A stretch of DNA of 64,000 nucleotides from Actinokineospora terrae. GTDB lineage: Bacteria; Actinomycetota; Actinomycetes; Mycobacteriales; Pseudonocardiaceae. Every line of letters starts with the position of its first letter. The first letter of the stretch is position 1. Position numbers and translations under genes: made by a program. The stretch is taken from positions 294,022-358,021 of the forward strand of contig NZ_FOGI01000002.1 in NCBI RefSeq assembly GCF_900111175.1, read 5' to 3'. Shown here piece by piece: positions 1 to 64,000 of the stretch. The notes beneath the pieces were generated by a model that saw only the letters and a list, made by a program, of their open reading frames with translations, made no database searches and was not told the DNA's origin.

Positions 1-584
1 TGGGCACGCGCGGGACGGTCCGTGAGACCGATCCACGCCAGCGCACCCGCCACCGCACCCACGACAGCCGCGATGCCGAACAGCCAGGTCGGCGAGAAAG
101 CGGCGAGGAGCACGGCCCCGACCGCGTAGCCGAGGATCTGCATGCCACCCACGGTGATGTTCATCGTCGCGCGGGCCAACACAAAAGCCTTCTCCGGCAC
201 GATATCCGACAACAACGCCAGAACCGTCCCCGACGTCGCCCCCATCGCCACGTACCCCGCCGCCAGGATGACGAAGCGCGCCCACCAAGCCAGACCGGGC
301 AACGCCTGCAGGCCCGCGGTCGTCGTCGCGATGGCCGCCATGGCGACCATCGCGGACCGGGGCCGCAACAGATCGGACGACGCCAGCAGGTAACGCGCGG
401 TACCGAGCTGGACGAGCGGCCCGCCGAACAACGAGATCGCGGTCAGCAGCGGCGACCCGGTCTCGCCGTACATCACGGTACCCAGCGCCAGACTGCTCAC
501 GACCACACCGACCATGGTGAACAGCCGGACGACGAACAGCACCCGGAACTCACGGATCGCGAAGAGCGCGCGGTACGTGGTCAC
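1..584 (-). CDS. MFS transporter, N-terminal part (runs off window)
   Basis: About 194 codons of the N-terminal half of a major facilitator superfamily permease, truncated by the window edge. The translation alternates hydrophobic helices with short charged loops and has the early acidic/basic loop pattern of drug-type MFS proteins: REFRVLFVVRLF at the start of helix 1, LALGTVMYGETGSPLLTAIS between helices 1 and 2. The start chosen is GTG at 584, preceded by a GGTGGGG purine stretch; GTG at 593 is a possible alternative. An exporter role is the usual one for this family, but the substrate cannot be read from this fragment. Confidence 0.8.
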   Translation of the reverse strand, partial: MTTYRALFAIREFRVLFVVRLFTMVGVVVSSLALGTVMYGETGSPLLTAISLFGGPLVQLGTARYLLASSDLLRPRSAMVAMAAIATTTAGLQALPGLAWWARFVILAAGYVAMGATSGTVLALLSDIVPEKAFVLARATMNITVGGMQILGYAVGAVLLAAFSPTWLFGIAAVVGAVAGALAWIGLTDRPARA

Positions 585-929
585 CGGCCCCACCCGAGGC
601 GGTGGACGACCGGAACATCCACAAAGGACCACCCAGCCACGCCCACCCCCAGGAGATCGGAAGACCCACCCTACCCCGGCCCCGAGACCCACCGCCGCTC
701 AATAACGCGAGCGTGGCCAGCGGAAACATACTTGACACCGTCGCGGAATTCGGTCGGGTCAAGTGGGTGGCCGCAACACCGCGGAGACGCGGGCGATCTG
801 GTGGGCATGGACGAGCCGGATCGTCCCGGGGTGCGGAACAGCCTGACGAACTCCCAAGCCGAGACCGTCATCCAGACGGGCTCGTTCCGCGGTCGGGTAA
901 TCAGTCGTGTGCACCGGTACACCGTGGCC
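585..929. other. Intergenic region between divergent MFS and vWA genes
   Basis: About 345 bases between two divergent starts. In-frame codons upstream of the next gene continue to 807 (ATG) and 732 (TTG), so part may be coding if an upstream start is used. A TTGACA at 732-737 has no convincing -10 partner at 16-18 nt. No RNA gene, repeat or terminator is visible. Confidence 0.4.
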
Positions 930-2009
930 ATGCCGCCCGCGGTGCGGAACTCGGTGGTGGCGGTGTTGGTGGTGGCGCTGCTGGGCGGGGTCACCTACGG
1001 GGTGCTGACCTGGGTGGTGCCGCAGTTCGCGCCGACCTACAAGACCGAGTTCCTGATCGACCTGTCCGGCGCCGACTCGGGGGACGAGGTCACCGCCGGC
1101 GTCGACTCGCTGCGCAAGGCGTTGGGCAACTCCGGCGAGGACGACGCGATCGCGTTGCGCGCCTTCGGCGGGGAGTGCGGCTCCGACGACAACACGACGC
1201 AACTGGTGGACTTCGGGACCGACAACCGCGCCGAGATCGGCGACGCCGCGCGCGGGGCCGCGACCGGGGGCGGTGCGACGTTGTTGCGCGGCATCATCGA
1301 GGCCACACAGGACTTCTCGACGCCGTTCAGCCAGAAGGCCAAGCAGGTCAACAGGATCATCGTGGTGACGCGCAACGGTGTCGACGCCTGCGACGACGAC
1401 ACCGGGTACGTGCGGGAGGAGATCCGGGACCGGGTCGCGGCGAGCGGGCTGGCACTGGACTTCCGGTTCGTCGGCTACCAACTGCCCGCCGGGCACGAGG
1501 GCGGGCTGGAGGCGCTCGCGGCCGGGGCCGAGGCGCCGCCGCCGGTGCTCGCGCGGGACCCGGACGAGCTCGAGGCCGCGTTGGACTGGATCACCAACGT
1601 CGAACCGGTGCTGCGGTCGGCGAAGCAGGTGGTCGACGTGTTCAACCCGACGGTGGACCAGCTCGACCGGGCGGTGCGGTCGATGCTCGACGGCAGGCTG
1701 GACACGGCACGCGAGCTGCTCGACGAGGTCGAACCGGTGACCGCGGACGCCGAGTTCGCGAACCTGGGCAGCAGGGCGAGAACACCGGAGGCCACCGCGT
1801 TGCACGTCCAAGCGGTCGACCTGCGTGAGCGCCATCGGCGCGTGGTCGAGGTCGCGCGGGAACTGCTGGAAACGGCCAGATCCGGGATACCGCTGGACCA
1901 GCACCTCAGCACGTACCAGCGTTCAGCCAAGGAATACAACGACAGCGTGAGCGCGGTCAACGCCACTCTGGCGCGGCTGCGCGCAAGCGGACCTGGAGCG
2001 CGGACATGA
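930..2009 (+). CDS. Membrane-anchored von Willebrand A-like protein (first of tandem pair)
   Basis: A 359-residue protein with an N-terminal signal anchor (residues about 8-32) followed by an extracytoplasmic vWA-like domain. The first strand reads FLIDLSGADSG, so the MIDAS motif DxSxS is only partly kept. A second strand, RIIVVTRNGVDAC, and a conserved FGGECGSDDNT segment follow. The C-terminal third is helical (LDEVEPV, LRERHRRVVEVARELLE). The ATG at 930 is chosen because it gives an N-terminus of the same length as the next gene, its paralogue; in-frame GTG 909 and ATG 807 are alternatives with weak ribosome sites. The last codons overlap the next ATG (ATGA), so the two are probably translated together. 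The function is unknown; vWA domains usually mediate protein binding. Confidence 0.72.
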   Translation: MPPAVRNSVVAVLVVALLGGVTYGVLTWVVPQFAPTYKTEFLIDLSGADSGDEVTAGVDSLRKALGNSGEDDAIALRAFGGECGSDDNTTQLVDFGTDNRAEIGDAARGAATGGGATLLRGIIEATQDFSTPFSQKAKQVNRIIVVTRNGVDACDDDTGYVREEIRDRVAASGLALDFRFVGYQLPAGHEGGLEALAAGAEAPPPVLARDPDELEAALDWITNVEPVLRSAKQVVDVFNPTVDQLDRAVRSMLDGRLDTARELLDEVEPVTADAEFANLGSRARTPEATALHVQAVDLRERHRRVVEVARELLETARSGIPLDQHLSTYQRSAKEYNDSVSAVNATLARLRASGPGART

Positions 2010-3715
2010 CCACCTCGACCAAGAAGAGGCGGCTGCTCGTCATCGCGGTGGCGGCCGCGGCGGCGATCTCGGGCACCGTCGGCCTCGTCATCGTGTCGGC
2101 GATCCCCGACTACCGCACCACGGTGCTGGTCGACACGTCCGCCCCGGGCGCCGACTTCCCGGCCATCGCCGACGCCGTCGGCGCGACCCTGCACAACACC
2201 GGCTCCGGCGACGCCGTGTCCGTCCGGCGCTTCGGCGGCGACTGCGGCTCGGCCGACAACACCGCTGAACTCACCGACGACCCCACCGAGGCCAGGCCCG
2301 CCCTCCAGTCACTGCACCCGTCCGGCCGCGCGACCCTCCTCAGTGGAATCCTCGCCGCCGTCGACGACTTCACCGGCGTCTACCCCTTCCGCGGCAGCGA
2401 ACGCAACCGCATCATCGTGATCACCACCACCGGCGCCGACGCCTGCACGGCGGACCAGGCGGAAGTCACCCGCACCATCCAGGACCACATCAGAACAGCG
2501 GGCCTCACCCTCGACCTCCGCGTGATCGGCCACAAGGTCCCCGAGGACCAACGGTCCGCCCTGAGCGCCCTCGCCCCGGACACGACCTTCACCGACGACC
2601 CCGCACAACTCGCGGTCACACTGGACGAACTGGCGATACCGCAGTCCCCTGAGGTGGCCCGGATCAAGGTCACCGCTCCCCCATCGAGGCCGCCTGCCGA
2701 GTCGCGCTTCGCGTTCACCACGGTCGACACACTGGGTGTGGTCGAAGACGGTCAGGTGACCGCGCAGGCGGATGTTCGAATGCGCGAGGAGTATCAGACA
2801 CCGACACCCAATTTCACCCTCGACGGACGGTTCGCTTTCGCGGCGAACGCGCCTGGTGTGACGACGATCGACGTCGAGTCGGGAGCCGGTCGCACGATAT
2901 CCTGCGACGGATGCGTGAAGGCGGTGCCAGTGGGCGGCAGTCGCATCGCCTGGGTCGACCAAGCGAACCGGCTGATGATCGCCGACCTCGCGGGAGGTCA
3001 AGCCCAGCAGTCGGTCGCGCCCGTGGCGCTGCCCACAGTGCCACCATCGAGCGACTACGCCGACCAACCAGCAAGGCTCCAGGCGGGAGCCGAGGGCAAG
3101 GTGCTCGTCACCTTGCCTGACGCGGCCGGGACAGCGGCATATGGCGGACCGGAAGACCTCTACCTGGTCAACCTGGACGGAGAAGTCCGGGGCCTCGGAA
3201 CCACGGACAGCAATCTGGGAGTCGGCGCTGCCGCCATCGCTCCGGATGGCGAGACAGTGGCTTACGTGCGCGGAACACATGGCAGCTCCTGCGAGGAGCG
3301 TTATACGACAGCCATCGTGTCGACAAGCTCCGGCGAAACTCGCACTCCCGGCGCGGCTCCGCCGGATGTCGACTCGGACATCTACGGCGGCATGATCGCG
3401 GTGTGGTACGACGGCGGTGGAGTTCTGAACAGGATCAACAGCACTTGGCGGTGCTCACCACTCAACGAGCCGACCTACCTCCAGCGTGGGAGCCACGAAC
3501 GACTGGTGGGTGATCAGTGGGCGGTCCAGTACGACAGCCCCGTGCTGGATTCCCGACTGATCGGGCCTGGGACCCGGGCGTCGATCACGGCGCCGACTCC
3601 TGACACCACCGACATCTCACCAGACGGTGGCACGCTGTACGTCGAGGTTGACGGCAAGCGGTCCGACATCGTCGTGGGGGCGTTGGCCATTGCCGTGGCG
3701 GGGATTGTTCGATAG
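2006..3715 (+). CDS. Membrane-anchored vWA-like plus beta-propeller-like protein
   Basis: A 569-residue protein starting inside the stop codon of the preceding gene. A basic N-terminus (KKRR) and one membrane anchor (about 10-32) lead into a vWA-like domain beginning TTVLVDTSAPG, with the same FGGDCGSADNT and NRIIVITTTGADAC blocks as its neighbour, so the two are tandem duplicates. From about residue 235 a different region follows, with repeated beta strands of the type GRFAFAANAPG, SRIAWVDQANR, GETVAYVRGTHG and GGTLYVEV. These resemble WD40/TolB-like propeller blades. The cytoplasmic part is tiny and most of the chain would lie outside the membrane. The function is unknown; a surface binding or scaffolding pair is a reasonable inference. 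Confidence 0.75.
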   Translation: MTTSTKKRRLLVIAVAAAAAISGTVGLVIVSAIPDYRTTVLVDTSAPGADFPAIADAVGATLHNTGSGDAVSVRRFGGDCGSADNTAELTDDPTEARPALQSLHPSGRATLLSGILAAVDDFTGVYPFRGSERNRIIVITTTGADACTADQAEVTRTIQDHIRTAGLTLDLRVIGHKVPEDQRSALSALAPDTTFTDDPAQLAVTLDELAIPQSPEVARIKVTAPPSRPPAESRFAFTTVDTLGVVEDGQVTAQADVRMREEYQTPTPNFTLDGRFAFAANAPGVTTIDVESGAGRTISCDGCVKAVPVGGSRIAWVDQANRLMIADLAGGQAQQSVAPVALPTVPPSSDYADQPARLQAGAEGKVLVTLPDAAGTAAYGGPEDLYLVNLDGEVRGLGTTDSNLGVGAAAIAPDGETVAYVRGTHGSSCEERYTTAIVSTSSGETRTPGAAPPDVDSDIYGGMIAVWYDGGGVLNRINSTWRCSPLNEPTYLQRGSHERLVGDQWAVQYDSPVLDSRLIGPGTRASITAPTPDTTDISPDGGTLYVEVDGKRSDIVVGALAIAVAGIVR

Positions 3716-3835
3716 GCGTGTTTGTGGACGGTGGTGGGTATTGGTGGGAGGCATTTCCAGGGGTGGGGATCTTCGGTAGTTTCAGCGGGTCGTCCCGATA
3801 TCGGTTTTCTCACCCTGTTTCCTGAGAGGAACCCC

Positions 3836-4570
3836 GTGCGTCTCCTCGACCGCAGACATCTTCTTCCCGCCGCGTTGGCGTTGGCCGGTGTGTCCGTCCT
3901 CGGTGTACTCGTCCCGACCGCGATGGCGGCACCGCAGGCGGGCACCAACACCAGTACCGCCGTCGCGACCACTGTCACCACGACGCCGCCGAGTTCGCCG
4001 CCCACTCTGCCGACGTGGGACCCGTGCTACCAGGGGCCGCCGTCGAGCCCGCCGTCGGGCACCACCTACCTGGCGACGTCGACGACGCAGCCGAGCAGCA
4101 CCATGCCGCCGGTGCCGACCACGCCCCGGCCGCCGTTGCCGGGGGAGAACTTCGCGCTGTCCGGGGTTGCCAGGGCGTCGTCGACGTTGACCAACTACTA
4201 CTCGCCCGCGAAGGTCAACGACGGCAACATCGGGACCGCGTCGAACTGCCAGTACGCCTGGGTCAGCGCGAACCGGTCCATCGACAACCCGGAGTGGGTG
4301 TCGGTGACCTGGCCGGACCTGCGCAGCGTCGGCCACGTCGTCGTCTACAACAGTCTCCTGCTGGAGACGCGTGACTTCGACATCCAGGTGCTGAACGAGA
4401 GCGGCAAGTGGTGGGACACCGTCGCCACCTACAACAACAACACGAACACCGTGGTGAAGGCCTGGTTCGGCGCGCGCACCACCAGGGCCGTGCGGGTGCT
4501 GGTCAAGGTCGGCTCGACCAGCGCGCCGGGGATCGCCCGGGTGAACGAGATCCAGGCGTTCGCCTACTGA
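3836..4570 (+). CDS. Secreted discoidin (F5/8 type C)-domain protein
   Basis: A 244-residue exported protein. The start is GTG 3836, preceded by GAGAGG at a good distance; the frame is open further upstream, but that part lacks a ribosome site. A Sec signal peptide with an arginine-rich N-region, a long Ala/Leu core and a TAMAAP cleavage site is followed by a Thr/Pro/Ser-rich linker to about residue 105. The C-terminal 140 residues form a discoidin or CBM32-like jelly roll (ENFALSGVARASS, VNDGNIGTASN, PEWVSVTWPD, VVVYNS, RVNEIQAFAY). Such domains usually bind sugars or cell-surface polymers. No catalytic domain is attached, so it may be a wall- or matrix-binding protein. Confidence 0.8.
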   Translation: MRLLDRRHLLPAALALAGVSVLGVLVPTAMAAPQAGTNTSTAVATTVTTTPPSSPPTLPTWDPCYQGPPSSPPSGTTYLATSTTQPSSTMPPVPTTPRPPLPGENFALSGVARASSTLTNYYSPAKVNDGNIGTASNCQYAWVSANRSIDNPEWVSVTWPDLRSVGHVVVYNSLLLETRDFDIQVLNESGKWWDTVATYNNNTNTVVKAWFGARTTRAVRVLVKVGSTSAPGIARVNEIQAFAY

Positions 4571-4585
4571 GGACAGCAATCCTGG

Positions 4586-4608
4586 GGGCCCGCCGACCGA
4601 GCGGGCCC
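4586..4608. terminator. Bidirectional hairpin terminator
   Basis: Perfect 8-bp stem GGGCCCGC/GCGGGCCC with a 7-base loop. It lies between the stop of the discoidin gene and the stop of the convergent small zinc-ribbon gene. No T tract follows, as is common in actinomycetes. Confidence 0.7.
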
Positions 4609-5010
4609 TCAGGCCCGGTCGAGCAGGTGTCGCGACGGCAGGTAGTCGATCTTCCAGTCGGTGTAGACGCCGACGGTGTCGTCGGTCAGGCAGCGCAGGC
4701 CCAGGCTCACCCAGCCGACCTCGCCGTCGGCGTGCAGCGCGAACCCGACCGCCGCGGCGAAGGTCGCGCCGCCGCACGGGCACTCGCACTCCCCCGGTTC
4801 GGCATCGTCCCAGTGCTCCGCGCTGTCGGCGATGGCGGTGATCGACTCGCAGGCCACGCAGAACCGCTCCGCCCAGCCCTCGGTGTCGTCGACGGCGACC
4901 CGGAACTCGCGGCCGCCGCAGTCGCACACGGACTCGACCACGTGGGTCACCGGGTAGCCGCCCGCCGCGTGGTCGCGCAGGCAGTCGGCCAGCCGGGTGT
5001 CGCTCGTCAT
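4609..5010 (-). CDS. Small Cys-rich zinc-ribbon-like protein
   Basis: A 133-residue cytoplasmic protein of unknown function. Four Cys-containing knuckles are visible (CDCGG, RFCVACES, ECECPCGG, LRCL), suggesting one or two structural zinc sites. It ends in a polar tail. The ATG at 5010 is chosen; an in-frame upstream start at 5040 would overlap the start region of the divergent VOC gene. Its promoter must lie in the short space shared with that gene. Confidence 0.65.
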   Translation of the reverse strand: MTSDTRLADCLRDHAAGGYPVTHVVESVCDCGGREFRVAVDDTEGWAERFCVACESITAIADSAEHWDDAEPGECECPCGGATFAAAVGFALHADGEVGWVSLGLRCLTDDTVGVYTDWKIDYLPSRHLLDRA

Positions 5011-5048
5011 GGGTGCACTGTAGGCGGCGCGGGGGCACACTGGAGGTC

Positions 5049-5429
5049 GTGATCGGACGACTGCGCAGCATCGTGTTGGACACCAGGGACCCCCGGCGGC
5101 TGGCCGAGTTCTACGTCGGCCTGGTGGGCGGGGCGGTGACCACGGAGGAGCACGACTGGTACGTCGTCACCGACCCGACCGGGCTCCGGATCGCCTGCCA
5201 GCTGTCCCCCGGGCACGAGCCGCCGCGGTTCCCGGACCCGGCCGGGTCGCAGCAGGTGCACCTGGACCTGGTGGTCGACGACCCCGTCGAGGCGGAGCGG
5301 CTGGTGCTGGCGATCGGCGCCGAGCGGGTGACCGAGCCGCACCCGGAGAGCGACTTCCGCGTCTACCGCGACCCCGCCGGGCACCCGTTCTGCCTCATCG
5401 CGCGCGCCGCGATCACCGCGCCCGAGTGA
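5049..5429 (+). CDS. VOC-family (glyoxalase-like) protein
   Basis: A 126-residue single-domain vicinal-oxygen-chelate protein. The family pattern is clear: SIVLDTRDPRRLAEFYVGLVGG at the N-terminus, a central QQVHLDLVVDDPVEAERLVLAIGA repeat, and a C-terminal FRVYRDPAGHPFCLI. Start GTG 5049 follows TGGAGG at 5041-5046. Members include glyoxalases, dioxygenases and drug-binding resistance proteins; which applies here cannot be decided. The next gene begins within 30 bases, so the two may be co-transcribed. Confidence 0.82.
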   Translation: MIGRLRSIVLDTRDPRRLAEFYVGLVGGAVTTEEHDWYVVTDPTGLRIACQLSPGHEPPRFPDPAGSQQVHLDLVVDDPVEAERLVLAIGAERVTEPHPESDFRVYRDPAGHPFCLIARAAITAPE

Positions 5430-5458
5430 CCACGGCCGCGGCGGGGTACACCGGGACC

Positions 5459-5806
5459 ATGTTCCCCGTGGAGAACCTGCGCGACTGGACCGGCCTCGAC
5501 ATCATCGACCCCGAGTCCAAGAAGATCGGCACCCTGGAGGCGGTGTACGTGGACACCCTCAGCGACGAGCCGCTCTTCGTCACCGTGCAGTTCGGCCTGC
5601 TCACCCGCCACCTGGCCTTCGTCCCGGTCGTCGGCGCCACCGTCACCCCCAAGGCCGTCCGCGTCCAGTACACCAAGGACCAGGTCAGGGACGCCCCCCA
5701 GATCCCCACCGACGGCGAACTCGCCGCCGCCGACGAACCCAAGGTCTTCGCCCACTACCACCTCGACTACGGCACCCGCCCCGAACGCCGCCTCGCCCGC
5801 CGCTGA
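5459..5806 (+). CDS. PRC-barrel domain protein
   Basis: A 115-residue soluble protein with a PRC-barrel fold: an opening ENLRDWTGLDIIDPESKKIG block, then EAVYVDTLSDEPLFVTV, then VPVVGATVTPKAVRV. PRC barrels bind proteins or RNA; in actinomycetes they are often small stress-related proteins. The ATG at 5459 is preferred because family members begin just before this motif; GTG 5426, overlapping the previous stop, would add 11 residues. Confidence 0.75.
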   Translation: MFPVENLRDWTGLDIIDPESKKIGTLEAVYVDTLSDEPLFVTVQFGLLTRHLAFVPVVGATVTPKAVRVQYTKDQVRDAPQIPTDGELAAADEPKVFAHYHLDYGTRPERRLARR

Positions 5807-5884
5807 CCACCCTGTCGAATGGGCGGCGCTCCCCAGGGTCATCGCGACTCGGAGACCAGCGCCGTGCGGCGGACAGGCTCAAGG

Positions 5885-6229
5885 CGGGGCCGCTCCGAAG
5901 ACTGGCAGCTCTACGCCGAGCGCCGTCTGGATGTCCCGCCGGAGGAGATCGCGCGAGTGGCCAGGGTCAACATCGGCACGCTCTGCAGCCACTTCCCGCG
6001 GATCGCGCCGAGACGGTCGCGCGGGTCGGCGAGCGCGCCCTGACCATGCCGGACGCGTGAGCGGGGCTGGTGCGCTTGCTGGAGTGCGTGAGCGAATTGC
6101 AGGCGACCGACCGGGGGTCCGACGAACTCGCGGCGCGGTCAGCAGCACGGGTTCGACCTGATGCGGGAGATCGTCGAGCGCGCGAAGCGGGCCGACTTCA
6201 CCCTTTCCGACGTGGCGTTCCTGGCCTGA
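5885..6229 (+). pseudogene. Decayed TetR-family regulator
   Basis: Pieces of a TetR regulator are spread over different frames. Near 5890-6000 a recognition-helix remnant reads RLDVPPEEIARVARVNIGTL followed by HFP, as in the TetR GIGTLYRHFP motif. Near 6070-6140 a fragment LLECVSELQATDRG matches the ligand-domain start. At 6138-6229 a third frame gives DLMREIVERAKRADF and then DVAFLA before a TGA. The frame changes and missing segments show that it is no longer functional. The original partner gene is unknown. Confidence 0.6.
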
Positions 6230-6360
6230 GGCGCCGCGCGCGTAGTCGATGCAGGCCTCTTGCGCAGGCACCTGGGCTGGCGCTCGACGGATGCGTGCCT
6301 CGGCGGCGTATCCGTTGCCCGTGCCGCCGCTCGACCCGGAGCGGTTGCGACTGACCGGGT
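6230..6360. other. Unassigned remnant sequence
   Basis: About 130 bases between the TetR debris and the next gene. One plus-strand frame ends with a plausible protein tail (VPPLDPERLRLTGFSRVLPD then a stop at 6360), which may be the C-terminus of a lost gene. Nothing can be assigned with confidence. Confidence 0.3.
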
Positions 6361-7143
6361 TCAGCCGGGTGTTGCCGGATTGACTGCTAGGTACGTCCAG
6401 GCGCGGGTGCCGGAGCCCAGGTTGACGGGGACGCGGTGGTAGGCGGGGACTTCGTAGGTGTCGGCGGCGGCCAGGTCGGTGGTGGTGAGGGTGAGGAGCG
6501 TGCCGGGGACGGAGTCGGTGGGGTCGGTGGAGGGGTGGACGATGGGGTGCTGGTCGGTGCCGCTGTCGGCGATGACCGCGGGGTCGGTGATGGTGATCCA
6601 GTCGGCGCGGTGGGCCAGGAGGGTGTCCGGGGTGCCGTCGAGTTCGCGGCCGAAGTGGGCGACCTGGACCTGCGGGAAGCGCAGGGTGCCGTAGGAGAAC
6701 AGCTGCACGGTGGCCGAGTGCGTGCCACCGATGCGGCGCAACACCGGCCCATCGTCGACCACGATGGTGGCGCGTTCGGCCGGGAGCTCGTCCAGGTACG
6801 GGTCGTGCCGGTCGGCGGTCACGAACACCACCTCGTCCCACACCTCGGCCAGGGGCTCGCGCTGCAGGAACGCGCCGTCGACCACCACCACGGCATCGGA
6901 CGGCGCTCCCGGCTGGTGCACCACCGTCTCCACGAAGTCCGGCGAACCATCAGCGGTCAGGTGGATCGCGGCCCGCCCACGCCCCTCGACCGCCGCCACC
7001 AACTCCCGAGCCAGAACAGCCTGACCAGCCCCGGGAACCCCATCGACGGCAACCAACAACGGATGCCCCAACCGGTGCCCGAGAAGCTGGTCGACAACCC
7101 GGTTGACCACGTGCTCACCCAGCGGACGACTCGACTCACTCAC
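6361..7143 (-). CDS. Degenerate P-loop kinase-like domain fused to a GGCT/AIG2-like domain
   Basis: A 260-residue two-domain protein. The N-terminal part resembles uridine-kinase-like P-loop proteins: VDGVPGAGQAVLARELV occupies the Walker A position, but the invariant Lys is replaced (GAGQA), and a DGAFLQREPLAEVWDEVVFV segment matches the kinase Walker B region. The C-terminal part (from about residue 165) is a gamma-glutamylcyclotransferase/AIG2-like fold with the signature LFSYGTLRFPQVQ and the closing TYEVPAYHRVPV. The start is GTG 7143 with AGGG upstream. Loss of the Lys suggests the kinase half binds without phosphorylating, or is inactive. The substrate is unknown. Confidence 0.7.
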   Translation of the reverse strand: MSESSRPLGEHVVNRVVDQLLGHRLGHPLLVAVDGVPGAGQAVLARELVAAVEGRGRAAIHLTADGSPDFVETVVHQPGAPSDAVVVVDGAFLQREPLAEVWDEVVFVTADRHDPYLDELPAERATIVVDDGPVLRRIGGTHSATVQLFSYGTLRFPQVQVAHFGRELDGTPDTLLAHRADWITITDPAVIADSGTDQHPIVHPSTDPTDSVPGTLLTLTTTDLAAADTYEVPAYHRVPVNLGSGTRAWTYLAVNPATPG

Positions 7144-7240
7144 GTGCCGAACCCTAACAAGCCACCCAGTCGCTAGTGGACGGTGGTCGAGCCCGGTATC
7201 CGGACAACGACCGCCAACCTGCGCTGGCAACCCGATGTCC

Positions 7241-8143
7241 TCACACCTGGCCCACAGCGCCGGTCCGGGGGCGGCGGTGGACGGTGGGGCGGATGCCGCG
7301 GAGGCGGGTGAAGGCGACGCTGAGGGCGAAGGCGTTGGCGTAGCCCACTTTTCGGGCGATGGTGGCTACCGTGTCGTTGGTCTGGTGCAGGAGGTCGGCG
7401 GCCAGGGTGAGGCGCCAGGTGGTGAGGTAGGTCATCGGGGGGTCGCCGACGAGGGTGGTGAAGCGGCGGGCGAGGGTAGCTCGGGAGACGCCCGATCTGG
7501 CGGCCAGGGTGGCGACGGTCCAGGGGTGGGCGGGGGTGTCGTGCAGCAGGCGCAGGGCGGTGCCGATGATCGGGTCGTCCAGGGCGCGGCACCAGGCGGG
7601 GGCGGTGGTGTCCGGGGTGGCCAGCCAGCCGCGCAGCGCGGAGACCAGCATCAGGTCCAGCAACCGGTCGAGCACCAACTGCTGCCCCGGGCGGTCCCTG
7701 GCGACCTCGTCGGCCAACACCCCGGTCAGCGGGCTCTGCGCGGCGGGCACGACCAGCACCGGCGGCAAGGCGTGCAGCAGTCTCTCGCTCAGATCACCCC
7801 GGCGTTCGAACGCGCCACTGAGCAACACGGGCGCGCCGCCGACAGGATCACCGCAGACACCAGGGCAGTAGTCGTCCCTGGTCACCACCCGGGACGGCGC
7901 GGTAGCGGGATCATCGGCCAGCACGTACGGGGCGTCGCCGCGGATGATGGCGACGTCGCCCGCGCCGAGGAGAACCGGTTCGCCCTGGTCGGGCACGATC
8001 CAGGCGTGGCCGTGCAGCATCGTGGCCAGGGCGAGCGGGGCGCCGCCTGCCATCCGCAGCGCCCACGGCGGGTCGATGACCGTCTGCCGGAACACCGCAC
8101 CCCGCGCCCGGACGTCAGCCAGCAGGTCCGACACAGTGTCCAC
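7241..8143 (-). CDS. AraC-family transcriptional regulator
   Basis: A 300-residue regulator. Residues 1-190 form a cupin-type ligand domain (WALRMAGGAPLALATMLHG, VLLGAGDVAIIRGDAPYVL). Residues 200-290 carry the paired helix-turn-helix of AraC proteins (VATLAARSGVSRATLARRF and DTVATIARKVGYANAFALSV). The start is GTG 8143. It faces the NmrA-like oxidoreductase gene across 80 bases, an arrangement in which the regulator usually controls its neighbour and often itself. Confidence 0.88.
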   Translation of the reverse strand: MDTVSDLLADVRARGAVFRQTVIDPPWALRMAGGAPLALATMLHGHAWIVPDQGEPVLLGAGDVAIIRGDAPYVLADDPATAPSRVVTRDDYCPGVCGDPVGGAPVLLSGAFERRGDLSERLLHALPPVLVVPAAQSPLTGVLADEVARDRPGQQLVLDRLLDLMLVSALRGWLATPDTTAPAWCRALDDPIIGTALRLLHDTPAHPWTVATLAARSGVSRATLARRFTTLVGDPPMTYLTTWRLTLAADLLHQTNDTVATIARKVGYANAFALSVAFTRLRGIRPTVHRRPRTGAVGQV

Positions 8144-8223
8144 CCGGCCAGCGTAGACGACCAGACATCACCTCGAGCCGCTCAGCCATGGATCGTCTCA
8201 GCAACCGGCTGTTGGATCAGCCC

Positions 8224-9054
8224 ATGTCACTTCTCGTCACCGGGGCGACCGGCAAATCGGGCAAGCGCGTCGTCCAGCACCTGCGGGCCAAGGGGATAGC
8301 GGTCAGGGCAGCCGCCCGGCCCGTGTTCGACTGGACCGACGAGGGAACGTGGGACGCCGCGCTGGAAGGCGTGCGAGCCGTCTACGTCGTACAACTCGAC
8401 GGCACGATGCTGGTCCGCCCCTTCCTCGAACGGGCAGCCCAGCACGGCGTGCGGCGGATTGTGCTCGCGTCAGGCCGCGGGCTCGACGACCCGGACTACG
8501 CCGAGGACACCGCCGGTGTACGACCGGGACTCGTCGACAGCGAGGCGGCCACCCGCGCGAGCGGTCTGGAGTGGACGATCACCAGACCCGGCTGGTTCGC
8601 CCAGAACTTCAGCGAAGGGTTCTTCGCCGAGGGGATCCGCGCGGGCGAACTGCGGCTGCCCGGCGGGTCCGCCGCCGCGACCTTCGTCGACGCCGAGGAC
8701 ATCGCCGCGGTGGTGGCCGCCGCACTGACCGAGGACGGCCACTCCGGCCAGGTCTACGAATTGTCCGGCCCCCACCCGGTGACGCTCGCCGAGGCCGTCG
8801 CCACGATCTCCGAGGCCGCGGGCCGCGAGATCCGTTACGTGCCCCTGTCCCCCGAGCAGTACGTCGCCGAACTCGTCCAGCAAGGGACATCGCCGACAGA
8901 CGCCCAGGCCTTCGCCGACCTCTTCGCGGCCATCCGCGAAGGCAAGGACGCGCACGTCTCCGACGGTGTCCGGCAAGCACTGGGTCGCCCGCCGCGCACC
9001 TTCGCCGAGTTCGCGCACGCCACCGCGGCCGAGGGCGGTTGGTCGACCGGCTGA
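8224..9054 (+). CDS. NmrA-like NAD(P)-binding protein
   Basis: A 276-residue atypical short-chain dehydrogenase of the NmrA/quinone-reductase 2 type. The Rossmann glycine motif is at the extreme N-terminus (LLVTGATGKSGKRVV), followed by ERAAQHGVRRIVLASG, the pocket WTITRPGWFAQNFS and the C-terminal PRTFAEFAHATA. ATG 8224 is chosen because the family begins directly with the nucleotide-binding strand; ATG 8188 would add 12 residues. The divergent AraC gene is the likely regulator. A close paralogue lies at 48356-49216 beside a TetR gene. The substrate is unknown. Confidence 0.85.
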   Translation: MSLLVTGATGKSGKRVVQHLRAKGIAVRAAARPVFDWTDEGTWDAALEGVRAVYVVQLDGTMLVRPFLERAAQHGVRRIVLASGRGLDDPDYAEDTAGVRPGLVDSEAATRASGLEWTITRPGWFAQNFSEGFFAEGIRAGELRLPGGSAAATFVDAEDIAAVVAAALTEDGHSGQVYELSGPHPVTLAEAVATISEAAGREIRYVPLSPEQYVAELVQQGTSPTDAQAFADLFAAIREGKDAHVSDGVRQALGRPPRTFAEFAHATAAEGGWSTG

Positions 9055-9147
9055 CCGCGATCGCCGCCCGCGCAAGGCTTCGGCGCGCACTGGGCCGAAC
9101 GGGTAGCCCCGCGTAACGGAATTCCGATGGGTCGCGTATCAACGACC

Positions 9148-9921
9148 ATGGACGAAGACGGTTTCACGGGTGTGCCACCGCGCGTGGTCGGGGAGATCCG
9201 GGTGGTCCGGGGGCGGGGTCCGGTGGTGGTGCCGATCCCCGTGGCGGTCAACGGCGAGGCCGGGACGCTGAACGTGCACGTCCCCGCGGACGTGCGGGAC
9301 GGGGCCCTGCTGCCGATCGGGACGGCGCCGGACGGGCCGTACATGCTGGTCCGGGTCCTGGAAGTGCCGAAGATGAGCAACCGCAAGAAGATCTGGGCCG
9401 CGGTGGGCGGGGTGGTGCTGGTCGGGGCCATCGCGCTCGGCGTGGCGCGGGCCGGTTCCACCCTGAGCTCCGACGAGGCGGCCGCGCCCACCTCCTCCTA
9501 CCTGCCGGTCAAGACCTACACCCTCGACCCGACCACGACCCGCTCGCCGGTACCGACCACCGCGCCACCGGCCACGACCACGTCCCTCCCGATCGCGACC
9601 ACCCAGCCCCCGACAGTCGAACCCCGCCGCACGCTGCTGAGCGAGGACGCGCTCAAGGACGTGAAACCCGGTTCGTGCCTGGCCAACCAGGGCACCGACG
9701 AGGCACCCGCCATGGCCCCCGCCCCGCAGTGCCAAAGCGGGTCCTTCAAGGTGCTGAACAAGCTCGTGGCCACCACCGACGGCAAAGCCTGCGCGGGCAA
9801 GCGCGGCTACAGCCACGCGTTCATCGTCGAGCTCTACAACGTCGAGACCTACGGGGGCGTCGAGATCTCCCGGACCCTGTCGGTCAAGGACTCCTACGTC
9901 CTCTGCCTGTCCCAGCGGTGA
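9148..9921 (+). CDS. Membrane protein with DnaJ-C-like cytoplasmic part and LppU-like exterior domain
   Basis: A 257-residue protein of three parts. The cytoplasmic N-terminus (about 30-75) has the strand pattern of a DnaJ C-terminal repeat (GTLNVHVPADVRDGALLPIG, then YMLVRVLEV). One membrane span (KKIWAAVGGVVLVGAIALGV) and a Thr/Pro-rich linker follow. The exterior C-terminus resembles actinobacterial LppU-type domains, with cysteines in PGSCLANQG, PQCQSG, KACAGK and YVLCLSQ suited to two disulfides. ATG 9148 is preferred to 9127 because the seven extra codons have atypical A/T third positions. The function is unknown. Confidence 0.68.
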   Translation: MDEDGFTGVPPRVVGEIRVVRGRGPVVVPIPVAVNGEAGTLNVHVPADVRDGALLPIGTAPDGPYMLVRVLEVPKMSNRKKIWAAVGGVVLVGAIALGVARAGSTLSSDEAAAPTSSYLPVKTYTLDPTTTRSPVPTTAPPATTTSLPIATTQPPTVEPRRTLLSEDALKDVKPGSCLANQGTDEAPAMAPAPQCQSGSFKVLNKLVATTDGKACAGKRGYSHAFIVELYNVETYGGVEISRTLSVKDSYVLCLSQR

Positions 9922-9988
9922 GTTGTGGTTCAGTGAGCCCTGGTTCATCATGGGGTCCGCCAGCAGCCCCGGCCAGCCAGGAGACGAC

Positions 9989-10612
9989 ATGACGGCGGCG
10001 CCAGGGTCGCGCAAGCGGCAGGCCGAGCTGACCGAGATCGCGCTGAAGGCGGCGGCGCGGCAGGTGTTCGCGCGCAAGGGCTTCGTCGGCGCGAAGATCA
10101 GCGACATCACCACCGAGGCGGGCCGGGCGTCGGGGTCGTTCTACAACCACTTCGCGAGCAAGGAAGCGCTGCTGGAGTCGTTGCTGACGGACTGGATCGC
10201 CGCCGCGGGCGACGAACTCACCCAGCACGGCGACGACCACGACCTGTCCGACCCCGAACACCTGCACTGGCACGTGGCGGCGGTCTGGCGCACCTACCGC
10301 GAGCACGGCCCCGAGATCCGGGCCCTGCGCGAGGCCGCCATCGTCGACCCGGCCTTCGCCGCCAGGCTGAGCGCGTTGCGCTTCGCCGAGACGCACGTCC
10401 TGCGCGAGCACCTGCAGGCCATGCGCCACAGGGGTCACGTGCTCCCGGGCTCCAACGACCACGTCGCCTCGGCGATGCTCGCGACGCTGACCGAGTTCTG
10501 CCAGAACTGGATCCTCGACCAGCCGGACCCCGCCCAGCCCCCGCTGTCCGACGACGAGGCCATCGACACCCTCACCGCCTTCCTCCTGCACGGCATCTCC
10601 GGCCCGGCCTAG
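9989..10612 (+). CDS. TetR-family transcriptional regulator
   Basis: A 207-residue regulator with an N-terminal TetR helix-turn-helix (ALKAAARQVFARKGF, ISDITTEAGRASGSFYNHF, SKEALLESLL) and an all-helical ligand domain. The start ATG 9989 has a strong AGGAGA ribosome site. A perfect palindrome 100 bases beyond its stop, at 10712-10727, and half-site-like GGTTCA repeats just upstream (about 9927-9949) are likely operators. The gene it probably controlled, immediately downstream, is decayed. Confidence 0.85.
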   Translation: MTAAPGSRKRQAELTEIALKAAARQVFARKGFVGAKISDITTEAGRASGSFYNHFASKEALLESLLTDWIAAAGDELTQHGDDHDLSDPEHLHWHVAAVWRTYREHGPEIRALREAAIVDPAFAARLSALRFAETHVLREHLQAMRHRGHVLPGSNDHVASAMLATLTEFCQNWILDQPDPAQPPLSDDEAIDTLTAFLLHGISGPA

Positions 10613-10711
10613 TCCCGAAGATCTCACACGCCCCGGCGCCCCGCCGCGGGCGGGTCCCGTGCCGCTGCTTGACAGCTCCTCTCGACCGAGCGGATAGTGA
10701 ACCCAACGTCA

Positions 10712-10727
10712 GTGAATCACGATTCAC
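10712..10727. promoter_or_regulatory. Palindromic TetR operator
   Basis: GTGAATC-AC-GATTCAC is a perfect 7-bp inverted repeat in the space between the TetR gene and the decayed dehydrogenase. The TTCA core also occurs twice upstream of the TetR start. It is best explained as the binding site of that TetR protein. Confidence 0.6.
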
Positions 10728-10737
10728 CGACTCACTA

Positions 10738-11295
10738 GCCACCGATCGGGGACCGCCCTGTACGCGGCTGTCCAGCAGGCCTTCAGCGCGCCACTGCCCG
10801 ACGAGGTCGGGGACGCCGAGGCGGCGGCGTTGATCAATCCCGGGATGGGGGCGTACCTGCCGCTGGCCTGGCGCGGGCGGCTGGTCGAGGGTGAGACGGT
10901 GTTGGTGGTGGGGGCCACCGGGGTCACGGGCAGGTTGGCGGTGCAGCTGGCGAGGGTGTTGGGCGCGGGCCAGGTCGTGGCCGCGGGGCGTGACCCGCGC
11001 GCGCTGGAGTCACTGGACGCGGACGCGGTGATCCGGCTCGACCAGCCGCGGGAGGCGCTCGTCGAGGCGTTCACCGCGGCGGCGGACCCTCCGCAGCGCC
11101 GCCATCACCCTCGCCGGGTCCGGCGGCTTCGCCCCGCCCGACATCCGCCGGAAGGCCTCCGGCACCCTTGTCGACCTCGCCGCCACCGGCACCCTGGAGG
11201 TCGCGACCGATCAGCACCCGCTCGCCGACGTCGAGGCCCTCTGGGCTCGCGGCGACCGGGACGGCAAGCGGATCGTGCTGCGGCCGATAGCCTGA
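10738..11295 (+). pseudogene. Decayed MDR-family quinone oxidoreductase/dehydrogenase
   Basis: Two pieces of a medium-chain dehydrogenase remain. The first frame (about 10750-11085) reads LYAAVQQAFSAPLPDEVGD then VLVVGATGVTGRLAVQLARV, the cofactor-binding core, but lacks the N-terminal catalytic domain. A different frame from about 11090 gives SAAITLAGSGGFAPPDIRRK and DLAATGTLEVATDQHPLADV and ends at TGA 11293-11295, the normal C-terminus of such enzymes. The gene has therefore lost its 5' third and about 60 codons in the middle, with a frame change. The intact operator just upstream marks it as the former TetR target. Confidence 0.72.
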
Positions 11296-11299
11296 CCGC

Positions 11300-11902
11300 G
11301 TGACCACTTTCGGTGCCGTGCTGTGTGATGTCGACGGGGTGCTGCGGCTGTGGGACGCCGATGCGATGTCCACAGTGGATCGCGAGTTCGGCTTGGTCGG
11401 GGGAACCCTGGCCGGGGCGGCGTTCCGAGAGGCGAGGCTGGGGCCCGCGATCGTCGGGCAGGTGACGGACGCGGGGTGGCGGTCGGGTGTCGCCGAGGAC
11501 CTGGCCGAGGTGTGCGGTTCCGTCGAGCGGGCGGGCGAGGTGGTCGCGGCCTGGACCCTCATCAGCGGCGAGGTCGACCAAGCCGTGAAGGAGATCCTGT
11601 CGGGGTTGCGGGGGAAGGTGCCGGTGGGTCTGGTGTCGAACGCGACCACCCGGCTTGAGGACGACCTCCGAGCGCTGGGTGTGATGGACGCCGTGGACTT
11701 CGTGGTCAGCAGCGCTCGGGTCGGGGTGGCGAAGCCGGACGCGGGGATCTACCTGGCAGCGGCCAGGGAAGCGGGCGTACCGCCGCAGGAGTGCCTGTTC
11801 ATCGACGACACCGAGGCGAACATCGTCGGGGCGAGGGCCGTGGGGATGACCGGCGTGCATTACCGGCGGATCGCGGACCTCACCGCGGTAGGCCTGTGGT
11901 GA
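11300..11902 (+). CDS. HAD-superfamily hydrolase (subclass IA)
   Basis: A 200-residue phosphatase-like protein with the four HAD motifs: LCDVDGV (nucleophile Asp10 and acid Asp12), LVSNAT, a KPD lysine and FIDDTEANI. A small helical cap lies between motifs I and II, as in subclass IA. The start is GTG 11300, 5 bases after the decayed dehydrogenase. Its 3' end overlaps that of the convergent aminopeptidase gene by 23 bases. The substrate is unknown; small phosphorylated metabolites are usual. Confidence 0.85.
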   Translation: MTTFGAVLCDVDGVLRLWDADAMSTVDREFGLVGGTLAGAAFREARLGPAIVGQVTDAGWRSGVAEDLAEVCGSVERAGEVVAAWTLISGEVDQAVKEILSGLRGKVPVGLVSNATTRLEDDLRALGVMDAVDFVVSSARVGVAKPDAGIYLAAAREAGVPPQECLFIDDTEANIVGARAVGMTGVHYRRIADLTAVGLW

Positions 11903-13256
11903 CGAGGTCGATGAGGGTGCGGACGGCGAACCCGGTGGGGCCTTGGGGCCATTCGCCGTGGGTTCGGTCGGTGAGGGCGGTGCCCTGGATGTCCAGGTGC
12001 GCCCAGGGGGCGGTGACGAAGTGCTGGAGGAACAGTCCCGCCAACAACGCCGTGCCGTGGCGGACGCCGGTGGTGTAGTTGACCAGGTCGGCGATGGTCG
12101 AGGCCAATTGAGACCGGTAGCTCGGCGGAAGTGGCAGCTGCCACAGGGGTTCACCCGCGCGCTTGCCCGCGGCGAGGATGGCGTCGATCAGGGGCTGTTC
12201 GTTGCCCATGACCGCGGCGATGTCCCGGCCCAGGGCGATCGCGGCGGCATCGGTGAGGGTGGCGACGTCGATGATGGCGGATGGGTCAGTCTCGCCTGCC
12301 AGGACGAGGGCGTCGGCCAGGATGAGGCGCCCCTCGGCGTCGGCGTTGCGGATCTCGACGGTGGTGCCGTCGCGGACGCGCAGGACATCGCCGATGCGCA
12401 TCGGGTCCACTGTGGCCATGTTCTCGGTGAGCGGCAGCCACGCGTCCACCGGGTGCGGGCACGACAGCGGTCCCAGCGCGGACATGGCGGCGAGGACGGT
12501 GGCCGCTCCCGCCATGTCCGCCTTCATGTCGATCATCTGCGGGGTCGGTTTCAGCGACAGCCCGCCCGCGTCGAACGTGACCCCCTTGCCCACCAACGCG
12601 ATCGGCGCACCCTGGTCCGGCAAGTGTCGCAACCGGACCAGCCGAGGCGGCTGGCGAGATCCGCGCGCGACCCCCAGGAGCCCACCGAGCCGTTCCTCGG
12701 CGATCCGGTGCTCGTCCCAGACCTCGCAGCTCAAGCCGCAAGCACGGGCGACCTCCACGGCCCGATCGGCGAGGGCGCTCGGAGTGAGGACATCTCCCGG
12801 CTCACTCACCAGGTCACGTGCGAGGGTCACCGCCTCGGCCAGCACGAGCGCGGTCCGCAACTCGGCGGCGTCGGCGTCCGGCGCGATCAGGTCGATACGC
12901 GCAGGCGCAGTCAGCCTGGCGTCACTCCGGTAGCGGTCGAACCGGTACGCGCCAAGCACGAACCCCTCGACCAGCGGTCGCAAGAGCCCGGCGGGCACGG
13001 TGATCGACAGGTGCGAGTATCCCCGGACCTCCCGGGCGAGGCACCCCGCGGCGGCCCGAACAGCGTCCGCGCCCACCTCGCCCGAGTCGCCGAGTCCGAA
13101 AAGGACAACATCCGGCGCCCGGACGACCTGGCCGACCGACCCGTCAAACCCCACGGCGGCCAAGTACTCGGCCGACACCACATCAGGCAGCCGGTCCGAG
13201 TATGCCGGTAGCACGGACATGCCCGCACCAGCCGATGCCAATCGCCACTCGGTCAT
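11880..13256 (-). CDS. Leucyl aminopeptidase family (M17) peptidase
   Basis: A 458-residue protein with a divergent N-terminal domain and a canonical M17 catalytic domain. The metal and active-site block reads VGKGVTFDAGGLSLKP then MIDMKADMAGAATV, and the family signature appears as NADAEGRLILADAL (usually NTDAEGRL). It should release N-terminal residues from peptides using two divalent metals, as a cytoplasmic hexamer. Its ATG overlaps the stop of the TPR gene (ATGA), so it is the last gene of the peptide cluster. Final trimming of the modified peptide after leader removal is an inference from position; a housekeeping role is the alternative. Confidence 0.9.
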   Translation of the reverse strand: MTEWRLASAGAGMSVLPAYSDRLPDVVSAEYLAAVGFDGSVGQVVRAPDVVLFGLGDSGEVGADAVRAAAGCLAREVRGYSHLSITVPAGLLRPLVEGFVLGAYRFDRYRSDARLTAPARIDLIAPDADAAELRTALVLAEAVTLARDLVSEPGDVLTPSALADRAVEVARACGLSCEVWDEHRIAEERLGGLLGVARGSRQPPRLVRLRHLPDQGAPIALVGKGVTFDAGGLSLKPTPQMIDMKADMAGAATVLAAMSALGPLSCPHPVDAWLPLTENMATVDPMRIGDVLRVRDGTTVEIRNADAEGRLILADALVLAGETDPSAIIDVATLTDAAAIALGRDIAAVMGNEQPLIDAILAAGKRAGEPLWQLPLPPSYRSQLASTIADLVNYTTGVRHGTALLAGLFLQHFVTAPWAHLDIQGTALTDRTHGEWPQGPTGFAVRTLIDLVTTGLPR

Positions 13257-15727
13257 CGGCTCCGCCGCGCGGCGCCCCACGCCTCCAGGTCACGCGCGTA
13301 CTCCGCCGCCACACCCGCCAACGCCCCCGACGCGACCCGAGCCCAGCCACGCGCCGCCGACACCGCGTGCGGATCGACCCGCAGCGCCTGCACGAAGCAG
13401 TCCTCGGCCAACACCGGCAATCCCGCCCGGTCGAAACACTCCCCCGCCAACGCGAATCCCCGCGCCGTCCCGATAGGACCGAGCCGGGCCGTCCGCAGGT
13501 ACGACTCCCCCGCCTCCCGCTCACGACCCTCCGCGAGCAGCACCTCGGCCAACTCCATGTGCGTCTTCGGCTCGTACGGGTCGATGGTCAGCACTTCCTC
13601 GACCAGCCGCCTGCCCTTCTCGTGCTCGCCGAACCCGAACGCCTCCTTGGACCGGCTCTCCAGGCAGGCCCGCAGGTTCTCCCTGGCCAGGAACTCCTCG
13701 TACCGGGTGCTCGCGGGCACCGACCGGGCCAACTCCTCGGCGCGGTCCATCTCGCGGGCCAGCTGGTCGCGGTCGCGGCGCAGGAACGGCACGTAGGTGA
13801 CGCTGCGGTAGAAGCGGCTCTCCATCATCGCCTTCTCGAACGGCGAGTGCTCCTCCCCCGCCAGCAGTTCATCGAGGCTCGCCTGCGCCTTGTCCCGCCA
13901 CAGCGACGCGGCCTCCAGGGACTTGGTCTCCCTGGCGTGGAACACGACCGCGAACACGGCGATGACGAACCGCAGGTGCGTCGGGCACGCCGGGTGGTCG
14001 GCGATCTCGAACGACGCGGTCGGTTCCGCCACGCCCGCCGAACCGACCGAGCCGACGTAGCGCACGACATCGCGCCAGTGCCACAACCGCAACTGCGCGG
14101 GCGTGGTCAACTCGGCGACGGGTCGAGGCGGCAGCAGGTCGAGCACGAGCTTCCCGAACCCGAGCCGGAACAGCACGACCGCGGTGAGGTACTGCCGTTC
14201 GACGTCGGCGGTCGGGAACCGCGCCACCCACGCGCACAGCTGGTCCCACGCGGGCGTCCGCAGGTGGGCGGGCAGGTCGGCGGGGTGCGTGACGGCGAAC
14301 TCGGAGAGGCCGGACTCGCGGACCAGGTTGGCGCGGAACGCGGGCGGCATCAACCGCTGCCAGTTGACCTCCGGCGGTGCCCCCGCCTCGGCGAACTCGT
14401 AGGCCAGGGTGGGTAGAGAGGCGTAGAGACCGGGAGAGCGGGACTCGCCGAGGTTGAAGTACGCCGCGTACATCCGGTAGTGCCAGTTGTGCTCGTACGG
14501 GTGCTCGGCGGGCAGCGAGATCATCTCGGCGAGCGGGCCGTCGGACAGCTCGGTCAGGGCTTCCCGGGTGCGGGCGGACCGGGGCGCGGTGCGGTAGGCG
14601 CGTTCGGCGAGCACCCGGGCGAACTCGTCGTGCCCGAGGGCCTTGGCGCAGCGCACGGCGGCCAGCAGCGCGAACGCGGTGCCGTACGGGCCGAGCCGGG
14701 CGGCGTCGAGGTATTCGGCCAGCGCCTTCTCGTTGTCCCCCAGGCGTTCCGTCGCCTGGGCGGCCTGCATGCGGATCTTGACGTCGTACGGGTCGAGCGC
14801 CAGTCCCTCGGCGATGGACGCGGACTCGCCCGCGCGATCACCCCGGCGCACGGCGATGTCGACGCGGCGGTCGATGATCCTGCGCCGCATCTCGACGGTC
14901 AGCGCTTCCCCATCGGCGTCGACCGGCGGTTCGAGCACGTCCGCGGCCTCGGCGAGCAGCTGCCACGCCTCGTCGAAGGCGCTCTGCCGTTCGGCGTGCA
15001 TCACCCGGCGCAGCAGGAGTCTGGCGTGCAGCAGGGCGTGTTCGAAGTCGGTGAGGTCGAGTCCTTTTCGGACCTCCTCGGCCCGGGCGAACAGCTCCGG
15101 GGTGCCGGAGTCGTCGGCGGCGTGCCGGGTGACGAGGTAGCCCCACGCGGCGACCGCCTGGGCGTGCGCCACGGTCGGCGCGGGATTGTCGACCAACGGC
15201 GAATAGGCCGCTCTAGCACGGTCCGAAAGGCCTTCGATGGCGAATAGAGCACTAGCCCTTGACCATTGCGCAATGGCCAGGACCGGGTCCGCGCAGTCGC
15301 TTTCCGAAAGGTCCGCGGGGAGCACTTCCAGCACCGAATCCGGCAGGCACACGGCGATCAGCCACTGGGCAAGCCCGGCGCGGTCGACATCGTCGAGATC
15401 GGCCCGGTGCTCGTATGCCTCGGCCATCCGCCGCCACGTCGGCGACGCCAGGTCCGCGGCCAACCCGAGCGGGTCGCGCACCCGGTACCCGGCGAGCCGC
15501 GCCTCCCCGTCGAGCAGGCTCCGGTAGCTGCCCGGCATGGTCATCCCGAACCGCGGCGCGGTGGGCTGGCGGCGCTCGAAGCGGCGGGCGGCGAGCAGGG
15601 ATCCCCTGGCGTGCACCGTGGTCAGCGCCGAGTCGGCGCCGTCCAGGTAGGGCCGGTGGACCTCGAAGGTGAGCCAACTCGGCGCGGCGGCCCCGATGTG
15701 GCCGTGCGCCCGTTCCCAGCGGTCCAT
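13253..15727 (-). CDS. Large TPR-type protein of the peptide cluster
   Basis: An 824-residue soluble all-helical protein with no known catalytic motif. Residues 1-180 match no family I recognise (they begin MDRWERAHGHIGAA). Two homologous TPR-like blocks lie at about 311-385 and 715-789; both run from xDPYxxK through YLxxARLGPxGTA to a final ERAYRTAP or VQALRVDP helix, so the protein has an internal duplication. The start ATG 15727 is preceded by GAGG. It follows the short peptide gene after a hairpin and is translationally coupled to the aminopeptidase. It could bind the peptide or act as a scaffold or regulator; an unrecognised modifying activity is possible. TPR repeats are seen; the role is inferred. 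Confidence 0.75.
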   Translation of the reverse strand: MDRWERAHGHIGAAAPSWLTFEVHRPYLDGADSALTTVHARGSLLAARRFERRQPTAPRFGMTMPGSYRSLLDGEARLAGYRVRDPLGLAADLASPTWRRMAEAYEHRADLDDVDRAGLAQWLIAVCLPDSVLEVLPADLSESDCADPVLAIAQWSRASALFAIEGLSDRARAAYSPLVDNPAPTVAHAQAVAAWGYLVTRHAADDSGTPELFARAEEVRKGLDLTDFEHALLHARLLLRRVMHAERQSAFDEAWQLLAEAADVLEPPVDADGEALTVEMRRRIIDRRVDIAVRRGDRAGESASIAEGLALDPYDVKIRMQAAQATERLGDNEKALAEYLDAARLGPYGTAFALLAAVRCAKALGHDEFARVLAERAYRTAPRSARTREALTELSDGPLAEMISLPAEHPYEHNWHYRMYAAYFNLGESRSPGLYASLPTLAYEFAEAGAPPEVNWQRLMPPAFRANLVRESGLSEFAVTHPADLPAHLRTPAWDQLCAWVARFPTADVERQYLTAVVLFRLGFGKLVLDLLPPRPVAELTTPAQLRLWHWRDVVRYVGSVGSAGVAEPTASFEIADHPACPTHLRFVIAVFAVVFHARETKSLEAASLWRDKAQASLDELLAGEEHSPFEKAMMESRFYRSVTYVPFLRRDRDQLAREMDRAEELARSVPASTRYEEFLARENLRACLESRSKEAFGFGEHEKGRRLVEEVLTIDPYEPKTHMELAEVLLAEGREREAGESYLRTARLGPIGTARGFALAGECFDRAGLPVLAEDCFVQALRVDPHAVSAARGWARVASGALAGVAAEYARDLEAWGAARRSR

Positions 15728-15758
15728 CGCCTCGCGTTCTCGTCGTCGGATGGGGTGA

Positions 15759-15781
15759 CCGGCCCCGTGGCGCGGGGCCGG
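15759..15781 (-). terminator. Attenuator-like hairpin after the peptide gene
   Basis: Perfect 8-bp stem CCGGCCCC/GGGGCCGG with a 7-base loop, 11 bases after the peptide stop and 32 bases before the TPR start. With no T run it would stop only part of transcription or protect the upstream message, giving more peptide than enzyme transcript. This arrangement is common in peptide operons. Confidence 0.6.
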
Positions 15782-15791
15782 TCCAGGTGGG

Positions 15792-15881
15792 TCAGGCGTC
15801 GACCAGGCACACCCAGCAGTCAGCGGCGCCGGTGCTGATCTCGACCTCGTCCGCGAGCGATTCCCAAGTCTCGTAGGCCAT
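15792..15881 (-). CDS. Candidate ribosomal-peptide (RiPP-like) precursor
   Basis: A 29-residue reading frame with an excellent ribosome site: AAGGAG at 15888-15893, 6 bases before ATG 15881. The N-terminal half is acidic and amphipathic (MAYETWESLADEVE), as in leader peptides. The C-terminal half, TGAADCWVCLVDA, has two Cys in CxxC spacing, a Ser-Thr pair just upstream and a short hydrophobic end. It has its own promoter-like element (15916-15944), is followed by a hairpin (15759-15781), and sits between a PLP enzyme/exporter pair and a TPR/peptidase pair. I do not recognise the peptide family. Modification is inferred from context only; a small unmodified regulatory or structural peptide is the alternative. 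Confidence 0.7.
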   Translation of the reverse strand: MAYETWESLADEVEISTGAADCWVCLVDA

Positions 15882-15915
15882 TTCCGACTCCTTGGTGCGA
15901 GGAACAGTGAATCGG

Positions 15916-15944
15916 AACATAGCAGCGGGTCCATGGCCTAACAA
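15916..15944 (-). promoter_or_regulatory. Putative sigma-70-type promoter of the peptide gene
   Basis: On the minus strand TTGTTA is followed after 17 bases by TATGTT. Each hexamer matches four of six consensus positions. The expected transcript would start near 15909, giving a leader of about 28 bases before the ATG. The element is unusually A/T-rich for this DNA. Confidence 0.5.
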
Positions 15945-15990
15945 GACTGCTTTCAGCCGATGCCCGCCGGTGCACACCGAACATTTCCGG

Positions 15991-17091
15991 TCAATGAACA
16001 CGAAGGGTGATGGCGGCCACGAGCGCGTCCACCTCGGCTTCCCCGGTCCAGTAGTGCGGCGCCGCGCGGACGAGTCCATCCGGGTGCGACACGTGGATGC
16101 CGGAGGCCACGAGTTCGGTTGCCAGCGCGACGGATTCCACCGCTGGGTGGCTGAACCCGACGATGCCGGACCACGCGTCGTCCTCGGTGCTCGCGGAAAT
16201 GGCGCACCCGGCGTTGCGCAGTCCGGCGCAGAGCCGCTGTGTCAAACGGCGCACCCGGTCGGCGATCGCCGCGATGCCCACTTCGGACACTTCGGCCAGC
16301 GTCTCGGCGAGTCCCACCATGCCGAGCACGTCGTACATCCCACCCTCGGCGCGCGCGGCCGTGGGCAGTGGTGACAGGTCGTAGCGGAAGTGCCCGGCGC
16401 CCTTGGTGAGCATGTCGTTGGCGCCCTGGAAGCCGAACCACCCACCCGGCAGGCGCAGTCGCGGCAGGTGCTCGCGGCGGCAGAAGAAGATCCCGGTGCC
16501 GACCGGACCGCAGAGCCACTTGTGCGCGCCCGCGGCGAGGAAGTCGACCGGGGTGTCGGCCATCGACAGCGGCAGCACCCCGAGGCTCTGCACCGCGTCC
16601 ACGCTGACCAGGGCGCCTGCCCGGTGGGCGAGCGCGCACACGGCGTCGAGGTCGATGCGGAAGCCGGTGGCGAAGTTGACGTGGCTGACCGCGACCAGCC
16701 GGGTGGCGGGGCCGATGGCGGCCTCGACGTCCTCCAACCGGTACCCGCCGTCGCGCATCGGCACCCAGACCAGCCGGGCACCGCGGGCCCGCCACGGGTG
16801 GACGTTGGCGGGGAAGTCCCGGTCGAACACCACGACCTCGTCGCCCGGCCGCCAGTCCAGGCCGTCGGCGACCAGGTGCAGGCCGGTCGAGGTGTTGGTG
16901 ACGAGGGCGATCTCGTCGGTCGAGCAGGCCAGCAGGTCGGCGGCCAGTGCCCGGGCCCGGCGGCGCGCGGGGAAGATGCGGCCGATCTCGGCGCTGCCGT
17001 GCGGGAGGACGTCGACCAGCGCGTCGCGCATGGCGGTGACGGCCGGTTGGCGGAGCTTGCCGAGTCCCGCGTAGTCGAGGTAGGCGGTCAC
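15991..17091 (-). CDS. Class V aminotransferase / cysteine-desulfurase-like PLP enzyme
   Basis: A 366-residue fold-type I PLP enzyme of the class V group (isopenicillin-N epimerase or cysteine desulfurase-like). Visible features are LDYAGLGKL at the N-terminus, TNTSTGLHLVADGL in the cofactor pocket, the PLP Asp region LVSVDAVQSLGVLP, and AAGAHKWLCGP carrying the Schiff-base Lys. The C-terminal domain ends VRAAPHYWTGEAEVDALV. Its GTG 17091 overlaps the MFS stop (GTGA). About 110 bases separate it from the peptide gene. Possible roles are sulfur or cysteine chemistry on the peptide, epimerisation, or an unrelated amino-acid reaction; sequence alone does not decide. Confidence 0.85.
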   Translation of the reverse strand: MTAYLDYAGLGKLRQPAVTAMRDALVDVLPHGSAEIGRIFPARRRARALAADLLACSTDEIALVTNTSTGLHLVADGLDWRPGDEVVVFDRDFPANVHPWRARGARLVWVPMRDGGYRLEDVEAAIGPATRLVAVSHVNFATGFRIDLDAVCALAHRAGALVSVDAVQSLGVLPLSMADTPVDFLAAGAHKWLCGPVGTGIFFCRREHLPRLRLPGGWFGFQGANDMLTKGAGHFRYDLSPLPTAARAEGGMYDVLGMVGLAETLAEVSEVGIAAIADRVRRLTQRLCAGLRNAGCAISASTEDDAWSGIVGFSHPAVESVALATELVASGIHVSHPDGLVRAAPHYWTGEAEVDALVAAITLRVH

Positions 17092-18266
17092 CGGACACGC
17101 AACCGGACAGCGGCGACGGCGGCGACCACGAGCGGGACGCCGTGCAGCAGCAACACCCACTGCGGCACGATGTCCGGGGTGAGCAGCAGGCTGGTCGCGA
17201 GCAGCCCGGCCATGAACCCGCTGTTCACGACGATCTGGGACAGGCCGAACACCGGTCCGCGCCGCTCGTCGGGCAGGCGTTGCACGGCCTGCTTGAACGC
17301 GACCTCGCTGAAGGCGTCCCCGATCCCGGCGAGCGCGGCGCAGGCCAGGCGCAGTCCCCAGTCGTCGAACCAGAAGATGCCGATGAACCCGAGCGACATG
17401 ACGATCGTGGCGAGGCAGAACACCACCCCAGGCGCGCGGGCGATGAGGCTGGTCGCCAGCGGGCGCAAGACGAACCCGGCGAGCAGCAGCCCGGCCGCCC
17501 AGACACCCCAGATGAGGCCCGCGACCTGGGTGGGTGTCGCCGGGTTCAGCTCGCTGCCGAGGATGGGGATGCCGACGTGCTGCGACGAACTGCCGAACGC
17601 GTCGAGGCAGCGGACCACGAACAGCGGCACCAGCCCGGCGGCGACGACCGCGGGCCAGACGACCTTCTTGTCGGTTGTGTCCGCGGTGGGGCCGTTCTCC
17701 CGGAAGGGGACGCGGATCGCGACGAGCACGAGCGCGGAAAGGGCGTAGCTGGCGGCGTCGAGGGCGAAGACGCCTTGGAACCCGATGAGCGGCACGGCCA
17801 ACGCGGACAGGCTCATGCCGAGCATGAACGCGACGCCCTTGAGCGCGGCGAGCACGCTGTTGACCAGCTGCGTCCTCTCGCCCGCCAGCACCGGTGTCGC
17901 CGCGCTCAACGTGCCCTCGAACACCGACCGCCCGATGCCGACCAGGAACACCGCGACGTAGAGCTGCGGCTGCCCGGGCAGCAGGGCGAGGGTGAGCAGC
18001 GCCGCCATCCGCACCAGGTCGGCGGTGATCATCACCGCCCGCCGGTCCCACCGCGCGCCGTGCGCGTGCCCGAGCCTGCCCCCCACGATCGCCCCCGCGT
18101 ACAGGGACACGCTCACCAACCCCGTGGCCAACGCCGACCGGCTCGACTCCCACACGAAGATCGACAAACACACGAAGTCCAACGCGTACCCGACATCGGA
18201 CACCACCTTGGCCCCCAGCAACAACCCCAGCTGCCGCCGCGCCACAACCCCACTGCTCTCCACCAC
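17088..18266 (-). CDS. MFS exporter of the peptide cluster
   Basis: A 392-residue, 12-helix permease of the enterobactin/macrolide exporter-like type. It opens RRQLGLLLGAKVVSDVGYAL, has the cytoplasmic loop GHAHGARWDRRAVM after helix 2, and the second-half repeat AFSEVAFKQAVQRLPDERRG. It heads the PLP enzyme gene, with which it overlaps by four bases. Export of the cluster product, or of a small compound, is the natural inference; nothing shows the substrate. Confidence 0.85.
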   Translation of the reverse strand: MVESSGVVARRQLGLLLGAKVVSDVGYALDFVCLSIFVWESSRSALATGLVSVSLYAGAIVGGRLGHAHGARWDRRAVMITADLVRMAALLTLALLPGQPQLYVAVFLVGIGRSVFEGTLSAATPVLAGERTQLVNSVLAALKGVAFMLGMSLSALAVPLIGFQGVFALDAASYALSALVLVAIRVPFRENGPTADTTDKKVVWPAVVAAGLVPLFVVRCLDAFGSSSQHVGIPILGSELNPATPTQVAGLIWGVWAAGLLLAGFVLRPLATSLIARAPGVVFCLATIVMSLGFIGIFWFDDWGLRLACAALAGIGDAFSEVAFKQAVQRLPDERRGPVFGLSQIVVNSGFMAGLLATSLLLTPDIVPQWVLLLHGVPLVVAAVAAVRLRVR

Positions 18267-18314
18267 CGCCCCATCTAAGCCCGGCGGTCAACCCGATCAG
18301 TCACAGAGCGGTGG

Positions 18315-18563
18315 CTAGTCGGCGGTCGGGTCGGGGACGACCTCGGTCAGCCCCGCCGACGGGCAGCCGGGAGCACCGCAGTCCTCATCAGGATCAGTGT
18401 CGACGTCGGCCAACTCGTGTTCGAACTCGTAGTGGAAGCACACGTAGTGCATCCGCTCGAACGTCTCGTAGCGATCCCGGTTGATCCGGACCGGCCGTCC
18501 ACACCGACGACATCTCACGTCGTCTCCGTCATCGGACACCAGCGAATCATCGCAGGTCAGCAC
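18315..18563 (-). CDS. Small zinc-ribbon protein
   Basis: An 82-residue acidic protein with a rubredoxin-like knuckle VRCRRCGRPVRI, then HYVCFHYEFEHE, and a CGAPGC near the C-terminus, consistent with one bound zinc. The GTG at 18563 is the longest start; a shorter GTG (VSDDGDDVRC) is possible. It ends 48 bases before the MFS start and may share its transcript. The function is unknown. Confidence 0.6.
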   Translation of the reverse strand: MLTCDDSLVSDDGDDVRCRRCGRPVRINRDRYETFERMHYVCFHYEFEHELADVDTDPDEDCGAPGCPSAGLTEVVPDPTAD

Positions 18564-18569
18564 AAGTGC

Positions 18570-19010
18570 TCAGGGGGCACCGCTGAAGAGCTTGGTGAGG
18601 TTGTTCTCGGTGTCGGTGGCCAGCTTCTCGAAGGCGATCTTGGCGACCGGGGTGGCGAGTTTGGCCACGCCGTGGAAGTCGATGTGGGCGTGGTAGGTCA
18701 GTTCGGACTCGCCGGGGGATGAGCCTGGGGTCACTCGGATGTCGTCGGTGGATGTCGCTGTGTTGTTCTTGCCGATGAACTTCAGGTGCCCCGGCTCGGA
18801 GGTGACGAGTTCGTAGGTCAGTTCGGTTTCCGAGCCGAGGAACTTGGAGACGTTGTGCCAGGTGGAGCCGACGCGGATGGGGCCGTCGTCGAGGCGGCGG
18901 CAGGAGACTGTGCCGGGGTCCCACTCCTCGGTCCGCGCGAAGTCCTTGAGGTAGTCCACGACCGCCTCGGGGGTCGCGTGGACGGTGAAGGTGCGCTGGA
19001 CGTCGACCAT
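18570..19010 (-). CDS. SRPBCC-family polyketide-cyclase/START-like protein
   Basis: A 146-residue single-domain protein with the SRPBCC pattern: TFTVHATPEAVVDYLKDFAR, EEWDPGTVSCRRLDDGPI, GSTWHNVSKF, and a long C-terminal helix (FHGVAKLATPVAKIAFEKL). The ATG follows AGGAGA. Such proteins bind lipids or aromatic small molecules in a deep pocket. No operon partner is obvious; the small zinc-ribbon gene lies 6 bases downstream. Confidence 0.8.
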   Translation of the reverse strand: MVDVQRTFTVHATPEAVVDYLKDFARTEEWDPGTVSCRRLDDGPIRVGSTWHNVSKFLGSETELTYELVTSEPGHLKFIGKNNTATSTDDIRVTPGSSPGESELTYHAHIDFHGVAKLATPVAKIAFEKLATDTENNLTKLFSGAP

Positions 19011-19099
19011 GGGGGTTCTCCTACGTCGGGCGGAAACGCTATGCCCGGGGATGCCTCAACGGTCGAAGCGGCAAACGCGACGAACCACACCCCCGGCGC

Positions 19100-21361
19100 T
19101 CAGACTTCGGGGCCCAGGGTGAACCACACCGTCGTGCCCTCGGCGGGGGTGGACTCCAGGCGCAGGTGGCCGTTGTGGCGTTCGACGATGCGGGACACGA
19201 TCGCCAGGCCCGCGCCGTGGCCGCCGCCGTGGGAGTCGCGGGGGTGCAGGCGGCGGAACAGGCGGAAGACGTCCTCCTGGTGCGCCTGCGGGATCCCGAT
19301 GCCGTTGTCGCGGACGAACAGGGTCGCGCCGACCGCGCCGACCGCCACCGTGCGCGGGGGCTCCGGGTTGGCGTACTTCGCGGCGTTGACCAGCAGGTTC
19401 ACCAGGATCTCCTGGAGCCGCTCGGCGTCGGCGACCACCACGACCCCCGGCTCGGGCAGGATCACCTCGACCGCGCGCTCGGCGAGCCGGATGCCCGCGA
19501 CCTCCATGGCCTGCTCGGTGGCGGCCCGCAGGTCGACCTCGACCGGGTGCAGCGCGCCCTGGCCGAGCTGGGCGAAGTGCAGCAGGCTGTTGATCAGCTC
19601 GTCCATCCGCTGGGCCAGCTTCTGGATGGTGCCCAGCCTGCGCGCGGTGGTGGTGTCGAGGTCGGGGGCGTCCTCGGTGATGAACGCCGCCGTGGTCGCG
19701 ATGCCCCGCAGCGGTTCCTTCATCTCGTGCGCGGCGACGTGGGTGAAGGTGTCGAGGTCGTCGTTGGCGCGGCGCAGTTCGTCGTTGAGGGCGGACAGCT
19801 CGGACGCGCGGCGCAGGGCGGCGGTGCGCAGCGCGCTGCCGAACTCCTCCGCGACCGCCGCGTCACCCGCGGTCCACGGCAGACAACGCCCCCGCACCAC
19901 GGCCTGGTAGACCGCCGACGACCCGCGCGGGGTGAGCCGCTGCCCGTGCGGTCCCAGACGGACAGGCTGGGCCGGGTCAGTCGCCCAGGTGCGGGACGCG
20001 CGCCGCTCACCGCGGGTCCAGACGACCAGGTCATCCCCACCGTCCAAAGACAGCACCAATACGCCGCTCAGCTCGGCAGCGCTACCGACGAACGCCGGGT
20101 CTAGCTCGGCGAGACTCTCGCAGCTCCACACCCGCCCTGCGGCCAACGGCGGCACATGACCCCACAGTGCCTCTATGACGCGTGGGTCCAGCGGCGCGCC
20201 CTCGGCGGCGGTCTGACCCGCGAACCGCACCAGCACGGCGTCGGCCTGGACGAGGGCGATCAGCTCGTCGCTGTTGGCCAGCAGCGACCCGGGCAGATCC
20301 GAGTACGGACCGGTGAGCAGGCTCAACAGCGCTGTGCGGGCGTGCTGGCGGGCGATGGTGGCCTCGGTGTCCTGCAGGGCCGCCAGCTGCAGCGACAGCG
20401 TGACGCCGAAGAACTCGCAGGCCGCCCTGACCTCGGCGCTGAGCTTGCGGGGCGCGAGGCCGTGGCAGGCGATGAGCCCCCACAGCCTGCCGTCGTTGAG
20501 CAGCGACACCGACATCGACGACCGCACGCCGATGTTGCGCAGGTACTCCAGGTGGAACCCGGACACCGTCCGCAGCGCCGAGTCCGACAGGTCCAGCGGC
20601 TCGCCCACCTGCGGGACCAGCAGCGCGGTGTCGTCGTCGACGTCGTGGATGACCCGGATCCAGTTGCGCTCGTAGAGCCTGCGGGCCTGCGGCGGGATGT
20701 CTGTGGCCGGGAACCAGAGCCCCAGCCACGGCTCCACCCCCTCGGCGCGCGACTCGGCGATCACCTCGCCCGGCCCGGCCTGGCCCTCGAACCGGTAGGC
20801 GACCACCCGGTCGTAGCCGGTCAGCGCCCGGATCTCGGCGACCGCGGCGGCGCACACGTCGACCACGGTGCGGCCGTGCTGGAGCTTGGCCAGCGCGGCG
20901 CGGACCGCGGGGTAGAAGTGCGAGAACACGAACGGGCGCTCGGCGGTGGCCGGTTCCAGCTCGACGACGAGCCGCCCGTCGGCGCGGTACACCGTGGCGT
21001 CGAACTCGCGCCCGGCCACGGTGAGGCTGAGCAGCCCGCGGTCGCCGGTGGGGGCGTCGAGCGTGCGGTGCACGGCGGCCAGCGCGTCCGCACCGAAAAG
21101 GGCCTCGGCGGACGACCCGAGCACCGCGTCCTGGCTGAGGCCGAGCAGCGACTCGCAGTTGGAGCTGACGACCTCGACCCGCCCGTCCGCGCCGATGGCC
21201 AGCAGGGCCCCGTAGGACTGGATGCCGCCGAGCCGGTGGATCGGCTCGTTCAGGCAGACCGACAGGTCGAACGAGGTCCCGGATTCCACCTCGGCGGCCC
21301 TGGCGCGGTCGTCCGGCTGCCAGACCGTGTCGTCGCCAGTGCCCACACCCACCCCGTTCAC
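19100..21361 (-). CDS. Bacteriophytochrome-type sensor histidine kinase
   Basis: A 753-residue kinase with PAS-GAF-PHY-kinase order. Near the N-terminus VCLNEPIHRLGGIQSYGALL matches the bacteriophytochrome block and keeps the biliverdin-binding Cys (about residue 36). The GAF domain has FPATDIPPQARRLYERNWIR with the invariant DIP and LWGLIACHG with the chromophore His. The dimerisation helix carries AAHEMKEPLRG (His about 545); the ATPase domain has NLLVNAAKYA, VRDNGIGIP and HGAGLAIVSRIVERH. It should bind a bilin and control a response regulator by phosphorylation. The GTG at 21361 follows GGGGA; two more in-frame GTGs lie within 15 bases. A PP2C phosphatase and CheY-like gene are divergent. 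Confidence 0.88.
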   Translation of the reverse strand: MNGVGVGTGDDTVWQPDDRARAAEVESGTSFDLSVCLNEPIHRLGGIQSYGALLAIGADGRVEVVSSNCESLLGLSQDAVLGSSAEALFGADALAAVHRTLDAPTGDRGLLSLTVAGREFDATVYRADGRLVVELEPATAERPFVFSHFYPAVRAALAKLQHGRTVVDVCAAAVAEIRALTGYDRVVAYRFEGQAGPGEVIAESRAEGVEPWLGLWFPATDIPPQARRLYERNWIRVIHDVDDDTALLVPQVGEPLDLSDSALRTVSGFHLEYLRNIGVRSSMSVSLLNDGRLWGLIACHGLAPRKLSAEVRAACEFFGVTLSLQLAALQDTEATIARQHARTALLSLLTGPYSDLPGSLLANSDELIALVQADAVLVRFAGQTAAEGAPLDPRVIEALWGHVPPLAAGRVWSCESLAELDPAFVGSAAELSGVLVLSLDGGDDLVVWTRGERRASRTWATDPAQPVRLGPHGQRLTPRGSSAVYQAVVRGRCLPWTAGDAAVAEEFGSALRTAALRRASELSALNDELRRANDDLDTFTHVAAHEMKEPLRGIATTAAFITEDAPDLDTTTARRLGTIQKLAQRMDELINSLLHFAQLGQGALHPVEVDLRAATEQAMEVAGIRLAERAVEVILPEPGVVVVADAERLQEILVNLLVNAAKYANPEPPRTVAVGAVGATLFVRDNGIGIPQAHQEDVFRLFRRLHPRDSHGGGHGAGLAIVSRIVERHNGHLRLESTPAEGTTVWFTLGPEV

Positions 21362-21439
21362 CGTCCCCGAGCCGCGCGGCCGGGCCCGGGGGCAGACCCT
21401 ACAGTTGGACCGGCGTCCCCGAACGAGCGAAGTGGAAGT

Positions 21440-23353
21440 GTGCACCCCAACCGACAGGGCCACTGGCCGGACCGACTGCACAGGCTGTGGCGGTCCGCGT
21501 TCGCGGCCGTGAGCACCCGGCAGTTCGCGCACGAGCTCTACACCGGCCTGCTCGTGCTCCCCGGCGTCCGCGCCGTGCTCGGTGCCCGCCTCTCGCCCGC
21601 CGACGAGGTCCTCGTCACCCGCTGGGCGGACGAGTCCGGGCTGTCCAGCGGACCGAGGGGGCTCGCCGCCGACGCCACCGAGCTGCCCTCCGACCCCGGT
21701 GAGTACCTGCTGCCGTTGGCCGAGCTGACCCGGCGCTCCCCCGGTATGGCCGCCAGGGTGGCCGCGGTGGGGGGCGACGGGCTGCTGATGACGGTCTTCG
21801 GCGTCGCCGAGAGCGGGCGGGGGCTGATCGCGCTGGCCACCTCGGCCCGGGAGAGCGACGTCGACGAGCTCCGCACCGCGTTGACGCAGGTGGTCGAGCT
21901 GGTGGTCGCCGCGGACCACCGGATCAGCGAGCAGCGCGCCCTGGAGGACCACCAGGCGCTCGACGCGCTGCTGGCGGAGGCGTCGCTGCGGATGGACGCC
22001 TCGCTCGACATCGCCGACACGCTGCGCGCGGTGCTGCGGATGGTCGTCCCGGCGCTGGCCGACGGCGCGGCCATCCACATCCGGCGCGACGAGTTGATGG
22101 TGCAGATCGCCGCCGCCCACGTCGACGCGCGGCGGGAGCGGCTGCTGGCCGAGCACCTGCGGGGCGGGCGCTGGGCGGGTGAGCCGGTCGTCACGGGCAC
22201 GGCCAGGGCGGTCGACGGCCCGTACCCGGCGGGGCTGCCGGTCGAGGTGGGCCTGGACACGATGACGATGGGGGTCCTGCGCGCGCGGGGGCGCGACGTC
22301 GGCCTGCTCACGTTCTTCCACCGCGGCCAGTCCGACCGGCGGGTGTCCACCCGGTTCCTGCACGACCTGGCCGGGCGCGCGGCGCTGGCGATCGACAACG
22401 CGACCCTCTACGAGCAGCGCCGCCACGACGTCACCTCGCTGCAGCAGCACCTGCTGCCCGCGGTCCTGCCGACCGTGCCGGGGCTGGAGTTCGCGGCCGG
22501 GTACAACGCGGCCGACCACGCGCTGGAGGTGGGCGGCGACTTCTACGGTGTCGTCGACCAGCCGGACGGCACGGTGGTGGCGCTGGTCGGCGACGTCTGC
22601 GGGCGCGGCGCGGCGGCCACGGCGGTCACCGGTCTGGCCCGGCACACCCTGGAGACGGTGCTCGCCCAGGGCGGACCGGCGCCACACGCGCTCGACATCC
22701 TCAACCGCAAGATGCTGCGCGAGCGGATCTCGCGGTTCCTGACGATCGCCACGGCGACGTTGTCGCAGCGTGAGCGGGGTGAGGTGCTGGTCGAGACCCA
22801 GTCGGCCGGGCACCCGCCGCCGCTGGTCGTGCGCCGGGACGGGTCCGTGGAGGAGTCGGGGTGCCGTGGGCGGCTCGTGGGGGTGCTGCCGCGGTTGGAC
22901 CTGCGCCCCGGTGTGAGCACGCTGCTGCCCGGGGAGCTGTTGGTGCTGTTCTCCGATGGGCTGATCGAGGCGCGCGACGCCGATGGGGGCTTCTATGGCG
23001 ACACCGAGCTGAACCTGACTCTGACCCGGTCGCGTGATCTACCGCTGCCCGCGATGGTTGACGCTCTCTTGGCCGGTTCTGACCGGTACCACGTGAACGA
23101 CGACGTCGCGGTGCTCGTGGTCCGCAACCTGGGCGTCACCACTCTTGACCGCGAGCTGCCGCCGGACGAGATGCCGGGTGCTGTTACCGACGCACTGCGG
23201 CAGCTCGGCCACCCGGCGGCACTCCCCGACCACCTGCTCCAGTTCACCGCCCCCTGCGCGATCACCGCGAAGGTCTCGGGCGACGCGACGTGGGCGCGGA
23301 TCGAGCTCACGAACCCCAACGGAGGAACCGCGTGGACCGAACTGACAGCGTGA
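21440..23353 (+). CDS. GAF-PP2C (SpoIIE/RsbU-like) phosphatase
   Basis: A 637-residue cytoplasmic protein. The N-terminal 170 residues are of unknown fold, a GAF-like sensor spans about 180-330, and a PP2C/SpoIIE catalytic domain spans about 340-560 (LQQHLLPAVLPTVPGLEFAA, LEVGGDFYGVV, VVALVGDVCGRGAAATAV, LLVLFSDGLIEARDADG, NDDVAVLVVRN). The metal-binding aspartates are kept. The extra C-terminal 80 residues contain a second small beta domain. It is expected to dephosphorylate an anti-sigma antagonist or similar partner. The start is GTG 21440. Its last codons overlap the response-regulator gene, so the pair is coupled. Confidence 0.87.
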   Translation: MHPNRQGHWPDRLHRLWRSAFAAVSTRQFAHELYTGLLVLPGVRAVLGARLSPADEVLVTRWADESGLSSGPRGLAADATELPSDPGEYLLPLAELTRRSPGMAARVAAVGGDGLLMTVFGVAESGRGLIALATSARESDVDELRTALTQVVELVVAADHRISEQRALEDHQALDALLAEASLRMDASLDIADTLRAVLRMVVPALADGAAIHIRRDELMVQIAAAHVDARRERLLAEHLRGGRWAGEPVVTGTARAVDGPYPAGLPVEVGLDTMTMGVLRARGRDVGLLTFFHRGQSDRRVSTRFLHDLAGRAALAIDNATLYEQRRHDVTSLQQHLLPAVLPTVPGLEFAAGYNAADHALEVGGDFYGVVDQPDGTVVALVGDVCGRGAAATAVTGLARHTLETVLAQGGPAPHALDILNRKMLRERISRFLTIATATLSQRERGEVLVETQSAGHPPPLVVRRDGSVEESGCRGRLVGVLPRLDLRPGVSTLLPGELLVLFSDGLIEARDADGGFYGDTELNLTLTRSRDLPLPAMVDALLAGSDRYHVNDDVAVLVVRNLGVTTLDRELPPDEMPGAVTDALRQLGHPAALPDHLLQFTAPCAITAKVSGDATWARIELTNPNGGTAWTELTA

Positions 23354-23784
23354 TCGACGACAACCTGGTCCTGGTCGTCGAGGACAGCGAGGTCGACCGC
23401 GAGGCCATCGACCGCGCCCTGTCGCGCTCCCACCCCGAGCTGGTCCTCGAGTTCCTCCCCGACGGCAACACCGTCCTCGACCGCCTCCGCGACCGGTCCC
23501 GCCCCCGCCCCTCCCTCATGTTCCTCGACCTCTCCATGCCCGGCGTCGACGGCTACGGCGTCCTGTCCTCCGTCCGCGCCGACCCGACCTTCGCCGACCT
23601 GACCATCATCGTGCTCACCTCCTCCACCACCTCAGCCGACATCGACCGCTGCTACGCGGCGGGCGCGGACAGCTACATCTACAAACCGGTCAACTTCGCC
23701 CTCTTCCGCACAGTCCTCCAAGGCGCCGTCGACTACTGGCACTCCCTACCCCCCAGCAACGCCCTACCACCCAACGCCCCGTGA
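23332..23784 (+). CDS. CheY-like response regulator (Rcp1 type)
   Basis: A 150-residue stand-alone receiver domain. It has the acidic pair VVEDSEVD, the phospho-acceptor in LMFLDLSMPGVDGYG, the switch Thr/Ser IIVLTSS and the lysine YIYKPVNF. No output domain follows. GTG 23332 has GGAGGA 5 bases upstream and lies within the end of the phosphatase gene. Single-domain regulators with this DGYGVL and YKPV pattern are typical partners of phytochrome kinases such as Cph1/Rcp1, which fits the divergent kinase at 19100-21361. Confidence 0.9.
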   Translation: MDRTDSVIDDNLVLVVEDSEVDREAIDRALSRSHPELVLEFLPDGNTVLDRLRDRSRPRPSLMFLDLSMPGVDGYGVLSSVRADPTFADLTIIVLTSSTTSADIDRCYAAGADSYIYKPVNFALFRTVLQGAVDYWHSLPPSNALPPNAP

Positions 23785-23835
23785 CACCTCGGTGACAGGG
23801 CGCGAGAGAGTCCACCGTGGACACCCGACCCCCGC

Positions 23836-24348
23836 TCAGCTCGCGGCCCGCCACGAGTCCGGGGTGAGCAGCGGCGGCGCGACCTGGACCACCTCGATCC
23901 GCGGATCCCAGTCGTCCGTCGGCTCCAGCAACCGGACGAGGAACTCGCGATCCGGGTACGCCTCCAGCAGCCTGGCCCGCCAGGCCCGCACCAGCACCTG
24001 CCCGAGCTCCCGGGACGTGTCCATGTGCCAGTCGCCCAGGTCGTACCACTGCCTGAACAGGTAGCACAGCTCGAACCAGTTGAAGCTGTCCACGGCGTCC
24101 GTCCACGACGACGAACTGTCGCCTCGTTGCGCCAACCGACCGATGACTTCGTCGTACACGTTCCCGTCCAGGACGATGATCACCGCACCCTCCACCTCGA
24201 CGAGCTTCGGCCAGAACAGGTACGTGTACTTGAGTGCGGTGAGGAGATCGCCTTCCTCGCTCACGTAGGCGGCAGACGGCATCTTCCCGCCCTGGTGCGG
24301 GCGGAAGAGTGCCTCCGCCACCACGTCTCGCGCGTCGGGTTCGTCCAT
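23836..24348 (-). CDS. Hypothetical protein, Trp/Tyr-rich
   Basis: A 170-residue soluble protein of no recognised family. It begins MDEPDARDVVAEALF, has a beta-rich middle (VEVEGAVIIVLDGNVYDEV) and an aromatic helix (FNWFELCYLFRQWYDLGDWH). No signal peptide or membrane helix is seen. It stands alone, convergent with the response regulator. Confidence 0.6.
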   Translation of the reverse strand: MDEPDARDVVAEALFRPHQGGKMPSAAYVSEEGDLLTALKYTYLFWPKLVEVEGAVIIVLDGNVYDEVIGRLAQRGDSSSSWTDAVDSFNWFELCYLFRQWYDLGDWHMDTSRELGQVLVRAWRARLLEAYPDREFLVRLLEPTDDWDPRIEVVQVAPPLLTPDSWRAAS

Positions 24349-24417
24349 TCCGGAGATACTCCCGGCGGCCGAGCCCCGCTGTCACCGCCTTTTCAGCGGC
24401 CCCGGGTGTGCGGCGGT

Positions 24418-25320
24418 CTACCGCTCCCAGCGGACGCCCACGGTGCCGGGGCGGACGGCGGGGATGACCAGGGCGGTGGTGCCCGCGGCGCCTATCCACA
24501 GGTCTTCGACGTGTTGTTCCGGGCCGCGTAGTCCCACCCGGTCGTAGCGGCGCACTCGGGCTGGTGGTACGCCCAGGAAGCGCAGTTGCATCGTGTAGAG
24601 GCCCACCGGGCGTGGGAAGCGGCGGTAGATGTGGTCGATCGGCTGGCCCTGCGGCAGGCGCAGGTCGTACTCCACGACCGCGTCCTCGCCGCGGTTGAGG
24701 GGGCGGTCGAAGAGGAACTCGGCGACCAGGGAGCGGGTGGTGGGGTCGTGGCGGGCGCGGCCGAGGCGGGCGAAGGTGGCGCCGAGGAGGGTGGGGGCGG
24801 TGAAGTCGGGGTCGTCGGTCTCGTGGCAGACGACGCAGCGGTCGACGCGGTCGGCGGTGGCGCGGACGACGAGCCGGATGCGTTGCCTGCGTTCGCCGGT
24901 CCGGTCGTCGACCACCAGCAGGTCGTTGACGCCCAGGTAGTCCAGTTGCCCGTCCGGCGCGGCGTCCAGGCCGGTCAGCAGCCGCCCGCACGAGGGCCAC
25001 AGCTCGCGCCGCGACAGCGTCCCCGGCGGTCGGCTCGTCGCCCCACCGCGCGGTCGGCGCCCACCCAGCAGGGCCACCAACGACGACGAGGGCAGCCCGA
25101 GGACCTCCTCCAGCACGCCCAGCGCCACCAGTGACTCGGCCCGTTCCGGTCGGCTGCGGCCGCTGCGCCAGTACGAGATCGCGGTGCGGCTCACCGTGAT
25201 CCCGCGGTCGGACAGCCTGCGGCACAACCGGTCCAGGGTCAGCCCGGACGCCTCGATGGCCGTGTCGAGCGCGACCTCGAACGGCCCGGTGCGCAGCAGC
25301 CGCCGCGTCTGCGTGTTCAT
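24418..25320 (-). CDS. Helix-turn-helix protein with a long beta-rich C-terminal domain
   Basis: A 300-residue protein starting at ATG 25320. Residues 10-85 contain an XRE-like DNA-binding motif (LTLDRLCRRLSDRGITVSRTAISYWRSG) followed by a leucine-rich helix. Residues 120-300 form a beta-rich domain with a CVVCHETDD pair and paired LPQGQPIDHIYRRFPRP and YTMQLRFLG strands. This HTH-plus-unknown arrangement recurs in actinomycetes, but I know no assigned role. A regulator with a fused sensory or binding domain is the best guess. Confidence 0.7.
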   Translation of the reverse strand: MNTQTRRLLRTGPFEVALDTAIEASGLTLDRLCRRLSDRGITVSRTAISYWRSGRSRPERAESLVALGVLEEVLGLPSSSLVALLGGRRPRGGATSRPPGTLSRRELWPSCGRLLTGLDAAPDGQLDYLGVNDLLVVDDRTGERRQRIRLVVRATADRVDRCVVCHETDDPDFTAPTLLGATFARLGRARHDPTTRSLVAEFLFDRPLNRGEDAVVEYDLRLPQGQPIDHIYRRFPRPVGLYTMQLRFLGVPPARVRRYDRVGLRGPEQHVEDLWIGAAGTTALVIPAVRPGTVGVRWER

Positions 25321-25431
25321 CGCCCACCTCCCGAGGGTGCTCCGGGGAAGGTAGACGGTCGCGGCCGCGCCGAGAAGGGCACGGCCGGCCAACGGCCAGA
25401 TGTAGCCACGCAACGGCGTAACCACGCGAGA

Positions 25432-25461
25432 GCGGGCGGGCACCGTGTGGTGCCCGCCCGC
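25432..25461. terminator. Strong hairpin terminator
   Basis: Perfect 13-bp stem GCGGGCGGGCACC/GGTGCCCGCCCGC around a 4-base GTGT loop. It lies about 130 bases past the stop of the double protease (minus strand) and before the promoter region of the HTH gene. It is the strongest terminator-like structure in the window. The remaining 25462-25589 shows only weak hairpins. Confidence 0.8.
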
Positions 25462-25589
25462 CATTCCCCGGACCGGTGTGGCCGCCCGCGAGGTCCCTGC
25501 ACCGGCAGGGCGGCCCTGTCGACGCCCTCAGGAGCCAGGGCGCGGCAGGCCGGTCCGATCGGAGACCGGGGCCCAGCCCGGTCGGATCA

Positions 25590-28466
25590 TCAGTTCGGGA
25601 AGATGAACCAGTAGAACGTGGCGCTCGCCTTGGCGCCGGAGCTGTCGGTCACCGTCACCGTGGGGTGGTAGTTCGCCCACGTGGTCGGCGATCCGGAGAT
25701 CAGCCCGGTGGTGGCGTCGATGCCCAGCCCCGCGGGCAGCCCGGTGGCGGTGAAGCGGTTGCCGCCCTTGCCGCCACTGGCGTTGATCTGCAGGCTGACC
25801 GGCTTCCCCTTGACGTTGGTCTGCGTGTTGGGGTTGGCCACCGTGAGCGGGGTGTTGCCGCCGCCGGTGACGGTCAGGGTGTAGACCGTGGTGCGGGTGA
25901 CACCGGACCGCGTGCCGCTGACCGTGATCCGGTACTCACCGGCGGCCGTGGACGCGGACGTGCTGATCGTGAGGGTGGAGTTGCCACCCGCGCCGATCGC
26001 GGTGGGGCTGAACGCGGCCGTGGCGCCGGAGGGCAGACCGCTGGCCGAGAGGGTGATGTCGCCGGTCGGCGGCTGCGGGCCGGTGCCGACCTGCTGGTTG
26101 GCCCAGTCGCCCATGACGCCCCAGAGCTTGCCGTGGGCGTTGTAGGACGCGCAGTCGGTGCGCAGCCAGGAGAACACGCCCCAGATGGTGCCGTCGTAGT
26201 AGTACGGACCACCCGAGTCGCCCTGGCACAGGCCGGTGCTGCCGTTGCCGAACCCGTCGCAGAACATGTAGCGGGCGTCGAACTGCGAGTTGATGTTCGC
26301 GCAGTTCTGGTCCGCCACGGTCGGCAGCGTGGTCTCGCGCAGCAGGGCGTTCTTGTTGGCGTCGTTGGCGTCGGTCTTGCCGTAGCCGATCGCGGTTCCC
26401 TTGGTGCCCAACGGGAGGCTGTCACCCGACCTGGCGATCTTCGGGAACTGGAAGCCCGCCGGGACCGGGATGTCGGTCTTGGTGAAGATCACCGCGACGT
26501 CGAACCCGGTGCGCCAGCCGTCGTTGGCGTCGTAGTTGGGGTGGGTGCGGTACTCCTCGATCTCCACGCGGGTACCGGTGTTGGTGGCGTTGAGGTCGTC
26601 GCGGCCGTACACCAGGTACTTCGGGTCGCCCTGGGAGAACTTGCAGTGCGCGGCGATGAGCACGGCCCGCTTGGCCACGACCGACCCGGTGCAGGACTGC
26701 TCCTGCGGGCGGACGCCACCGGTGCGGTGCTGGGAGATGATGAACGGGTACTTCGCGACCGTCGTCGGCGACCCGTTGATCACACCCGGCCCGGACGCGG
26801 TGCCGGACGTGCCATCGGTGAGACCGTCGTCGCGGGCATTGCGCACAGCGCTCGCGCTGATGGTCGTCGACGCCGAGGAACCCGCCGCCACCGAGCCGCT
26901 GCTCGGGGAGGCGCTGAGGCTGAAGTCGTTGGGAACAGTCCCGTTGACCGTCAGGTTCACGTCCACGGTGTGCGTGGCGTCGGTGCTCTTACCGGTCACG
27001 GTGACGCGGTAGGAGCCCGGGGACGCGCTGGAGGAGACCGACAGCGTCAGCTTCGACGAGTTGCCCGCCGTCACCGAGGTCGGGTCGAACGCGGCGGTCA
27101 CGCCCGAGGGCAGGCCACTGGCCGACAGCGCGACGCTCTGCGCCGAGCCGCGCACGACCGAGGTGGAGATCGTGCTGGTCGCCGCCGCGCCGGGGTCCGC
27201 GCTGACCGACGCCGGGCTCGCCGCGATGCCGAAGTCGTTGGTCGACGGCGGCGCGCTCGGGAGGTAGAGCAGCTTGTTCGGGGTCCCGGTGCGGATGTTG
27301 GTCATCTTGCCGGTGGTGGCGTTGTCGACGATCCACTTCTTCAGGTCCGCGGGCGTCGAGGACGGCGCCTCGGCCAACCTCAGTGCCAGCGCGCCGGTCA
27401 CGTGCGGGGCGGCCATCGAGGTGCCGGACTTCTGCCCGTAGGCGGTGTCCGAGGAGTTGATCGACGAGTCGATGTTGCTGCCCGGCGCGAACACGTCCAT
27501 GCACGGGCCGTCGTTGGAGTCACCGGCGCGCTGGTCCGACGAGGTCGAGTTGCCGGTGCGCACACCGGTGTCGACCCGGCTGCCGGGGCCGTAGTCGCAG
27601 GAGTTGCCCCCGTTGTTGCCGGTGATCAGTCCCCATTGGACACCGTTGGCGATCGAGCCCTTGATCGCGTCGACGCCGATGGTGGGGTCGTCGGCGTAGA
27701 CGCTCATGTTGGCCACGGCGGGTTTCACCGCGTTCTTGGCCAGCCACTCGGCGGCCACCACGATGTCGGTGTCCTTGCCGGAGGACTGGCAGTTGAGGAT
27801 GCGCACCGCCCAGAGGTTCACCTTCTTGGCCACGCCGCGGGTCTTGCCGCCGACGATGCCCGCCACGTGGGTGCCGTGGCCCGCCTTCGCCGAGTCGCAG
27901 TCGTTGCCGTTGGTGGAGGGCACGACGAAGTCCGCGGCGACCTTCGCCCGGCCCTCGAACTCCTGGTGGGTGAACCGGATCCCGGTGTCGACGATGTAGG
28001 CGTTGACGCCGGCGCCGCCGTTGGCCGGGTAGGTGTACTTCTTGTCCAGCGGCAGGTCCCGCTGGTCGACCCGGTCAAGACCCCAGTTCGCGGGGTTGTC
28101 CTGGACGTCGGCGGCGTGCGAGGTGCCGGACTGCGTGACCGACTCGACCTCGGGGTTGGCCGCGAGGCGCCGGGCACCCCGTTCGTCGAGGTTCTCGGCG
28201 ACGTAGCCGCGCATGACCCGGTCGAGGACGTGCGCCGCGGTCCCGCCGTACTGCTCGGTCAACGCCTGCGCCCGGCTCGACGACGCCGCGGCACCCGCGT
28301 AGTCCTTGAGCTTGACCAGGTACACCCCCGGGACGGGGTTCTTGGCCGCCACCCGCACCGGCCCCTCCGCCTGACCGGCGAAGGCCACCGGGGTGACCAC
28401 CACCGCACCGACCACCGCCACCAGGGCGGCGGCGGACGCCAGTAACGTTCGTGATTTGCAGGGCAT
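25590..28466 (-). CDS. Secreted subtilase with a nested trypsin-like protease domain
   Basis: A 958-residue exported protein. The start ATG 28466 follows AGGAG; a signal peptide ends near AFAGQA (residue 30). An I9-type propeptide (about 45-115) precedes an S8 domain with Asp160 (YIVDTG), His197 (GHGTHVAG) and Ser350 (SGTSMAAP). An Ig-like repeat spans 411-509. A second copy of that repeat begins at 513, breaks off after ISASAVR (542) and resumes at 803 with ITLSASGLPSGATAAFSP. In the gap sits a whole S1 domain with His607 (LIAAHC), Asp656 (FDVAV) and Ser751 (GDSGGP). A third Ig-like domain (about 872-958) ends the chain. Both catalytic triads look intact. It is probably an extracellular nutrient or developmental protease. 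Confidence 0.88.
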   Translation of the reverse strand: MPCKSRTLLASAAALVAVVGAVVVTPVAFAGQAEGPVRVAAKNPVPGVYLVKLKDYAGAAASSSRAQALTEQYGGTAAHVLDRVMRGYVAENLDERGARRLAANPEVESVTQSGTSHAADVQDNPANWGLDRVDQRDLPLDKKYTYPANGGAGVNAYIVDTGIRFTHQEFEGRAKVAADFVVPSTNGNDCDSAKAGHGTHVAGIVGGKTRGVAKKVNLWAVRILNCQSSGKDTDIVVAAEWLAKNAVKPAVANMSVYADDPTIGVDAIKGSIANGVQWGLITGNNGGNSCDYGPGSRVDTGVRTGNSTSSDQRAGDSNDGPCMDVFAPGSNIDSSINSSDTAYGQKSGTSMAAPHVTGALALRLAEAPSSTPADLKKWIVDNATTGKMTNIRTGTPNKLLYLPSAPPSTNDFGIAASPASVSADPGAAATSTISTSVVRGSAQSVALSASGLPSGVTAAFDPTSVTAGNSSKLTLSVSSSASPGSYRVTVTGKSTDATHTVDVNLTVNGTVPNDFSLSASPSSGSVAAGSSASTTISASAVRNARDDGLTDGTSGTASGPGVINGSPTTVAKYPFIISQHRTGGVRPQEQSCTGSVVAKRAVLIAAHCKFSQGDPKYLVYGRDDLNATNTGTRVEIEEYRTHPNYDANDGWRTGFDVAVIFTKTDIPVPAGFQFPKIARSGDSLPLGTKGTAIGYGKTDANDANKNALLRETTLPTVADQNCANINSQFDARYMFCDGFGNGSTGLCQGDSGGPYYYDGTIWGVFSWLRTDCASYNAHGKLWGVMGDWANQQVGTGPQPPTGDITLSASGLPSGATAAFSPTAIGAGGNSTLTISTSASTAAGEYRITVSGTRSGVTRTTVYTLTVTGGGNTPLTVANPNTQTNVKGKPVSLQINASGGKGGNRFTATGLPAGLGIDATTGLISGSPTTWANYHPTVTVTDSSGAKASATFYWFIFPN

Positions 28467-28481
28467 TGCTGTACTCCTCAT

Positions 28482-28528
28482 CCGCGTGGAGCTTGGACGG
28501 CGGAAGTCAACCCGCCTTCTCCACGCGG
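28482..28528 (-). promoter_or_regulatory. Structured 5' leader of the double protease gene
   Basis: CCGCGTGGAG at 28482-28491 pairs with CTCCACGCGG at 28519-28528, and inside them GGCGG pairs with CCGCC. The resulting two-step hairpin ends only 11 bases before the AGGAG ribosome site. It could control translation or message stability. No known riboswitch class was recognised. Confidence 0.5.
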
Positions 28529-28638
28529 TTGAAGAGTTCTGTTCCCCATCACTACCCCGGCGTTTTCCCGCCGGGGAACCGCAGCTCAGGGCCTAGTTGC
28601 CGAAACAGTTGTCCACTGCCGCGAACACCATTTCCCGG

Positions 28639-30165
28639 TCACTGCGCTAAAGGACGGGCGGCCTGGCGCAGGTCTACTTCCTCGACCAACTCGCGGGCCA
28701 CGTGCTCGGGCAGCCGTCGTTCGTGGACTGCCACGCCGAGGGCCAGGCGTTGGGCGTCGTAGGAGGCGTCGTCTTCGCCGGTGGCGGCTTCGGCGACCAG
28801 GCGGCGGCCCTCGGTCAGCAGGCGGTGGTTCTCGGCGCGTTCGGCGGTCAGGTCGAAGCGGAGCCTGCGGGCGAGCCACCCGATCGTGGTGCCCTGGATG
28901 AGCAGGGTGCCGAGGGTGACGATCAGGGCGATGGCCTGGATCTCGGAGCGGCCGGGGAAGGGGGCGCCCGCGGTGGTGGTCTCGGGGATGCCCGCGGCGG
29001 CGGCGAGGGTGAGGATGCCGCGCATGCCGGTCCAGCCGACCAGGGCGGTCTCCTTGGTGGTCGGCGGTGGCAGCGGCTCGCCGCCGCGGCGGCGCCTGGC
29101 CAGGGACGCGCGGAACCGGGGGTCCCGGTCGATCCGGCGCTGCACGCCGCGGTGGCGCAGGGTCCAGCGGCCGAACAGGCCGAACACCGCCGCGATCCGG
29201 AACACGATCGCCGCCACCAGCAGCACCCCGGCCGCGACCAGGGTCTTGACCACGCCGGTGTCCGGCGAGTCGGCGAGGTCCTCCAGGACGAAGCGCAGCT
29301 GCAGGCCGATGTAGGCGAACACGAAGGTCTCCAGCAGGAAGTCCACCACCCGCCAGACGCTCTCCTCCTGCAACCGGGTCAGGTGCCCGCCCGGGTACTG
29401 GTGCTTGGGGTCGAGCGCGAGGTTGATGCTGAGCGAGAACGCGGCGGCGACCACGGCGAGGATCCCCGAGGCGTGCGCGGCCTCGGCGGTGAGGAACGCG
29501 GTGAACGGCAGCAGCAGGACCAGCGCGGTCTCCAGCGTGGGGTTGCCCAGCTTCTTGCGGATCACCAGCGCGACCAGGGTGAACACCAGCCCGATGGCCA
29601 GCCCGACCAGGGCGTTGCGGAAGAACTCGCCGATGCCGCCGTACCAGGTGGCGTGCTGGCCGTTGACCGCGGCGACCGCGATGGTGAACAGGGTCAGCGC
29701 GGTCGCGTCGTTGACCAGGCTCTCCCCGGTGAGGATCGAGGTGACCCGCCGCGGCATGCCGATCTCGGCGCCGTGCGACACCGTGGTGATGGTGTCCGGC
29801 GGGGCCAGCACCGATCCCAGGACGAACGCCGCCGCCAGCCCGATCGAGGGCAGCAGCAGCGACGACAGCCAGCCGAGGACCCCGGCGGTGAGGACCACGG
29901 TGACGACACCCAGGTAGGTGATCGCCCGCAGGTTCGCGCCGAACCCGGCGAACGAGGCGCCGCGGGTGGCCGAGTACAGCAGCGGCGGGATGACGAGGGC
30001 GAGGATCAGCTCGCTGTCGAGCTCCAACCGGGGCACGCCGGGGATGAACGACGCCCCGGCGGCCAGCACCACGATCAACCACCCGGGTTCGACGCGGTGC
30101 CTGCGGGCCACGGAGGTCACCGCGATGCCGACGCCGACGATGAGCAAGAGCTGAACGCCGTTCAT
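28639..30165 (-). CDS. CPA1-family Na+/H+ antiporter
   Basis: A 508-residue integral membrane protein with about 12 helices and a C-terminal cytoplasmic tail. CPA1 signatures are LALVIPPLLYSA, VLGSVLAPPDTITTV and the ion-binding ESLVNDATALTLF helix, plus LVGWTGMRGILTLAAA. It exchanges Na+ (or K+) for protons to control pH and salt. ATG 30165 is chosen; an in-frame GTG lies two codons upstream. The tail is charged and helical and may sense pH. It stands as a single gene. Confidence 0.9.
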   Translation of the reverse strand: MNGVQLLLIVGVGIAVTSVARRHRVEPGWLIVVLAAGASFIPGVPRLELDSELILALVIPPLLYSATRGASFAGFGANLRAITYLGVVTVVLTAGVLGWLSSLLLPSIGLAAAFVLGSVLAPPDTITTVSHGAEIGMPRRVTSILTGESLVNDATALTLFTIAVAAVNGQHATWYGGIGEFFRNALVGLAIGLVFTLVALVIRKKLGNPTLETALVLLLPFTAFLTAEAAHASGILAVVAAAFSLSINLALDPKHQYPGGHLTRLQEESVWRVVDFLLETFVFAYIGLQLRFVLEDLADSPDTGVVKTLVAAGVLLVAAIVFRIAAVFGLFGRWTLRHRGVQRRIDRDPRFRASLARRRRGGEPLPPPTTKETALVGWTGMRGILTLAAAAGIPETTTAGAPFPGRSEIQAIALIVTLGTLLIQGTTIGWLARRLRFDLTAERAENHRLLTEGRRLVAEAATGEDDASYDAQRLALGVAVHERRLPEHVARELVEEVDLRQAARPLAQ

Positions 30166-30294
30166 GCGCACGACTCTAGGTGACGGCCCTGCCGGACGAG
30201 CGGGTGACGTTGCCGGGCGACCGTGTCATGGGGATTGCCGCGGCAGGCGGCGGATCCCAGCATTGTCCCTACCGGCCCGACGGAGAGGACGACC

Positions 30295-30822
30295 ATGGCA
30301 CGCAGAACGGTGTACGCGGGGGTTGTCGCGCTCGTCATCGGATTCCTGGTACCCGCGGCGCCCGCCCAGGCCGCCCTCGTCGAGCTCACCTGCAACGTGA
30401 ACGTCCAGTTGAGCTTCAGTCCCGCCCTCACCGCCACGCAGACCACGGCGGCGGTCACCGGCGTCGCGAACGTCGTCAACTGCCTGTCCCCCAGCGGGAA
30501 CTACGGCCACTTGCAGGCGGGGACGGTCAGCGACGCCACCGGGACCGTCACCAGTCTCGGTGGAATCCCGTGCAACCTCTTGGCGACCATCACCGGCCGC
30601 GCCACCATCGACTGGGCACCCACCGGCGGTCACACCACGTTCGACTTCACCGTCAACACGAACCCGCTCAACGGGCTCGTCACGTTGCAGACCTGGCAGA
30701 CCAGCGGGCCACTGGCGGGCACGACGTCACTGACCGTCGCCGCGGCGAACCCGAACCTGGGTTGCGCCCTGGGCGGCCTGTCCAGCATCACCGTCCCGAT
30801 CGGACAGACGACCTTCCTCTGA
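30295..30822 (+). CDS. Secreted beta-rich protein
   Basis: A 175-residue exported protein. ATG 30295 follows GGAGAGG. The signal peptide (ARRTVYAGVVALVIGFLVPA) ends at AQAALV. The mature part is Thr/Asn/Val-rich beta sequence with four Cys (LTCNVN, VVNCLS, GIPCNL, LGCALG) that can form two disulfides. I do not recognise a catalytic motif. Similar small exported proteins are common in actinomycetes. It ends 2 bases before the convergent RsbW-like gene. Confidence 0.7.
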   Translation: MARRTVYAGVVALVIGFLVPAAPAQAALVELTCNVNVQLSFSPALTATQTTAAVTGVANVVNCLSPSGNYGHLQAGTVSDATGTVTSLGGIPCNLLATITGRATIDWAPTGGHTTFDFTVNTNPLNGLVTLQTWQTSGPLAGTTSLTVAAANPNLGCALGGLSSITVPIGQTTFL

Positions 30823-30824
30823 CC

Positions 30825-31346
30825 TCACCGGCCGGTGAACTCGGCGGTGGTCGTGGTGCCCGGCGCGGTGGGGGTGCCCCGGTCGATGCTGACGATGTCG
30901 GCCACCGCGCGGATGATGGACAGGCCCCGGCCCCGCAGCGGCACGGCGTTGTCGTCCGGGGTCGGGGTGAGCCACTGGCCGCGGTCGGCCACCGAGATCC
31001 GCACGGTGGCGGCGCCGAGGGTCAGGGCGGTCAGCACCACGGGACCGGGCGCGGTGCCGCGGTAGGCGTGCTCGACGCTGTTGGCCACGGCCTCGTCGAC
31101 GGCGAGCAGGATGTCCTCGCCGCGGCGGTCGAGCAGGTGGCGGGCGGTGAGCCAGGCGCGCAGCGCGGCGCGGAACACCGGGACGTCCTCGGTCACCGCG
31201 GTGATCTCGACCCGCAGGGTCGACGAACCCGCCACCGCCACGTCGGCCGTCGCCACGTGGTCCTGTGCGGTCGAGTCGTCGAGCACGTCGTCCTCCCCGT
31301 GGGCCACCCTAGCGCTGTCGGCGACCCCGGGCATGACGACCGTCAT
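30825..31346 (-). CDS. RsbW/SpoIIAB-like anti-sigma ATPase
   Basis: A 173-residue HATPase_c protein. The kinase-like ATP site is visible in ILLAVDEAVANSVEHAYRG (N-box), VRISVADRGQWL (G1) and LRGRGLSIIRAVADIV (G2). About 45 unstructured residues precede the domain. Such proteins phosphorylate anti-anti-sigma factors and bind alternative sigma factors. No sigma or antagonist gene is adjacent. ATG 31346 overlaps the stop of the upstream YihY gene; ATG 31334 is an alternative. Confidence 0.85.
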   Translation of the reverse strand: MTVVMPGVADSARVAHGEDDVLDDSTAQDHVATADVAVAGSSTLRVEITAVTEDVPVFRAALRAWLTARHLLDRRGEDILLAVDEAVANSVEHAYRGTAPGPVVLTALTLGAATVRISVADRGQWLTPTPDDNAVPLRGRGLSIIRAVADIVSIDRGTPTAPGTTTTAEFTGR

Positions 31347-32323
31347 CGCGGGCTCTCGCCCCGGGTGCCCGCGACGGCCTCGGCGCGCTCGTCGTCGTCG
31401 AGCGAGCGGGTGTCGCGCGGCGGCAGGAACGGCTCGACGTCGGCGGGCAGCCCCTCGGCGACCTCCTTCGCCCTGGCCAGCTCGGCGTCGAGTTCCGCGC
31501 CGAGCAGGACGGCGATGTTCGAGATCCACAGCCAGACCAGGAACGCGATGACGCCGCCGAGGGAGCCGTAGGTCTTGTTGTAGGAGCCGAAGTTGGCCAC
31601 GTACAGCCCGAACGCGCCGGTGGCCAGGGCCCAGACCAGCACCGCCAGCAGGCCGCCGGGGCTGAGCCAGCGGAACCCGGGCTGCCGGACGTTGGGCGCG
31701 GCCCAGTAGAGCAGCGCGAACGCCAGCGCGACGAGCAGGGCGATCACGGGCCATTTGGCGATATCCCAGATCCGCACACCGGTGTCGCCGATCCCGATGG
31801 CGCCGCCGACCCGCCGCGCGATGGTGCCGGTCGCGACTATCCCCAAGGCGCTGACCGCGAGCAACACCACCACGGCGGCGGTGAGCGCCAACCGCAGCGG
31901 GATCGTTTTCCACACCGGGCGCCCCTCCGGCATCTCGTACATGGAGTTCGACGCCCGCATGAACGCCCCGACGTACCCGCTGGCCGACCACAGCGCCACC
32001 GCGACCCCGACGACGGCCAGCACCCCGGCCGCGCCGTTGGACCGCTGCAACTCCTCGATCGCGTCCACGATGATCTTCGCGGTCTCCCCCGGCGCGATGG
32101 CGCGGACGTTGTCCACCAGCGCCGCGGTCGCCGAGGGGCTGAGGAGCGCGAGCACCGAGGTCAGCACGATGATCGCCGGGAACAGCGACAGCACGCCGTA
32201 GTAGGTCAGCGCGGCCGCCCAGTCGAGCAGGTTGTCCCGCTGGAACTCCTTGGCGGTGTTCTTCAGCACGGCCCACCACGAGCGGCGGGGCAGGTCGGTC
32301 GGCGCCTCGGGTTCGTCGGTCAC
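31343..32323 (-). CDS. YihY/BrkB-family inner membrane protein
   Basis: A 326-residue protein with six predicted helices. The family markers are present: DWAAALTYYGVLSLFPAIIV, a NSMYEMPEGRPVWKTIPLRL loop, and GGVIAFLVWLWISNIAVLLG with AELDAEL at the end. YihY proteins were once called ribonuclease BN in error; their function is still unclear. The C-terminal tail is acidic. It is translated with the RsbW-like gene through an ATGA overlap. Confidence 0.88.
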   Translation of the reverse strand: MTDEPEAPTDLPRRSWWAVLKNTAKEFQRDNLLDWAAALTYYGVLSLFPAIIVLTSVLALLSPSATAALVDNVRAIAPGETAKIIVDAIEELQRSNGAAGVLAVVGVAVALWSASGYVGAFMRASNSMYEMPEGRPVWKTIPLRLALTAAVVVLLAVSALGIVATGTIARRVGGAIGIGDTGVRIWDIAKWPVIALLVALAFALLYWAAPNVRQPGFRWLSPGGLLAVLVWALATGAFGLYVANFGSYNKTYGSLGGVIAFLVWLWISNIAVLLGAELDAELARAKEVAEGLPADVEPFLPPRDTRSLDDDERAEAVAGTRGESPR

Positions 32324-32418
32324 CCGCCACTGGTTCCCCGATCCCCACCTCGGAAAACCCGGGTTGGCCCGGAGATCCTCGGGGTATGCCGGGGTCGGTC
32401 CGAAACTGGGGAGGCACG

Positions 32419-33354
32419 GTGTTGAGCAGGGAACGGCCTGAGCGCCTCAAGGGGCCGCGGACGGCGGACAGTGTTGTGGCGGCCGTACGGGAGCGGCTTG
32501 GTTCCGGCGAGTTGGACATGCCGGTCGACACCGTGGGGCGGTGGGCGGCCTTGGCGGCGTTGGGCCGGACGGACCTGGCGCTGGCGCGGGTGGCCGAGGG
32601 GCACGTGGACGCGGTCGCGATCCTCGCCGAGGCCGGGCGGGGCGTCGCGCCGGGTGCGTTGTACGGGGTGTGGGCGTCGCGGTCGGGTGGGGCGAGCGTC
32701 CGTTTGGTGGACGGTCGGGTCAGCGGGACGATGCGGTACTGCTCGGGTGCGGGCGGCATCGACCGGGCGTTGGTGGTCGCTGGGGACTCGCTGGTGGAGG
32801 TCGACCTCGCGGACCCCGCGGTGGTGCCGGACCGGGCGAGCTGGCAGGCGATCGGGATGGACGCCTCCGCCAGTGCCGACGTGCGGTTCGAGGGGGTTGC
32901 GGGCACGGTGGTCGGGTCGCCCGGGTGGTACGCCTCGCGCGCGGGGTTCTTGGTGGGCGGCGGCGGGGTCGCGGCCGTGTGGCTGGGCGGCGCGGCCGGT
33001 GTCCTCGACGACGTGCTCGACCTGTTGGCCGAACGGGAACCGGACGAACACCAACTGGCGCACGTGGGGGCACTGCACGCGGCCGTGGAGGGCGCTGCCG
33101 GTTACCTGGAACGCGTTGCCCACTCGATCGACGACGGCGACGTGCGTCCCGTCCAGTTGGCGACCTGTCGCACGGTGGCCGAGCGGGCCGCGTGGGAGAC
33201 CCTGGACCGTGTGCCGCGTGTGGTCGGACCGACGCCGCTGAGCCGGGACCGGGTCTTCGCCCAGCGCCTGGTGGACCTCCAGCTCTACGTCCGCCAACAC
33301 CACGCCGAGCGCGACCTGGCCGCGCTCGGTCGCGCGGTCCTGGAGGCCCGGTGA
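32419..33354 (+). CDS. Acyl-CoA dehydrogenase-like protein
   Basis: A 311-residue protein, shorter than the usual 380 residues. The beta domain of acyl-CoA dehydrogenases is visible (YGVWASRSGG, YCSGAGGIDRALVVAG, RASWQAIGMDASAS, VRFEGVAG), then a helical bundle with VAHSIDDGDVRPVQLATCRT. The catalytic Glu region cannot be located with confidence, so the activity may differ from acyl-CoA oxidation. The start GTG 32419 (or TTG 32422) follows GGGGAGG. The stop overlaps the next GTG. Confidence 0.72.
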   Translation: MLSRERPERLKGPRTADSVVAAVRERLGSGELDMPVDTVGRWAALAALGRTDLALARVAEGHVDAVAILAEAGRGVAPGALYGVWASRSGGASVRLVDGRVSGTMRYCSGAGGIDRALVVAGDSLVEVDLADPAVVPDRASWQAIGMDASASADVRFEGVAGTVVGSPGWYASRAGFLVGGGGVAAVWLGGAAGVLDDVLDLLAEREPDEHQLAHVGALHAAVEGAAGYLERVAHSIDDGDVRPVQLATCRTVAERAAWETLDRVPRVVGPTPLSRDRVFAQRLVDLQLYVRQHHAERDLAALGRAVLEAR

Positions 33355-34631
33355 CCACCACCGAGGAAGCCGAGTGGGTGCCCTGGCTGGCCGGGTTGCG
33401 GGCGTTCCCGGACGACCGACCTGGCCGGGCCGTGGTGGTGGCCGCGCATCCGGATGACGAGACGCTGGGGGCGAGCGGGCTGATCCAGTCCTTGCACGAG
33501 CGCGGGACCGAGGTGCGGTTGGTGGTCGCCACCGATGGCGAGGCCGCGTTCCCGACGCTGTCCGCCGCGGACCGGGTCGAGCTGGGCAGGACGAGACGTC
33601 GGGAGCTGGTTGGGTCGTTGCGCGCGCAGGGTCTGTCCGCAGTGGACGTTCGGTGGCTGGGGCTGCCCGATTCGGGGTTGGCCGAGCACTCCGACGAACT
33701 CGCCGACGCGCTGCGGCCGTTGCTGGTCGACGCCGACCTGGTCCTGGCGCCGTGGTCGGGCGATCCGCACCCGGACCACCAGGCGGCGGGGACGGTGGCG
33801 GCGCGGGTCGCACCGGTCACCTCGCATCGCTGGTCGTACCCGATCTGGATGTGGCACTGGCTGCGTCCGGACGATCCCGGTATCCCGCAGTCGCGGGCGT
33901 TCATCCTGGGCCTCAGCGAGGAGCAGCGGGCGCGCAAGGCCGCGGGTATCGAGGCCTTCACCTCGCAACTGGCGCCAGGCCCAGAAGGCGCGCCCATCCT
34001 CGATGCCGCCATGCTGCGCCACTTCGACCGGGACGTCGAGGTCGTGTTCCGAGAGCCGCCGCGCGACAGTGCGCCGACGAGCAGGTTCGCCGAGCTCTAC
34101 GCGGCGCAGGACGATCCGTGGTCAGTGCACAACAGTTGGTACGAACACCGCAAACGCGCGATCACACTGGCCTGCCTGCCCAATCAGAGGTACGGAACCG
34201 TCGTCGAACCCGCCTGTGGCATCGGCCGGCTCACGGCCGAGCTGGCCTCTCGATGCGACAAACTGACCGCCTTCGACCCTGTTCCGACTGCGGTCGCGCA
34301 AGCTACCACCCACACAGCGCACCTATCGAACGTCAATGTCCACATCGGATCACTGCCCGCCGACCTGCCTACCGGGCCCACAGACCTGATCGTGTTCAGC
34401 GAGATCCTCTACTACCTCAGCGACGCGGACCTGAGATCCACAGTGGACCGGTCGATCGCGGCACTGCGGTCAGGTGGCCACCTGCTCGCGGCGCACTGGT
34501 TGCCCTGGGCCGCCGAAGCACCACGCGACGGCATGGCAGCGCACCGCCACCTGCTCGCCCACCCCGACCTCGACCCGCTCGTCGAACACCTCGACCAGGA
34601 GTTCGCCGTGCACGTCCTGCGCCGCCGATGA
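33351..34631 (+). CDS. PIG-L deacetylase fused to class I SAM methyltransferase
   Basis: A 426-residue bifunctional protein. Residues 25-220 form a PIG-L zinc deacetylase: AAHPDDETLGASG at 31-43 and DPHPDHQAAG near 135 supply the metal ligands. Residues 250-426 form a Rossmann methyltransferase with VVEPACGIGRLTAELA, DLIVFSEILYYL and a final beta strand. The deacetylase would act on an N-acetyl sugar or similar amide, the second domain on a nearby group. It overlaps both neighbours by four bases, so it belongs to one biosynthetic operon with the dehydrogenase and glycosyltransferase. Confidence 0.88.
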   Translation: MTTTEEAEWVPWLAGLRAFPDDRPGRAVVVAAHPDDETLGASGLIQSLHERGTEVRLVVATDGEAAFPTLSAADRVELGRTRRRELVGSLRAQGLSAVDVRWLGLPDSGLAEHSDELADALRPLLVDADLVLAPWSGDPHPDHQAAGTVAARVAPVTSHRWSYPIWMWHWLRPDDPGIPQSRAFILGLSEEQRARKAAGIEAFTSQLAPGPEGAPILDAAMLRHFDRDVEVVFREPPRDSAPTSRFAELYAAQDDPWSVHNSWYEHRKRAITLACLPNQRYGTVVEPACGIGRLTAELASRCDKLTAFDPVPTAVAQATTHTAHLSNVNVHIGSLPADLPTGPTDLIVFSEILYYLSDADLRSTVDRSIAALRSGGHLLAAHWLPWAAEAPRDGMAAHRHLLAHPDLDPLVEHLDQEFAVHVLRRR

Positions 34632-35350
34632 TCACAGCCGTCGCCATCGCCGTCCCAGCCCGCGACGAGCGCGACCGCATCCGGGCCTGCCTCCGCGCCA
34701 TCGTCGCCGCCGCGCGCGCCCTACCCCCGACGACCGCCTGGGCCCTGTGCCTGGTCGCCGACCGGTGCAGCGACGACACGGCCCGCATCGCCGAGTCCGA
34801 ACTGGACGGACTGCCCGCCCTGGTCGTCCACAACAGCGTCGACCATCCCCTGGGCACGATCCGAGACCTGGGCCTGCGCCACGCCCAAGCCCTGCTCGGC
34901 AACAACGACCCAGCGCGAACCTGGCTCCTGTCAACAGATGCCGACACCACCGTGCCCATCACTTGGCTGACCAGCCTCCTACGGCTGGCCGCCAAGGGAA
35001 CGCACGCCATCGCGGGCACCACCCGACTGGACCACCCGGCTGCCCCGACCACAGCGGCCGCCCGGCGCTACGCCCGAGTCCTGGATCTGGCCCGAGTCCC
35101 AGAAGGACATGGGAACGTCTATGGCGCCAACCTGGCCATCCGCGCCGACACCTACCACGCGATCGGCGGCTTTCCCCCGCTGAACACCGGCGAGGACCAC
35201 GGCCTCTGGAACCGCCTCACCCGAGCGGGCTACCGCCACACCTACGCCGAGGACAACGCGGTCACCACCAGCGCCCGCACCCGCGGTCGAGCCCGGGGCG
35301 GGCTGGCCGATCTCCTCGCCTCCCTGGACGGCCGCGCGGAAGCCCGCTGA
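34628..35350 (+). CDS. Family 2 glycosyltransferase
   Basis: A 240-residue cytoplasmic GT-A enzyme: VAIAVPARDERDRIRACLRA at the N-terminus, the nucleotide-sugar DxD equivalent in LLSTDADTTVP, and YGANLAIRADTYHAIGGFP followed by TGEDHGLWNRL, where ED is the usual catalytic pair. No membrane helix is present. It closes the overlap-coupled operon whose product is probably an N-acylated or methylated glycoside; no substrate can be named. Confidence 0.87.
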   Translation: MITAVAIAVPARDERDRIRACLRAIVAAARALPPTTAWALCLVADRCSDDTARIAESELDGLPALVVHNSVDHPLGTIRDLGLRHAQALLGNNDPARTWLLSTDADTTVPITWLTSLLRLAAKGTHAIAGTTRLDHPAAPTTAAARRYARVLDLARVPEGHGNVYGANLAIRADTYHAIGGFPPLNTGEDHGLWNRLTRAGYRHTYAEDNAVTTSARTRGRARGGLADLLASLDGRAEAR

Positions 35351-35357
35351 TTACCGC

Positions 35358-35381
35358 GCCATGCGGAATGTTCCGCATGGC
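35358..35381 (+). terminator. Hairpin after the glycosyltransferase operon
   Basis: Perfect 11-bp inverted repeat GCCATGCGGAA/TTCCGCATGGC with a 2-base centre, beginning 8 bases after the stop codon. A terminator is most likely; a dyad operator is also possible. Confidence 0.65.
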
Positions 35382-35805
35382 CTCGGCGGAGTCTGGACGC
35401 GCGAGCGGTACCGCTGTGGTCAGCGCAGGACGTGAACGGCGGTTCACCGGATCGCGACAATCGTGAAACCGCAACGCCTTCGTCCGAAACTCGCGACGAA
35501 CTTCCTCGCACTGGTGAACTACACCGCCGCGAGATCGCCTCGGATGTCACCCGCAGTCGACTCGTGCCCGCCGATCGAGTGAAGTTCGCCGGTACATGAT
35601 CACCGAAGAGTCCTCTCCCCTCGAATCGCGCCCGGTCAGCGTTGATCTCAGATCGGCCTGTCACGCGGAAGCGTTGGCGCGGAACAGGTCAGAAGCGTGA
35701 CAGCCGCCTTCGGGGAGGGCGCGGCCACGGCGTCGGGGACGCCGGGCCGTGGAATCGGGAGCGGGGTGGGGATTGGTGTCGTCGGACGACGCGGGGGCGT
35801 GACCG
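35382..35805. other. Intergenic region before the HerA operon
   Basis: About 420 bases with no supportable gene. A small dyad GTGAAC-GGCG-GTTCAC lies at 35432-35447 and could bind a regulator. The promoter of the following operon must lie here, but no clear -35/-10 pair was found. Base composition is slightly less GC-rich around 35450-35660. Confidence 0.4.
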
Positions 35806-37779
35806 GTGTTGTTCCGCGGGCCGGAGCGGTTGGGGTGGCGCTTCAGTGACCGCACAGCGCACAAGCAGGTGTTCACCGAGCCGCAACCGGTCTGGCGCGG
35901 CGAGGCGGTGCGCACGCCGGGCAGCCTGGTGCCCTCGGTGTTGTTACCCGCCGCGTGCGGGTTCCTCGGCGGAGCAAGGGCCCAGGCGCGGGACAACGCC
36001 CTGGAGCGCCACTTGCGGCGGGTGGAGGTGGACGCGGAGAGGCGGAGCGGGGACGCCCGTCCGGTGGCGGTCGGTGTGCTGGTTCTCGTTCTGGCAGGCG
36101 GGTTCCTGTCGTGGCTGGTGTCCGGTGTGTACTCCTGGTTCCACGGGGCTGCGGCGCTGTCATTGGGTACGACGACGGTGTGGGCGGCGGCCGTGGCGGT
36201 TCCCGCCGCCGCGGTGGCGTGGTGGACGTGGTCGCGCGTGGTGCGCGGGCTGAAGAACGTGGTGTGCGACTCGTGGTCGTTGTCGCACCAGCGGCACGAG
36301 CAGCGCGTGGTCGAGTGGATGGCGAGGCGCGACCGGTTCGACGACGGCGAACGCGAGCGGCTGGCGACGATCTCCGACTGGACCGCCGCGCCGCTGTCCC
36401 CGTCGGTGACGCGGGTGAGTGTCATCGGGGACAACGCCTACGGCTCCGAGGCGCTGCTGACCGTGGCGGGCGCGTCGATCCTGGCCGACGGCGGGTCGGT
36501 GACCGTGCTGGACCTCACCGGCGACATCGTGGTCGGCGAGCTGGTGCGCGGCGCCCGGCAAACCGGTTACCCGGTGGCGTTCCGGTTGCTGCCGACCGAG
36601 TTGCCGGAGGTCGACCTGCTGGCCGGGATGAGCGGCGAGCAGGTGTCCAGGCTGCTGGTCGAGGCCAGGCACGATGGTCAGGCGCGGCTGGACCCGGGCG
36701 TGCGCGGCGTGGACGAGCGGATCATGACCCTGGTGCTCGACGTGCTCGCGGCGGGCGGGCTGTCGATGGGCCGGATCGCGGCGGCGCTGCGGGTGGCGAT
36801 GCGGGCGCGGGTCCGCGACACCGACGAGTCGCTGCTCTCCCTCGACGAGCGCTCGGCGCTGCGCCGGGCCTTCTCCGACGAGTACCGCCGCCAGGTCCTG
36901 CCGAACCTGCGGGACCTGGAGGCGATGACCGGTCCGCTCGCGGCGATGGGCACCGGCGAGGTGTCCGCGCTGGTCGGCCGGTTGCGGGTGCTGTCGATGT
37001 CGAGCGAGTGGACCAGCGCGCAGGCCGACGTCCTCGGTGACCTGCTGGTCGGCTGGGCCGCGCGCCAGGTGATCGACCACCCCGGCGCGGTGCCCACGCT
37101 GGTGCTCACCGCCGCCGACCGGCTGGCCGTGCGGCACCTGGACCGGCTGACGGAGCTGTGCGAGCGGCGCGGGGTGCGGCTGGTCGCGCTGTTCCGCCGG
37201 TTCGAGGACGTGACGGCCAGGATGATCGGTCGCGGCGTTGTCACCTTCATGCGGCTCAACGACCCGCAGCAGGCCACCAGGGCGGCGGACTTCATCGGCC
37301 GCGAGTACACGTTCACGGTCTCCCAGCTGAGCACCACGCTCGGTGGCCAGGAGACCCACTCGGTCGCCAACAGCGTCAGCAACGCCAACAACTACGGCGA
37401 GTCGCACAACGAGAGCACCAACCGCTCCAAGAGCCGCAGCGCCAACCGCGGCGACTCCGCGAAGTCCCGGGTCCCCAAGACCACGAACCTCTCCCGCTCG
37501 AAGGGCTGGAGCGAGGCCGACACCCAGTCCTGGAGCCGCACCAGGACCTGGGGCACCACCGTCTCCGACGCCACCACCGAGAGCTGGTCCGACGGCGAGA
37601 CCCGCCAACGAGTCCACGAACACCGCGTCGACCCCGAGGTCATCAAGAACCTCCCGGACTACGCCATGCTCGTCATCGACCCCTCCACCGACGGCACCCC
37701 ACGGCAGGTACGCCCGGTCGAGCTGAACCCGGAGATCGCCCTCCTGGCCACCGGGAAGTCCCCTTGGCAACGCCCATGA
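35806..37779 (+). CDS. VirD4/TraG-like membrane protein with degenerate P-loop
   Basis: A 657-residue protein. Two membrane helices (about 84-107 and 115-140) anchor it. The cytoplasmic part follows the layout of coupling-protein ATPases: RVSVIGDNAYGSEALL at the Walker A position lacks the GKS/T, then VTVLDLTGD, a long helical insert, VPTLVLTAADRLAVRHLDRL, and VTFMRLNDPQQATRAADFIG. A Ser/Asn/Thr-rich segment with many Trp and Arg (about 525-605) precedes a VIKNLPDYAMLVID end, as in TraG-like proteins. Nucleotide hydrolysis is doubtful. It starts at GTG 35806 and overlaps the next gene. It probably forms a membrane platform for the HerA-type ATPase two genes downstream. Confidence 0.7.
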   Translation: MLFRGPERLGWRFSDRTAHKQVFTEPQPVWRGEAVRTPGSLVPSVLLPAACGFLGGARAQARDNALERHLRRVEVDAERRSGDARPVAVGVLVLVLAGGFLSWLVSGVYSWFHGAAALSLGTTTVWAAAVAVPAAAVAWWTWSRVVRGLKNVVCDSWSLSHQRHEQRVVEWMARRDRFDDGERERLATISDWTAAPLSPSVTRVSVIGDNAYGSEALLTVAGASILADGGSVTVLDLTGDIVVGELVRGARQTGYPVAFRLLPTELPEVDLLAGMSGEQVSRLLVEARHDGQARLDPGVRGVDERIMTLVLDVLAAGGLSMGRIAAALRVAMRARVRDTDESLLSLDERSALRRAFSDEYRRQVLPNLRDLEAMTGPLAAMGTGEVSALVGRLRVLSMSSEWTSAQADVLGDLLVGWAARQVIDHPGAVPTLVLTAADRLAVRHLDRLTELCERRGVRLVALFRRFEDVTARMIGRGVVTFMRLNDPQQATRAADFIGREYTFTVSQLSTTLGGQETHSVANSVSNANNYGESHNESTNRSKSRSANRGDSAKSRVPKTTNLSRSKGWSEADTQSWSRTRTWGTTVSDATTESWSDGETRQRVHEHRVDPEVIKNLPDYAMLVIDPSTDGTPRQVRPVELNPEIALLATGKSPWQRP

Positions 37780-38318
37780 CGGGGTGGTCGGGGCCGGTGG
37801 GGACGTTGTGCCGGGTCGAGGAGGTGTACCGGGCGTCGGGCAGGAAACCGGTGGCGCACCCGCGGTATCCGGCGGTGGTGGCGGCGTACCACCAGCGGTT
37901 GGTCAGTGGGGAGCCGCTGCTGGTCGGGTGGTATCGGCAGCGGGCGGGTGCGCGGGTGACCGTGGCCGTGTCCACCACCGCCGCGTCGGACGACCACCCG
38001 TCGGCGCTGGTGTTCCCGCCCGGCACGCGGGGCAGCCCGATCGACGCGGACGGCCTGCGTGCCGACCTGGAGTCGATGCCCTGGTGGGTGCCCGTGGCAG
38101 GTGTCGTGGACGCCCTGGTGCCCGCGCTGCACCCCGATCACAGCGCGGAACCGCCGCCCGGGCTGGAACGGAGCCTGCTGGCCGCGTGGCACGGGCCGTT
38201 CGCGTGGTTGTTGCTCGCCGAGGCCGTGTCCGGGGAGGACATGGACCGTGAGGCCGCCTGGCTGGCCGATCAGGAGAGTACGGCCGCGATTACGCCTCCA
38301 ACCCCGAAGACCTGGTGA
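37776..38318 (+). CDS. Unknown partner protein of the HerA operon
   Basis: A 180-residue soluble protein I do not recognise. It begins WSGPVGTLCRVEEVYRASG, has a beta-rich part (LLVGWYRQRAGARVTVAVST, ALVFPPGTRGSPIDADGL) and a helical, Trp-containing C-terminus (LAAWHGPFAWLLLAEAV). No catalytic motif is apparent. It overlaps the genes on both sides by four bases, so it is made with the two ATPase-like proteins, and may link them or bind cargo. Confidence 0.68.
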   Translation: MTGWSGPVGTLCRVEEVYRASGRKPVAHPRYPAVVAAYHQRLVSGEPLLVGWYRQRAGARVTVAVSTTAASDDHPSALVFPPGTRGSPIDADGLRADLESMPWWVPVAGVVDALVPALHPDHSAEPPPGLERSLLAAWHGPFAWLLLAEAVSGEDMDREAAWLADQESTAAITPPTPKTW

Positions 38319-40573
38319 ACGCCGAGCGGCTCGCGCGCCGCTACCGGGAGGTCAGCGCGGGCAATTCCACCGGCCTGTGGCGAGTCAGGCTGCTCGCAGG
38401 CGGTGCCGACGAGTCGTCCGCCACCGCCGTGGCGGGGTTGCTCGTGGCGGGGCAGGACTTCCGGGGCACCCCGTACGCGCTCATCCCCACCAAACCGGTG
38501 CACGGGCTCGACGCCGCGACCCAGCACGAGCCGTTCCTGGCCGACCCGCGCCTGGTGACCAGCCTGGCGCAGGTCCCCACCGCGGAGATCCCGGGAATCC
38601 GGCTCGTCGAACGGTCCACTTTCGACGTCACGCCGGAGCACGTCGCCGACGCCGAGACCGTCCTCGTCGGACAGGTGCTCGACCACGACGGCCTACCCGC
38701 CGGGGCCTTGCGGGTCGGGTTCGACACCCTCAACCGGCACACCTTCGTCAGCGGTGCCACCGGTTCCGGCAAGTCCCAGACCGTCCGGGCGATCCTCGAG
38801 CAACTGGCGCGGGCACCGCGACCGGTCCCCTGGCTGGTGATCGAACCGGCGAAGGCCGAGTACGCGGGCATGGCCGGACGGCTGCGCGACCTCGACCCGC
38901 CGGTGCTGGCGATCCGCCCCGGCGACCCGCTGGCCGTCCCCGGCTGCCTCAACCCGCTCGAACCCGAGCCGGGTTTCCCGCTGCAGACCCACATCGACCT
39001 GGTCCGGGCCCTGTTCCTCGCCGCGTTCGACGCCTTCGAGCCGTTCCCCCAGGTGCTCAGCCACGCGCTCGACCGCGCCTACCGCGACCTGGGCTGGGAC
39101 CTCGCGCTCGGCGAGCCGCGCACCGCGGGCGTCACGCCGCGCTACCCAACCCTCGGCGAGCCGCGGGACATCGCGCTGGACGTGGTGGAGGACATCGGGT
39201 ACGGCCGGGAGATCACCGACAACGTGCGCGGGTTCATCGATGTGCGGCTGGGCAGCCTCACCCTCGGCACGCCGGGCCGGTTCTTCCACGGCGGCCACGC
39301 CCTCGACGTCGGTGGGCTGCTCGGTCGCAACACCGTGCTGGAACTGGAGGACGTCGGCAGCGACCAGGACCAGGCGTTCCTCATCGGCGCGGTCCTGATC
39401 CGGATCAACGAACACCTGCGGCAGCGCCACGCGGCCGCCCCGTCCGGCGAGCACCTGCGGCACGTCACCGTGATCGAGGAGGCGCACCGGCTGCTCAAGA
39501 AGGTCGAGCCGGGCAGCCCCGCCGCGCACGCGGTCGAGCTGTTCGCGACGCTGTTGGCCGAGGTCCGCGCCTACGGCGAGGGGATCATCGTCGCCGAGCA
39601 GATCCCGAGCAAGGTCACCCCGGACGTGGTCAAGAACTCTGCCCTCAAGATCGTGCACCGGCTGCCTGCCGCCGACGACCGCGCCCTGGTCGGCGCCACC
39701 ATGAACCTCACCGACGAGCAGTCCCGCTACGTCGTCGCCCTGCCACCCGGCCAGGCGGCCCTCTTCGCGGGCGGCATGGACCACCCGATCCTCACCCGGG
39801 TCCCGCTCGGCAACGCCCGCGAGTCCGCCGACCACGTCGACCGCACCCCCGCCATCAGCGCTCCCCGCAGCCCGGCCTGCCCAGCGCGGTGCGCCGCCGA
39901 ACCCTGCACCCGCAGACGCATCCGCGAGGCCGAGCGGCTCGCCGAGAGCACTCCCCGACTGGTGCTGTGGATCGAGCTGACCACCATCGCCCTGGTGACC
40001 GGGGTCGCCAGGCCCCGGCCCGAGCGCGAGTGGATCTCCCGGTTGAAGGCGGGCACCGACCGGCCCGTCCTCGACTGCGCTATCAGCGGCGTCATCCAGG
40101 ACGCTGTCCACACGAGATACCCGGCACTGGTCGAGCACTACCAACCGGAGGGCCTCGCCCGCCACCTCCGGTCGGTGTGCGACGGGGTCCTCGCTGGTAG
40201 AACAGTCGACAGTGGACTCGATCCGCGGTGGCAAGCCGGGCAACACCGGTGGTCGGATGTACTGGTCGCGCTAGCCGAGACTGAGGACTCCCCCGATCCG
40301 CACCCGGACACCCGGCAGTGGCGCCTGCGGGGTCTCCGGCTGCCGGACGCGCCGTGCCGGGAGCAGTTGGACGCGCTGCTGGCGATGCCGGAGCTCCTGC
40401 TGGACACGCCGATCGTCCACCGTGGACGGGTCGAGCCCGCCTACTTCGAGCGGGCGGCCACCAGGATCAGCCCGACCGGCGATCCGGCCGACCGGGTGGT
40501 GAAGGCCGCGGATTTCCTCAACCTGGCATGGAATCCCGCGGAGTTGTTGTACGCCGGGGGTGAGCACCCATGA
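38315..40573 (+). CDS. HerA-type ATPase (DUF87-like) with Cys cluster
   Basis: A 752-residue HerA/FtsK-superfamily motor. Walker A is GATGSGKS (147-154), Walker B is VTVIEEAH (384-391), and a sensor/arginine-finger region follows (GEGIIVAEQIPSKVTPDVVK, then LVGATMNLTDEQSRYV). The N-terminal 120 residues are a HAS-barrel-like region. After the motor a CPARCAAEPC cluster (Cys 522, 526, 531) suggests a metal knuckle, and the last 220 residues are an unknown helical domain. HerA relatives pump DNA or protein as hexameric rings. No NurA, SIR2 or DUF4297 partner gene is present; instead a toxin/immunity pair follows. The start GTG 38315 lies in the previous stop. Confidence 0.85.
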   Translation: MNAERLARRYREVSAGNSTGLWRVRLLAGGADESSATAVAGLLVAGQDFRGTPYALIPTKPVHGLDAATQHEPFLADPRLVTSLAQVPTAEIPGIRLVERSTFDVTPEHVADAETVLVGQVLDHDGLPAGALRVGFDTLNRHTFVSGATGSGKSQTVRAILEQLARAPRPVPWLVIEPAKAEYAGMAGRLRDLDPPVLAIRPGDPLAVPGCLNPLEPEPGFPLQTHIDLVRALFLAAFDAFEPFPQVLSHALDRAYRDLGWDLALGEPRTAGVTPRYPTLGEPRDIALDVVEDIGYGREITDNVRGFIDVRLGSLTLGTPGRFFHGGHALDVGGLLGRNTVLELEDVGSDQDQAFLIGAVLIRINEHLRQRHAAAPSGEHLRHVTVIEEAHRLLKKVEPGSPAAHAVELFATLLAEVRAYGEGIIVAEQIPSKVTPDVVKNSALKIVHRLPAADDRALVGATMNLTDEQSRYVVALPPGQAALFAGGMDHPILTRVPLGNARESADHVDRTPAISAPRSPACPARCAAEPCTRRRIREAERLAESTPRLVLWIELTTIALVTGVARPRPEREWISRLKAGTDRPVLDCAISGVIQDAVHTRYPALVEHYQPEGLARHLRSVCDGVLAGRTVDSGLDPRWQAGQHRWSDVLVALAETEDSPDPHPDTRQWRLRGLRLPDAPCREQLDALLAMPELLLDTPIVHRGRVEPAYFERAATRISPTGDPADRVVKAADFLNLAWNPAELLYAGGEHP

Positions 40574-41226
40574 GCGAGATCACGTCGCGCCAGGCGGGGA
40601 CGGCTCCGGGCGAACCTGCTCGATCCACCGATTCCGCGGCACGGACAACGACGGGCAACAGCGAATCGAAGAATGGCAGAACGGCGAAGGCGCCAGAGGT
40701 CGCTCAGAACCGGACGGATTCCCCTGGTACCCCGGCGAAGCCGGAGAAGGCGTCCGCCGAGCACCCGCTCCGACCCGCCCCGGCCGCGGGCGAACGGAGT
40801 AGCCCCCAGGGCAAAACCAAGCACGGCATACCCGATGTGGTTGTCCGCCTATCGGGTGACACCGGGGCAGACAGTCCGCCAGGCTCCCGAGGATATCCGC
40901 AGAGCAGCGCCCGTTTCGAGGCCTACAAGGCGGACAAGCGCAGGGAAATGTCACCACCGCTCGTGCAGGATCCGAACCTGGCCGAGACAGTGAGCGGGCT
41001 GTACCGTCACGGAGCGCGTATCGGCAGCGGCAGCAGCGCGGCGGCTGTTCGCCACGAACGACAGACGGGAGAGAAAGTAGGCGAGAAACTCCACTCCATC
41101 AAAGCGCAGAACGAGATCCGCAGCATCGAGAAGTGGTTGCGGAACAACCCCACCGCCTCGGCCAGCGATAGGGCGGCCGCCGTGAACGTTGTTCTGGACA
41201 TGAAGAACGCCCTGAGGGACGTGTGA
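40570..41226 (+). CDS. Probable polymorphic-toxin-type effector
   Basis: A 218-residue protein. Residues 1-120 are low-complexity Ser/Thr/Pro/Ala sequence without signal peptide, suited to unfolding or transport. The C-terminal 80 residues are compact (LYRHGARIGSGSSAAAVRHE, TGEKVGEKLHSIKAQNEI, SIEKWLRNNPTASASDRAAA) and resemble the toxin tips of contact-dependent and other polymorphic toxins, which often carry a TGxxxGxKxH motif and an EKWLxxNP helix. The activity is not identifiable; a nuclease is a guess. Codon use is less GC3-biased than its neighbours, consistent with exchange of toxin tips. It overlaps the HerA gene by four bases and the next gene by one. Confidence 0.62.
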   Translation: MSEITSRQAGTAPGEPARSTDSAARTTTGNSESKNGRTAKAPEVAQNRTDSPGTPAKPEKASAEHPLRPAPAAGERSSPQGKTKHGIPDVVVRLSGDTGADSPPGSRGYPQSSARFEAYKADKRREMSPPLVQDPNLAETVSGLYRHGARIGSGSSAAAVRHERQTGEKVGEKLHSIKAQNEIRSIEKWLRNNPTASASDRAAAVNVVLDMKNALRDV

Positions 41227-41609
41227 TGATCGAGCACGCATGGTTGCGAGAGATCAGCGAGGACACCGAGTACACACCCAGTTACCTGACCGAGGAACTG
41301 CCGGTATCGCAGGCGGGTGAGGCGGGTAGGCACTTCATCAAGGTCTTCGACCGGCTCGACGACTCGGCGGTGCGCAAGGCCTTCCGCCTCGTCGAGCAGA
41401 CGCTCAAGGACGGGGACGAGGAGGAGCGGAGCGCGGCGGCGACGGGCTTCCTCGAAGCGGTGTTGAACGCCTGGGACACCGGGTTCGACCTCAGGTCGAT
41501 CTGGCCGTACGTGGGACCCGAGTCGCGCAAGTACTGCCTCTGGTGGAACGAGTTCACCGGGGTCCCCACGCCGGAGTGGATGCGGGCTGCCGACGTGGGG
41601 TCCGGGTGA
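41226..41609 (+). CDS. Probable immunity protein
   Basis: A 127-residue acidic, all-helical cytoplasmic protein directly after the toxin-like gene in a TGATG stop-start overlap. It contains GEAGRHFIKVFDRLDDSAVR, VLNAWDTGFDLRSIWPYVGP and RKYCLWWNEFTG. Small acidic helical proteins in this position are typical immunity proteins of polymorphic toxins. GTG 41223 would add one residue. It is the last gene of the five-gene operon. Confidence 0.62.
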   Translation: MIEHAWLREISEDTEYTPSYLTEELPVSQAGEAGRHFIKVFDRLDDSAVRKAFRLVEQTLKDGDEEERSAAATGFLEAVLNAWDTGFDLRSIWPYVGPESRKYCLWWNEFTGVPTPEWMRAADVGSG

Positions 41610-41630
41610 TCGGGTGGGTCGCGCAGGGGC

Positions 41631-41699
41631 TCACCACTCGCGGTCCTGGTCGACGTCGCGCACGATGACGGGCAAGGGCTTGTAGTTCAACGGATTCAC
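41631..41699 (-). CDS. Possible 22-residue peptide or gene remnant
   Basis: A short minus-strand frame from GTG 41699 to TGA 41631, with third positions strongly G/C. It encodes a peptide beginning NPLNYKPLPVIV and ending DRDREW-like (QDREW). The upstream AGAAAAG is only a weak ribosome site. It may be the tail of a lost gene; independent expression is unproven. Confidence 0.25.
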   Translation of the reverse strand: MNPLNYKPLPVIVRDVDQDREW

Positions 41700-42231
41700 C
41701 TTTTCTGTGTGTTGTGGTGGTGTGGCAGGGCATGGGGTGGCCACGCGTCGACCACCGGTCGATCGGCGCGGTGCAGGACTCGGCGATGTGGCCGAGGTGG
41801 GGTTTCAGGCGTGCGTTATCGCCGCGGAGGGCTCGGATCTCGGTGGTGTGCGACAGGAGCCGAGCGGAGTCCGATGTGGATGCCAGGCAAGGGTGAACGC
41901 ACGGCTGCGCCGGGGGCTGGGGCGCGTTGTCCACTCCGGACCGATGCCGTCCGGGCAGTGGAGAGCGGGGGAAGCCTCGCGCGGGCGATGCCGCGCCGGG
42001 GAGGCTCAGCTAGCGAGGGCCGCACAGCCTTTACGCGTTGACATGCCGATAGCGTGCCAGGGTCGAACGGGCCGGTGCAAGGCAATTACCCGACGGACGC
42101 GGCACTCGACGACGGCGTGACCACGTCGTCGACCATTCGCGCCGCAACCGCGCAGGCGGTTGCCGCGGCGTCGTGGTCGCGACAGCGAGAACGGGGGCGC
42201 GCGAACCGCACCCCCGTCATCACCGGCGGAC
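41700..42231. other. Intergenic region with possible mobile-gene debris
   Basis: About 530 bases without a supportable gene. A minus-strand frame (about 41760-41860) contains LLSHTTEIRALRGDNARLK, a coiled-coil pattern seen in proteins that accompany integrases, but no start or full domain remains. No terminal repeats were found. Confidence 0.3.
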
Positions 42232-42456
42232 CTACTTGGCGGCCTGCTCCAGCGCCACCAGCGCCGCGGCGAGCGCGAAGAACTTGTTGCTCCCGAGGTC
42301 GCGGACCGTCTTGATGCCGAAAGCCGCCGCCAACTTCTCGGCGTCGCCCTCGCTCACCCCGGCCAGCGCGGCCACCGGCGCGTCGAGCACCTCGGACACA
42401 CCCAGGCCCTCGTACGCCTTGTCGAGCTGCTTGTCCAGATCCACCGAGACAGCCAT
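42232..42456 (-). CDS. Small helix-hairpin-helix-like protein
   Basis: A 74-residue helical protein. Start ATG 42456 follows GAGGGG. The middle, VAALAGVSEGDAEKLAAAFG followed by IKTVRDLG, resembles a helix-hairpin-helix that normally contacts DNA non-specifically. No catalytic residues are seen. Small conserved actinobacterial proteins of this type are known, but unassigned. Confidence 0.7.
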   Translation of the reverse strand: MAVSVDLDKQLDKAYEGLGVSEVLDAPVAALAGVSEGDAEKLAAAFGIKTVRDLGSNKFFALAAALVALEQAAK

Positions 42457-42768
42457 CGCGGAAACCCCTCCACACCGAGCGTCGAACATGACCCCGTCAC
42501 CCTATCGGGCGGTACGGCGGGCCCGGCCCCCACCACGTTCGGTGTCCCCACCAGCGCCCGAACAGCACTATTCCACTGGGCGAACACGAGTCGAACACCG
42601 GCCGGACCGCCCGGGGTGGTGGGTCGCTTGTGGAGACTCCGAACGGGTGATCTCATGCCGTGAAACGGCGAACGGCGGCCGCGGTGGTGATTTTCCGGCA
42701 ATGGTCGCGTCATAGCCGCAGACCACGCACCCCGGAAACTGTTACACAGTGGGAAATGGGAAAGCCGA

Positions 42769-42808
42769 CCGGGAAAACGCGGGGAAAGTCCTGTCAGGCT
42801 TTTCCCGG
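42769..42808 (+). promoter_or_regulatory. Long hairpin in the leader of the second subtilase
   Basis: CCGGGAAAA at 42769-42777 pairs with TTTTCCCGG at 42800-42808 around a 22-base loop, 38 bases before the ATG. It lies in a 390-base space (42457-42846) that otherwise shows no gene. It may be a leader structure or an operator. Confidence 0.4.
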
Positions 42809-42846
42809 TGGCCCCACTCGGGGGGCCGGAACCGGAGGGCGCCTCA

Positions 42847-44013
42847 ATGTCTGCTCATTTCCGCGTGAAACTCGCCATTGCCGCGGTGGCCGCCGCGGCG
42901 ACCGCCGGTGCACTCGCCTCGCCTGCCGCGGCGGCCGAGGGCCAGGTCAGGGCCGCGTCGGGGACCGCCGTGAGCGGGTCGTACGTGGTGGTGTTCAAGG
43001 ACGGGACCGTGCACGCGGCGGCGGCGGAGCACGCCAAGCGCTACGGCGGGACGGTCAGCCACACCTATTCCACGGTGCTGTCCGGCTATTCCGCCACGTT
43101 GTCGGAGCGGGCGGCGCGGCGGATCGCGGCCGACCCGGCGGTGGCCTACGTCGCGCAGGACGAGGTCGTGTCCATCCAGGGCACCCAGTCCAACCCGCCG
43201 TGGGGGCTCGACCGGGTCGACCAGCGGAACCTGCCGCTGAGCAAGTCCTACACCTACCCGGACAACGGCGGCAGCGGCGTCACCGCGTACGTGGTGGACA
43301 CCGGGGTGCGGATCAGCCACTCCGAGTTCGGCGGCCGCGCGCGCAACGGCTTCGACGCGGTGGACAACGACACCGTCGCGCAGGACGGACACGGCCACGG
43401 CACGCACGTCGCGGGCATCGTCGGCGGCCGCACCTACGGTGTCGCCAAGCAGGTCAGCATCGTCGCGGTCCGCGTGCTCGGCAACAACGGCAGCGGCAGC
43501 ATCGCCGGTGTCGTGGCTGGCATCGACTGGGTCGCCAAGGACGCGGCGGGCAAGAAGGCCGTGGCGAACCTGAGCCTCGGCGGTGGCACCAACACCACTG
43601 TGGACACCGCGGTGCAGAAGGCGATCCGCGCGGGCGTCACCTTCGTGGTCGCGGCGGGCAACTCCAACGCGGACGCCTCCACGGCCTCCCCCGCTCGCGT
43701 CCCCGAGGCCATCACCGTGGCCGCGTCCGACAACACCGACCGCCGGGCCTCGTTCTCCAACTACGGCAACGGTGTCGACATCTTCGGCCCGGGTGTGGAC
43801 ATCCCGTCGGCGTGGCGCACCTCGGACAGCGCGACCAACACCGTGAGCGGCACCTCGCAGGCCACCCCGCACGTCGCGGGCGCGGCGGCGCTGTACCTGA
43901 CCACCCGCACCGCCACCCCGGCCCAGGTCCGCGACGCCCTGGTCGCGGCCGCCACCAAGAACAAGATCACCGACCCGAAGAGCCCCAACAACCTCGTCTA
44001 CACCGGAGCCTGA
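42847..44013 (+). CDS. Secreted subtilisin-like serine protease
   Basis: A 388-residue S8 protease. The signal peptide ends near residue 30 (ASPAAAAEG). An I9 propeptide (about 44-110, SYVVVFKDGTVHAAAAEHAK) precedes the catalytic domain with Asp151 (YVVDTGV), His184 (GHGTHVAG) and Ser337 (SGTSQATPH). There is no C-terminal extension, unlike the related protease at 25590-28466; the two share the block WGLDRVDQR. ATG 42847 follows GAGGGCG. It is extracellular, self-processed and probably involved in protein degradation. Its 3' end overlaps the convergent exporter gene by 16 bases. Confidence 0.92.
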   Translation: MSAHFRVKLAIAAVAAAATAGALASPAAAAEGQVRAASGTAVSGSYVVVFKDGTVHAAAAEHAKRYGGTVSHTYSTVLSGYSATLSERAARRIAADPAVAYVAQDEVVSIQGTQSNPPWGLDRVDQRNLPLSKSYTYPDNGGSGVTAYVVDTGVRISHSEFGGRARNGFDAVDNDTVAQDGHGHGTHVAGIVGGRTYGVAKQVSIVAVRVLGNNGSGSIAGVVAGIDWVAKDAAGKKAVANLSLGGGTNTTVDTAVQKAIRAGVTFVVAAGNSNADASTASPARVPEAITVAASDNTDRRASFSNYGNGVDIFGPGVDIPSAWRTSDSATNTVSGTSQATPHVAGAAALYLTTRTATPAQVRDALVAAATKNKITDPKSPNNLVYTGA

Positions 44014-45494
44014 CCTCTCCCGGTCGCGCCCGTTCCGGCCACGAGCCGGGGCGGGCGCGGTGCTCCGTCCGATGTGGACCTGGCGTCGATCCTGGCCAGG
44101 ACGACACACGCGACCAACGCGCCGACCAGGAGTCCCGCGCACACCAATGACGCGTGGATGAACGCCGCCTCTGGCGTCTCAGCCCGCAGGTACACCCCGG
44201 AGATGGCGCTGAGGCAGACCGCCGCCGCGACGCGTTGGGACATCTGGAGGATCGCGCCCGCGACACCCGCGGCCTCGGCTGGCGCGTGCTGCAACACCCG
44301 GGCTTGGTTGGGCGACAAAGAAAGCCCGTTGGCCGCTCCCCAAGCCAGCTGCACGACCGCCAGCGCGACCGGTAACACCGGCACGGGTACCACAGCCACC
44401 ACCAGGGCACCGGCCAGCAGCATCACGATCCCCAGTCCGGTCCCCAAGGTGACGGCGTGCGAACCGATCCGCCGCACCACCCGCCACGCGATCGCGGAGG
44501 ACGCCACCATGGCCACAGCGGAGGGCAACGTCACCGCCGCCGCGGTCAGCGCGGACATCCCCAGTCCACTCTGGAGGAACAGCACCAGCACCAGGCTCGC
44601 CGCCATCGCGGACCCGAACTGGGCCATCGCGACCACGGTGCCCAGCACGAACGGCGCGGAGCGGGTCAACGCGGGGTGCACCAGCGGCACCTTCCCGGTC
44701 CGTACCCGCCTGCGGTGCAGGACCACCAGCGCCACCACCGACCCGACCACCCCGGCAACCCACCAGCCGACGTGCGTCCCGGTGATGAACGGCATCATCG
44801 ACGACACGGTCAGCACTGCCACACACAGCAGCCCCCACCCGTCGAGCCGCCCCTCACTGACCCGCCGCGGCTGGGGCAGCCGTCGAGCCGCCAACACCAG
44901 CGTCACCACGCCGCACGGCACGCTGAGCAGCAGGCACCACCGCCACCCGGCGCCCGGTCCGGCCAGCGACACCAGCACCCCGCCCAACGCGGGCCCCAGC
45001 GCACTCGACACCCCGGCGACGACCGCGTACATCCCGAGCGCGCGGGTACGGCCGACCCCGTGGAAGACGTCCTGGATGGTCCCGATGACCTGCGAGTTCA
45101 CCAGCCCCGCGCCCGCACCCTGAACCAGCCGCGCAACGATCACCACCCCCGCGTTCGCCCCAGTCGCGGCCACGACCGCGAACACCACGAACGTCACCAA
45201 CCCGACCAGGAACAGCCCCTTGCGCCCCCGCGCGTCCCCCAGACTCCCACCCGGCACCAGCGCCAACCCGAACGCCAGCGAGTACCCGGACACGATCCAC
45301 TGCACGTCCGTCGCCCCAGCGTGCAACGACTCCCGCAACGACGGCAACGCGATAGTCAACACCGACTGGTCCAGCAACGTGGTCACCCCCGCCGCCAGGC
45401 ACACCACCAACACCCGCCAGGACGCCCGATCATCCGCTGTGCGCACGTACCCCATGCTCACAGAGCCCGGGCCGGGCGGACCGCGAGTTCGCAT
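43998..45494 (-). CDS. DHA2-type MFS drug exporter
   Basis: A 498-residue permease with about 14 helices. Motif A is GGSLGDARGRKGLFL, motif C-like GMYAVVAGVSSALGPALGG, and the helix-1 signature LDQSVLTIALPSL marks the DHA2 group. These proteins pump drugs or dyes outward with protons. The start ATG 45494 is chosen because GGGGAG lies 6 bases upstream; a shorter ATG at 45455 lacks such a site. It stands alone with no adjacent regulator. Confidence 0.88.
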   Translation of the reverse strand: MRTRGPPGPGSVSMGYVRTADDRASWRVLVVCLAAGVTTLLDQSVLTIALPSLRESLHAGATDVQWIVSGYSLAFGLALVPGGSLGDARGRKGLFLVGLVTFVVFAVVAATGANAGVVIVARLVQGAGAGLVNSQVIGTIQDVFHGVGRTRALGMYAVVAGVSSALGPALGGVLVSLAGPGAGWRWCLLLSVPCGVVTLVLAARRLPQPRRVSEGRLDGWGLLCVAVLTVSSMMPFITGTHVGWWVAGVVGSVVALVVLHRRRVRTGKVPLVHPALTRSAPFVLGTVVAMAQFGSAMAASLVLVLFLQSGLGMSALTAAAVTLPSAVAMVASSAIAWRVVRRIGSHAVTLGTGLGIVMLLAGALVVAVVPVPVLPVALAVVQLAWGAANGLSLSPNQARVLQHAPAEAAGVAGAILQMSQRVAAAVCLSAISGVYLRAETPEAAFIHASLVCAGLLVGALVACVVLARIDARSTSDGAPRPPRLVAGTGATGRGQAPV

Positions 45495-45616
45495 GCTGGA
45501 CTCCCCGCCACAACGCTGCCCAGGCTCACTGATCCGGTGTCCGAATGGTGGAACCGGCGCGCCCGGGTGGTGGTACGCGGGCAGACTCGGCGGTACCGGG
45601 AGCGTGGGAGGGTCGC

Positions 45617-46624
45617 GTGGGTGCGTTGCGGAAACTGGGATTCCTGACGATCGGGCTGTTCGACGGGGCCGATCCGCGGGCGGGGCACGAGACGACGCTG
45701 GAGGTGATCGAGCTCGGGGAGCGGCTCGGGTTCGACAGCGCGTGGGTGCGGCACCGGCACCTGCAGTACGGCATCTCCTCGCCGGTCGCGGTGCTGGCGG
45801 CGGCGTCCCAGCGCACCAGCCGGATCCACCTCGGCACGGCCGTCATCCCGCTCGGCTGGGAGAACCCGCTGCGGCTGGCGGAGGACCTGGCCACTGTGGA
45901 CGTCCTGTCCGGTGGGCGGCTGAACCCGGGCGTGAGCGTCGGCCCGCCGATCCACTACGACGCGGTGAAGGAAGCGTTGTACCCGGACACCGCCGAGGCG
46001 GAGGACTTCAGCTACACGCGCGTGCGCAGGCTGCTCGACCTGGTCCGCGGCGAGAGGGCGTCGACGTTCGGTGGCGACGAGGGCTTCGAGGTGTTCTCCG
46101 ATCGCGTGCAACCGCACTCCCCCGGTCTCGGCAGCAGACTCTGGTACGGCGGTGGCAGCTTGGGTTCGGCGCGGTGGGCGGGCGAGAACGGGATGAACTT
46201 CCTGACCAGCAGCGTGGTCAAGGCCGAGCAGTCCGAGGACTTCGCCGAGGTCCAGCTGTCCCACATCCGCGAGTTCCGCGCCCACCACCCAGAAGGCGAC
46301 AAAGCGCGCGTCTCCCAGGGCCTCGTCGTGATCCCCACCGACTCGGCCACCGCGGAGCAGCGGGCTAAGTACGAGGCGTACGCGGAAAGCCGCACCCCTC
46401 GAACCACGACGCCCCAGGGTCCACAACGGATGATGTTCGCCCCGGACATCGTAGGCACCTCAACGGAAATCGCCGACCGCCTGCACGCCCACGCCGCGTT
46501 CCGCGAGGTCTCGGAGGTGGCGTTCGCCCTCCCCTTCGCCTTCGACCCACCCGACTACACCCAGATCCTCACCGACATCGCCACCCACCTCGGGCCCGCC
46601 CTCGGCTGGCAACCGGGACAGTAG
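45617..46624 (+). CDS. LLM-class flavin-dependent oxidoreductase
   Basis: A 335-residue luciferase-like TIM-barrel enzyme: KLGFLTIGLFDGADP, a strong LGERLGFDSAWVRHRHLQYG block, then TSRIHLGTAVIPLGWENPLRLAEDLATVDVL split around the flavin site, and SRLWYGGGSLGSARWAGENG. It should use FMN or F420 to oxidise an organic substrate. GTG 45617 has GGGAGGG upstream; the frame is open to 45545 but without a ribosome site. The substrate is unknown. Confidence 0.88.
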   Translation: MGALRKLGFLTIGLFDGADPRAGHETTLEVIELGERLGFDSAWVRHRHLQYGISSPVAVLAAASQRTSRIHLGTAVIPLGWENPLRLAEDLATVDVLSGGRLNPGVSVGPPIHYDAVKEALYPDTAEAEDFSYTRVRRLLDLVRGERASTFGGDEGFEVFSDRVQPHSPGLGSRLWYGGGSLGSARWAGENGMNFLTSSVVKAEQSEDFAEVQLSHIREFRAHHPEGDKARVSQGLVVIPTDSATAEQRAKYEAYAESRTPRTTTPQGPQRMMFAPDIVGTSTEIADRLHAHAAFREVSEVAFALPFAFDPPDYTQILTDIATHLGPALGWQPGQ

Positions 46625-46629
46625 TCGGG

Positions 46630-46681
46630 CTCCGCCGGGAAGTTCGAGCACTTCCCGGCGGAGACACACTTCCCGGCGGAG
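46630..46681. terminator. Bidirectional terminator with a repeated arm
   Basis: CTCCGCCGGGAAGT (46630-46643) pairs perfectly with ACTTCCCGGCGGAG (46650-46663) around a 6-base loop. CTTCCCGGCGGAG is repeated at 46669-46681, so two alternative hairpins can form. It lies between convergent genes. Confidence 0.75.
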
Positions 46682-46694
46682 GCACGGTGTTCGG

Positions 46695-47618
46695 TCAGGG
46701 GAGCAGGATCAGCTTGCCCCGCACGTGGCCTTCCGCGCTGACGCGGTGGGCTTCGGCGGCGTCGGTGAGGGGGTAGGTCGCGGCGATCGGAACTGAGAGT
46801 TTGTTCTTGGCGGCGAGGGTGGCGGCGGCGGTGAGGCGGTCGCTGACCTTCTCCTCGTCGATGCCGCGGATGAAGCGGACGCCGTATTCGGGGGCCTCGA
46901 AGTCGGCGATGGTCACGACGCGGTCGGTGTCGCCGACCAGGTCCACCAGGGACCGCGCGCCGCCGTGGCCGGAGACGTCGTAGGCCAGGTCCACGCCGTC
47001 CGGGGCCAGGGCGCGGACGCGGTCCACGACGCCGTCGCCGTAGGTGGTGGGTTCGGCGCCGAGACCGCGCAGGTAGTCGTGGTTGGCCTCGCTCGCCGTC
47101 GCGATCACCCGCAGGCCGAGGTCGACCGCGATCTGCACGGCCACCGTGCCGACCCCGCCCGCGGCACCGTGGATGACGATCGTCTCCCCCGCCACCGGCC
47201 GGATCTCGTCGAACACCGCGTACGTCGTGTTGGCCGCCACCGGCAGCGTCGCCGCCAGCTCCCACCCGACCTCGGCGGGCTTCGCCGCGACCGTGGCGAC
47301 ATCGGTGATCACGACCTCCGCGTAGCCACCCCGGCCGGTCGCGGCCAGCACCTCGTCGCCCACCGCGTACCCGGTCACGTCCGGCCCGACCGCCTCGACC
47401 ACGCCCGCGACGTCACCGCCGACGACGTACGGGAACGGCGTCTCCCTGACCCCGGCCAGCAGCCCGGAGCGGATCTTCCAGTCGACCGGGTTGACCCCGG
47501 CGGCCCGGACCCTGATCCGCACCTGCCCCGGCCCCGGCTCGACCACGTCGCGCTCGACGACGTGCAGCACCTCCGGCGCGCCGAACTCGTCGAACTCCAC
47601 CGCGCGAAATGTCCCCAT
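46695..47618 (-). CDS. Zinc-independent NADP-dependent quinone oxidoreductase-like enzyme
   Basis: A 307-residue medium-chain dehydrogenase of the quinone reductase type: RVRAAGVNPVDWKIRSG, YVVGGDVAGVVEAVG, the NADPH motif HGAAGGVGTVAVQIA, and a C-terminal VRGKLIL end. The structural zinc cysteines are absent, as expected for this subgroup. ATG 47618 has AAGGGGAG upstream. It probably reduces quinones or enones. It is not obviously linked to the TetR gene, which ends about 100 bases upstream of its start. Confidence 0.88.
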   Translation of the reverse strand: MGTFRAVEFDEFGAPEVLHVVERDVVEPGPGQVRIRVRAAGVNPVDWKIRSGLLAGVRETPFPYVVGGDVAGVVEAVGPDVTGYAVGDEVLAATGRGGYAEVVITDVATVAAKPAEVGWELAATLPVAANTTYAVFDEIRPVAGETIVIHGAAGGVGTVAVQIAVDLGLRVIATASEANHDYLRGLGAEPTTYGDGVVDRVRALAPDGVDLAYDVSGHGGARSLVDLVGDTDRVVTIADFEAPEYGVRFIRGIDEEKVSDRLTAAATLAAKNKLSVPIAATYPLTDAAEAHRVSAEGHVRGKLILLP

Positions 47619-47716
47619 CGCACTCCCCTTCTCGGTCTCCTCCCGATGCTAGGCAGGCCGGGACCGCCGTCTCACCAGCCGGGCGTGGGGAATAAACAAC
47701 CGTTGGCGCACAACCA

Positions 47717-48283
47717 CTACTGGGACGTCCGCACGAGCAGGCCGGTGAAGGTGATGGCCACCAGGCGATCCGCCTGTTCCGCGGTGGTGTGTTCGCGGGC
47801 CAGCGCGCAGGCCGTGGTGAGGGTGTTCAGGTCGGCGCTGGTGGTGGTGGGGTGGATCGTGCCCGCGTCGATGGCACGGCGCAGGAGCGTGTCGCCGATC
47901 TCGGTCATGCGGACGCACGAGGCATGCAGTTCCGAGGACGCGTCGTCGGTGCCGTCGGCCAGCAGGGCGGCCAGGCCGCTGTAGGTGGCGGCGTGGGTCA
48001 CGGTGAGCTGGATCCAGGTGCGGAGTGCGCGGTCGGGCGGTTCGGCGGACAGGGCGTCCCCGGCGGCGAAGACGGCCTCGTTGCGCTCGGTCATCAACGC
48101 GCTGAGCAGGGCCCGGCGGGTCGGGAAGTGGCCGTAGAGGGTGCCGATCGCGACGCCCGCCCGCTTGGCGATGGCCTCCAGGGACGCGCCGGTGCCCTGC
48201 TCGCGGAACACGGCGTCGGCCTCGGTCAAGAGGCGCAGGCGGTTGGCGCGGGCGTCCGCGCGGGGGCGTCCGGAAGGGGGCAC
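47717..48283 (-). CDS. TetR-family transcriptional regulator
   Basis: A 188-residue repressor. The HTH reads EADAVFREQGTGASLEAIAK then RAGVAIGTLYGHFPTRRALL; the ligand domain has WIQLTVTHAATYSGLAALLA. The start is GTG 48283. It is divergent from an NmrA-like gene, and two dyads at 48301-48340 lie in the 72-base gap. It should repress its neighbour and itself until a ligand binds. Its HTH resembles that of the decayed TetR gene at 5885-6229. Confidence 0.88.
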   Translation of the reverse strand: MPPSGRPRADARANRLRLLTEADAVFREQGTGASLEAIAKRAGVAIGTLYGHFPTRRALLSALMTERNEAVFAAGDALSAEPPDRALRTWIQLTVTHAATYSGLAALLADGTDDASSELHASCVRMTEIGDTLLRRAIDAGTIHPTTTSADLNTLTTACALAREHTTAEQADRLVAITFTGLLVRTSQ

Positions 48284-48300
48284 TGTCGGCTCCGGGCTAA

Positions 48301-48340
48301 TTCGAGGTAGCCTCGACTTAGTAGTTCGAGGCACCCTCAG
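48301..48340. promoter_or_regulatory. Double operator between TetR and NmrA-like genes
   Basis: Site 1, TTCGAGGTAGCCTCGA (48301-48316), is a near-perfect dyad centred on TAG. Site 2, TTCGAGGCACCCTCAG (48325-48340), is an imperfect copy. The 24-base offset places them on nearly the same helix face. They flank the likely promoters of both genes and are the probable TetR binding sites. Confidence 0.7.
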
Positions 48341-48355
48341 GTTAGTGGAGGAACG

Positions 48356-49216
48356 ATGATCCTGGTAACCGGCGCGTCGGGTTCGGTCGGCCGCCGCCTG
48401 GTGCGGCGCCTGGCGGGCACCCCGACCACGGCGTTCGTGCGCGACCCGGCCAAGGGCGACGCCCTGGGCGGCCGGTACGCGGTCGGCGACTTCGACGACC
48501 CGGCGACCCTGTCCGCGGCGTTGAAGGGCGTCGACCGGGTGTTCCTCAACGCGGGCGGGGCCGTGCCCGCGGCCGGTGAGCAGCCGATGGTCCGCCAGCA
48601 GTTGGCCGTGATCGACGCGGCGGTGGCGGCGGGCGTGTCGCACGTGGTGAAGCTGTCGGTGTGGCACGCGCGGGTGGGCGGCAAGCTGGCCGAGGGCGCG
48701 CACGGGGTGATCGAGGAGTACCTGAAGGCCTCGGGCCTCGCGTGGACCATCCTGCAGCCCAACGGTTTCATGCAGAACTTCAGCACCGGCACCGCGGTCA
48801 CCACCCACGACGGCCACCTGCTCGGCGCCTACGGCGACGCCGGAGTGTCCTATGTCGACTGCGAGGACATCGCCGCCGCGGCGGCCGCCACCCTGACCGA
48901 CCCGCGCCCCGGCGAGACCTTCGTCCTCACCGGCCCGGAATCGCTGACCCACAGCGAGATCGCCGAGAAGCTGTCCGCCTTCGTCGGCCGGGGGATCCGC
49001 TACCTCGACCTCCCCGCCGCCGACTTCGCCACCCACCTCACCACACTCGGCCTCCCCGACTCCTTCGCCACCGACGTGGCCACCCTCTTCGCCGAAGTGG
49101 CGTCCGGCCGCCTCGCCCCCGTCAGCACCGACGTGGCAACCCTGACCTCCCGCTCCCCCAGCACCTTCGACACCTTCCTCCGCGAGAACGCCACCCAGAT
49201 CCGCGCGGCCTGGTGA
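48356..49216 (+). CDS. NmrA-like NAD(P)-binding protein
   Basis: A 286-residue atypical short-chain dehydrogenase. The Rossmann motif ILVTGASGSVGRRLVRRL opens the chain; later blocks are DAAVAAGVSHVVKLSVWHA, WTILQPNGFMQNFS and YVDCEDIAAAAAATL. The strong ribosome site GGAGG lies 5 bases before ATG 48356. It is a paralogue of the protein at 8224-9054 but paired with a TetR, not an AraC, regulator. Such TetR-controlled NmrA proteins often respond to electrophiles or redox stress; the reaction is unknown. Confidence 0.87.
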   Translation: MILVTGASGSVGRRLVRRLAGTPTTAFVRDPAKGDALGGRYAVGDFDDPATLSAALKGVDRVFLNAGGAVPAAGEQPMVRQQLAVIDAAVAAGVSHVVKLSVWHARVGGKLAEGAHGVIEEYLKASGLAWTILQPNGFMQNFSTGTAVTTHDGHLLGAYGDAGVSYVDCEDIAAAAAATLTDPRPGETFVLTGPESLTHSEIAEKLSAFVGRGIRYLDLPAADFATHLTTLGLPDSFATDVATLFAEVASGRLAPVSTDVATLTSRSPSTFDTFLRENATQIRAAW

Positions 49217-49233
49217 GCCGGTGAACCCGGTCG

Positions 49234-52200
49234 CTACCCCGTGAACCACTTCCACAGGTCGCCGACGAGCTCCCAGACGCTGAGGACGTCGGAGACCTGC
49301 TTGAGCGCGAGGAAGGCGAACAGGGCGATGCTCAGCTTGCGGGCGGTCCGCTTGAGCACGTACCGCACGCCTTCCTTGAGCTCGGGGTCCTCGCCGTCGC
49401 CCACCGAGGACATGGCCGCGCCGCTGACGCCGAGGACGGCGGCGGCGCTGCGCAGGAAGACGGCGGCGAAGTCGACCAGGACGACGGCGAGGGTCGTGCA
49501 GGTCAGCGCGAGCAGGACCGGCGTGAGACCCGCGGGTGGCACGAGACCGGGTGTGCCCGCCAGGGCGACCAGGGGCACGCCGGTGATCACGGCGGCGAGG
49601 GCGATCTCGCGCAGCCGGATCCGGCGGCGCAGCAGGCGCAGGCGGGTGTCGAGGGTGGGGGCGGCGCGGGTGGGCAGGTACTCCTGGTCGGCCGCGCGCA
49701 TGCGGCGTTGCCAGTGCTCGAGGCCGGTGGCGGACTTGGCGACGGCCATCGCGAACACGACGAGCACCACGGCGTAGACCACGACCCGCACCGCGGCGGC
49801 CGCGGCGGGCTCCACCCCGTCGAACGCCCAGCCGGTCAGCCAGGCGGCGGCGAGGGCGGGCCCGTACGCCTGCCAGGTCAGCCGGATCGCGACCCGGCGC
49901 TCGGTGCGGACCACGTCGCCCTGCTCACCGTCGACCACGAGCGACTTCACCCGCACCCCGTCGCGCCGCACCCGGGTGGTGACGACCTGGAGCAGCACCG
50001 ACACCGCGGTCACCGCGGGCACCACCAGGGCGCCGCCGGGTCCGGAGAGGTACGCCGGGACGGTGGTGGCGACGCAGATCGCGACGATGCCCGCGAGCAC
50101 CCGCAACTGGATCATGTTCTCGGCGAGCCAGGCCAGGTTCCGCAGCGTCACCGCGGCGAACCCGGTGGCGAGCACCACGCCCACGGCGGACAACGGGCCG
50201 TCGACCCGCCAGAACGTCCACGCCTCGACGAGCACGAGCAGCACGATGAAGGTCGCGCGCTCGATGCCGTGCTGGCCGCGCAGGCTCTCGACCCCGTGCA
50301 AGGTCCACGGGAGGACCACGGCCAGCACCATCGGGATGATGGCGACACCGAGGGCGTTGCCTTCGGCGAGCAGCCCGCCGGTGAGGAGTCGGTCCAGCAG
50401 GTCCAGGCCCGCGGGCAACGCCACCGGTTCCGCGATGGTGAACGCGCTCAGCACGCCGGACAGGGCTAACACGCCGAAGGCCGCGGCCAACCCCATGACG
50501 CCCTTGGTGCTGGTGAAGCGGGAGGCGAACCTGCGCAGCGCCGCGGTCGCCGAGGCGCGCAACCCCCGTGGACGGCGCGCGGCGAGTCCCCGCTCGAAGA
50601 GGAAGTCCAGGAACTCGCGGACGCACCGGTCGAGCGCGCGCCTGCGCCAGGGGGCGAGCTTGCGGCGTTGCTCGCTGTGCACCCACCTGTCCACCGCGGT
50701 GCGGACCCTGGCCGGGTCGCCCAGCGTCTCCAGCGGGCACTCGTCGAGGATGGCGTCGAGCGCGGGCAGCAGCTGCTCGCGCGGCGGGACCCGGTCCCCC
50801 TCCCTGGCGACCAGCGCGTCCACGAAGTACAGGACCACCCCGGCCCGGTCGACCGGCACCGCGTCCGACCGCGGCGTCGTGGCCCCGGTCGGGGGTGGGG
50901 CCACCCGCCAGCCCGGGTCGGGACGTGGTGCCGGTGTGTCGACCGGGTGCTCCCGGCCAGCGAACAGGTCGTCCAGGCCGTCCGGGTCGCCCGCGCGCAG
51001 CAGGTTGCGGTACACCTGCTCGATCAGCCTGCCCTCGGCCTCGACCGCGGCGTCCTGGCGGGCCTCCCGGTAGGCGTACTCGTTCTTGGCCTGCGACAGG
51101 TGCCGGTTGCGCACCTGGTGGATCCGCCGCAGGGCGTCCGACAGGTAGGACTCGGGCACCGCGGCGATCGACTCGTACGCGATCGACCGCGTCGTGCGCC
51201 GGGGCGCGGCCGCGGTCGCCACCCGCGCCAGGAACTCCTCGGTGTCGGCCCAGTCGCCGACCGCCTGCTCGGGGGTGGCCGCCCGCATGGCGTTACCGGC
51301 CCGCACGAACAGCTCCCTGGTCTCAGCCAGCCACTCGTCGTAGGACTCGGCGGGAGGTAGAGGCTCGACGTCCTCGGTCCGGGCCGGTGCTTCCGGGTTG
51401 TCAGGTCCACCAGCGGGGTCCACGAGGACGGAGCACCCGGCGTCGGTTCCCTGTTCGGCGGCCGCGGGCTCGATCGCGGCGACCGCCGGGGAGTGGTCGA
51501 GCGGTAGCGGCCACTGCTCGTCGGCCTCGTGCCACCGCGGCGTCGCGGCCCGGATCACCGCGGACAGGTCCGGGCCGTCGAGATCGCGCAGGTACAGGAG
51601 GACGAAACGGAGGTAGAACTCCACGAACCAGGGGACCCACACGGCCGGGGCGTTCGCCGTGGTCCACTCCGTCCAGGCGTCGGCGGCGTCGCGCAGGAGC
51701 GACCACTCCACGGCTCGCGTCCCGAGTGGACCGAATCGGCTCTCGACAGCGGCCTCGCGCGAGGCGTAGTAGGCGAGCGCCTGTTCGCGGTAGACCTCGT
51801 GCGCCCGCGCCCTTCCCGGCTCGTCCCACCCCGCCGCGGGACGGGTGACGACGTCGGCCGGGATCCGAACGGGGTACCACCGGCGCAGGCGAGCCCAACC
51901 GTCCGGTGTGGGGTCGTCCAACGCGGAGTCGACCAGGCGGGCGGTCATCGCCACCAGCATCCGCCGCACGCGCGGTCCGATGACCCGCCTGACCTCACCT
52001 CCCTGGAACCGGTCCCGTTCCCGGCACACGGACTCGTTGCGCGCCAAAGGTTCCACGAGCAGATCCGCGAGCCCGCGTTCGACGCGGCGCAGGGCCTCGT
52101 CGCGTTCCTGGCCGGTGAGCGACACCTCGACCGCGGGCGCGGCGTCCGGCACCCCGGTGAGCGTCGCGACGAGCTGGGCGACGGACCTGGCCTGCTCGGC

Positions 52201-54192
52201 GCTCAGCACGCCGTCGCCGAACTGGGGCACCAGCCGCTCCGCGACGGCCGAGGTGAGCGCGGCGACGAAGTCCGTGCCCACCTGGGTGGGGGTGCCGCTG
52301 GATTGCAGGTTCCGGTACCAGCGGCTGATGAACAGGTGCCCGTCCGCGTCGGCGCGGCTGCGGTTGACCTTGAACGCGAACTCCTGCAGCCGGGCCCGGC
52401 GGCGCACCCGCTGCAGGGACGCGAGGCCCCTGGTGATGTGGGGCCCGGTCAGGCCGGTGTCGCCCGCGCCGTCCCACACCGAGCGCAGCGGGATCGACAG
52501 CGACCGCATCAGCGGGTCCTCGAGAGAGTTGACGAAGTACGCGCTGTACTCATCCCCGCTCCGCCCGACCCGACCCAGCATCTGCCGGTCGACGCGCCGC
52601 TCGACCGCGTGCCCGACCATGATCAGCAGCACCCCGCCGCCCCGGCGGGCCGCCTCGTCGAGCCGGATGTCCACGCCGCGGCCCGCGGCCCTGGTGGACA
52701 CGACCGCGACCCCGGGGCGGCCCGCGTCGGCGAACATGCGCTCACCGGCCACGGTCTCCGCGGTGGCGTAGCGGACCTCGACCCCGGCGGGCGCGGTGGC
52801 GGCGAGCTCGGCGGCGATGAGGGCGGCGTCCTTGGTGGAGCCGGTCAGCACCAGGACGGGCCGGGTCGGCACGTGCTCCCGCGCCGTCCGCACGACGTGG
52901 GCGGCCGCGGTGGCCGCGGTCGGGAAGTACCGGTCGGGCAGGTCGCGCTGCCTGCGCGGCACCCTCGGCTCGATGGCGACCACCGGGATGGACAGCATCA
53001 GCAGGTACTCCAGCGCCTCGCCGATCAGCGTCCCGGACGCGCCCGCCACGTGCGGGCCGCGGGCGAGCACGTCGATGCCGTCGACGATGTGCATGGTCCT
53101 GGTCGTGGCCCGCGGCAGGACTCCGAGGTGCTTGGCCAGCGGCGCGGCCCAGCCGGGGGCGGAGAACAGCACCGGCCACCCGCTGCCCGCGTCCAGCGGT
53201 TCCAGCGCCCCGTCGTTGACCTGGTAGTCGTGCCCCTCGACGGCCAGGTGCAGCGCGGCGTAGGCGAGTTCGACATCGCGCAGCAGGACCAGCGGCCCCT
53301 CGTCGGCCGCTGACGGGCTGACCTGGCGGTCGACCTCGATCTCGCCCGCCGGGGTGAGCACCGCCTGCACCTCGCCGGGGGTGACCTCGACGTGCTCCGG
53401 GCGCAGCCGGGCGGCCACGTCGAGGGCGATCCGCCAGTCCTTCAGGTGCGGGGCGACGGTGCGGGTCTTGCTCGCCTGGCAGCTCGCCTTCTCCAGCAGG
53501 ACCGAGTCGGCCTCGTCGAGCAGCACGGCCGCGTCGGTGGTGTCCCGGTCGCGGGAGAGCGCGGCCATGTCCGACTCCATGACCGTGAACAGGTACATCT
53601 CGGTGGTGGTGTAGACGACCGAGGCGTCCCAGCCCGGCCAGTCCTCGGTCGGGTAGCGCTCGGGCAGGACGAGGCCGGTGCTGACGCCGAGCGCGCCGAG
53701 GTAGCTGCCGCACGCCGCGGCGTCGCGGGCGGCCAGGTAGGGGTTGGCGGTGATGATCACGACCTGCCGGTGCTCGCGCAACAGCGCCACCGCGGCGAAC
53801 ATCAGCGCGAAGGTCTTGCCCTCGCCGGTGTCCATCTGCACCAGCGCGCCACCGACCAGGTACAGCGCGGCCAGCACCTGCTGCTCGTGCGGTTGCGCGC
53901 CGCGTTCCAGTGGGGCGGGCGGGAAGCGGGTGAAGCACTCGCACGCCAGCGCGACGGCCTCGACCTCCGCCTCGCCCACCTCGTAGCCCATCAGCCGGGT
54001 GACGTCGAGGTCGTCGGCGACCCCGCGGCCGACCTTCGGGGTGTCCAGCATCGCCCGGACCGCGCCGATCACCTTGTCGTCGGGCAGTTCCGCGTACCCC
54101 TCGCGCAGTTCCCGCACCCGGCGGACGGACGCGCCGATCTTCCGGTAGACGACCGAGGCCACCAGCCGGGTGACCAACCCCTCTGCCTTCAC
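49234..54192 (-). CDS. SecA-like ATPase fused to a multi-spanning membrane domain
   Basis: A 1652-residue protein. Residues 1-600 follow SecA: Walker A QMDTGEGKT (119-127), LLDEADSVLLEK near 226, a preprotein-binding-like region (about 260-340, ending VEGHDYQVNDGALEPLDAGS), GASGTLIGE, VSTRAAGRGVDI (498-509) and MLGRVGRSGDE (538-548). The middle (about 600-1230) is helical, with no SecA zinc tail recognised. The last 420 residues hold about ten hydrophobic helices, e.g. LGVAIIPMVLAVVLPW, LAGIVAICVATTVPAYL and LTPVLLALTCTTLAVVLVDF. Ordinary SecA has about 900 residues and no such domain. A membrane-tethered accessory translocase is inferred. The start GTG 54192 fits SecA-like N-termini; the frame stays open upstream. 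Confidence 0.8.
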   Translation of the reverse strand: MKAEGLVTRLVASVVYRKIGASVRRVRELREGYAELPDDKVIGAVRAMLDTPKVGRGVADDLDVTRLMGYEVGEAEVEAVALACECFTRFPPAPLERGAQPHEQQVLAALYLVGGALVQMDTGEGKTFALMFAAVALLREHRQVVIITANPYLAARDAAACGSYLGALGVSTGLVLPERYPTEDWPGWDASVVYTTTEMYLFTVMESDMAALSRDRDTTDAAVLLDEADSVLLEKASCQASKTRTVAPHLKDWRIALDVAARLRPEHVEVTPGEVQAVLTPAGEIEVDRQVSPSAADEGPLVLLRDVELAYAALHLAVEGHDYQVNDGALEPLDAGSGWPVLFSAPGWAAPLAKHLGVLPRATTRTMHIVDGIDVLARGPHVAGASGTLIGEALEYLLMLSIPVVAIEPRVPRRQRDLPDRYFPTAATAAAHVVRTAREHVPTRPVLVLTGSTKDAALIAAELAATAPAGVEVRYATAETVAGERMFADAGRPGVAVVSTRAAGRGVDIRLDEAARRGGGVLLIMVGHAVERRVDRQMLGRVGRSGDEYSAYFVNSLEDPLMRSLSIPLRSVWDGAGDTGLTGPHITRGLASLQRVRRRARLQEFAFKVNRSRADADGHLFISRWYRNLQSSGTPTQVGTDFVAALTSAVAERLVPQFGDGVLSAEQARSVAQLVATLTGVPDAAPAVEVSLTGQERDEALRRVERGLADLLVEPLARNESVCRERDRFQGGEVRRVIGPRVRRMLVAMTARLVDSALDDPTPDGWARLRRWYPVRIPADVVTRPAAGWDEPGRARAHEVYREQALAYYASREAAVESRFGPLGTRAVEWSLLRDAADAWTEWTTANAPAVWVPWFVEFYLRFVLLYLRDLDGPDLSAVIRAATPRWHEADEQWPLPLDHSPAVAAIEPAAAEQGTDAGCSVLVDPAGGPDNPEAPARTEDVEPLPPAESYDEWLAETRELFVRAGNAMRAATPEQAVGDWADTEEFLARVATAAAPRRTTRSIAYESIAAVPESYLSDALRRIHQVRNRHLSQAKNEYAYREARQDAAVEAEGRLIEQVYRNLLRAGDPDGLDDLFAGREHPVDTPAPRPDPGWRVAPPPTGATTPRSDAVPVDRAGVVLYFVDALVAREGDRVPPREQLLPALDAILDECPLETLGDPARVRTAVDRWVHSEQRRKLAPWRRRALDRCVREFLDFLFERGLAARRPRGLRASATAALRRFASRFTSTKGVMGLAAAFGVLALSGVLSAFTIAEPVALPAGLDLLDRLLTGGLLAEGNALGVAIIPMVLAVVLPWTLHGVESLRGQHGIERATFIVLLVLVEAWTFWRVDGPLSAVGVVLATGFAAVTLRNLAWLAENMIQLRVLAGIVAICVATTVPAYLSGPGGALVVPAVTAVSVLLQVVTTRVRRDGVRVKSLVVDGEQGDVVRTERRVAIRLTWQAYGPALAAAWLTGWAFDGVEPAAAAAVRVVVYAVVLVVFAMAVAKSATGLEHWQRRMRAADQEYLPTRAAPTLDTRLRLLRRRIRLREIALAAVITGVPLVALAGTPGLVPPAGLTPVLLALTCTTLAVVLVDFAAVFLRSAAAVLGVSGAAMSSVGDGEDPELKEGVRYVLKRTARKLSIALFAFLALKQVSDVLSVWELVGDLWKWFTG

Positions 54193-54414
54193 AACCAGGA
54201 ACGTCGGCGCGCTCGCGCTCGCGTTACCCGGTGTCCGGTATCCGCGCGCGCGATTCCGCGACCATTCGGTCCGCCCGAAGTCCTTCTCGGATCGGGAATC
54301 GGAAGCACTTTTCGAATTCCGCTGTTTCCGGCGTCGGCGGATTCCGGTGGCGGTCGGGACACGCCTTCGGCGCTGCCGGGGATGGCACCCGTGCTGCCGT
54401 AGCATCCGGTCACC

Positions 54415-54993
54415 ATGAGTGAGACCTCGGTGCGGAACCGGCAGTGGATCTTGCCTGCCGCGGTGGCGGTGGTGGTGGTCGCGGCCGTCGTGGTCGGGCG
54501 GCGGCGACCGGGTGGGTACGTCGTGCTGGGGTGGTTGGACCAGCCGGTGCTGTTCGGGACTATCGCGATCGCGATGGTGGCGTTCGTGTGCTGGTTGGTG
54601 GTCGACCACAACGCCTGGCGGCCGTTCCTGATCGGCGCGTTCTCGGCGCTCGCGCTCTGCTGGGCGGCCTTCGGCGCGCTCGTCGCCTCCATGACCGTCG
54701 CGCCCGTCGAACAGTCCCGGCACGCCTCTCCCAACGGCGAACGGGAAGTCGTCGTCTCCCAGGGCTACACCGGGATGACCCCGTCGTGGCAACTCCGCGT
54801 GACCACCGGGAGCTGGCCCACTGCCCGCTCGTGGGACCTCGGCTGCGTCAACTCCGACACCGCCACCCTCAACGGTGTGCGGTGGACCGGCGCCGACACC
54901 GTCCGCGTCCTCGTCTCCCGCCCCGACGACATCGACATCACCCTCGACCCCGCGACCGCCCGCCCCACCACCCCGCTCACCCTGGGCTGCTGA
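54415..54993 (+). CDS. Small membrane protein divergent from the SecA-like gene
   Basis: A 192-residue protein with three N-terminal membrane helices (WILPAAVAVVVVAAVVVG, PVLFGTIAIAMVAFVCWL, FSALALCWAAFGALVASM) and a C-terminal extracytoplasmic beta domain with two Cys (LGCVNSD, TLGC). TAGCAT at 54400-54405 lies 9 bases before ATG 54415 and no ribosome site is visible, which suggests a leaderless message. The function is unknown. The 222-base gap to the SecA-like gene suggests possible co-regulation. Confidence 0.68.
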   Translation: MSETSVRNRQWILPAAVAVVVVAAVVVGRRRPGGYVVLGWLDQPVLFGTIAIAMVAFVCWLVVDHNAWRPFLIGAFSALALCWAAFGALVASMTVAPVEQSRHASPNGEREVVVSQGYTGMTPSWQLRVTTGSWPTARSWDLGCVNSDTATLNGVRWTGADTVRVLVSRPDDIDITLDPATARPTTPLTLGC

Positions 54994-54997
54994 CCGG

Positions 54998-55705
54998 TCA
55001 GGCGCCCAGGTACGCCGTGCGGATGGCGGGGTTGTCGATGAGGGCGGCGGCCGGGCCGGAGAGCGCGATGTGGCCGGTGTTGAGGACGTAGCCGCGGTGG
55101 GCGATGGAGAGGGCCAGCTCGGCGTTCTGCTCGACCATGAGCACGGCGAGGCCGCGGTCGCGGTTGAGGGCGGCGATGAGGTCGAGGACGCGGTCGACGA
55201 AGATCGGGGCCAGGCCCATGGTGGGCTCGTCCATGCAGATCAGCGTCGGGGCGCTCATCAGGGCGCGGCCGAAGGCCAGCATCTGCTGCTCGCCGCCGGA
55301 GAGCGTCCCCGCGGGTTGGCGGCGGCGTTCGGCCAGACGCGGGAACGACTCGTACACCGACGCCAGTTCGGCCCTGACCCCGCTGCGGCGGGTGAACGCG
55401 CCGGTCAGCAGGTTGTCCTCCACCGACATCTCCGGGAACACCCGCCGCGCCTCCGGGACCGAGGCCAGCCCGCGCCGGATCCGCCCGGCGGGCGCCAGCC
55501 TGCTCACCCGCTCCCCCGCCAGCCGCACCTCCCCGGTGCGCGGCGTGGTCAACCCCAGGATCGTCTTCATCGTCGTGGACTTCCCGGAGGCGTTCCCGCC
55601 GAGCAGGCACACGATCTCACCCGGCTCCACCACCAGGCTCACGTCGTACAGCGCCTGCGTCTGACCGTAGAACACCGACACCGAGTCCAGTTCCAGCAGG
55701 CTCAT
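54998..55705 (-). CDS. livF: Branched-chain amino acid-type ABC transporter ATPase
   Basis: A 235-residue LivF-type ATPase: Walker A LLGGNASGKSTT (unusual Ala-Ser for the common Gly-Ala), Q-loop before PEARRVFPEMSVEDNLL, signature LSGGEQQMLAFGRAL, Walker B LICMDEPTMGLAP and the switch His in LMVEQNAELAL. It powers uptake together with LivG, the fused permease and the binding protein. Its ATG overlaps the LivG stop (ATGA). It ends 4 bases from the convergent membrane-protein gene. Confidence 0.9.
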   Translation of the reverse strand: MSLLELDSVSVFYGQTQALYDVSLVVEPGEIVCLLGGNASGKSTTMKTILGLTTPRTGEVRLAGERVSRLAPAGRIRRGLASVPEARRVFPEMSVEDNLLTGAFTRRSGVRAELASVYESFPRLAERRRQPAGTLSGGEQQMLAFGRALMSAPTLICMDEPTMGLAPIFVDRVLDLIAALNRDRGLAVLMVEQNAELALSIAHRGYVLNTGHIALSGPAAALIDNPAIRTAYLGA

Positions 55706-56544
55706 GGGCGCGCCACCGTTCGTCGTTTGCCGAGGTAGGCCTCGATGACCCGGGGGTCGGTGCGGACCTCGTCCGGCGTGCCCGCGGCGATCACCGCGCC
55801 CGCGTCGAGCACCAGCACCCGGTCCGAGAGCCGCATCACGAGGTCGATCTTGTGCTCCACCAGCAGGATCGTCTGCCCGGTCGCCTTCAGCGCCAGCAGC
55901 TGCTCCAGCACCTCCGCCGTCTCCGCCGGGTTCATCCCGGCCGTCGGCTCGTCGAGCACCAGCAGCGCCGGGCTCGCGGCCAGGGCGCGGGCGATCTCCG
56001 TCCGGCGCCGGTTCGCGTACGACAAGGTGTGTGCCGCGTCGGAGGCGCGTGGGGTCAGCCGGTCGCCGAACCGGTCGAGCTGCGCCGAGACCTCGGCCTG
56101 GCGCTCGGCCGACTCCCGTCGCACCGAGGGCGGCTCGACCAGTGCCACCGCCGTCTCGGCGAGCAACGACGCCCACCGCAAGACGGGCACGTTCCGCCAC
56201 CGCGCCAACGGTCGGGCGGCCTCCAGCGTCGACGTCAGTCCAATCAGGACATTCTCCGCGACCGACAGGTTGCCGAACACCCGCCCGTTCTGGAACGTGC
56301 GGGACAACCCGGCCTCGGCCAGGCGCTCGGGTCGCCACCCGGTGACATCGCGTCCCAGGAACCCGACCCGACCGGAGTCGGGCCGCAGGACGCCACTGAC
56401 CAGGTTGAGCGCGGTCGTCTTGCCGGACCCGTTCGGCCCGATGACGCTCACCACCTCGCCCTGCCCGACCGTGAACGACACCCCGTCGACCGCGCGCAGC
56501 CCGGCGAACGAGCGCCGCAGCCCGGTGACCTCCAGGACCGTCAT
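55702..56544 (-). CDS. livG: Branched-chain amino acid-type ABC transporter ATPase
   Basis: A 280-residue LivG-type ATPase with Walker A VIGPNGSGKTTALN, the LivG-specific LAEAGLSRTFQNGRVFGNLSV Q-loop region, Walker B LLVLDEPTAGMNPAE and a C-terminal RTDPRVIEAYLG tail. The signature reads LSYANRRRTEIARAL instead of the usual LSYGQQRRLEIARAL, a moderately unusual form. A 25-residue insertion-like helix lies at about 105-130. Both ends overlap neighbouring genes by four bases. Confidence 0.9.
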   Translation of the reverse strand: MTVLEVTGLRRSFAGLRAVDGVSFTVGQGEVVSVIGPNGSGKTTALNLVSGVLRPDSGRVGFLGRDVTGWRPERLAEAGLSRTFQNGRVFGNLSVAENVLIGLTSTLEAARPLARWRNVPVLRWASLLAETAVALVEPPSVRRESAERQAEVSAQLDRFGDRLTPRASDAAHTLSYANRRRTEIARALAASPALLVLDEPTAGMNPAETAEVLEQLLALKATGQTILLVEHKIDLVMRLSDRVLVLDAGAVIAAGTPDEVRTDPRVIEAYLGKRRTVARP

Positions 56545-58361
56545 CGCGCCACCTTCCCCATCAGGCCCTGCGGGCGGAACAGCACCACGGCGAGCAGCAG
56601 CAGGCCGTAGGTGAGCATCCGGGTCTCCTCCAGCATCCGCAGCGCCTCCGGCAGCCCGACCAGCACGATCGCGCCGACCACCGCCCCGAGCGGCGAGTTC
56701 AGCCCGCCGAGCACCACGATCGTCAGCGCCAGCAGCGACACCGAGATGCCGAACACGCTGGGGTCGATGTAGCCGTACTGCTGCGCGAACAACGCGCCAC
56801 CGATCCCGGCGACGAACCCGCCGATGCCGAACGCGAGCGACTTGTAGTCCGCCGCCGCGATGCCGCTGGAGCGCGCCGCGACCTCGTCCTCGCGCACCGC
56901 CGACCAGATCCGGCCGAGGGTGGACCGCCGCAGCCGCACGACCAGCAGCAGCACCACCAGCAGGATGGTCAGGTCCAGGAAGTACACCGCTAGCGGCGCG
57001 CTCACCTCGGCCCCGAACAGCGACGGCGGCGGGATGGCCGACACCCCGGACGGCCCGTTGGTCAGCCAGTCGAAGTTCACCGCCGCCGCGGCCACCAGCA
57101 GCCCGGTCGCGAGGGTCGCGATGGACACGTAGTGCCCACGCAGCCGCCACGACGGTGACACCAACACCACGCTCAGCACCGCGGCCACCACACCCGCGAC
57201 AGGCAGGCTCAACCAGAAGTCCATCCCGGTAGCGGTAGTCAGCAGCGCAGAGGTGTAAGCGCCGATGGCGAGCGGAGCGGCCTGTCCGAGCGAGATCTGC
57301 CCTGCCTGCCCGGACACCAGCGTCAGAGACAACGCCAGGATCGCGTAGACGACGACCTGTACGCCGATCTGCACCGTGTAGTCGTCCAACGCCACCGCGG
57401 GCACCACATACGCCGCCACAGCCGCCACCGCGACCTGCCACGGCTTGAGCCGGACGGTGCGCGCGGCACCGAAGAACGTCCCCGTCATCGGCTCCGCCGC
57501 CAGCGGTGTCCGCTTGCCGAACAGCCCGGACGGCCGCACCCACAGCACGAGCAGCAGCACGGCGAACGTGATCAGCGTCCGCGCGTTCCCGCCCCACCAC
57601 GACACCCCGAACGCCTCCACGACGCCGAGCAACAATCCGCCCGCGACCGCGCCGGGAAGGCTGCCCAACCCGCCGAGGGTGGCGGCGGCGAACGCCGACA
57701 TCCCCACCGTCGACCCGACCGTCGGCGAGATGTTGTTCAGGTACATCCCGCCCAGCACGCCCGCGACGCCGCCGAGCACGGAGGCGACCACGAACGCGAG
57801 GTTCTGCACGCGGGCCAGCGGGATGCCCATCTGCGCCGCCGCGTCCCGGTCCTGCGCCACCGCCCGGATCGCCCGACCGTAGCGGGTGGCGCGCAGGAAC
57901 CAGCCGAGCAGCAGCATCAACCCGATCGCGACCACCAGGATCGTCACGTCGAGGGTGCCGAAGCGCAGTCCGCCCAGGCCGAGGTTGTCGGTGGCCAGCA
58001 GCGCCGGGAACCGCCGCGTCTCCGGGCCGAAGACCAGTTGCGCGCCGTTGTCCACCACGACCGACACCGCGAAGGTGGACAGCAGCGCCGCGATCGGCGG
58101 CGCCTTCGCCAGCGGGGTCACCGCGACCAGGTTGATCACCAACCCGAGCAGGCCGGTGACCGCCACGACCCCGAGCAGCACCGTCCACAACGGCCAGTCG
58201 AGGTCGACGGAGAACCACCAGCCGGACATGGCGCCGACCGCGAACACCGAGGCGTGCGCGAAGTTGATGACGTTCGCCACGCCGAAGATCAGCGACAGCC
58301 CGAGCGCCAGCAGCGCGTACGAACTGCCGTTGACCAGGCCTGCCAGGGCGGTGTCGAGCAC
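56541..58361 (-). CDS. Fused LivH-LivM permease
   Basis: A 606-residue membrane protein that joins the two permeases of a Liv-type system. Residues 1-290 match LivH (LVNGSSYALLALGLSLIFGV, then AVAQDRDAAAQMGIPLARVQ). Residues 300-606 match LivM (YAILALSLTLVSGQAGQISL, AVREDEVAARSSGIAAADYK, TIVVLGGLNSPLGAVVGA). The usual separate genes are fused with a short linker near ..GKRTPLAAEPMTG. It should form the channel as a single chain. The GTG start directly follows the TAA of the binding-protein gene. Confidence 0.9.
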   Translation of the reverse strand: MLDTALAGLVNGSSYALLALGLSLIFGVANVINFAHASVFAVGAMSGWWFSVDLDWPLWTVLLGVVAVTGLLGLVINLVAVTPLAKAPPIAALLSTFAVSVVVDNGAQLVFGPETRRFPALLATDNLGLGGLRFGTLDVTILVVAIGLMLLLGWFLRATRYGRAIRAVAQDRDAAAQMGIPLARVQNLAFVVASVLGGVAGVLGGMYLNNISPTVGSTVGMSAFAAATLGGLGSLPGAVAGGLLLGVVEAFGVSWWGGNARTLITFAVLLLVLWVRPSGLFGKRTPLAAEPMTGTFFGAARTVRLKPWQVAVAAVAAYVVPAVALDDYTVQIGVQVVVYAILALSLTLVSGQAGQISLGQAAPLAIGAYTSALLTTATGMDFWLSLPVAGVVAAVLSVVLVSPSWRLRGHYVSIATLATGLLVAAAAVNFDWLTNGPSGVSAIPPPSLFGAEVSAPLAVYFLDLTILLVVLLLVVRLRRSTLGRIWSAVREDEVAARSSGIAAADYKSLAFGIGGFVAGIGGALFAQQYGYIDPSVFGISVSLLALTIVVLGGLNSPLGAVVGAIVLVGLPEALRMLEETRMLTYGLLLLAVVLFRPQGLMGKVAR

Positions 58362-59522
58362 TTACGCCCCCGCGAGCGTGAAGGCGCCACCCTTGACCAC
58401 GAGCCGCGTCGACTTCGGCGTCGTCACCCGGCGGTCCTCGCGGAAGGCGAACGGCCCGTAGAGCAGGCTCGGGATGTCCTTGCCCTCGAGCAAGGCCTTG
58501 CGCACGCCCTCGCGGGTGCCGTCGCTGTGCTCGACCGCCCAGGCGAGGATCTTCAGCGCGTCGTACGCGCCCGCGCCGAAGTCGTCGGGCTGCTTGCCGT
58601 AGCGCTTCTGGTACTTGTCGACGAACTCGCGCACCTGCGGCCGGGGGTCACCGGGGTGGAAGCGGACGATCAGCTGGGCGCCCTCGGTCGCCTCCCCGCC
58701 GAGCGCGATGTACTGCGGGGAGTACGCCGAGCTGGGCAGGGCGATCTTGGCCTGGCCGAGTCCGACGTTCTTCGCCTGCTGCGTCAGCAGGGCGGCCGCC
58801 TGGTAGTAGGCGATGAACACGAGCACGTCGGCGCCCTTGTCCCGGCCGTTGATCAGGCTCGGGCGGAAGTCGGACCCGTCGGCCTGCACGGCCTCGCTGT
58901 GCACGATCTCGAAGCCGGACTTCTTGGCGTGCTCCTCGTAGAGCTTCCAGGTGGTCTTGCCCCAGTCGGTGTTGATGTAGTACACCGCCTGCTTGGTGCC
59001 CAACGACTTCGCCAGCTCGGCCAGCTCCGGCGCGTGGTCCTGCTGGGTGGTCGAGGTGCTCCACATGTACTCGCCGCCCTTGGTGAAGTCGGGGTGCGAG
59101 TTGGTGAAGCCGAACTGCACGAGGTGCGCCTTCTCGTACACCGGCGACGCGGCCATCGAGGCGGGGCTGGCGAAGTCGCCGAGCTCGGCGAGCACCCTGC
59201 TGTCCCCGGCGAACTTCTGCGCGACCGGCACGGACTGCTTCTGGTCGGACTGGGTGTCCTCCCAGAGCAGCTCGATCTTGCGGCCGTTGACCCCGCCCGC
59301 GCCGTTGATCTCGTCGAGGGCGAGGTCGAAGCCGGTGCGCCAGATCTTGCCGTACTCGGCGGAGGCGCCGGACAGCGGAGCCGACACCCCGAAGAAGATC
59401 GGGCCCGCCGCGGGGGCGGGCGCGGCGGCGGCCTGGTCGCCGGAGAGCCTGCCGCAACTGGCGAGCACCGCGGTGGCGCCCACTCCGGCGGCTGCGGTGA
59501 ATAGACCACGTCTGCTGATCAT
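58362..59522 (-). CDS. Liv-type ABC transporter substrate-binding lipoprotein
   Basis: A 386-residue periplasmic-binding protein of the Leu/Ile/Val type. The N-terminus carries a twin-arginine motif (SRRGLF) and a lipobox LASC with Cys23, so it is probably a Tat-exported lipoprotein. The mature fold is seen in GVSAPLSGASAEYG, LALDEINGAGGVNGRKIELL, YINTDWGKTTW and VLVFIAYYQAAALL. The ligand may be an amino acid, an amide or an aromatic acid. The ATG overlaps the stop of the OsmC-like gene. Confidence 0.9.
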   Translation of the reverse strand: MISRRGLFTAAAGVGATAVLASCGRLSGDQAAAAPAPAAGPIFFGVSAPLSGASAEYGKIWRTGFDLALDEINGAGGVNGRKIELLWEDTQSDQKQSVPVAQKFAGDSRVLAELGDFASPASMAASPVYEKAHLVQFGFTNSHPDFTKGGEYMWSTSTTQQDHAPELAELAKSLGTKQAVYYINTDWGKTTWKLYEEHAKKSGFEIVHSEAVQADGSDFRPSLINGRDKGADVLVFIAYYQAAALLTQQAKNVGLGQAKIALPSSAYSPQYIALGGEATEGAQLIVRFHPGDPRPQVREFVDKYQKRYGKQPDDFGAGAYDALKILAWAVEHSDGTREGVRKALLEGKDIPSLLYGPFAFREDRRVTTPKSTRLVVKGGAFTLAGA

Positions 59523-60061
59523 CGTGCGCTTTCCTCACTTTGTGCGGGCACCCGCACCACCGTTCCGGTGATGGTCTGCGGGTTGGTCAACAGGTTCAAG
59601 ATGGGGCAGGCCCGTTCGACGGCGGCGAACAGCGCGTCGATCTCCTCGTCGCTCGCGGGCGATCCGATCTGGACGGTGTAGGAGATGTCCTGCGGCGACG
59701 GCGGGACGTCCTCGAAACCGGGCGTGCCCGCCTTCGGGTCGATGGTGGCGGTGACCTCGACCTCGACGGAGTCCAGGACGAGGTCGGCGGCCGCTGCCTG
59801 GATCAGGAAGATGTGCGTGACGCAGCTGCCCAGGACGCCGAGCTGCAGCTCGGGCGAGCTGGGGCCGAGGTCGTAGCCCGCGTAGTCCGGGCCGCTGTCG
59901 CTGAGGACCTGGTGGTCGCGGATGCGGATCCGGCGGACACCGCTGCGCCCCTCGGCGCTGACCTTCGCGGTCGGGGTGATGACGTCGGCGGTGGCGATGG
60001 TGTCCTGTTTGGACAGCCAGGCGCGGCGTTTCTGGGCGAGGTACTCGCGCAGCGTGCTCAA
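59519..60061 (-). CDS. OsmC-family protein
   Basis: A 180-residue OsmC-like protein. The two reactive cysteines are kept: Cys80 in LGVLGSCVTHIF and Cys152 in ERACPILNLL. The N-terminal DTIATADVITPTAKVSAEGR strands and the LVLDSVEVEVTATID core match. OsmC proteins reduce organic hydroperoxides with these thiols. Here it lies between a MocR regulator and an ABC importer, so it may protect against, or detoxify, a sulfur- or peroxide-related substrate. Confidence 0.85.
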   Translation of the reverse strand: MSTLREYLAQKRRAWLSKQDTIATADVITPTAKVSAEGRSGVRRIRIRDHQVLSDSGPDYAGYDLGPSSPELQLGVLGSCVTHIFLIQAAAADLVLDSVEVEVTATIDPKAGTPGFEDVPPSPQDISYTVQIGSPASDEEIDALFAAVERACPILNLLTNPQTITGTVVRVPAQSEESAR

Positions 60062-60073
60062 GGTTCCTCCAGG

Positions 60074-61429
60074 TCAGTCGAACTCGTCGCGCGGTGCGGT
60101 TGCCGCGGCGCGGGCCACCAGGTCGGCCAGCTCGGCGACCCGCGGCGGGTCGTCGGGCAGGTGGCTGGTGGCGATCCGGATGTGGTGCTCGGCGGGCGGG
60201 TCGATGTAGCACCGGCTGCCCGGCGCGACGGCGACCCCGAACCCGGCCAGGGCGACCATCGCGCGCGTCTCATCGGGGACGGGCACCCAGAGCACGAGCC
60301 CGTCGCGGGAGTGGACGTCGAAACCCCTGTCGCGCAGGGCGTCCGCGAGCGTCGTGCGGCGGTGGGTGTAACGCTCCCTGGCCTGTCTGATCAGGACACC
60401 CGTCGCGGGGTCGTTGATGAGGTACGCCTGCGCGTCCTGGAGGATGCGGCTGGCCCACACCAGGCCGAACCCGCGCTTGTGCCGGACCTGCTCGACCAGG
60501 TGCTCGGCCCCGGCCACCACGCAGCTGCGCAGTTCCAGGCCGTAGGCCTTGCAGTAGGAGCGGACCAGCAGGAGCCGTTCCGGGATGTGCGCGCCGATGC
60601 TGGCGACGGGGGCCGACGCGAGCGGACCGAGGTTGTCGTCCTCCACAACGGACACATCGGGGTTGGTCTCGAGCACGTCGGCCAGTTGTGCGGCGCGGTC
60701 GGCGGAGACGGTGTGCCCGAAGGGGATGTGGGCGCGCGGTTGGTAGATGAACGCGACCGGATTGTGCGTCAGGGCCTCGGCGAGCGCCGCGGGTATCGGG
60801 CCTTCCTCGTCGCACCGCACGCCGATCACGCGGATGCCGGAGCGCCGCAACGTGTCCAGCACCCGCGGGGCGGTCGGTTCCTCCACGGCGACCAGCTCGC
60901 CGGGGGCGGCGACGGCCTGGCAAGCCAGCAGTGTGCCCTCGTAGCCGCCTGCCACGACCGTCCACGCCTCGGGTGCGAACGGCCAGGTGGTCGCGACCGC
61001 CGCTTGCAGGCGCGGGGTGATGTAGTCGTGCTCGAACCCGTTGAGCCGCTCCGTGCGCACCCCTGCCGCGACGGCATCTTCCAAGGGCGGCAACAACACC
61101 GGGTCGGGCAGGCCCTGTTCGAGGTCGATCGCCGACCACCCGGGGAAGCAGTCGCGCGGAGTGGAGTCCGGCGGCGCGAGCGTGGTCGTCCCACGACGTC
61201 GACCGGTGGAGATCAGCTGCTCGGCCCGCAACTGCCCCCACGAGTCCGCGACCGTCGCCGGACTCACCCCCAACCCGGCAGCCAGCGCCCGCACCGTCGG
61301 CAACCGGGTACCGGGCGGCAACTCCCCATCCCGGATCAGCTCCCCCACCGCCACCGCGATCCCCTTGGCCGTCCGATCCCGCACCCGGTTGACAAGCCAG
61401 TGCACCGGCGTCTGCGCGGTGTGGCCCAT
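60074..61429 (-). CDS. MocR-type (GntR HTH plus aminotransferase) regulator
   Basis: A 451-residue regulator. Residues 10-80 form a GntR winged helix (ELIRDGELPPGTRLPTVRAL, LGVSPATVADSWGQL). Residues 100-451 are a class I aminotransferase-like domain with the PLP lysine in RSYCKAYGLE (Lys294) and the VVEDDNLGPL aspartate. MocR proteins bind PLP or an amino compound as an effector, and rarely catalyse. ATG 61429 has AGGGGAG upstream. It heads the OsmC/Liv operon and probably controls it, and possibly also the divergent crotonase, through the inverted repeats at 61529-61605. Confidence 0.88.
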   Translation of the reverse strand: MGHTAQTPVHWLVNRVRDRTAKGIAVAVGELIRDGELPPGTRLPTVRALAAGLGVSPATVADSWGQLRAEQLISTGRRRGTTTLAPPDSTPRDCFPGWSAIDLEQGLPDPVLLPPLEDAVAAGVRTERLNGFEHDYITPRLQAAVATTWPFAPEAWTVVAGGYEGTLLACQAVAAPGELVAVEEPTAPRVLDTLRRSGIRVIGVRCDEEGPIPAALAEALTHNPVAFIYQPRAHIPFGHTVSADRAAQLADVLETNPDVSVVEDDNLGPLASAPVASIGAHIPERLLLVRSYCKAYGLELRSCVVAGAEHLVEQVRHKRGFGLVWASRILQDAQAYLINDPATGVLIRQARERYTHRRTTLADALRDRGFDVHSRDGLVLWVPVPDETRAMVALAGFGVAVAPGSRCYIDPPAEHHIRIATSHLPDDPPRVAELADLVARAAATAPRDEFD

Positions 61430-61528
61430 CCCTGCTCCCCTGCTTTGTGCGTCCCCGACGTGGTACGACAAGCACGAACCGTAGCCGGCCGGAACCGCCG
61501 GTCAAGAACGTTTCACCTGGTGGCCGAA

Positions 61529-61605
61529 CTGAACAAAAACCGCACAAAACCCGGGCATCCGGGTGACACCCGTGACCGGCACCACTCGCCGGAGGGTTTG
61601 TTCAG
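61529..61605. promoter_or_regulatory. Widely spaced inverted repeat, candidate MocR operator
   Basis: CTGAACAAA (61529-61537) and its exact complement TTTGTTCAG (61597-61605) are 59 bases apart in the 230-base space between divergent genes. MocR dimers often bind two separated half-sites and bend the DNA. No other strong signal is seen in 61430-61659. Confidence 0.55.
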
Positions 61606-61659
61606 GCCGCCGGGCTGGAGCGGTTACGGTGGGCTGACCTGGAACCTGCTGGAGGCGCT

Positions 61660-62655
61660 GTGAGCCATGTCGAGTTCGTCGTCCGCGGAGGTGTTGGGCG
61701 GATCACGTTGAACCGGCCGCAGGCGCTCAATGCCCTCGATCACGCGATGGTGCTGGCGGTCACCGAGCACCTGGAACTGTGGCGCGCCGACCCGGCCGTG
61801 CGGGTGGTGGTCGTCCTGGGCGCGGGCGAGCGGGGACTGTGCGCGGGCGGCGACATCCGGTTCATCCACGAGGACGCCCGCGCGGGTGGTGCGGCGTCGC
61901 TGGCGTTCTGGGCCGACGAGTACCGGATGAACGCCCTGATCGCGCGGTACCCGAAGCCGTACGTCGCGTTCATGGACGGCGTGGTGATGGGCGGCGGTGT
62001 CGGGATCTCCGCGCACGGCAGCCACCGGGTGGTGACGGAACGGTCCCGGATCGCGATGCCCGAGGTGGGCATCGGCCTGGCACCCGACGTGGGCGGCACG
62101 TACCTGCTGTCCCGCTCCCCCGGGGAGTTGGGCACGCACATCGCGTTGACGGGCACCTCGATGTCGGGTCCTGACGCGATCCACTGTGGACTCGCGGACC
62201 ACTACGCACCCAGCGATCGGCTGCCGGACCTGCTGGAAGCACTCGAATCCCGCGACGACGCCATCGCCTCCGTCGCGACCACTCCCCCACCCAGCGCGCT
62301 GGCGGCGGAACGGGAATGGATCGACCACTGCTACGCGCCGGACACCGTCGAGGAAGTACTCGACCGGCTGCGCGACAACGGCGAGGCAGCGATCGCCGCG
62401 GCAAGGGAAATCGAGCGAAAGTCACCGTCAGCCCTGAAGGTGACCCTGCGAGCCCTGCGCAACGCGGCGCTGCTACCAGACCTGGAAGCCGTCCTGGCAC
62501 AGGACTTCCACACCTCCAGCCGAGCCCTCCGATCCCCGGACCTCGTCGAAGGCATCCGCGCCCAGATCATCGACAAGGACCGCTCACCCCACTGGTCCCC
62601 CGCCACCCTGGCCGAAGTGGACGAACCCCTGGTCGCCGGCTACTTCACGCCTTGA
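61660..62655 (+). CDS. Crotonase-family 3-hydroxyisobutyryl-CoA hydrolase-like enzyme
   Basis: A 331-residue enoyl-CoA hydratase/isomerase relative of the HIBCH group. Motifs: GRITLNRPQALNALDHAMV, GLCAGGDIRFIHED (oxyanion hole), FMDGVVMGGGVGISAHG, and the HIBCH-specific MPEVGIGLAPDVGGTYLLSR with catalytic Glu and Asp. The C-terminal VLAQDFHTSSRAL and GIRAQIIDKDRSPHW blocks also match. It should hydrolyse 3-hydroxyisobutyryl-CoA in valine breakdown, fitting a role beside a branched-chain-type importer. GTG 61660 follows GGAGG. Confidence 0.88.
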   Translation: MSHVEFVVRGGVGRITLNRPQALNALDHAMVLAVTEHLELWRADPAVRVVVVLGAGERGLCAGGDIRFIHEDARAGGAASLAFWADEYRMNALIARYPKPYVAFMDGVVMGGGVGISAHGSHRVVTERSRIAMPEVGIGLAPDVGGTYLLSRSPGELGTHIALTGTSMSGPDAIHCGLADHYAPSDRLPDLLEALESRDDAIASVATTPPPSALAAEREWIDHCYAPDTVEEVLDRLRDNGEAAIAAAREIERKSPSALKVTLRALRNAALLPDLEAVLAQDFHTSSRALRSPDLVEGIRAQIIDKDRSPHWSPATLAEVDEPLVAGYFTP

Positions 62656-62688
62656 CCACTCGCTGCCTGCCGTGCTTCCCCGGGGCGC

Positions 62689-62705
62689 ATTACCTGCGAG
62701 GTAAT
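62689..62705. promoter_or_regulatory. Palindromic operator upstream of the SnoaL-like gene
   Basis: ATTACCT-GCG-AGGTAAT is a perfect 7-bp dyad, 38 bases before the ATG. It is far more A/T-rich than its surroundings. The convergent MmyB-type regulator at 63127-63912 is the natural candidate to bind it. Confidence 0.65.
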
Positions 62706-62743
62706 CGACCGCGGGGCAGCGCTTTGGTGAGACTTGAGGGGTC

Positions 62744-63130
62744 ATGTCGGCCTTGACCCAAGGGGTTCGAGTGAGCGATCTCAGCAGCGTTGTGGACGCG
62801 TACCTGGCCGTGTGGAACCGGACGGACGCGACGGCTCGGCGGGAGATGGTGGAGGGGGTCTGGAGCGAGGAAGGGCGGTATGTGGATCCCCTGGTGGACG
62901 TCAGGGGGTGGGCGGGGGTTGATCGGGTGGTGGCGCAAGCGCAGGCGCGGTTCACCGGGATGCGGTTCGTGCGGGGGGAGGTTTTCGAGGAGCACCACAA
63001 CGTCGCGCGGTTCAGCTGGGAACTGATCCCGGCGGCGGGGGCCGAGGCGATCGTGGTGGGGTTCGACGTCGCCGTGGTCGACGACGACGGGCGGCTCGCG
63101 GCGGTGTACGGGTTCCTGGACAGGTACTAA
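62744..63130 (+). CDS. SnoaL-like / NTF2-fold protein
   Basis: A 128-residue protein with an NTF2-like cone fold (VVDAYLAVWNRTDATARREM, VWSEEGRYVDPLVDVRGWAG, ARFTGMRFVRGEVFEEHHN, FDVAVVDDDGRLAAVYGFLD). SnoaL relatives include cyclases, isomerases and stress proteins. ATG 62744 has GAGGGG upstream; GTG 62771 is a possible shorter start. Codons at the 5' end are less GC3-biased than most genes here. Its last four bases overlap the convergent regulator gene. Confidence 0.82.
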   Translation: MSALTQGVRVSDLSSVVDAYLAVWNRTDATARREMVEGVWSEEGRYVDPLVDVRGWAGVDRVVAQAQARFTGMRFVRGEVFEEHHNVARFSWELIPAAGAEAIVVGFDVAVVDDDGRLAAVYGFLDRY

Positions 63131-63912
63131 CGGGAGCGCAGGTACCGCTCCGTCGCCTCGTCGGAGGGGTAGAAGTTCTCGACGTGGAGTTCCTCGACGG
63201 TGATGTCGCGGGGTGTGCCGAAGGTGGTGACCGTGCCGAACAGGGACAGGTCGTGGCCGTCGTGGCGCAGGCGCAGCGGGGTGACGACGTCGAAGGGGTC
63301 GGTCGGGGTGTCGCCGGGGTCGGCCAGGGAGTTGGTCGACGGGTACGCGAGCAGCTCCCGGTGCAGGTCGGTCAGCTGCACCAGGCCCGCGCGGAGCTGG
63401 CGTTCCAGGCGGGTCAGGACGTAGCGGCGCCACTGGGTCAGGTTGACGATGCGCGCGGCGAGCCCCCGCGGGTGCAGGCTGTAGCGCAGCACGTTGAACG
63501 GCGGCGCGAGCAGGTCCGGCGGGGCGCCCTCGGTGAGCAGGGTGACCGCGGCGTTCGCGTCGACCATGTCCCAGCCGCCGTCGACGACGAACGCCGGGAA
63601 CGGGTTGTGGCTGGTGAGGACCCGGCGGACGGCGGCGCGGACGGACTCCAGCCGCGGGGTGTCCAGGGCGCTCTCGGGGTAGGCGGGGGCGTACCCCGCG
63701 GCCAGCAGCATCCGGTTGCGGTCGCGCAGCGGCACGTCGAGCTGCTCGGCCAGCCGCAACACCATCGCCCGGCTCGGCGCCGACCGCCCGGTCTCCACGA
63801 AGCTCAGGTGCCTGGTCGAGATCTCGGTGCGCGACGCGAGCGCGAGCTGGCTGACGTCGCGGATCCGGCGCCACTCCCGGAGCAACCCGCCGATCGACGC
63901 GGTCTGTGTCAT
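63127..63912 (-). CDS. XRE regulator with MmyB-like ligand-binding domain
   Basis: A 261-residue regulator. Residues 5-65 are an XRE helix-turn-helix (LLREWRRIRDVSQLALASRT, RHLSFVETGRSAPS). Residues 95-255 form an MmyB-type PAS-like domain (HNPFPAFVVDGGWDMVDANA, RLRHDGHDLSLFGTVTTFG, EELHVENFYPSDEATERYL) that in relatives binds a fatty acid. It lies tail to tail with the SnoaL-like gene. MmyB regulators commonly control one adjacent oxidoreductase or NTF2-like gene. Confidence 0.88.
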   Translation of the reverse strand: MTQTASIGGLLREWRRIRDVSQLALASRTEISTRHLSFVETGRSAPSRAMVLRLAEQLDVPLRDRNRMLLAAGYAPAYPESALDTPRLESVRAAVRRVLTSHNPFPAFVVDGGWDMVDANAAVTLLTEGAPPDLLAPPFNVLRYSLHPRGLAARIVNLTQWRRYVLTRLERQLRAGLVQLTDLHRELLAYPSTNSLADPGDTPTDPFDVVTPLRLRHDGHDLSLFGTVTTFGTPRDITVEELHVENFYPSDEATERYLRSR

Positions 63913-63947
63913 CGCGGGCGATGCTACCGGGCCGAGCGCGGGGGCGG

Positions 63948-64000
63948 TCAGTCGAAGCTGCTGTCGTCGGAGTCCGAGTCCTCGAAGATCTCGGTGGACT
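63948..64000 (-). CDS. C-terminal end of an unidentified gene
   Basis: The last 17 codons of a minus-strand gene that runs off the window. The visible tail is very acidic and Ser-rich (STEIFEDSDSDDSSFD, then TGA). Only the coding pattern supports it; no family can be named. Confidence 0.45.
   Translation of the reverse strand, partial: STEIFEDSDSDDSSFD

Follow-up and report, generated by a model that had tools for sequence, protein, structure and literature searches.

The window, a stretch of 64,000 nucleotides of Actinokineospora terrae (contig NZ_FOGI01000002.1), carries on its minus strand five genes, which encode in turn an MFS exporter, a class V PLP enzyme, a short peptide, a TPR protein, and an M17 aminopeptidase. 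The cassette is about 6.4 kb long, and its gene order and positions agree with the original prediction made for this DNA. The following genes and signals were annotated.

17088..18266, minus strand: MFS exporter gene of the drug/proton antiporter type (Pfam MFS_1, NCBIfam 2A0121, orthologues)
15991..17091, minus strand: class V (fold type I) PLP enzyme with desulfurase/C-DES fold (Aminotran_5, structure model, alignments)
15916..15944, minus strand: promoter-like site TTGTTA-17-TATGTT upstream of the peptide gene (pattern scan)
15888..15893, minus strand: ribosome binding site AAGGAG of the peptide gene (sequence reading)
15792..15881, minus strand: 29-residue precursor-like peptide MAYETWESLADEVEISTGAADCWVCLVDA (24 copies in 23 loci)
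15757..15783, minus strand: predicted G+C-rich stem-loop between the peptide and TPR genes (predicted folding)
13253..15727, minus strand: 824-residue two-lobed TPR protein (internal duplication, structure model)
11880..13256, minus strand: M17 aminopeptidase (Pfam Peptidase_M17, kept residues)

The PLP gene starts with GTG and shares the 4-base overlap GTGA with the MFS stop; the M17 gene starts with ATG and shares ATGA with the TPR stop, and a GTG in the same frame is found at 13280. The overlap coupling of these two gene pairs, noted in the original prediction, is present, as is the ribosome site claimed for the peptide gene, AAGGAG at 15888-15893.

A search of other genomes for the peptide beside PLP and TPR homologues, which the original prediction had proposed, recovered the same five-gene order, identical across 23 loci. 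The full set of five is seen in 21 of them, the other two being cut by contig ends, and an MFS orthologue heads the cassette in 21/23 for the same reason; the PLP gene occurs in all 23, although in some it is cut short or interrupted. Among the 17 loci whose flanks were compared, a set without L072-L077 in which L050 and L052 have little flank, no further gene was generally shared. Searches starting from the peptide gave strong matches at the cassette only, in 14/394, 2/394, and 4/397 genomes; these are genome samples, with at most 20 candidates scored per genome among those listed. G900 gave one weak match to the peptide (E 6e-4); the 17 kb retrieved there hold none of the cassette genes, and the match was taken as chance and left uncounted. 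The pattern search for relatives used two short patterns, YEPKTHM and APSWLTFE, so relatives with neither of them were missed. The TPR protein was matched in 45 of 390 family genomes, with a full-length orthologue in just eight. Twenty-two partial TPR matches taken up as loci (L010-L031) were rejected as cassettes, with no PLP, MFS, or M17 match at E <1e-3 within about 1.5 kb. The four proteins have pairwise distances that correlate with one another at 0.85-0.95 in 19 of the 23 loci, computed without a control gene, so that shared ancestry alone could explain much of the correlation.

The peptide ORF was found in 24 copies at the 23 loci, in Pseudonocardiaceae, Streptomycetaceae, and Micromonosporaceae, and one genome (L075) has two different copies in tandem. 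Loss of the frame and frame-breaking changes had been named beforehand as signs against the gene; the frame is kept, with no breaks in any copy. Over 26 codons and 22 distinct codings, mean pN/pS is 0.25 with mostly synonymous changes, and the differences at codon positions 1, 2, and 3 number 683, 513, and 1581. This codon-position pattern is absent from the other two frames of the same strand. The 29-codon ORF is a real gene under purifying selection. Among the residues singled out by the original prediction, C22, C25, and T17 are invariant in 24/24 peptides, together with A20, D21, W23, and D28, and position 16 is Ser or Thr. The acidic leader-like half and the Cys-containing C-terminal half described there are both conserved, the former Trp/acidic with the pattern E-x-W-E-x-L-x-D-x-x-E, the latter with [ST]-T-x-x-A-D-C-W-[VT]-C-[LF]-x-D. 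The two halves hardly vary, and the peptide has a variable tail beyond D28. The lead of the peptide over its partner proteins in conservation narrows as distance grows, as in L052, where the peptide is 65% identical over 26 residues vs 59% for the PLP and 57% for the TPR protein. RiPP cores are usually more variable than their leaders; the strongly conserved core found here suggests one fixed product, and the patchy occurrence of such a product in three families would point to a useful metabolite. No hydrophobic signal stretch was seen in the peptide sequence. The window peptide had no match in Pfam, NCBIfam, PADLOC, plasmids, or PHROGs; 17 peptides compared with NCBIfam gave a single match (E 0.11), and the L052 peptide had a weak match in PHROGs (E 0.009). 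A literature text search with five fragments of the peptide sequence gave no match, most subscription papers being out of reach.

Upstream of the peptide gene, the promoter-like site is similar at -63 to -67 in seven loci of the window's genus; in the other 16 loci the pattern was matched in 12 and absent in 4, as raw counts without a chance control. A purine-rich stretch lies at a position like that of AAGGAG in the loci scanned. After the peptide gene, a stem of at least 9 bp is predicted in 23/23 loci, with a mean z of -3.0 against dinucleotide shuffles and z below -2 in 17/23; z is only -1.99 for the hairpin of the window itself and -0.67 for that of L033. The hairpin would be an attenuator or a protector of the mRNA 3' end, and together with the promoter-like site it suggests a peptide dosage above that of the partners.

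The MFS protein matched Pfam MFS_1 (E 4.5e-21) and NCBIfam 2A0121 (E 3.7e-20, yet far under the family cut-off). The M17 protein matched Pfam Peptidase_M17 (E 4.2e-107), and its residues K224, D229, K236, D247, D306, E308, and R310, which we take to be the metal and catalytic residues of M17, are invariant in 8/8 aligned orthologues. Two further M17 genes with 43-45% identity are found in the same genome. The cassette enzyme is proposed as the trimming peptidase. The TPR protein is an internal duplication with halves 26% identical (E 1e-12), and its two-lobed model (pLDDT 89.5) has peptide-binding TPRs among its structural neighbours, LGN being the best (Z 20.5). No PqqD/RRE Pfam match was listed for the TPR or the PLP protein up to E 10, with filters that drop most matches above 0.1. 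No role was assigned to the TPR protein in the original prediction; it may do the recognition, holding the peptide leader, and may stand in place of an RRE.

The PLP enzyme matched Aminotran_5 (E 4.9e-46) and was modelled with pLDDT 83.6. The closest structure by Z is C-DES 1elq (Z 41.5, rmsd 2.2, 354 residues), and among the matches listed its identity to the SufS and C-DES structures (PDB 7e6f, 1elq) is 20-28%. The fold and the PLP-binding Lys, Asp, and Gln place it in class V: D165, Q168, the Schiff-base lysine K191, and R342 are kept in orthologue and structure alignments, R342 aligning with what is presumably the carboxylate-binding Arg of class V enzymes. The loop of the desulfurase active-site Cys is shortened and the Cys replaced in comparison with 5b7s, and no such Cys is conserved among orthologues. 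When the enzyme was searched against its own genome, 15 matches were obtained with the cassette gene far ahead; in the defence search it matched SspA and DndA, as expected from the shared fold. Its putative role as a modifier of peptide cysteines is the weakest claim of the original prediction. PLP chemistry requires a free amine for the external aldimine, and an internal cysteine offers none, so its direct modification is chemically unlikely; the desulfurase Cys loop is also missing, and the invariant F93 replaces the His of SufS and C-DES. As its substrate we favour an N-terminal amine uncovered by M17, or else a freed amino acid. Enzymes of class V with this fold often work on free amino acids, and the one in the cassette may never act on the peptide.

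The absence of known RiPP synthetases is borne out: no known RiPP enzyme was matched in the five cassette proteins or the ten neighbouring ORFs of the window, including LanC-like cyclase, YcaO, and enzymes of the peptide-aminoacyl-tRNA ligase/lantibiotic-dehydratase type. YcaO genes are present somewhere in 22/23 host genomes. As in RiPPs generally, a short precursor-like peptide is encoded and conserved with the cluster. The cassette falls outside the daptides, where a C-terminal Thr is the target of the aminotransferase and an oxidative decarboxylase: it has a class V enzyme and no decarboxylase match, and C-terminal Thr is found in 2/24 peptides only (L044, L077). What is supported of the complete RiPP pathway proposed for the locus is the recurring cassette of precursor-like peptide, enzyme, peptidase, and exporter, with RiPP production as a putative outcome.

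Our preferred reading is a self-contained five-gene cassette whose RiPP-like pathway turns the peptide into one fixed product, and with its proposed workings included we give it about an even chance. Its observed basis is the peptide gene, the conservation of this gene, the recurring cassette, the predicted folds, and the kept catalytic residues. From these we infer that the peptide would be the substrate and that the steps would be ordered as follows. The 29-residue precursor, with a promoter-like site before it and a hairpin after its stop, would be made from an mRNA excess in larger amounts than the downstream-encoded proteins. The two-lobed TPR superhelix would hold the Trp/acidic N-terminal half and present the C-terminal half, and the M17 aminopeptidase would trim the peptide from its N-terminus. 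The PLP enzyme would then catalyse a transamination, epimerisation, decarboxylation, or beta-elimination, either at the new N-terminus or on an amino acid that is attached to the core or has been released from it, and the MFS protein would export the product. In weighing this pathway, the constant gene order without a further shared gene, the peptide matches confined to the cassette, the correlated protein distances, the purifying selection on the peptide, its two copies in L075, the hairpin, the M17 residues, the kept PLP Lys/Asp/Gln/Arg, the likeness of the TPR model to peptide-binding TPRs, and the daptide, methanobactin, and ammosamide precedents, as given in the available text of those papers, were counted for it; a lone PLP enzyme as thin modification machinery, the lack of an RRE (PqqD) match, and the near fixity of both peptide halves were counted against it. 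More tentatively, and with somewhat less than even probability, the cassette could be the founding member of a new RiPP class among Actinomycetes, with a TPR superhelix in place of the RRE, a class V PLP enzyme as sole tailoring enzyme on a core-derived amino group exposed by M17, and a single near-invariant product derived from CW[VT]C and spread as a cassette of five genes.

The strongest rival, though unlikely, is that the peptide is a pearlin-like scaffold and not the product: a small molecule derived from an amino acid would be built on the peptide or its C-terminus with the PLP enzyme, released by the peptidase, and exported. The near-invariant peptide with a variable tail after D28 fits this, and the kept Arg, if it binds carboxylate as assumed above, would suit an amino acid with a free carboxylate. 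In the available text on the ammosamide cluster, a TPR protein, peptidases, a transporter, and a putative aminotransferase are likewise found together (PMC12424672). Against it, the five proteins and ten ORFs gave no match to a peptide-aminoacyl-tRNA ligase or any other ligase, and no further gene recurs generally in the 17 loci compared. Improbable is a signalling role, in which the TPR protein would sense the peptide as a pheromone or as a ligand inside the cell, MFS would export it, and M17 would mature or destroy it, with the PLP enzyme making a co-signal. Rap-type TPR proteins bind short peptides, and RapI is among the TPR structural neighbours (Z 16.2); however, family searches of the TPR protein gave no DNA-binding/HTH match, the peptide has no signal stretch, and the PLP gene is found in every locus, if cut short or interrupted in some.

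Slightly less probable still is sulfur chemistry, by which a C-DES-like lyase would act on a mixed disulfide of free cysteine and the peptide CxxC, after which the peptide would carry a persulfide or trisulfide. The mixed disulfide would provide both free amine and carboxylate, C22 and C25 never vary, C-DES ranks first by Z among the structural neighbours, and the title of C-DES structure 1n31 names cystine linked to the cofactor. The lead of C-DES over the desulfurases is modest, however (Z 41.5 vs 39.7), Foldseek puts SufS first, and Phe stands for the His of both enzymes. With a similarly small probability, the peptide could belong to an otherwise ordinary amino-acid pathway, as a regulator or small subunit that remains on its TPR or PLP protein and is no precursor; the conservation of both halves and a core without diversification agree with this, but the dosage suggested by the hairpin and promoter-like site and the two different copies in L075 do not. 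Very improbable is a lanthipeptide-like core matured in trans, in which a synthetase from another locus would dehydrate S/T16 and T17 and link them to C22 and C25: the two hydroxy residues and two cysteines are conserved and LANC_like genes are present in 22/23 host genomes, but G016 (99% complete) has the cassette without a LANC_like match, and a search of the cassette for LanC-like proteins gave none.

If the five-gene RiPP-like pathway is true, it is a minimal one that lacks the class-defining RiPP enzymes and would be missed by mining based on them, and it would extend the tailoring of ribosomal peptides by class V PLP chemistry and by leader recognition through a TPR protein. The cassette could yield a new kind of natural product, and its small size with a nearly invariant peptide makes it testable in one heterologous host.

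Among known systems, PQQ and mycofactocin have a fixed small precursor peptide that gives a single product, as proposed here, but they depend on radical SAM enzymes together with an RRE protein. SufS and C-DES (PDB 7e6f, 1elq) share the fold and the Schiff-base Lys, Asp, Gln, and Arg with the cassette enzyme, and differ from it in the desulfurase Cys loop and the active-site His. In decRiPPter, aminotransferases are among the candidates; its main text, in the part available, has no tetratricopeptide or aminopeptidase, and its tables may list the cassette (PMC7794033). According to the available text, daptides resemble the cassette in a RiPP route with a PLP aminotransferase working on a ribosomal peptide, with class III aminotransferases treated as outgroups of that enzyme, but they also need an oxidative decarboxylase, an RRE protein, a methyltransferase, and a membrane peptidase, none of which is in the cassette (PMC10036551). 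Methanobactin MbnN, as described in the text available, is an aminotransferase deaminating the N-terminal residue of a Cys-containing ribosomal peptide, and the system additionally requires MbnBC, an oxidase of a kind that the cassette lacks (PMC8788703). Pearlins use peptide-aminoacyl-tRNA ligases, unlike the cassette as matched here, and AmmC2 is likened to our TPR protein by description and not by sequence, its role being unassigned in the available text; the ammosamide cluster shares with the cassette a short scaffold peptide, a TPR protein (AmmC2), peptidases, and a transporter, and it also has the putative aminotransferase (PMC12424672).

The cassette layout was borne out as originally predicted in the details checked (gene order, overlaps and ribosome site), as follows.

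11880-18266, minus strand: genes for an MFS protein, a class V PLP enzyme, a 29-codon peptide, a TPR protein and an M17 aminopeptidase, in that order

Four-base overlaps join the MFS and PLP genes (GTGA) and the TPR and M17 genes (ATGA), and AAGGAG stands six bases upstream of the peptide ATG. Among ten neighbouring ORFs of the window, a HAD hydrolase, phytochrome-type kinase, SpoIIE protein, NmrA-like protein and TetR regulator were recognized in a domain search, the rest having no match. The HAD-type hydrolase ORF (11300-11902, plus strand) is convergent with the M17 gene, with a 23-base overlap at the end of the latter. Two long ORFs also overlap on opposite strands (19100-22813, minus; 20156-23353, plus). 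According to the domain positions of the histidine kinase (PAS_2, GAF, PHY, HisKA and HATPase_c at about 19115-21256, minus) and SpoIIE phosphatase (about 22562-23125, plus), the listed starts of both are probably too early.

A full-length TPR orthologue was found in eight of 390 genomes of the window's family, the window's own included, and the other four cassette genes accompany it in the same order at all eight loci. When the GTDB-species collection was scanned with a TPR alignment, 31 pattern matches were obtained, which reduced to 15 loci. Six were already known (Actinokineospora globicatena, A. diospyrosa, A. pegani, A. spheciospongiae, Actinokineospora sp. NBRC 105648 and Actinocrispum wychmicini) and nine were new, from Kitasatospora, Streptomyces, Streptacidiphilus and Allorhizocola. 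Peptide-first searches used an HMM built from 17 peptides. In the family that includes Kitasatospora humi, 14 of 394 genomes matched (eight known, six new); in the window's order, four of 397, all previously known loci; and in the class to which Allorhizocola belongs, three of 394, namely Allorhizocola, the A. spheciospongiae locus and one weak match, taken as chance. In total, 24 peptides in 23 loci were read, with all five genes in 21 loci; L050 is a 3.8 kb contig bearing PLP, peptide and TPR genes only, and L052 is truncated within the PLP gene. As assembled, L053 has seemingly interrupted PLP and TPR frames and L049 a seemingly interrupted PLP frame, which could reflect sequencing error or decay. 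The window's genus has the cassette in 7 of the 16 genomes listed.

Flanking ORFs were compared in 17 loci, with L072-L077 left out. Only L037 and L038 are clearly alike there; by eye, a TetR-like regulator and a short-chain dehydrogenase adjoin their cassettes. Beyond these two, one ORF group spans four loci: its best match, L053 against L046, scores 155 bits, and the remaining two members, at about 50 bits, may be chance frames. Matches of 60-104 bits link three further pairs. The L053 ORF (14177-15478) and L046 ORF (905-1681), both from Streptomycetaceae and near the cassette, are 42% identical and may represent a second shared neighbour. Since matches are confined to a few loci, no sixth gene is generally shared among the loci compared. 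Pairwise distances of the MFS, PLP, TPR and M17 proteins correlate at 0.85-0.95 in 19 loci (L049, L050, L052 and L053 omitted), as computed without a control gene. The cassette is a discrete, patchily held module.

The 29-codon ORF is a real gene. Among 22 distinct codings compared over 26 codons, the first, second and third codon positions show 683, 513 and 1581 differences, respectively, with mean pS of 0.376 and mean pN of 0.095. An unconserved frame and frame-breaking changes, the two results set beforehand as speaking against the prediction, were both absent from the 24 copies in 23 loci. Invariant in all 24 are E4, W6, E7, L9, D11, E14, T17, A20, D21, C22, W23, C25 and D28, so that T17, C22 and C25, singled out in the original prediction, are unchanged; the tail after D28 varies in length and residue kinds. 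In the first eight loci, identity to the window is 86-100% for the peptide, 61-89% for PLP, 66-85% for TPR and 60-79% for M17. Across all 24 copies (26 common residues), peptide identity is 65-100%, and its lead narrows with distance: in the most distant locus, L052, the peptide is at 65%, compared with 59% (PLP) and 57% (TPR). One genome carries two differing copies in tandem (L075, 8683-8913), the first with S19 and M8, which are among the few signs of core variation. No good match to the peptide was found among library families.

A stem of 9-18 bp is predicted 3' of the peptide stop in all 23 loci, with mean z of -3.0 against dinucleotide shuffles (window -1.99, L033 -0.67); 17 of 23 stem regions have a z below -2, versus 6 of 23 equal-length stretches upstream of the peptide. 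A pattern scan, run without a chance control, placed a promoter-like pair at -63 to -67 in all seven loci of the window's genus. Of the 16 remaining loci, 12 have a looser match and four have none, among them L075, where the stretch upstream of the second copy was scanned. We infer an excess of peptide mRNA.

The TPR protein is made of two internally duplicated halves (26% identity, 391 columns, E 1e-12). Its model (pLDDT 89.5) has peptide-binding TPRs among its structural neighbours, namely LGN (Z 20.5), RapI (16.2) and kinesin light chain with a torsinA peptide (15.8) or a Trp-acidic peptide (14.0), values that among helical repeats need not imply kinship. That this protein would hold the peptide's leader is an attractive guess, given the Trp/acidic half of the peptide itself. 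The M17 protein, 43-45% identical to two other M17 proteins of the same genome, keeps the conserved residues which we take to be catalytic. The MFS protein resembles drug/proton antiporters, with a score under the family cut-off.

The PLP enzyme belongs to Aminotran_5 (E 4.9e-46). For its AlphaFold model (pLDDT 83.6), the nearest solved structure by Z is the cystine C-S lyase C-DES (Z 41.5, rmsd 2.2, 354 aligned, 24% identity), followed by cysteine desulfurases from 39.7 down, and by E-value SufS is top in Foldseek. K191, D165, Q168 and R342 are unchanged in all 15 of the PLP enzymes aligned. Where this enzyme has the invariant F93, SufS has the first His of its EHH motif, and C-DES has a His as well. 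This His, which we take to be H121 as named in the title of 7ceq, stacks on PLP and aids C-S cleavage. In alignment with desulfurase 5b7s, the Cys-bearing loop is shorter and the Cys is replaced. With Phe for His as well, the enzyme has a desulfurase fold but probably lacks desulfurase chemistry. PLP enzymes require a free amine, and a free carboxylate is probably required here too, R342 presumably serving the substrate carboxylate. An exposed N-terminus would be compatible with this, as would an amino acid that is freed or is linked through an isopeptide or disulfide bond, or a free co-substrate. Direct modification of the peptide cysteines by this enzyme, as originally proposed, is chemically the least likely form, because an internal Cys has neither free amine nor free carboxylate.

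Modification by a LanC-type synthetase acting in trans was also considered; a LANC_like match is present in 22 of 23 host genomes, and its generality is unlikely, as one genome with the cassette (G016) has none. The cassette and its peptide are solid and, within the literature and database searches made, undescribed: five peptide fragments searched as text were absent from the literature searched, and no RiPP system with class V PLP, TPR or M17 proteins surfaced in literature text searches. Of the predicted RiPP-type cluster, direct action on cysteines is the part that fares worst, and a RiPP-like pathway is the best explanation, with about an even chance of being right. The nearest parallels are the daptides (PMC10036551), MbnN of methanobactin (PMC8788703) and the TPR protein AmmC2 of the ammosamide cluster (PMC12424672).
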